Positions 1 through 14,833 of a stretch of DNA of 14,833 nucleotides are shown here, piece by piece. The position numbers were made by a program, and so were the translations under genes. The stretch is taken from the NCBI GenBank assembly GCA_002404055.1, contig DHIZ01000088.1:39197-54029 (forward strand), written 5' to 3'. This stretch comes from Chloroflexi bacterium UBA4733. Lineage in GTDB: Bacteria > Chloroflexota > UBA4733. How positions within the stretch are numbered: the stretch's first letter is position 1; each line of letters begins with the position of its first letter. Under the pieces are notes generated by a model, which had not been told where the DNA came from, did not search any database, and was given only the letters and a program-made list of their open reading frames with translations.

Positions 1-21
1 TGTGGTCGTGACCCGCCGCCA

Positions 22-483
22 TCACCGCACCCCTACTCCGCCGGCGGTCGCCGGTATGCGTTGCACGTCCCCCGCCTCCCCGTGACCGAGATGGGCCAGG
101 CCGATCTGAAGCAGAAGGGCGATGTGAGCATCGTCCAGGCTGTAGTAGACGAACTTGCCCGAGCGGCGCGACTTCACCAGGCGCAGGCTGCGCAGCACGC
201 GCAGGTGTTGCGAGGCGCCCGACTTGCTGATGCCGACCGCTGAGGCCAGGTCACAGGAGCACAACTCTTGATGCAGCAACGCGTGAACGATCTTCACTCG
301 TGTCGAGTCGGCCAGTGCGCCAAATAGCTCGGCCAGATCCCGATACACCGGCGCCTGCTCCAGTAAACCCAGTGTACGACTCACTGACTCGGAGCGGACA
401 CAGTCCGTCTGACAGAGGACGCCGCTTTCGGGTACGGCGGGCATTGCTCTTTCCTTCAATACACTATCGGGTACGGCGGGCAT
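22..483 (-). CDS. CadC-like ArsR/SmtB metalloregulator
   Basis: Winged-helix repressor of the ArsR/SmtB family, expected to release its operator when it binds soft or borderline metals such as Cd, Pb or Zn. Numbered from the downstream ATG at 444, it has C11 and C15 near the N-terminus, C62 and C64 in ELCSCDLA, and D105, H107, H118 and H121 near the C-terminus. These match the spacing of the known S. aureus CadC sites (C7/C11/C58/C60 and D101/H103/H114/E117) with a uniform +4 shift. The recognition helix region is SGASQHLRVLRSL. Two ATG codons (483 and 444) each follow an AAGGA ribosome site because the start region is tandemly duplicated. I chose 483 (153 aa) because it is nearest the likely promoter; 444 gives 140 aa and fits CadC length better. 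It is divergent from the redox operon. A partner efflux ATPase, if any, would lie left of the window. Confidence 0.88.
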   Translation of the reverse strand: MPAVPDSVLKERAMPAVPESGVLCQTDCVRSESVSRTLGLLEQAPVYRDLAELFGALADSTRVKIVHALLHQELCSCDLASAVGISKSGASQHLRVLRSLRLVKSRRSGKFVYYSLDDAHIALLLQIGLAHLGHGEAGDVQRIPATAGGVGVR

Positions 484-502
484 TGCTCTTTCCTTCAATA
501 CA
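425..502. repeat. 39-bp tandem duplication covering RBS and start codon
   Basis: Two adjacent 39-bp copies (425-463 and 464-502) differ at one base. The unit is 13 codons, so the duplication is in frame. On the minus strand each copy carries AAGGA followed seven bases later by ATG, giving the regulator gene two ribosome sites and two possible starts, and a repeated KERAMPAVP peptide if the upstream start is used. Confidence 0.9.
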
Positions 503-518
503 ATTGCGTGACTGCTAC

Positions 519-534
519 ATTATACCGCATGCGG
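519..534 (-). promoter_or_regulatory. -10 box and palindrome for the CadC-like gene
   Basis: On the minus strand a perfect TATAAT (524 to 519) would start transcription near 512, leaving a leader of about 29 bases before the ATG at 483. No good -35 is seen 17 bases upstream. Directly adjoining is the perfect 10-bp palindrome CCGCATGCGG (525-534), lying in the promoter spacer where a repressor could act. The divergent gap holds other short palindromes (CCATATGG at 554-561, TGCATGCA at 611-618). Operator role is inference. Confidence 0.5.
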
Positions 535-708
535 AGGACTGACCGCCTATCCCCATATGGTGTACGCCCTCTGCCGGCAGATACGACTGCCCATGGTACG
601 ATCACGATACTGCATGCACGCAGAGACGGCGATGCTCCTACCCTGGCGCGATCAGACCGGTTCGTGGTGTCGGGCGCAACCCGCTGTTGGAGTGGCAGAG
701 GCGAGGGA

Positions 709-1314
709 ATGGCGAACAAGACGCGGATACGAACTGCCCGGCATGTCGGTAGCCGGTCGCGCCGCTGGCTCTGGGGCGGCCTGGCTGGAATTATCGTCGT
801 CGTCATCGTCGCCTTCGCCGTGGTCGTCAGCCATTCCGGTAGCGCGGTTGGCGGCACGGCGCTCGGCACTGCCGTCCCCGGCATGGCGCTCCCGTCCACC
901 GCCGGGCAGCCGATCTCGCTCGCCGACTATCGCGGTCGCAAGGTGGTGCTCTACTTCTATGAGGGATCGACTTGAGGGGCTTGCCAACAGCAGCTCGTGC
1001 AGCTGCAACAGGATCTGCCGGCCATCCAGGGTCTGAACGCGGCCGTGCTCGCCGTGAGTGTCGACCCCGTCGCCACCTCCCAATCGGTGGTGCAGCAATT
1101 GCACCTCGCCTTCCCGATCCTGCAAGATACGGATCACCAACTGGGCTCGGCGCTGGGCGACTTCAGAATCGCCGGTGGAATGGACATGGGGCCGGTGGAC
1201 AACCACGCCATCTTCGTGATTGGTCCGCAGGGGACGGTGGTCTGGAAGCAACTCGCCCCGGACACCATGCACGTCCCCGACGCCTCGGTCATCGCGGCGC
1301 TGCAGAAGGCCTGA
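709..1314 (+). CDS. Membrane-anchored thioredoxin-fold selenoprotein (in-frame TGA at 973-975)
   Basis: Predicted extracytoplasmic redoxin (AhpC/TSA/TlpA-like) of 201 residues if the TGA at 973-975 is read as selenocysteine. ATG 709 follows GAGG at a spacing of seven. Residues 20-41 form a hydrophobic anchor after a basic N-terminus, then a linker, then the redoxin fold starting near SLADYRGRKVVLYFYEGST. Residue 89 is the TGA and is followed by Gly-Ala-Cys92, so the site reads U-x-x-C exactly where thioredoxin-fold proteins carry CxxC. The same frame runs on without another stop to 1314 and includes the typical redoxin C-terminal half (NHAIFVIGPQGTVVWK). Conventional gene calling would give a truncated 88-residue protein, or a GTG start at 997 that lacks the active site. 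Alternatives are a Cys-to-stop mutation or a sequencing error. No sel genes are in the window. Confidence 0.78.
990..1006 (+). promoter_or_regulatory. Candidate bacterial SECIS hairpin
   Basis: A perfect 6-bp stem GCAGCT/AGCTGC (990-995 with 1001-1006) closes a five-base loop, CGTGC. The loop begins 20 bases after the TGA and its second base is G. Bacterial SECIS elements are known to lie just after the UGA within the coding region, with the apical loop roughly 16-37 bases away and a G among the first two loop bases. The stem lies over repeated Gln/Leu codons (CAG, CTG), which can form such stems by chance. Confidence 0.5.
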
Positions 1315-1317
1315 GCG

Positions 1318-1581
1318 ATGGCGACGATACAGATCACCCTACTCACCGCCGAGGGATGCCACTACTGCGCGCGCGCCCGGCAGATCCTAGAACGTCTGAC
1401 CCAGGAGTGGCCGCTGGCCGTGGAGGAAGTGCTGATGCATTCGCCGGAGGGCGCGAACATGGCCCTTCGCGATGGGATCGCCTTCCCGCCGGGCATGTAT
1501 CTGAACGGCGAACTCTTCGGGTATGGTCGACTGTCGGAGGGTAAGCTACGTCGACGCCTTGGCGAATTGACCCGCCCATGA
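1318..1581 (+). CDS. Small glutaredoxin/thioredoxin-like protein (CxxC)
   Basis: An 87-residue protein with a beta strand (IQITLLTAEG) leading into C14-His-Tyr-C17 and an amphipathic helix, the layout of glutaredoxin-type thiol oxidoreductases. No signal peptide is seen, so it is probably cytoplasmic. A proline pair (FPPGMYLNGELFGYGRLS) sits where the cis-Pro loop and the following strand of the fold are expected. It begins three bases after the selenoprotein stop, and its own stop overlaps the next ATG (ATGA at 1578-1581), so the three genes form one translationally coupled operon. A role in passing electrons between the cytoplasm and the anchored redoxin is inference from context. Confidence 0.8.
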   Translation: MATIQITLLTAEGCHYCARARQILERLTQEWPLAVEEVLMHSPEGANMALRDGIAFPPGMYLNGELFGYGRLSEGKLRRRLGELTRP

Positions 1582-2156
1582 ACGCGCTGATCTACAGCAG
1601 TTCGCTCGTCGCCGCCTTCCTGGGAGGCATCCTGGCGCTGACGGCGCTCTCCCCTTCCATCCTGACGGCAGCCGGGCTGGGGCTGGCCTACGTGTTCGGC
1701 ATGGTGTTCCCGCTGCTGCTGGCGGCGGCCCTCTGGGAGCGGTTGGGACTGGACCAGCGCACCCTCACCCGCCTGGGGGCGCGCCGGCTTGTGCTGGGTA
1801 CCTGGCCGATCAAGGTCACCGATGCTGTAGCCGGGCTGATGTTCCTGGCGATGGGGATGCTGGCGCTGTACCTGGCCTTCACTGGTCAGAGCACCTACAC
1901 GCCGGACTTCCTGCTGGCCTTCAATCACTGGGCCTCCGGCATCCTGGCCGACGTCGCCCTCCGCCTGCAAAGCGTGCCGCTCGTCTTCCAGGGGGCCGGA
2001 TTACTGCTCATCGCCGTCGCGGTGGTGTGGTTGACCTGGAGACGCCCGGCAGAGCGACTCGCCGCCGTTCCGCCCAGGGAAGCCGGCGCGCTGGCGGCAT
2101 CGGGTGCCGCGGCCGAGGACGATGGTGATCGGGTCGCGGCGCGCGGCATCCGCTAG
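1578..2156 (+). CDS. CcdA/DsbD-type membrane protein, shortened and lacking cysteines
   Basis: A 192-residue integral membrane protein with about four hydrophobic segments (roughly residues 5-22, 30-50, 83-102, 137-155) and a polar tail. The N-terminus (NALIYSSSLVAAFLGGILAL) resembles the first helix of CcdA-like thiol-disulfide transporters. The following part (LTAAGLGLAYVFGMVFPLLL, then WPIKVTDAVAGLMFLAMGML) resembles the second half of that family. The family's conserved Cys residues, which carry electrons across the membrane, are absent: the whole protein contains no Cys. The likely reading is an in-frame internal deletion joining the first helix to the second half at a shared 'GILAL'-like stretch. 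It could be non-functional, a structural partner, or an assembly collapse. Family assignment rests on recalled similarity and operon context. Confidence 0.6.
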   Translation: MNALIYSSSLVAAFLGGILALTALSPSILTAAGLGLAYVFGMVFPLLLAAALWERLGLDQRTLTRLGARRLVLGTWPIKVTDAVAGLMFLAMGMLALYLAFTGQSTYTPDFLLAFNHWASGILADVALRLQSVPLVFQGAGLLLIAVAVVWLTWRRPAERLAAVPPREAGALAASGAAAEDDGDRVAARGIR

Positions 2157-2220
2157 GCTGCGACGCGACGCTCGGATGCCGCGCTAAGATGCTCCGCAAT
2201 AGCGTGAGATGGGGGATGGC

Positions 2221-2661
2221 ATGGAACCCGAGTGGGACATCGGTACGTTTCGTCCAGATCGGCCGGGGGTCCGCAAGGTGCTCGGTGACCTGGAGGCAGA
2301 GATCATGGAGTTGATCTGGGCCCGCCCGACCGGCCGGGGCACCACGGTCCGGGAGATTTTCGAGGTGCTGTACGAGCGTCGCCACCTCGCCTACACCACG
2401 GTGATGAACACCATGACCCGCCTGGCGCGGAAGCATATGTTGCGCGCCGAGAAAGCCGATCAGGCTTACGTCTACTTCCCCAACTTCACCCAGGACGAGT
2501 TCACCGCACGCTTCGTCGGCCGCATCCTGGAAGACCTGGTCCTGAACTTCGGCGGCGCCCTGACCCGTGAGCTGGACCGGATGAGCGATCCAGCGCTGCG
2601 GCGGCGCGCTGAGCGCCTGTTGGCGGAGCTGGACCGGCGACGGACAGCGGAGGAACCCTGA
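2221..2661 (+). CDS. BlaI/MecI/CopY-family transcriptional repressor
   Basis: A winged-helix repressor of 146 residues. The core GDLEAEIMELIWARPTG followed by TTVREIFEVLYERRHLAYTT and VMNTMTRLARKHMLRAEK is the hallmark of the Penicillinase_R family, which includes the YTTVMNTMTRL recognition helix. The C-terminal part (DEFTARFVGRILEDLVLNFGG to the end) matches the dimerisation region. I chose ATG 2221, preceded by GGGGA at good spacing; an in-frame ATG at 2209 would add four residues. Members are normally inactivated by proteolysis triggered by a partner M56 protease. That partner is the next gene, whose ATG overlaps this stop (TGATG). The regulated target is unknown; no beta-lactamase or penicillin-binding gene is intact nearby. 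Confidence 0.9.
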   Translation: MEPEWDIGTFRPDRPGVRKVLGDLEAEIMELIWARPTGRGTTVREIFEVLYERRHLAYTTVMNTMTRLARKHMLRAEKADQAYVYFPNFTQDEFTARFVGRILEDLVLNFGGALTRELDRMSDPALRRRAERLLAELDRRRTAEEP

Positions 2662-3629
2662 TGCCGTTCCTCGTCGTTCTCGCGAGCTTGCTACTTGTCA
2701 CGCTGCTCGGTGATGCGGCGCTGCGCGCTTCGTGGGCGAACCGCTTCCCGCAGTTGCCCCTCGCGGTGCTTGCTGCGCCCCTGGCCAGTTTGGGACTGGG
2801 CGTGTGGATGCTGGCGGCGTTCGGTCGATCGGTGTGCTGGCTCGGCGCGCCGCCCTGGGATGAGCTGCTCAATCTGGCGCTGCCGGTCGGCATGGCACTG
2901 CTGGCGTCCGCAGCACTCGTCCTGGCGCTGGTCCGGCTGTGCCTCCTCTGGCGGGTCATCGCGCGCCGGAGCCTTCCCATCCCGTCCGCGCTTCAGGCAA
3001 GCCTCCACGGCCTCGCCCACCGGTTCGGGTTGGCGCCGCCGATTCTGCGCATCATCCCCTCCCATCAGCCAGGGGCATGCATTTGCGGATGGCCCGGCGG
3101 CCGGCCCCGGCTGCTGCTCTCGCCGTGGATGACAGCCCGTCTCGACGCGCCGGAGATCGAAGGGGTGCTGGCCCACGAACTGGCGCACATTGCTCGCCGT
3201 GACCATGCGCTGGTCTGGCTGGTCGTGCTCCTGCGAGACGCCTTCTGGTACCTGCCGAGCAGTCGGGCCGCCTTCCGCAAGTTCCAGTACCAGCAGGAGC
3301 TCGCCTGCGACGACCTGGCGGTCGGCGTGACCGGCAGGCCGTTAGCGCTGGCCAGCGCCCTCGCGAAGGTCTGGCAAGCAGCGCTCGGCCTGCGACTGGC
3401 GCTGGTCGCGGGGGTTGGTCTGGCCGGCGCGAACACCGATGTGGAGGGACGCATCCGGCGCTTGATGGAGGAGAGGCAACCATTGGTCGGCGACGCCGGC
3501 CACCAGCCGGGACCGCTCATGCGCGCCGGGGGGGCCGCCGTTGCCATCCTGGGCATGCAGAGCATGAATGTCGCGCTTTTGCTCGTGCCGATGGGCTGCG
3601 GTTCGCTCCTCCATATGCTCGGTTGGTAA
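2661..3629 (+). CDS. M56-family membrane metallopeptidase (BlaR1/MecR1-like, no sensor domain)
   Basis: A 322-residue membrane protease. N-terminal hydrophobic segments at roughly residues 3-20, 33-55 and 70-98 precede a cytoplasmic zinc-protease domain with H172-E-L-A-H176 (AHELAHIARRD) and the third-ligand segment E213-L-A-C-D-D. A last hydrophobic helix lies near 290-315. BlaR1 and MecR1 are about 585-600 residues because they carry an extracellular penicillin-binding sensor. This protein ends after the last helix and has no such sensor, like many short M56 proteins of unknown signal. It overlaps the repressor stop by one base, supporting a protease-repressor pair. The likely role is cleavage of the upstream repressor on an unidentified envelope or redox signal. 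Confidence 0.88.
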   Translation: MPFLVVLASLLLVTLLGDAALRASWANRFPQLPLAVLAAPLASLGLGVWMLAAFGRSVCWLGAPPWDELLNLALPVGMALLASAALVLALVRLCLLWRVIARRSLPIPSALQASLHGLAHRFGLAPPILRIIPSHQPGACICGWPGGRPRLLLSPWMTARLDAPEIEGVLAHELAHIARRDHALVWLVVLLRDAFWYLPSSRAAFRKFQYQQELACDDLAVGVTGRPLALASALAKVWQAALGLRLALVAGVGLAGANTDVEGRIRRLMEERQPLVGDAGHQPGPLMRAGGAAVAILGMQSMNVALLLVPMGCGSLLHMLGW

Positions 3630-3709
3630 GGTGCGCATGTGAAGCGGCGACGCAACGCCCAGTCAACATAGCAGCCAGGGGCGGTATGCTGTCATGCATC
3701 GCTGTCGGC

Positions 3710-3728
3710 GGCTGGTCTGTGACCAGCC
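3710..3728 (+). promoter_or_regulatory. 8-bp hairpin/dyad just before the sufS ribosome site
   Basis: GGCTGGTC-TGT-GACCAGCC is a perfect 8-bp inverted repeat with a three-base loop, ending seven bases before the sufS Shine-Dalgarno (AGGGGAAGG, 3736-3744). There is no T-run, so it does not look like an intrinsic terminator. It could be an RNA leader hairpin or a protein operator. Confidence 0.5.
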
Positions 3729-3751
3729 AGATCGCAGGGGAAGGTGTCGTC

Positions 3752-5002
3752 ATGCTCGCCGCCACGACCGAAACGCTCGACGCCCGCCGGGTGCGGGCCG
3801 ACTTTCCCATCTTCGCCCGCCTGATGCAGGACCGGCCGCTCACCTATCTGGACAGCGCCGCCACGTCGCAAAAGCCGGAAGTGGTACTCCGTACGCTCGA
3901 CGACTTCTATCGCCTGACGAACGCCAATATCCATCGCGGCGTGTACAGCCTGAGCGAGGAGGCAACGGCCGCCTACGAAGGGGCGCGGGAACGGATCGCC
4001 CGCTTCATCGGCGCGGCCTCGCCCGAGGAGGTCGTCTATGTCCGCAACACGACCGAGGCGATCAACCTGGTGGCGTACACATGGGGGCGGACCAACATCC
4101 AGGCGGGCGACCTCATCGTGCTGACCGAGCTCGAGCACCACAGCAATCTGGTGCCCTGGCAACTCCTCGCCGCCGAGAAGGGGGCGATACTGGAGTTCGT
4201 GCCGATTGACGACCAGGGGCAACTGGATCTGGCGGCCTACGACGGACTGCTGGCGCTGCGCCCGAAGCTGGTCGCCTTCGGCCACGTCTCCAATGCGCTG
4301 GGCACGATCAACCCGGTGGCGGAGCTGACGCAGCGGGCCCACGCTGCCGGAGCCGTGGTGCTGGTGGACGGCGCCCAGAGTGTGCCGCACCTGCCGGTGG
4401 ACGTGCAGCAGCTCGACTGCGATTTCCTGGCCTTCTCCGGCCACAAGATGTGCGGCCCCACCGGCATTGGCGTCCTCTACGGCAAGCGTGCCCTCTTGGA
4501 GGCCATGCCCCCCTTCCTGGGCGGCGGCGACATGATCCGCGAGGTGCAGCCGCGCCAGTCCACTTGGAACGATCTGCCCTGGAAGTTCGAGGCGGGCACG
4601 CCCGACATCGCCGGCGCGGTGGGGCTGGGCGCGGCGGTGGACTATCTCTCGGCGCTCGACATGGCGGCCGTGCGGGCCCACGAGCAGGCGCTCGTTGCGG
4701 TGTTGCAGGCGCGCCTGCGGGCGCTGCCCGGCGTCACGGTCTACGGACCGCCGCCGGAAGCGGCACGCGGCGGCGTGGTGTCGTTCAACGTCGGCGATGT
4801 GCATCCGCACGACGTGGCCAGCATCCTCGACCGGCACGGGGTAGCGATTCGCGCCGGGCATCACTGCTGCCAGCCGTTGATGCGCCGGCTGGGTGTGGCG
4901 GCGACATCGCGGGCCAGCCTCTACGTCTACTCCACGGAGGAGGACGTCGAGCGGCTGGTGGCGGGGCTGGCCGACGTGGCGCGCATCTTTCGACTGCCGT
5001 AG
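3752..5002 (+). CDS. sufS: Cysteine desulfurase SufS (class II)
   Basis: PLP-dependent cysteine desulfurase of 416 residues that takes sulfur from Cys for Fe-S cluster assembly; members also act on selenocysteine. Visible hallmarks are LDSAATSQKP (33-42), NTTEAINLVAYTWG (99-112), EHHSNLVPW (128-136), DGAQSVPH (206-213), the PLP Lys232 in FSGHKMCGPTGIGVLYG, and the catalytic Cys372 in RAGHHCCQPLM. The helix-proximal Cys in a RxGHHC motif marks the SufS group rather than IscS. The extra neighbouring Cys373 replaces the usual Ala. ATG 3752 has a strong AGGGGAAGG ribosome site; the frame is open further upstream, but that stretch is not conserved-looking. SufU follows 18 bases downstream. No sufBCD genes are in the window. 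Confidence 0.95.
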   Translation: MLAATTETLDARRVRADFPIFARLMQDRPLTYLDSAATSQKPEVVLRTLDDFYRLTNANIHRGVYSLSEEATAAYEGARERIARFIGAASPEEVVYVRNTTEAINLVAYTWGRTNIQAGDLIVLTELEHHSNLVPWQLLAAEKGAILEFVPIDDQGQLDLAAYDGLLALRPKLVAFGHVSNALGTINPVAELTQRAHAAGAVVLVDGAQSVPHLPVDVQQLDCDFLAFSGHKMCGPTGIGVLYGKRALLEAMPPFLGGGDMIREVQPRQSTWNDLPWKFEAGTPDIAGAVGLGAAVDYLSALDMAAVRAHEQALVAVLQARLRALPGVTVYGPPPEAARGGVVSFNVGDVHPHDVASILDRHGVAIRAGHHCCQPLMRRLGVAATSRASLYVYSTEEDVERLVAGLADVARIFRLP

Positions 5003-5020
5003 CGTAAGGATCATCGCCCC

Positions 5021-5404
5021 ATGGACGACCTCTACCAGGAGCAGATCCTCGATCACTGGCGCCATTCGCCGCACCGAGGCAGCCTGGACGCGCCCGATGC
5101 CGCCGCCGAAGGGATGAACCCCTTATGCGGCGATGCGGTGCGGATCGAACTGCGGCTGCGCGAAGGGCGGGTGGAGGCTATGAAGTTTGCGGGTCAGGGT
5201 TGCGTCATCAGCCAGGCGGCGGCGTCGATGCTGGCGGACCTGGTGGAAGGACGCGGGGTCGACGAGGCGCGCGATCTCGATCGGCAGGAGTTGTTGGCGG
5301 AGCTCGGCATCCCGCTCAGTCCGGCGCGCCTCAAGTGTGCGCTCTTGCCGCTGGCCGTGCTTCGCCAGGCCCTGGAAACGTCCGGCAGCGCCAGGCACGA
5401 ATGA
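5021..5404 (+). CDS. sufU: SufU-like sulfur acceptor/scaffold (short form)
   Basis: A 127-residue U-type protein that accepts persulfide sulfur from SufS. The ligand set is Cys36-Gly-Asp38 (NPLCGD), Cys61 (GQGCVIS) and Cys106 (RLKCALLPL), equivalent to the zinc ligands C41, D43, C66 and C128 of B. subtilis SufU. Lys before the last Cys is SufU-like, where IscU has His. The spacing between the second and third Cys is 45, against 62 in B. subtilis SufU, so the insertion typical of SufU is missing and the length is nearer IscU. An AAGGA ribosome site lies ten bases before the ATG. The gene is in tandem with sufS, supporting joint function. Confidence 0.92.
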   Translation: MDDLYQEQILDHWRHSPHRGSLDAPDAAAEGMNPLCGDAVRIELRLREGRVEAMKFAGQGCVISQAAASMLADLVEGRGVDEARDLDRQELLAELGIPLSPARLKCALLPLAVLRQALETSGSARHE

Positions 5405-5523
5405 ACGTGGCGCGGCTGGCGAGCAGGCAAGCGCAGCATCGGGCGTTCGGCAACGTTTCAGCCGCGTCCACCAGCGGAGAGTTGTCGCGACACTCTGCCG
5501 GCTAGCCGATGCAGCGAAGCCGG

Positions 5524-5763
5524 TCAGGTTGACCGATAGGTGATGCCGCTGATGGACGACGGCACACGCGGCCAGAGGGCCGGACAGAGATATTCGTGCT
5601 CCGTGCAGGTCTGATGGTCCGTCGCCACGTGCGGCGCCCAGGCCGTCTTAAAATAGGCTTCGTAGACTGCCCGCGCGATCGGCGCCGCCACGCTGGCCCC
5701 CTCACCGGCGTGCTCGGCCATCGCCACGACGGCGATCTCCGGCTTGTCGGCCGGCGCGCTCTC
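5524..5763 (-). pseudogene. C-terminal remnant of a penicillin-binding protein
   Basis: The minus strand encodes ESAPADKPEIAVVAMAEHAG, then EGASVAAPIARAVYEAYF and a short tail. This is the pattern seen at the C-terminus of class B penicillin-binding proteins (PBP2/FtsI type: 'APADNPEIAV...VE..G.GG..AAPIA..I'). The frame is closed by a stop at 5776-5778 just upstream, and there is no start codon or ribosome site, so only the last roughly 80 residues survive. The catalytic Ser-x-x-Lys and Lys-Thr-Gly motifs are lost. It is most likely debris from a deletion or rearrangement. Identification is by recalled motif. Confidence 0.6.
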
Positions 5764-5842
5764 CCGCCAGCAGTATCAGGACGCGCTGATAGCCATGCTG
5801 CAGGACCGCTACGTCCGGGACGAACTCCAACTGCAGGAGTAA
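5759..5842 (+). pseudogene. Unassigned C-terminal gene tail
   Basis: The plus strand reads LSRQQYQDALIAMLQDRYVR then DELQLQE and a TAA at 5840-5842. It looks like a charged, helical protein C-terminus, but no start or ribosome site precedes it; the upstream part of the frame lies on the antisense of the penicillin-binding-protein remnant. I do not recognise the family. It could be chance open frame, but the amphipathic helix-like pattern is more protein-like than the surrounding frames. Confidence 0.3.
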
Positions 5843-6022
5843 ATCAAACCATGATGACCCTGCGTCGCGGATAAGCCCGCTTCCCCCTGGGCCGCTACGC
5901 AACTCCATTGTGGAAGGATTTACGAGGAGCGGGTTGCCCAGCTTCTGGCTCCGGTCCGCCGGGATGCGCAGCGTCCACCTGTTGCTTGATGAGCGCTTCG
6001 CCCATTTCTTCTTATTGCCGCT

Positions 6023-6058
6023 GGTACTATGGACAGTCGTACCCTGTGTGCGTATACT
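6023..6058 (+). promoter_or_regulatory. Sigma70-like promoter with overlapping dyad
   Basis: TGGACA (6030-6035), a 17-base spacer and TATACT (6053-6058) form a near-consensus promoter, with a start expected near 6065 and the gene's ATG at 6082. The inverted repeat GGTAC-N11-GTACC (6023-6043) spans the -35 box and could be a repressor or activator site. Confidence 0.6.
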
Positions 6059-6081
6059 GTGGGATAGAGGAGACTTGCGCG

Positions 6082-6609
6082 ATGTCGATGCTGAAGTGTT
6101 GTCTCAACCCGAAGGTGCTGATCGGGCTGGCGGCGGCGGCGGTGGGAGTGCTGATCTTCCAGCCGAGCCTTTTCTGGTCCGCGCTGCCGACTATGGCCAT
6201 CTTGATCTGCCCCCTCTCGATGGGCCTCATGATGTTCGGCATGGGCAAGATGGGCGGCATGGGCGGCCAGCAGGCGCAGCCAGGCCAGCAGTACACCTGC
6301 CCGATGCATCCGGACGTGCGCCAGGACCAGCCGGGACGCTGTGCGAAGTGCGGGATGAACCTGGCGCCGGCTACCCCGCTCCAGCCGACACAAGTCGCCC
6401 CGGCAACCGCCAACGGCGTTCCGCTCAGCCGTGAGGAGCAGCTCGCCCGGTTGCAGGCACAGCTCCGGCAGGTGAGCGACCAGCAGGCGGCGCTGCAGCT
6501 ACAGATGGAAAATCTAGAGACGGCCGAGATGCCCGTTCCCACGAGCAAGGCAATCCGGGAGGCGGAGCAGGTGGCGCGAGCCGCCGACAAGGCCGCACAG
6601 CGCAAGTAA
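6082..6609 (+). CDS. Membrane protein with heavy-metal-binding domain (CPMHP...CxxCGM)
   Basis: A 175-residue protein. A short Cys-bearing N-terminus (MLKCCLNPK) leads to one or two hydrophobic segments (about residues 11-28 and 32-52), then a Met/Gly-rich stretch (MMFGMGKMGGMGG). Residues 70-95 form a heavy-metal-binding domain of the type found at the N-terminus of copper ATPases and in CusB-like proteins: YTCPMHPDV with C73 and H76, then C87-A-K-C90-G-M. Residues about 116-148 are Gln/Leu/Glu-rich and likely coiled coil. The start at 6082 follows AGAGGAG; ATG 6088 is an alternative. No catalytic domain is present, so a metal-buffering or chaperone role is inferred. It lies upstream of other Met-rich, copper-type genes but is separated from them by about 440 bases. 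Confidence 0.75.
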   Translation: MSMLKCCLNPKVLIGLAAAAVGVLIFQPSLFWSALPTMAILICPLSMGLMMFGMGKMGGMGGQQAQPGQQYTCPMHPDVRQDQPGRCAKCGMNLAPATPLQPTQVAPATANGVPLSREEQLARLQAQLRQVSDQQAALQLQMENLETAEMPVPTSKAIREAEQVARAADKAAQRK

Positions 6610-7051
6610 GCCGAAGGCGGCTGGCCGACCTGGGTCAGCAGGAGCACGTCCATCGAGCTACCGTGCCGCCCCAGCCAAACCCGCCCGGATTGTTGTGCAT
6701 GAATACTGCGCCCAGCCCGAGGATCGCCGGTGCGCCGACGATACCCGCCGCCACGCCGACGGCGAAGAGGAAGCTCATGGCGACGAGCAGACGGCCGTTC
6801 TGGAAGGGGCTGGCCGGCACCGCGAAGGAGGTGCGGGGTGGAACCTGCGCCGCGGGCAGGAGGGGTGCGCCTTGCGCCGATCTTGACTGAACCCGGCACG
6901 ATTCCTTGACCTCGGCACGTCATACTGGTGATCGGCCCGTGGTGCTGGGAGCAGGTCGCTCCGCAGGAATGCCGGCACTCGGGATGCAGTCGACGTGGGG
7001 TGTGACATCATGTCGAAGACGCGAATGACGTAGGAACTGGGGGGTTTCGAA
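6610..7051. other. Gene-free stretch before the SHOCT gene
   Basis: No confident gene, RNA or promoter is seen. A minus-strand frame with one hydrophobic segment is listed separately. A run of G just before 7052 serves as the ribosome site of the next gene. Confidence 0.5.
6635..6778 (-). CDS. Possible small membrane peptide or remnant
   Basis: From ATG 6778 the minus strand would encode 47 residues with a clear hydrophobic segment (MSFLFAVGVAAGIVGAPAIL) followed by a Gly/Asn-rich part (MHNNPGGFGWGG). The open frame extends upstream to a stop near 6912 without another ATG and without a convincing ribosome site; a GTG start at 6820 is possible. It may be the tail of a decayed single-span protein. 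I do not recognise a family, and it may not be expressed. Confidence 0.25.
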   Translation of the reverse strand: MSFLFAVGVAAGIVGAPAILGLGAVFMHNNPGGFGWGGTVARWTCSC

Positions 7052-7306
7052 ATGATGGGCGGATTCGGTTCCGGCTATGGCTTGATGGGCTGGGGATGGC
7101 TGGCGATGCTGCTCGGCTTCCTGGCAATGCTCGCCGTCATCGCGGTGGTCGTCCTCGCAGTAGTCTGGCTCGTGCGGGCGCTGACGGGTACGGCGAGAAC
7201 CGGCACGGAGCGCGAAACGCCGATGGAGACCCTGCGGCGGCGCCTAGCCGCCGGGGAGATCAGCCACGACGAGTTCGAGCGAATGCAGCAAACGCTGGAG
7301 CGCTAG
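7052..7306 (+). CDS. SHOCT-domain small membrane protein
   Basis: An 84-residue protein with a Gly/Met-rich start (MMGGFGSGYGLMGWG), one transmembrane helix at about residues 15-45 and a C-terminal SHOCT domain (residues 57-84: PMETLRRRLAAGEISHDEFE...). SHOCT is a short helical motif often found at the ends of small membrane proteins, probably for oligomerisation. A GGGGGG run eight bases before the ATG is the likely ribosome site; ATG 7055 is an alternative. It precedes the two-component genes by 68 bases. Such proteins commonly sit beside copper-export genes, so a role in metal or envelope stress is plausible but inferred. Confidence 0.82.
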   Translation: MMGGFGSGYGLMGWGWLAMLLGFLAMLAVIAVVVLAVVWLVRALTGTARTGTERETPMETLRRRLAAGEISHDEFERMQQTLER

Positions 7307-7374
7307 CGGGTGCGCTCACGGCGGGCGGGCGGGCGTTTGGGGCGAACGTCAGTGTGGTGCGGGAGGATGCCGAC

Positions 7375-8070
7375 GTGACGACGGTGCTGGTCGTGGATGA
7401 CGAGGCGAACCTGGTCGAGCTCGTGCAGGGATATCTCGAACAGGAGGGCTATACCGTCCTGACCGCAGGCGATGGGCGCGCTGCGTTGGACCTGGCTCGT
7501 AGCGGCAGTCCAGACGTGATCATCCTTGATCTCCTCCTACCCGGTCTGGACGGCCTGGAAGTCTGCCGGCAGGTGCGGCAGTTCTCCGACGCTTACGTGC
7601 TCATGCTCACGGCCAAGGCCGAGGAGGTGGACAAGCTCGTGGGCCTTGCGGTGGGCGCCGACGATTACCTCACCAAACCGTTCAGCCCGCGCGAACTCGT
7701 CGCCCGCGTCAAGGCAATGCTCCGCCGCCCGAGAACGGCCCTGCCCGGTGCGCCGGACACGCCCGCCATCCGGCGCTTCGGTGAGGTGGCGCTCGACGAC
7801 GCCCGCCACGAGGTCACCAAACGAGGGGAGGTCGTGCCGCTCACGCCGCGCGAGTTCGCCCTCCTGGCGACGCTGGCCGGGCATCCGGGGCGCGTCTTTA
7901 CGCGGGACCAGCTCCTGGAGCGCATCTGGGGGGATGACTTCTACGACGACCACGTCGTGGACGTGCATGTCGGCAACCTGCGGCGCAAGATCGAGGATGA
8001 TCCGGGCCAGCCGTGCTATATCGAGACGGTGCGCGGCGTCGGCTACCGTTTCGGCGTCCGTCAGGACTAG
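7375..8070 (+). CDS. OmpR/PhoB-family response regulator
   Basis: A 231-residue two-component regulator. The receiver domain (1-120) has the acidic pair D8-D9, phospho-acceptor D52 in VIILDLLLPGLDG, T78 in LMLTAKAE and K100 in YLTKPFSP. The winged-helix DNA-binding domain (about 130-229) has LTPREFALLATLAGHPGRVF, HVVDVHVGNLRRKIEDDP and the terminal TVRGVGYRFG. The start is GTG 7375, after GGGAGGA at a spacing of seven, which places the receiver beta-1 strand at the N-terminus as usual. The kinase gene follows after four bases, so the two are co-expressed. Likely targets are the neighbouring cupredoxin and SHOCT genes (inference). Confidence 0.95.
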   Translation: MTTVLVVDDEANLVELVQGYLEQEGYTVLTAGDGRAALDLARSGSPDVIILDLLLPGLDGLEVCRQVRQFSDAYVLMLTAKAEEVDKLVGLAVGADDYLTKPFSPRELVARVKAMLRRPRTALPGAPDTPAIRRFGEVALDDARHEVTKRGEVVPLTPREFALLATLAGHPGRVFTRDQLLERIWGDDFYDDHVVDVHVGNLRRKIEDDPGQPCYIETVRGVGYRFGVRQD

Positions 8071-8074
8071 CCGG

Positions 8075-9256
8075 ATGCGCCGCTTGCGGACCACCCTCGT
8101 CGGCCGGCTTTTCCTCTCCTATCTGCTCGTCATCCTCGTGGGGCTGCTGACCACGGTCATCGCCGCGAACAGCCTGGCGCCGGCCTTCTTCAGTGCTGGG
8201 ATGGCGCGCATGATGGGCGGGCGGGGCATGGGCGGTACGGCGATGGGTCCCAGCGCGCAAGGCACTGCGATGATGGATCCCTACGTGCAAGCAGCGTTCC
8301 GGCAGGCCCTCAGCCAGGCGCTCCTGGTGGCCGTCGTCGCCGCGACCGTGACGGCGCTCCTGCTGAACTTGCTCGTGGCCCGCCACATTGCCCGTCCCAT
8401 CCAGGCGGTGCTCCGCGCCACCCGGCGCATCGCCGCCGGGCACTATGCCGAGCGCGTGGCGCTCCCGGCGACCGCCGCCGGCGATGAGTTGGCCCAGCTC
8501 GCCGCCGGCTTCAACGCCATGGCCCGCTCGCTGGAGGAAGCGGAACGGCGGCGCCTCGAACTGGTGGGCGACGTGGCGCACGAGCTGCGCACCCCCGTAG
8601 CGACGCTGGAGGGCTATCTGGAGGGGCTGCTCGACGGCGTCGTGGCGCCGTCGGACCGCATCTGGGCCAAACTGCACGGCGAGGCGGGACGCCTGCGCCG
8701 CCTCATCGACGACCTGCAGGAGGTATCGCGGGCGGAGGCCCGTCAGCTCTCGCTGACGGTGCGGGCGGTACCGCCCGGTGCGATCATCCAGGCCGCTTTG
8801 GATCGGATGCAGCCCCAGTTCGAAGAGCAGGGGCTCGCGCTGGAAAGCCGGGCGCCACCCGGCCTCCCGCCGGTGGCCGCCGACCAGGACCGGGCCGTTC
8901 AGGTGCTGACGAACCTCTTGACGAATGCGCTGCGCTACACGCCAACGCCGGGACACGTCACGCTCTCGGTCGAGCGGGCAGGCGCTGCCGTCAGGATCGC
9001 CGTCCGCGACAGCGGCATCGGCTTCACGGCGGAGCAAGGGCAGCGTCTCTTTGAACGCTTCTACCGGGCGGAGAAGTCCCGCTCACGGGCGCTGGGCGGT
9101 TCAGGGATCGGGCTCACCATCGCCCGGGCGCTGGTGGAGGCGATGGACGGGCGTCTCTGGGCCGAGTCGCCGGGTCCGGGACAAGGCAGCACCTTCGCGT
9201 TCACGTTACCCATCGCGCAGTCGACCGCCCCGTCGCACGGCTTGAGCAAATCTTGA
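8075..9256 (+). CDS. Sensor histidine kinase with Met-rich sensor loop
   Basis: A 393-residue membrane kinase partnered with the preceding regulator. It has TM1 at about 11-33, an extracytoplasmic loop at about 34-79, TM2 at about 80-102 and a HAMP domain at about 102-155. The H-box has H169 (GDVAHELRTPVATLEGYLEG), the N-box is NLLTNALRYTP (280-290), G1 is DSGIGF, the F-box FERFYR and G2 GGSGIGL. The loop is small and Met/Gly-rich (SAGMARMMGGRGMGGTAMG, then AMMDPY), with seven Met in about 25 residues and no Cys or His. Such Met clusters bind Cu(I) or Ag(I) in periplasmic proteins, so this is a likely copper/silver sensor functionally like CusS, although its loop is far shorter than that of CusS. 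Confidence 0.93.
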   Translation: MRRLRTTLVGRLFLSYLLVILVGLLTTVIAANSLAPAFFSAGMARMMGGRGMGGTAMGPSAQGTAMMDPYVQAAFRQALSQALLVAVVAATVTALLLNLLVARHIARPIQAVLRATRRIAAGHYAERVALPATAAGDELAQLAAGFNAMARSLEEAERRRLELVGDVAHELRTPVATLEGYLEGLLDGVVAPSDRIWAKLHGEAGRLRRLIDDLQEVSRAEARQLSLTVRAVPPGAIIQAALDRMQPQFEEQGLALESRAPPGLPPVAADQDRAVQVLTNLLTNALRYTPTPGHVTLSVERAGAAVRIAVRDSGIGFTAEQGQRLFERFYRAEKSRSRALGGSGIGLTIARALVEAMDGRLWAESPGPGQGSTFAFTLPIAQSTAPSHGLSKS

Positions 9257-9356
9257 CGCGGCCGGGCATCGGTCCTTGAGTTTTGGGCTGTAGCCTGGAA
9301 GCAGTGCAGAGGGCAGCGGGTGCCCCAAGCAAGAACAACGACAGTGAGGAAACGAG

Positions 9357-10166
9357 ATGCGGCGATTACGAAGGCGAGAGTTATTGGCTGGCGGGCTGCT
9401 GGCGCTCCCGCTGCTGCTGGGCGGCACGGGCGTGGCGTTGGCGCGTGGCTTGGATGGTCCGACGCTGGATAACGGAACCACTGCAGGTTCATCTGCCGCG
9501 AGCCCTGGGAGCTTCGGTATGCCGGGTGCAGGGTCCGGGATGACCGGTCAAGGCAGCGATGCGGGCCGAGGATACGGGATGATGGGGTCGAGCGGCACGC
9601 TGGGCGGCGGCTCCGGCATGATGGGATCTGGCGGCTCTGGAATGATGGGTGGCGCCGAAGGAATGATGGGCGGCGGCATCGGCGGTCCCGTGATCACCAG
9701 TAGCCCGGCCGCGGCGCAGGTGCTCGCCCAACAGTTGGCCGCCGACGCGGACGTCAATCGGCAGACAAACACCGTCACCTACCACACGGCGCAGGTCGCA
9801 TTGGCGGCCTTGGGGAGCCCGGACGGGCAGAAGGACATGACCTGGAATGTCGACGGCCTGGTGAATCCTACCATCGTCGTCCCGAGGGGCGCGCAGGTCA
9901 CGGTGCATTTCTTTGATGCGGATACCGGGACGCCGCACGGTTGGGAGCTCACGTCCACCCCGCCGCCCTACCCGTCCATGGTCATGATGGACGCCCAGGT
10001 GGCGTTCCCCGGCGCCTTCGCCATGCCGGTACGCGGAGCGACGGCGCAGCAGTGGTTCGGACGGACCGTACAATTCACCGCCGCCAGTGCAGGTACCTAT
10101 TATTACCTCTGCCCGGTGCCAGGCCACGCCAAGCAAGGCATGGTCGGCAAGCTGGTGGTGCAATGA
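9357..10166 (+). CDS. Exported Met-rich cupredoxin (type 1 copper protein)
   Basis: A 269-residue exported protein. The N-terminus MRRLRRRELLAGGLLALPLL is a twin-arginine-type signal (R-R-E-L-L followed by a hydrophobic core and ALA). Residues about 54-110 are low complexity with repeated GMMG units, a probable Cu(I)-binding linker. The C-terminal cupredoxin domain (about 158-269) has a conventional type 1 copper set: His194 (TPHGWEL), then Cys252, His257 and Met262 in YLCPVPGHAKQGM. The spacing C-x4-H-x4-M is classic for plastocyanin-like domains. The ribosome site is GAGGAAACGAG before ATG 9357. Its position 100 bases after the kinase suggests it is regulated by, or part of, the same copper response. 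Electron transfer or copper storage are both possible. Confidence 0.92.
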   Translation: MRRLRRRELLAGGLLALPLLLGGTGVALARGLDGPTLDNGTTAGSSAASPGSFGMPGAGSGMTGQGSDAGRGYGMMGSSGTLGGGSGMMGSGGSGMMGGAEGMMGGGIGGPVITSSPAAAQVLAQQLAADADVNRQTNTVTYHTAQVALAALGSPDGQKDMTWNVDGLVNPTIVVPRGAQVTVHFFDADTGTPHGWELTSTPPPYPSMVMMDAQVAFPGAFAMPVRGATAQQWFGRTVQFTAASAGTYYYLCPVPGHAKQGMVGKLVVQ

Positions 10167-10254
10167 GGGCCAAGTAAAGGCGTCTGCGCGAGAGGGTACG
10201 GGGAAGTTAGCCCGGAATAAGCGTTGGGGTCACCCGGCGAAAAATGTCTTGAAC

Positions 10255-10269
10255 CGCGACAATGTCGCG
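10255..10269 (-). terminator. Short hairpin between convergent genes
   Basis: CGCGAC-AAT-GTCGCG forms a 6-bp stem just beyond the stop of the minus-strand hydrolase gene. On the minus strand a T-run (ATTTTTC) follows, but only about ten bases later, so this is a weak terminator candidate. Confidence 0.3.
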
Positions 10270-10271
10270 CG

Positions 10272-11255
10272 TCACAGCTCGAAGCGGGTGCCGACCGTGC
10301 TCTGGATGAAGGCGTTCGGCATCTCGGCGGCCAGTGCTGCCATCGCCGGGAAGCCCGTGCAGTGCGTTGGGACGACGACCGCAGGCGCGTACGCCGCCAG
10401 TGCTCTGCTCGTCTGTCTGGTCACGTCAGAGACAGGGCCGGGTAGGTGGAAGCCGCCAATCACGGCGTAGACCTGCTCCAGGCCGGTGAGTTTTTGGGCG
10501 TAGCGCACGATATTGACGATGCCGGAGTGGCCGCAGCCAGTAAGGATGACCAGCCCCTTATCGCGGACGTTGAGCAGCAGTGCCTGGTCATCCAGGACGA
10601 GCGGATCCGGCTGCCATTCCCCATTGTGCAGGGCCTGATGCCCCGGTAGCCCGCGTTCGAACTCTGTTGTCCGATCCACCTCGCCCGTGACGAGCACGGA
10701 GCCGTTGAGCAGGAAGGAGGGACGGCGCTCTTCCACAATGTCGAACCCGGCCCCCACCAACGCTGTCTTACTCGCCGGGAAGAGCGGCAAGGGCTGCCGG
10801 CCGGGGATCACTACCCGGCGGCGCATCCAGAACTCCGGATGGATCAGCACGGGAAGGTTAACGCGCCCACCGAGTGCGCGAACCAGCCCATGCAGCCCCA
10901 TGACATGGTCCCAGTGGCCGTGGGACAGCACGATCGTGTCGATGTCCTTCGGCGAGAGGCTCAACCGGCGCATGTTCTCCACGAGGCCATCCTGAGTGAC
11001 GCCTGCGTCGAAGAGGAGACAGCGGTCGCGTCCGTCGGCTTTGACCGTGACGAGGGCGGAAAAGCCGTGCTCGGCCAGCGGTGCGTCGAACGCAGTGCCG
11101 CCATCCAGCAACGGGGAGGCGACAACGGGAGGTGCATCACCGCTCGAGCCAAACCGCCTGGCTGGTCCCTGGTTCCCGACGAGCATGTCCGTTACGTTGT
11201 CAACGAGGATAGTGATCTGCACGGCTTCAACGGGCTGGAGGCTGATCGGTTGCAC
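10272..11255 (-). CDS. Metallo-beta-lactamase-fold hydrolase (COG1237 type)
   Basis: A 327-residue MBL-fold protein with the metal motif H112-x-H114-x-D116-H117 (SHGHWDH), GCGHSGIVN (240-248), IGGFHL (266-271) and PTHCTG (296-301). This combination marks the family annotated as related to the archaeal dihydropterin-ribofuranosylaminobenzene phosphate synthase. Its bacterial function is generally not established. The start is GTG 11255, preceded on the minus strand by AAAGGA at eight bases. No signal peptide is seen. It is 169 bases downstream of the MFS gene on the same strand and may have its own promoter. Substrate cannot be deduced from sequence. Confidence 0.85.
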   Translation of the reverse strand: MQPISLQPVEAVQITILVDNVTDMLVGNQGPARRFGSSGDAPPVVASPLLDGGTAFDAPLAEHGFSALVTVKADGRDRCLLFDAGVTQDGLVENMRRLSLSPKDIDTIVLSHGHWDHVMGLHGLVRALGGRVNLPVLIHPEFWMRRRVVIPGRQPLPLFPASKTALVGAGFDIVEERRPSFLLNGSVLVTGEVDRTTEFERGLPGHQALHNGEWQPDPLVLDDQALLLNVRDKGLVILTGCGHSGIVNIVRYAQKLTGLEQVYAVIGGFHLPGPVSDVTRQTSRALAAYAPAVVVPTHCTGFPAMAALAAEMPNAFIQSTVGTRFEL

Positions 11256-11424
11256 GGTCGTGTCCTTTCTTGTGATTGGCAGTGCCGCCTCCGAGCAAGC
11301 GGGTGAGCATGGTGGCGTTGATGGCGCTTATCCAAAGACTAAACAATCTACCATGACGCGAAGGCATAGCGTCGCGCGGTAGGTGCGGCCCCACCTGCCC
11401 ATCGCTCCCCGACTCCCACGGCGC

Positions 11425-12762
11425 TCAGCCCTCCACCCACTCTGGGTGGCGTTCCCAGGCGAGGGCTGCCGTCCGCAAGCGGGTCTCCGTCTCCTCCATC
11501 ACCAGCGCCACCACGCCCCCCGACACAACCAGCATCGCCGCCGTGAACCAGAAGCCGGCGCGTAGGCCGAAGGCGTCCGCCACCAGGCCGATGGTAATGG
11601 CCCCGACGGCATAGCCCGCGTCGCGCCAGAGGCGGTAGACGCCCAACGCGCTGCCGCGCCACACGGGATGCGCCACGTCACCGACCGCGGCGATGAGATT
11701 GGGATAGTGGAGGGCCATACCCGCCCCCATCACCAGCGCGCTGAGCAGCCAGGGAAGCAGGCCGTGGACGAGCAGCAGGAGCGCGATGCCGCCGGCGACG
11801 AGCAGCATGCCGGCGGTGATCGGGAGCTTGCGCCCAACCCGGTCGGCGAGCGCGCCGCTCGGGATCTGCAGCACCCCCCAGGTCAAGGCATAGACGCCGG
11901 TCAGGAGGCCGACCTCCGCCGGTGATCGCCGCAGCGAAAGGAAGTAAAGCGGGAAGAATCCCCAGACCAGCGTATCGGCGAATTTCTCGATGAAGCCCGC
12001 CTGGGCCACGGCAAACAGGGTTCGGTCCTGCCAACTGACGTAGCGAACGATCTGGGCGAGGGTGGGGACGCGTTGCCGTACCGTTGGCGTATCCGGCCCG
12101 TCGCGCCGACCCGCCTCGGCCTGGGCCCAGGGCAGCGTTTCGCGCATGGGCCAGACGGAGAGGAAAAGCCCCAGGAGCAGGACGGCCAGCGCGAGCAGGT
12201 ACGGCGCCGGCCGCAAGCCGTAGTCGGTGGCAAGGATACCGCCAGCATAGCCGCCAAAGGCGACGCCGGCGTAGCCGGAGCACTCGTTGATCCCGACCGC
12301 CAGCCCCCGGTTGCGCGGACCGACGAGGTCGATCTTGGCGGTGACGGTCATGGTCCAGGCCAACGCCTGGTTGAGTCCCACCAGGAAGTTGGCGGCCACA
12401 ATCCAGGGCCAACTGGGGGCGAAGATGATGAGGAAGGGAAAGGGCAGCCCGACCAGCCAGCCGGCGAGCAGCACCTTCTTGCGGCCGACCCGATCCGCCC
12501 AGCGCCCGGCGGTGAGGTTCATCGCCGCCTTCACCAGGCCAAAGGCGGCGATGAAGGCGACGGTATAGAGGTAGGACGTGACGTGGAAGCCCTGTTGGGC
12601 CAGGGGCGGCAGCGCCACCCGCTCGACGCCGACGGTCATGCCGATCAGCAAGGTCAGCACCGCCAGCAGGGAGAACTGGAACCAGTTTGCCCGCAGACCC
12701 AACTGAACATCCGGCGCCGCGACGTGCTGTGGACGCGCGCCGACCGATCTAGGCAACGGCAC
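11425..12762 (-). CDS. MFS transporter
   Basis: A 445-residue major facilitator with about twelve membrane segments. Motif A occurs in both halves: GRWADRVGRKK (86-96) and GALADRVGRKLP (about 300-312). The segment AKIDLVGPRNRGLAVGINEC carries the signature-like loop after helix 4 and helix 5. I chose GTG 12762, since GGGAG lies upstream at suitable spacing and hydrophobic sequence begins at about residue 28; TTG 12756 is an alternative. The start overlaps the last 14 bases of the rhodanese-dioxygenase gene, so the two are translationally coupled. Export of a product of sulfane-sulfur oxidation, such as sulfite or thiosulfate, is a context guess; drug or sugar export cannot be excluded. Confidence 0.88.
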   Translation of the reverse strand: MPLPRSVGARPQHVAAPDVQLGLRANWFQFSLLAVLTLLIGMTVGVERVALPPLAQQGFHVTSYLYTVAFIAAFGLVKAAMNLTAGRWADRVGRKKVLLAGWLVGLPFPFLIIFAPSWPWIVAANFLVGLNQALAWTMTVTAKIDLVGPRNRGLAVGINECSGYAGVAFGGYAGGILATDYGLRPAPYLLALAVLLLGLFLSVWPMRETLPWAQAEAGRRDGPDTPTVRQRVPTLAQIVRYVSWQDRTLFAVAQAGFIEKFADTLVWGFFPLYFLSLRRSPAEVGLLTGVYALTWGVLQIPSGALADRVGRKLPITAGMLLVAGGIALLLLVHGLLPWLLSALVMGAGMALHYPNLIAAVGDVAHPVWRGSALGVYRLWRDAGYAVGAITIGLVADAFGLRAGFWFTAAMLVVSGGVVALVMEETETRLRTAALAWERHPEWVEG

Positions 12763-13867
12763 AGCGGTTCGCTCCCGCTTCCAGTTCGGTCGGGTCGCCC
12801 TCGGGCAGCAGCCCCGCCTCATTGAGCGCCACGATGCGCGCGTGGTTGGGCGGGGTGGGCGGGATGCGCGCCAGGATGGCCTCGACGAAGTCGTCCTCGA
12901 CTGCCGGAAAGGCGGCGAGCTGTTGGCGAACGTCGGCCAGGGTTGCGACGAGGGGGCGGCCATCAAAGGGTACCGGCGTGCCGGTGTGCCCGGGCAGGAC
13001 CAGCGTCTGCCCAGGCAGCGACAGCAGGCGCTGGAGGGACTGGTAGAGCGTCTGGGCCCGCTCGCGCGCCTCTTCCCGGCTGGCCTCCAGATCGGGCCGG
13101 CCCACGCCCACCAGGAAGAGCGTATCGCCGCTGAAGAGGGCACGCTGATCGAGCAGGTAGCTGGCGCCCTCCGGGGTGTGGCCGGGCGTGTGCAGGACGG
13201 CGAGGTGGGCAGCACCGACGGCAACCATCACGCCATCGCGCAGCGGTGTAAAGGGGAAGGAAGCGCGCTCCGTCGCGGGGAGGTACAGCCGGGCGCCGGT
13301 CGCGCCGGCTAGCGTGCGTGAGCGTGAGAGGTGATCGGCATGCACGTGAGTGTCCAGAACCGTCGTAATCCGCCAGCCGTAACGACGGGCGAGCTCCAGA
13401 TACACTGCCGGGTCGAGCGAGGCGTCGAGCACGGCGGCCTCTCCAGCGGAACCGATGAGGTAGGACAGGCATCCCTTCCCCGTGCGGCGCACCTGGACTA
13501 CGCGTGCCGCGCTGCCGGGGACCGGGACCTCGGTGACGTTCCAGGCGAGGCTCCAGGCCCGCATCCCGCCGACCAGGGTCCGCGCGGGGAGGCCCCGCGC
13601 CCGTAATTGGGCGGTGGCAAGCGCCGCCGTCTGCCCCATGCCGCAGACCGTGACGATCGGCTGCCCCTTGGGCAATGCTACGTGAGCGAGCGCCTGGGGA
13701 TCGCCGGCCTTCAGGGCGTCGTAGGCAGCCACGTGCAGGCTACCGGGGATCGCCCACTCCGCCCGGTCGGCGGCGCTGCGAACATCCAGCACGGTAACAG
13801 GGTCGCCGCGCTCCAGCAGGGCGCGCAACGCTGCGACGTCGATCTCGCTGGCCGTCGTCTCCGCCAT
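12749..13867 (-). CDS. Rhodanese-persulfide dioxygenase-like fusion
   Basis: A 372-residue two-domain enzyme. Residues about 8-115 are a rhodanese domain (VTVLDVRSAADRAEWAIPGS) with the active loop Cys75 in VCGMGQTAA. Residues about 122-330 are an ETHE1/persulfide-dioxygenase-type MBL domain: T-H174-V-H176-A-D178-H179, HTPGH230, FSGDTLFLVGVGRPDL with D248, and LPGH294. The GVGRPDL signature is specific to the dioxygenase group, which oxidises thiol persulfides to sulfite with an Fe(II) centre. In well-studied fusions such as CstB the dioxygenase comes first; here the rhodanese comes first. The start ATG 13867 has AAGGGA upstream. It lies downstream of the ArsR-rhodanese regulator and overlaps the transporter gene. 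The glutathione or other thiol carrier is unknown. Confidence 0.9.
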   Translation of the reverse strand: MAETTASEIDVAALRALLERGDPVTVLDVRSAADRAEWAIPGSLHVAAYDALKAGDPQALAHVALPKGQPIVTVCGMGQTAALATAQLRARGLPARTLVGGMRAWSLAWNVTEVPVPGSAARVVQVRRTGKGCLSYLIGSAGEAAVLDASLDPAVYLELARRYGWRITTVLDTHVHADHLSRSRTLAGATGARLYLPATERASFPFTPLRDGVMVAVGAAHLAVLHTPGHTPEGASYLLDQRALFSGDTLFLVGVGRPDLEASREEARERAQTLYQSLQRLLSLPGQTLVLPGHTGTPVPFDGRPLVATLADVRQQLAAFPAVEDDFVEAILARIPPTPPNHARIVALNEAGLLPEGDPTELEAGANRCAVA

Positions 13868-13916
13868 TATCTCGTCCCTTTCATGATCCTTGCCAGGCTA
13901 ACCATCCACCCAAGGA

Positions 13917-13941
13917 CTATTCAATAGACTACTTGATTATA
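13917..13941 (-). promoter_or_regulatory. -10 box and 11-bp dyad of the fusion-enzyme gene
   Basis: On the minus strand TATAAT (13941 to 13936) predicts a start near 13929, and the perfect dyad CTATT-C-AATAG (13917-13927) lies right at or after it, where a bound repressor would block transcription. The ATG follows about 60 bases later. No consensus -35 is visible. Confidence 0.5.
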
Positions 13942-13994
13942 GGGACGGCGTCAAGGTGACGGTTCGAGCGAAGAGCGGAACGACAATGCCCCCG

Positions 13995-14663
13995 TCAGGC
14001 AGCGACGGGCAGGCCGGCCGCACGCCAATCGGGGAAACCGATGGCGAGTCGGCGCGCCGCGTAACCCCGCGCCCGCAGGAGGGCGACTGCCTCGTCAGAG
14101 AACAGGCAGTAAGGGCCCCGACAGTAGGCGACGATCTCCCGATCCCTGGGCAACTGTGACGCCTGCGCGTCCAATGTAGCCAGCGGAACAGAGCGGGCGC
14201 CCGGCAGGTGCCCGGCGCGGTACTCCTCCTCCGGACGCACATCCAGCAGGACCACGTCGCCCTGGCGCAGCCGTTCCAGCAGTTCCGCCGCCTCCACCGG
14301 CTCCAGGGTGGAGCGATCGCCGAGGAAGGCGATCGCCAGGCGATCGATCTCTGCCAGACGCACCGCCCCGACGTCCCGGACGGCTTGCCAGAGGCGAAAC
14401 ACCTGCCCGTCAGCGAGACGATAAAAGGCGTGGATCCCGTCCCGGCGCGCCGTCACGAGCTGGGCGGCGCGTAAGGTCTGTAGGTGCTGCGAGGCGTTGG
14501 CAACGCTCATCCCCGTCTCCCGCGCCACATCCTCCACGCTCCGTTCGCCTTGGGCGAGCAAGTCGAGCAATTCGAGACGGTGCGGGCTGGCCAGGGCCTT
14601 GCCGATCCGCGCGAACTGGTCGTAGAGTTGGTCTTTGAAAGCCCGGTGGGCGGAAGTATCCAT
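13995..14663 (-). CDS. ArsR-rhodanese fusion regulator
   Basis: A 222-residue fusion. Residues about 15-100 are an ArsR winged helix (LASPHRLELLDLLAQGERSV, then MSVANASQHLQTLRAAQLV and a beta-wing ARRDGIHAFYRL). Residues about 120-222 are a rhodanese domain (VVLLDVRPEEEYRAGHLPGA) with active loop C181-R-G-P-Y-C186. The ArsR half contains no Cys, unlike the persulfide sensors BigR and SqrR, which carry a sensing Cys pair there. The only Cys are in the rhodanese loop, suggesting that persulfide or an arsenic/sulfur ligand is sensed through that domain (inference). The downstream persulfide dioxygenase fits a sulfane-sulfur response. I chose ATG 14663; GTG 14666 is in frame directly before it. 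No clear ribosome site is present, and the promoter position suggests a leaderless mRNA. Confidence 0.88.
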   Translation of the reverse strand: MDTSAHRAFKDQLYDQFARIGKALASPHRLELLDLLAQGERSVEDVARETGMSVANASQHLQTLRAAQLVTARRDGIHAFYRLADGQVFRLWQAVRDVGAVRLAEIDRLAIAFLGDRSTLEPVEAAELLERLRQGDVVLLDVRPEEEYRAGHLPGARSVPLATLDAQASQLPRDREIVAYCRGPYCLFSDEAVALLRARGYAARRLAIGFPDWRAAGLPVAA

Positions 14664-14671
14664 CACTCAAT

Positions 14672-14700
14672 ATATTCGTTGAATATTCGATCCATGTCAA
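14672..14700 (-). promoter_or_regulatory. Promoter with overlapping ArsR-type dyad
   Basis: On the minus strand TTGACA (14700 to 14695), a 17-base spacer and GAATAT (14677 to 14672) form a promoter. The perfect dyad ATATTC-GTT-GAATAT (14672-14686) overlaps the -10, and GAATATTC (14681-14688) is itself palindromic, as expected for autorepression by the ArsR-type regulator. Confidence 0.6.
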
Positions 14701-14795
14701 GTGACGATGGCTAGCGACCAGGCCCAGGGCCACACATGCGGGATCCGGCCGGTCCCGTCTCACCCGGCGCTAAGAGCCTATCCTAAAACCTGGCG

Positions 14796-14833
14796 CTGTC
14801 TCTTATACACATCTCAGAGCCCACGAGACTCCT
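14796..14833 (+). other. Illumina Nextera adapter read-through (artefact)
   Basis: CTGTCTCTTATACACATCT (14796-14814) is the Nextera transposase mosaic end. It is followed by CAGAGCCCACGAGAC (14815-14829), which matches the read-2 adapter except one base (A for C at the second position), and then TCCT, which would be the start of an index. This is untrimmed library sequence, not genomic DNA. Confidence 0.97.

Follow-up and report, generated by a model that had tools for sequence, protein, structure and literature searches.

Thiol:disulfide oxidoreductase selenoproteins with a peroxiredoxin-like (Prx-like) domain of Pfam family PF00578 and a UxxC or UxxU site have been catalogued previously (PMC13188914; PMC9312934), and Prx-like UxxC groups have been counted in ocean metagenomes (PMC2398784). 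A UxxC “Redoxin family protein” (PF08534; example HEU0032618.1) is also entered in one of these catalogs (PMC13188914). For the Chloroflexi, three selenoproteins belonging to three families were given as of 2006 (PMC1794560).

Here we analyze a redoxin gene with a single in-frame TGA codon, located in a stretch of 14,833 nucleotides from Chloroflexi bacterium UBA4733 (the whole of this stretch is hereafter referred to as the window). Likened by catalog description, the window redoxin has the same Pfam domain and a UxxC site as the PF00578 Prx-like selenoproteins (example WP_010940744.1), which may or may not share its membrane anchor and D-x-H motif. With the PF08534 entry it has the Redoxin domain and the UxxC site in common, and this entry, again judged by its description, may be the very family of the window redoxin. 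UxxC Prx-like selenoproteins are already known, and the window redoxin, set beside these examples by description, belongs to a known type.

The PrxQ/Bcp and AhpE peroxiredoxins have the same fold and the same position of Cys92, but the window redoxin differs from them in having Sec or Cys in place of the Thr of the TxxC motif, an Arg slot that is not conserved, and an N-terminal hydrophobic anchor. ResA is characterized by a CxxC-type site, an N-terminal anchor, and a CcdA neighbor. These features are common to ResA/TlpA-type proteins and the window redoxin, which matches the ResA model weakly (41.6 vs. 170 bits), whereas its best sequence and fold matches are peroxiredoxins. None of the listed NCBIfam models reaches its cut-off for the window redoxin; the redoxin and selenoprotein models stay below theirs at 27.2 of 100 bits (NF053656), 39.1 of 300 (NF041054), 35.2 of 270 (NF040737), and 26.6 of 120 (NF040769). 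Titles and the beginnings of abstracts listed by literature searches gave no paper describing the redoxin gene, which may be in print under another name. We tentatively put forward, as a serious possibility rather than an expectation, that this gene represents a distinct, undescribed family of envelope-tethered Prx-fold reductases with Sec in the Thr slot and His in the Arg slot. Such a family would work with CcdA and a glutaredoxin-like protein in a Sec redox relay, and at least three switches between Sec and Cys would have taken place in it among Chloroflexota and metagenomic relatives.

Reading frame and domain architecture

The gene and the features of its product discussed first are the following:

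709..1314, + strand: predicted selenoprotein gene, a redoxin (AhpC/TSA fold) of 201 residues plus stop, read through the TGA at residue 89
781..825, + strand: hydrophobic helix, about residues 25-39, a probable signal anchor, with an Arg/Lys-rich start before it and a low-pLDDT helix in the model
973..975, + strand: putative Sec-TGA codon (U89), TGA in relatives' loci and Cys in close homologues
982..984, + strand: TGC codon of Cys92, partner of U89 in the UxxC site, aligned with the Prx peroxidatic Cys

As the first-pass annotation of this DNA had described, the frame that starts at the ATG at 709 and ends with the TGA at 1312-1314 contains one internal stop only, the TGA at 973-975. When Cys is put at residue 89 of the query, the product matches Pfam AhpC-TSA over residues 53-179 (E 2.7e-25) and Pfam Redoxin (E 6.9e-16; 58.8 bits vs. 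a cut-off of 26.6), in agreement with the redoxin-like, thioredoxin-fold sequence that had been reported on both sides of the TGA. The UxxC site lies within the AhpC-TSA domain, as in the PF00578 Prx-like thiol:disulfide oxidoreductase selenoproteins. Of the membrane anchoring that had been claimed as well, the hydrophobic helix stands, modeled at low confidence and probably serving as a signal anchor, but the membrane location itself is one that we infer.

Conservation of TGA and Cys at codon 89

The protein search returned 22 matches, among which 15 close ones cover site 89 (P0002-P0016, some incomplete at one end); P0017-P0019 are short or odd gene calls without site 89, and P0020-P0023 are distant. 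Every one of the 16 close homologues spanning the site (P0002-P0016 and L002/P0024) has Cys at position 89, and, apart from the window, TGA occupies the identical codon in 9 loci belonging to 8 genomes (L001, for example, has TGA at exactly redoxin codon 89). These are the two observations that had been proposed in the first-pass annotation as support for Sec. Scattered stops, which had been named there as evidence to the contrary, were sought in the homologues and none was seen, as the matches have either TGA at codon 89 or no stop in the matched stretch.

In the 110 genomes of the Chloroflexota class of G001, 9 match the redoxin at E 1e-20, 7 of which carry the form with one TGA (8 loci) and two of which (G002 and G035) have Cys; an extra row, G060:C154:7-273, starts beyond site 89. 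The 400 genomes drawn from the phylum gave 12 redoxin matches and one new TGA genome, G150, and in the newly found G123, G147, G244, G394, and G411 the matched stretch has no internal stop. A scan of viral_contigs gave no relative of the redoxin. SufS placement, a weak marker as a single gene, gives G111 as the best of the 400 phylum genomes for the window's organism (72% identity); SelA is present in G111 and there is no redoxin match at 1e-20.

These comparisons bear on three other explanations of the TGA. A pseudogene or sequencing error, by which a Cys codon became TGA so that the protein ends at residue 88, would take just a single base change, and the adjoining CcdA-like gene does look internally deleted in the assembly. 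However, TGA is kept at the same codon in all of the loci counted above, in relatives with about 50-60% protein identity to the window redoxin and with the remainder of the frame kept, and the synonymous sites just 3' of the TGA are specially conserved (described below). This retention in divergent relatives refutes a pseudogene or error in practice, leaving it improbable in our estimation, and agrees with the earlier judgment that a chance nonsense mutation was unlikely. If TGA were instead a sense codon (Trp or Gly) throughout the organism, the frame 709-1314 would be open under that code, but of the 17 window frames taken, 10 terminate in TGA, among them the redoxin gene and the next gene (the 16 frames apart from the redoxin are without internal TGA by construction, as they are table 11 ORFs with starts as predicted), and the homologous residue is the Cys found in all close homologues. 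We reject a general reassignment on the basis of this stop usage and consider it extremely improbable. Finally, a 105-amino-acid ORF that begins at GTG 997, along with database entries such as P0018 that start past site 89, would be in keeping with two products, the one a short anchored peptide that stops at residue 88 and the other a protein made by restarting at the GTG. This restart product would miss both Cys92 and the initial strands of the fold, and the close Cys-form homologues are one continuous chain through site 89, which leads us to reject a split gene as very improbable.

Of the two redoxin copies with TGA in G060, L040 (G060:C154:3755-4297) is about ten residues short in the region of the conserved GMDMGPV, and a copy that is complete around this motif lies on another contig of the same genome. 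The first residues of P0017, MRGLPTAARGAAEP, resemble the TTGAGGGG... stretch, the same hairpin in another reading frame, and P0017 is probably a mis-called further TGA homologue. Automatic annotation tends to shorten or miss the redoxin gene, as illustrated by P0017 and P0018, apparently two mis-called copies, which makes it easy to overlook this part of the selenoproteome.

Hairpin downstream of the TGA codon

990..1006, + strand: SECIS-like hairpin, stem 990-995 with 1001-1006, loop 996-1000 (CGUGC)

The limits given for bacterial SECIS elements in PMC13188914 are a loop of 3-9 nt, an upper stem of 4-16 bp, a G in loop positions 1-2, and a distance of 16-37 nt from the UGA. The hairpin at 990-1006 falls within the limits stated there, with a 5-nt loop, a 6-bp stem, G as the second loop position, and a distance of 20 nt from the UGA (PMC13188914). 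The pattern GCAGCTCGTG-N-AG-Y-TGC is common to all 10 TGA sequences at an equal distance from the TGA, and across these sequences the stem of six pairs is formed in all 60 cells, where 5 of the 6 pairs are invariant and one has a G-U form. No two-sided compensatory change was found in the stem among the TGA sequences, and covariation is uninformative here because 5 of the 6 pairs never vary. The sole Cys-form DNA compared among the close relatives (L002) does not form the stem. At Rfam gathering scores there is nothing in the window.

The fold energy of the hairpin (63 nt) is no better than what shuffling gives (z of 0.73, with 152 of 200 shuffles at least as stable), and among synonymous recodings of this segment of the window, 27-28% reach the same stability or retain the stem. 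Taken by itself, the fit of the hairpin is a weak indication, and energy alone is no evidence. It is the choice of synonymous codons that is most telling. Among 6 divergent sequences out of the 10 (four near-copies excluded), pairs that encode the same residue use the same codon in 67 of 81 cases at codons +6 to +11, vs. 531 of 1177 upstream of the TGA and past +12; no P value is given for this comparison, owing to the non-independence of the pairs. When windows of seven codons with at least 30 pairs are ranked by synonymous identity, those that begin at +3 and +4 share first place. The hairpin codons are the most conserved synonymous stretch of the gene, which is stronger evidence than the energy or the fit of the hairpin.

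Selenocysteine machinery in related genomes

SelA is present in all 8 TGA genomes (in G061 as a fragment of 34 positions at a contig end). SelB exceeds the curated cut-off in 6 of the 8 (G001, G060, G064, G069, G078, and G106); in G150 a contig-edge piece alone is seen, and in G061 no SelB was counted, as its match sits in a 398-residue frame taken for EF-Tu. ARAGORN confirmed tRNA-Sec(UCA) in 6 of the 8 (G001, G064, G069, G078, G106, and G150) and did not find it in G060 and G061, where the matches are tRNA-Ser; within the window ARAGORN reports no tRNA gene. SelD was found in both of the genomes searched for it (G001 and G002), and is split across two contigs in G001. The first piece of the G001 SelD (L025, about 1501-1761), itself below the cut-off, has a TGA at the UxxK active site (GAGUACK). 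Going by this sequence, SelD appears to be a second selenoprotein in G001, in a lineage that would then use UGA for Sec elsewhere.

Among 7 genomes examined that lack the TGA form, 6 have tRNA-Sec and 5 have SelB over the cut-off; G035 has SelB just below the cut-off, and G123 is without SelB and tRNA-Sec. The Cys form does not mark loss of the Sec machinery. Since most Cys-form genomes also have this machinery, it is a necessary background to the redoxin gene and not discriminating evidence or proof for it. The selenoprotein-richest organisms are described as predominantly anaerobes, e.g., Thermodesulfobacteriota and Clostridia (PMC13188914). SelA occurs in 81 of the 110 genomes of one Chloroflexota class, that of G001, and an envelope redox protein would keep Sec across its divergent members.

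In sum, the TGA at 973-975 very probably encodes selenocysteine, and we infer that Sec is inserted in the window's organism. With SelB, tRNA-Sec, and the hairpin located in frame at 990-1006 to direct it, the ribosome would read this UGA as Sec. The earlier reading of the gene as a selenoprotein in which Sec replaces a catalytic Cys has gained from the shared TGA, the Cys of the homologues, and the hairpin, and we hold it highly probable that the gene as a whole encodes a selenoprotein with Sec at this codon, acting as an envelope-tethered UxxC reductase.

Active site and proposed function

1204..1206, + strand: His166 codon of the D-x-H motif, opposite the Prx Arg in 4 of the 5 printed alignments

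The redoxin has the peroxiredoxin fold. In all 5 printed profile alignments to solved peroxiredoxins, U89 falls on the Thr of TxxC and Cys92 on the peroxidatic Cys. This refines the first-pass assignment of U89 as the first active-site Cys: Cys92 stands as its partner, but with respect to peroxiredoxins it is Cys92 that holds the peroxidatic position and U89 that of the Thr. The catalytic Thr/Ser-x-x-Cys motif of peroxiredoxins is absent, with U89 in the Thr slot and Cys there in relatives. Catalytic peroxiredoxins also have a conserved active-site Arg. It falls on His166 in 4 of the 5 alignments, three of them with forms of a single protein (AhpE), and on residue 165 in the fifth, and a conserved Arg is lacking among the 26 sequences of the redoxin family, where the D-x-H motif is present in every sequence and residue 165 is N in 17, S in 5, G in 3, and R in 1. 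With U89 in the Thr slot and the Arg not conserved, the canonical peroxidase site is altered and a UxxC redox pair is formed.

These changes, along with the redoxin-glutaredoxin-CcdA gene order described below, favor an envelope thiol:disulfide or peroxide reductase. In the mechanism that we propose, a Prx-fold domain with a UxxC site would be tethered outside the cytoplasmic membrane, where Sec89 and Cys92 would alternate between a selenenylsulfide and a reduced pair. Disulfides or peroxides of the cell envelope would be reduced in this way, and the electrons would come from a membrane protein of the CcdA type and from the glutaredoxin-like product of the adjacent gene. As far as sequence can indicate, the gene product is most likely such an extracytoplasmic reductase fed by CcdA, with a presumed location, substrate, and electron donor. 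A possible but less likely alternative is that the selenoprotein acts as a peroxidase (a selenium-using relative of Bcp/PrxQ/AhpE) and not as a disulfide reductase. Such a role does not sit easily with Sec or Cys in place of the Thr of TxxC or with the unconserved Arg, and the CcdA and glutaredoxin neighbors suit disulfide exchange.

Distribution of Sec and Cys forms

On a tree of 26 sequences (10 Sec and 16 Cys), at least 3 changes between the Sec and Cys labels are needed, even when well-supported branches alone are kept. The window redoxin branches next to a cluster in which Sec and Cys forms are mixed, with support of 86/91. The root of the tree is arbitrary, and the Sec/Cys changes are counted without regard to direction.

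Gene neighborhood

1318..1581, + strand: putative glutaredoxin/thioredoxin-like partner gene with a CHYC site, from weak family matches and gene order
1578..2156, + strand: CcdA-like membrane protein gene without the stretch holding both Cys-Cys motifs, from comparison with relatives

The product of 1318-1581 scores below the cut-off for both Pfam Glutaredoxin (22.4 vs. 22.9 bits) and TIGR00411 (28.8 vs. 92.75), and that of 1578-2156 has no Pfam or NCBIfam match. The order redoxin-glutaredoxin-CcdA recurs in 6 of the 9 genomes examined (G001, G002, G060 at two loci, G069, G078, and G150); in G061 and G064 no glutaredoxin or CcdA match was found in the 8-9 kb examined, and the contig of G106 ends inside the redoxin. 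The CcdA-like gene of the window encodes no Cys whatever, as about 380 nt present in relatives, including both Cys-Cys motifs, are missing. This counts against the proposed electron route, as do G061 and G064. The gap may be a real slip deletion, in which case another donor would serve, or an assembly collapse of a repeat. In L002, the two places matching the ends of the CcdA deletion share a 16-nt direct repeat. Sec and Cys versions of the redoxin share this gene neighborhood, which would permit a direct test of what Sec adds.

The redox genes are followed at 2209-3629 by genes for a BlaI/CopY-type repressor and an M56 (BlaR1-type) peptidase, and the redoxin of L001, L002, L080, and L081 also has a repressor of similar type in its vicinity. 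Further along, the genes at 5908-10166 include one for a protein with the motif CPMHPDV...CGM, those of a two-component system, and one for a cupredoxin-like protein. The last scores 94.3 bits to the rusticyanin model TIGR03095, short of the 146.7 required, and exceeds the cut-offs of Pfam SoxE and Copper-bind. By these sequence features the region is likely a metal-related neighborhood. On the other side of the redoxin, the predicted start of a divergent ArsR-type gene at 421-498 lies within a short direct repeat (KERAMPAVP twice), such that its true start may be further in and the repeat may belong to the regulatory region.
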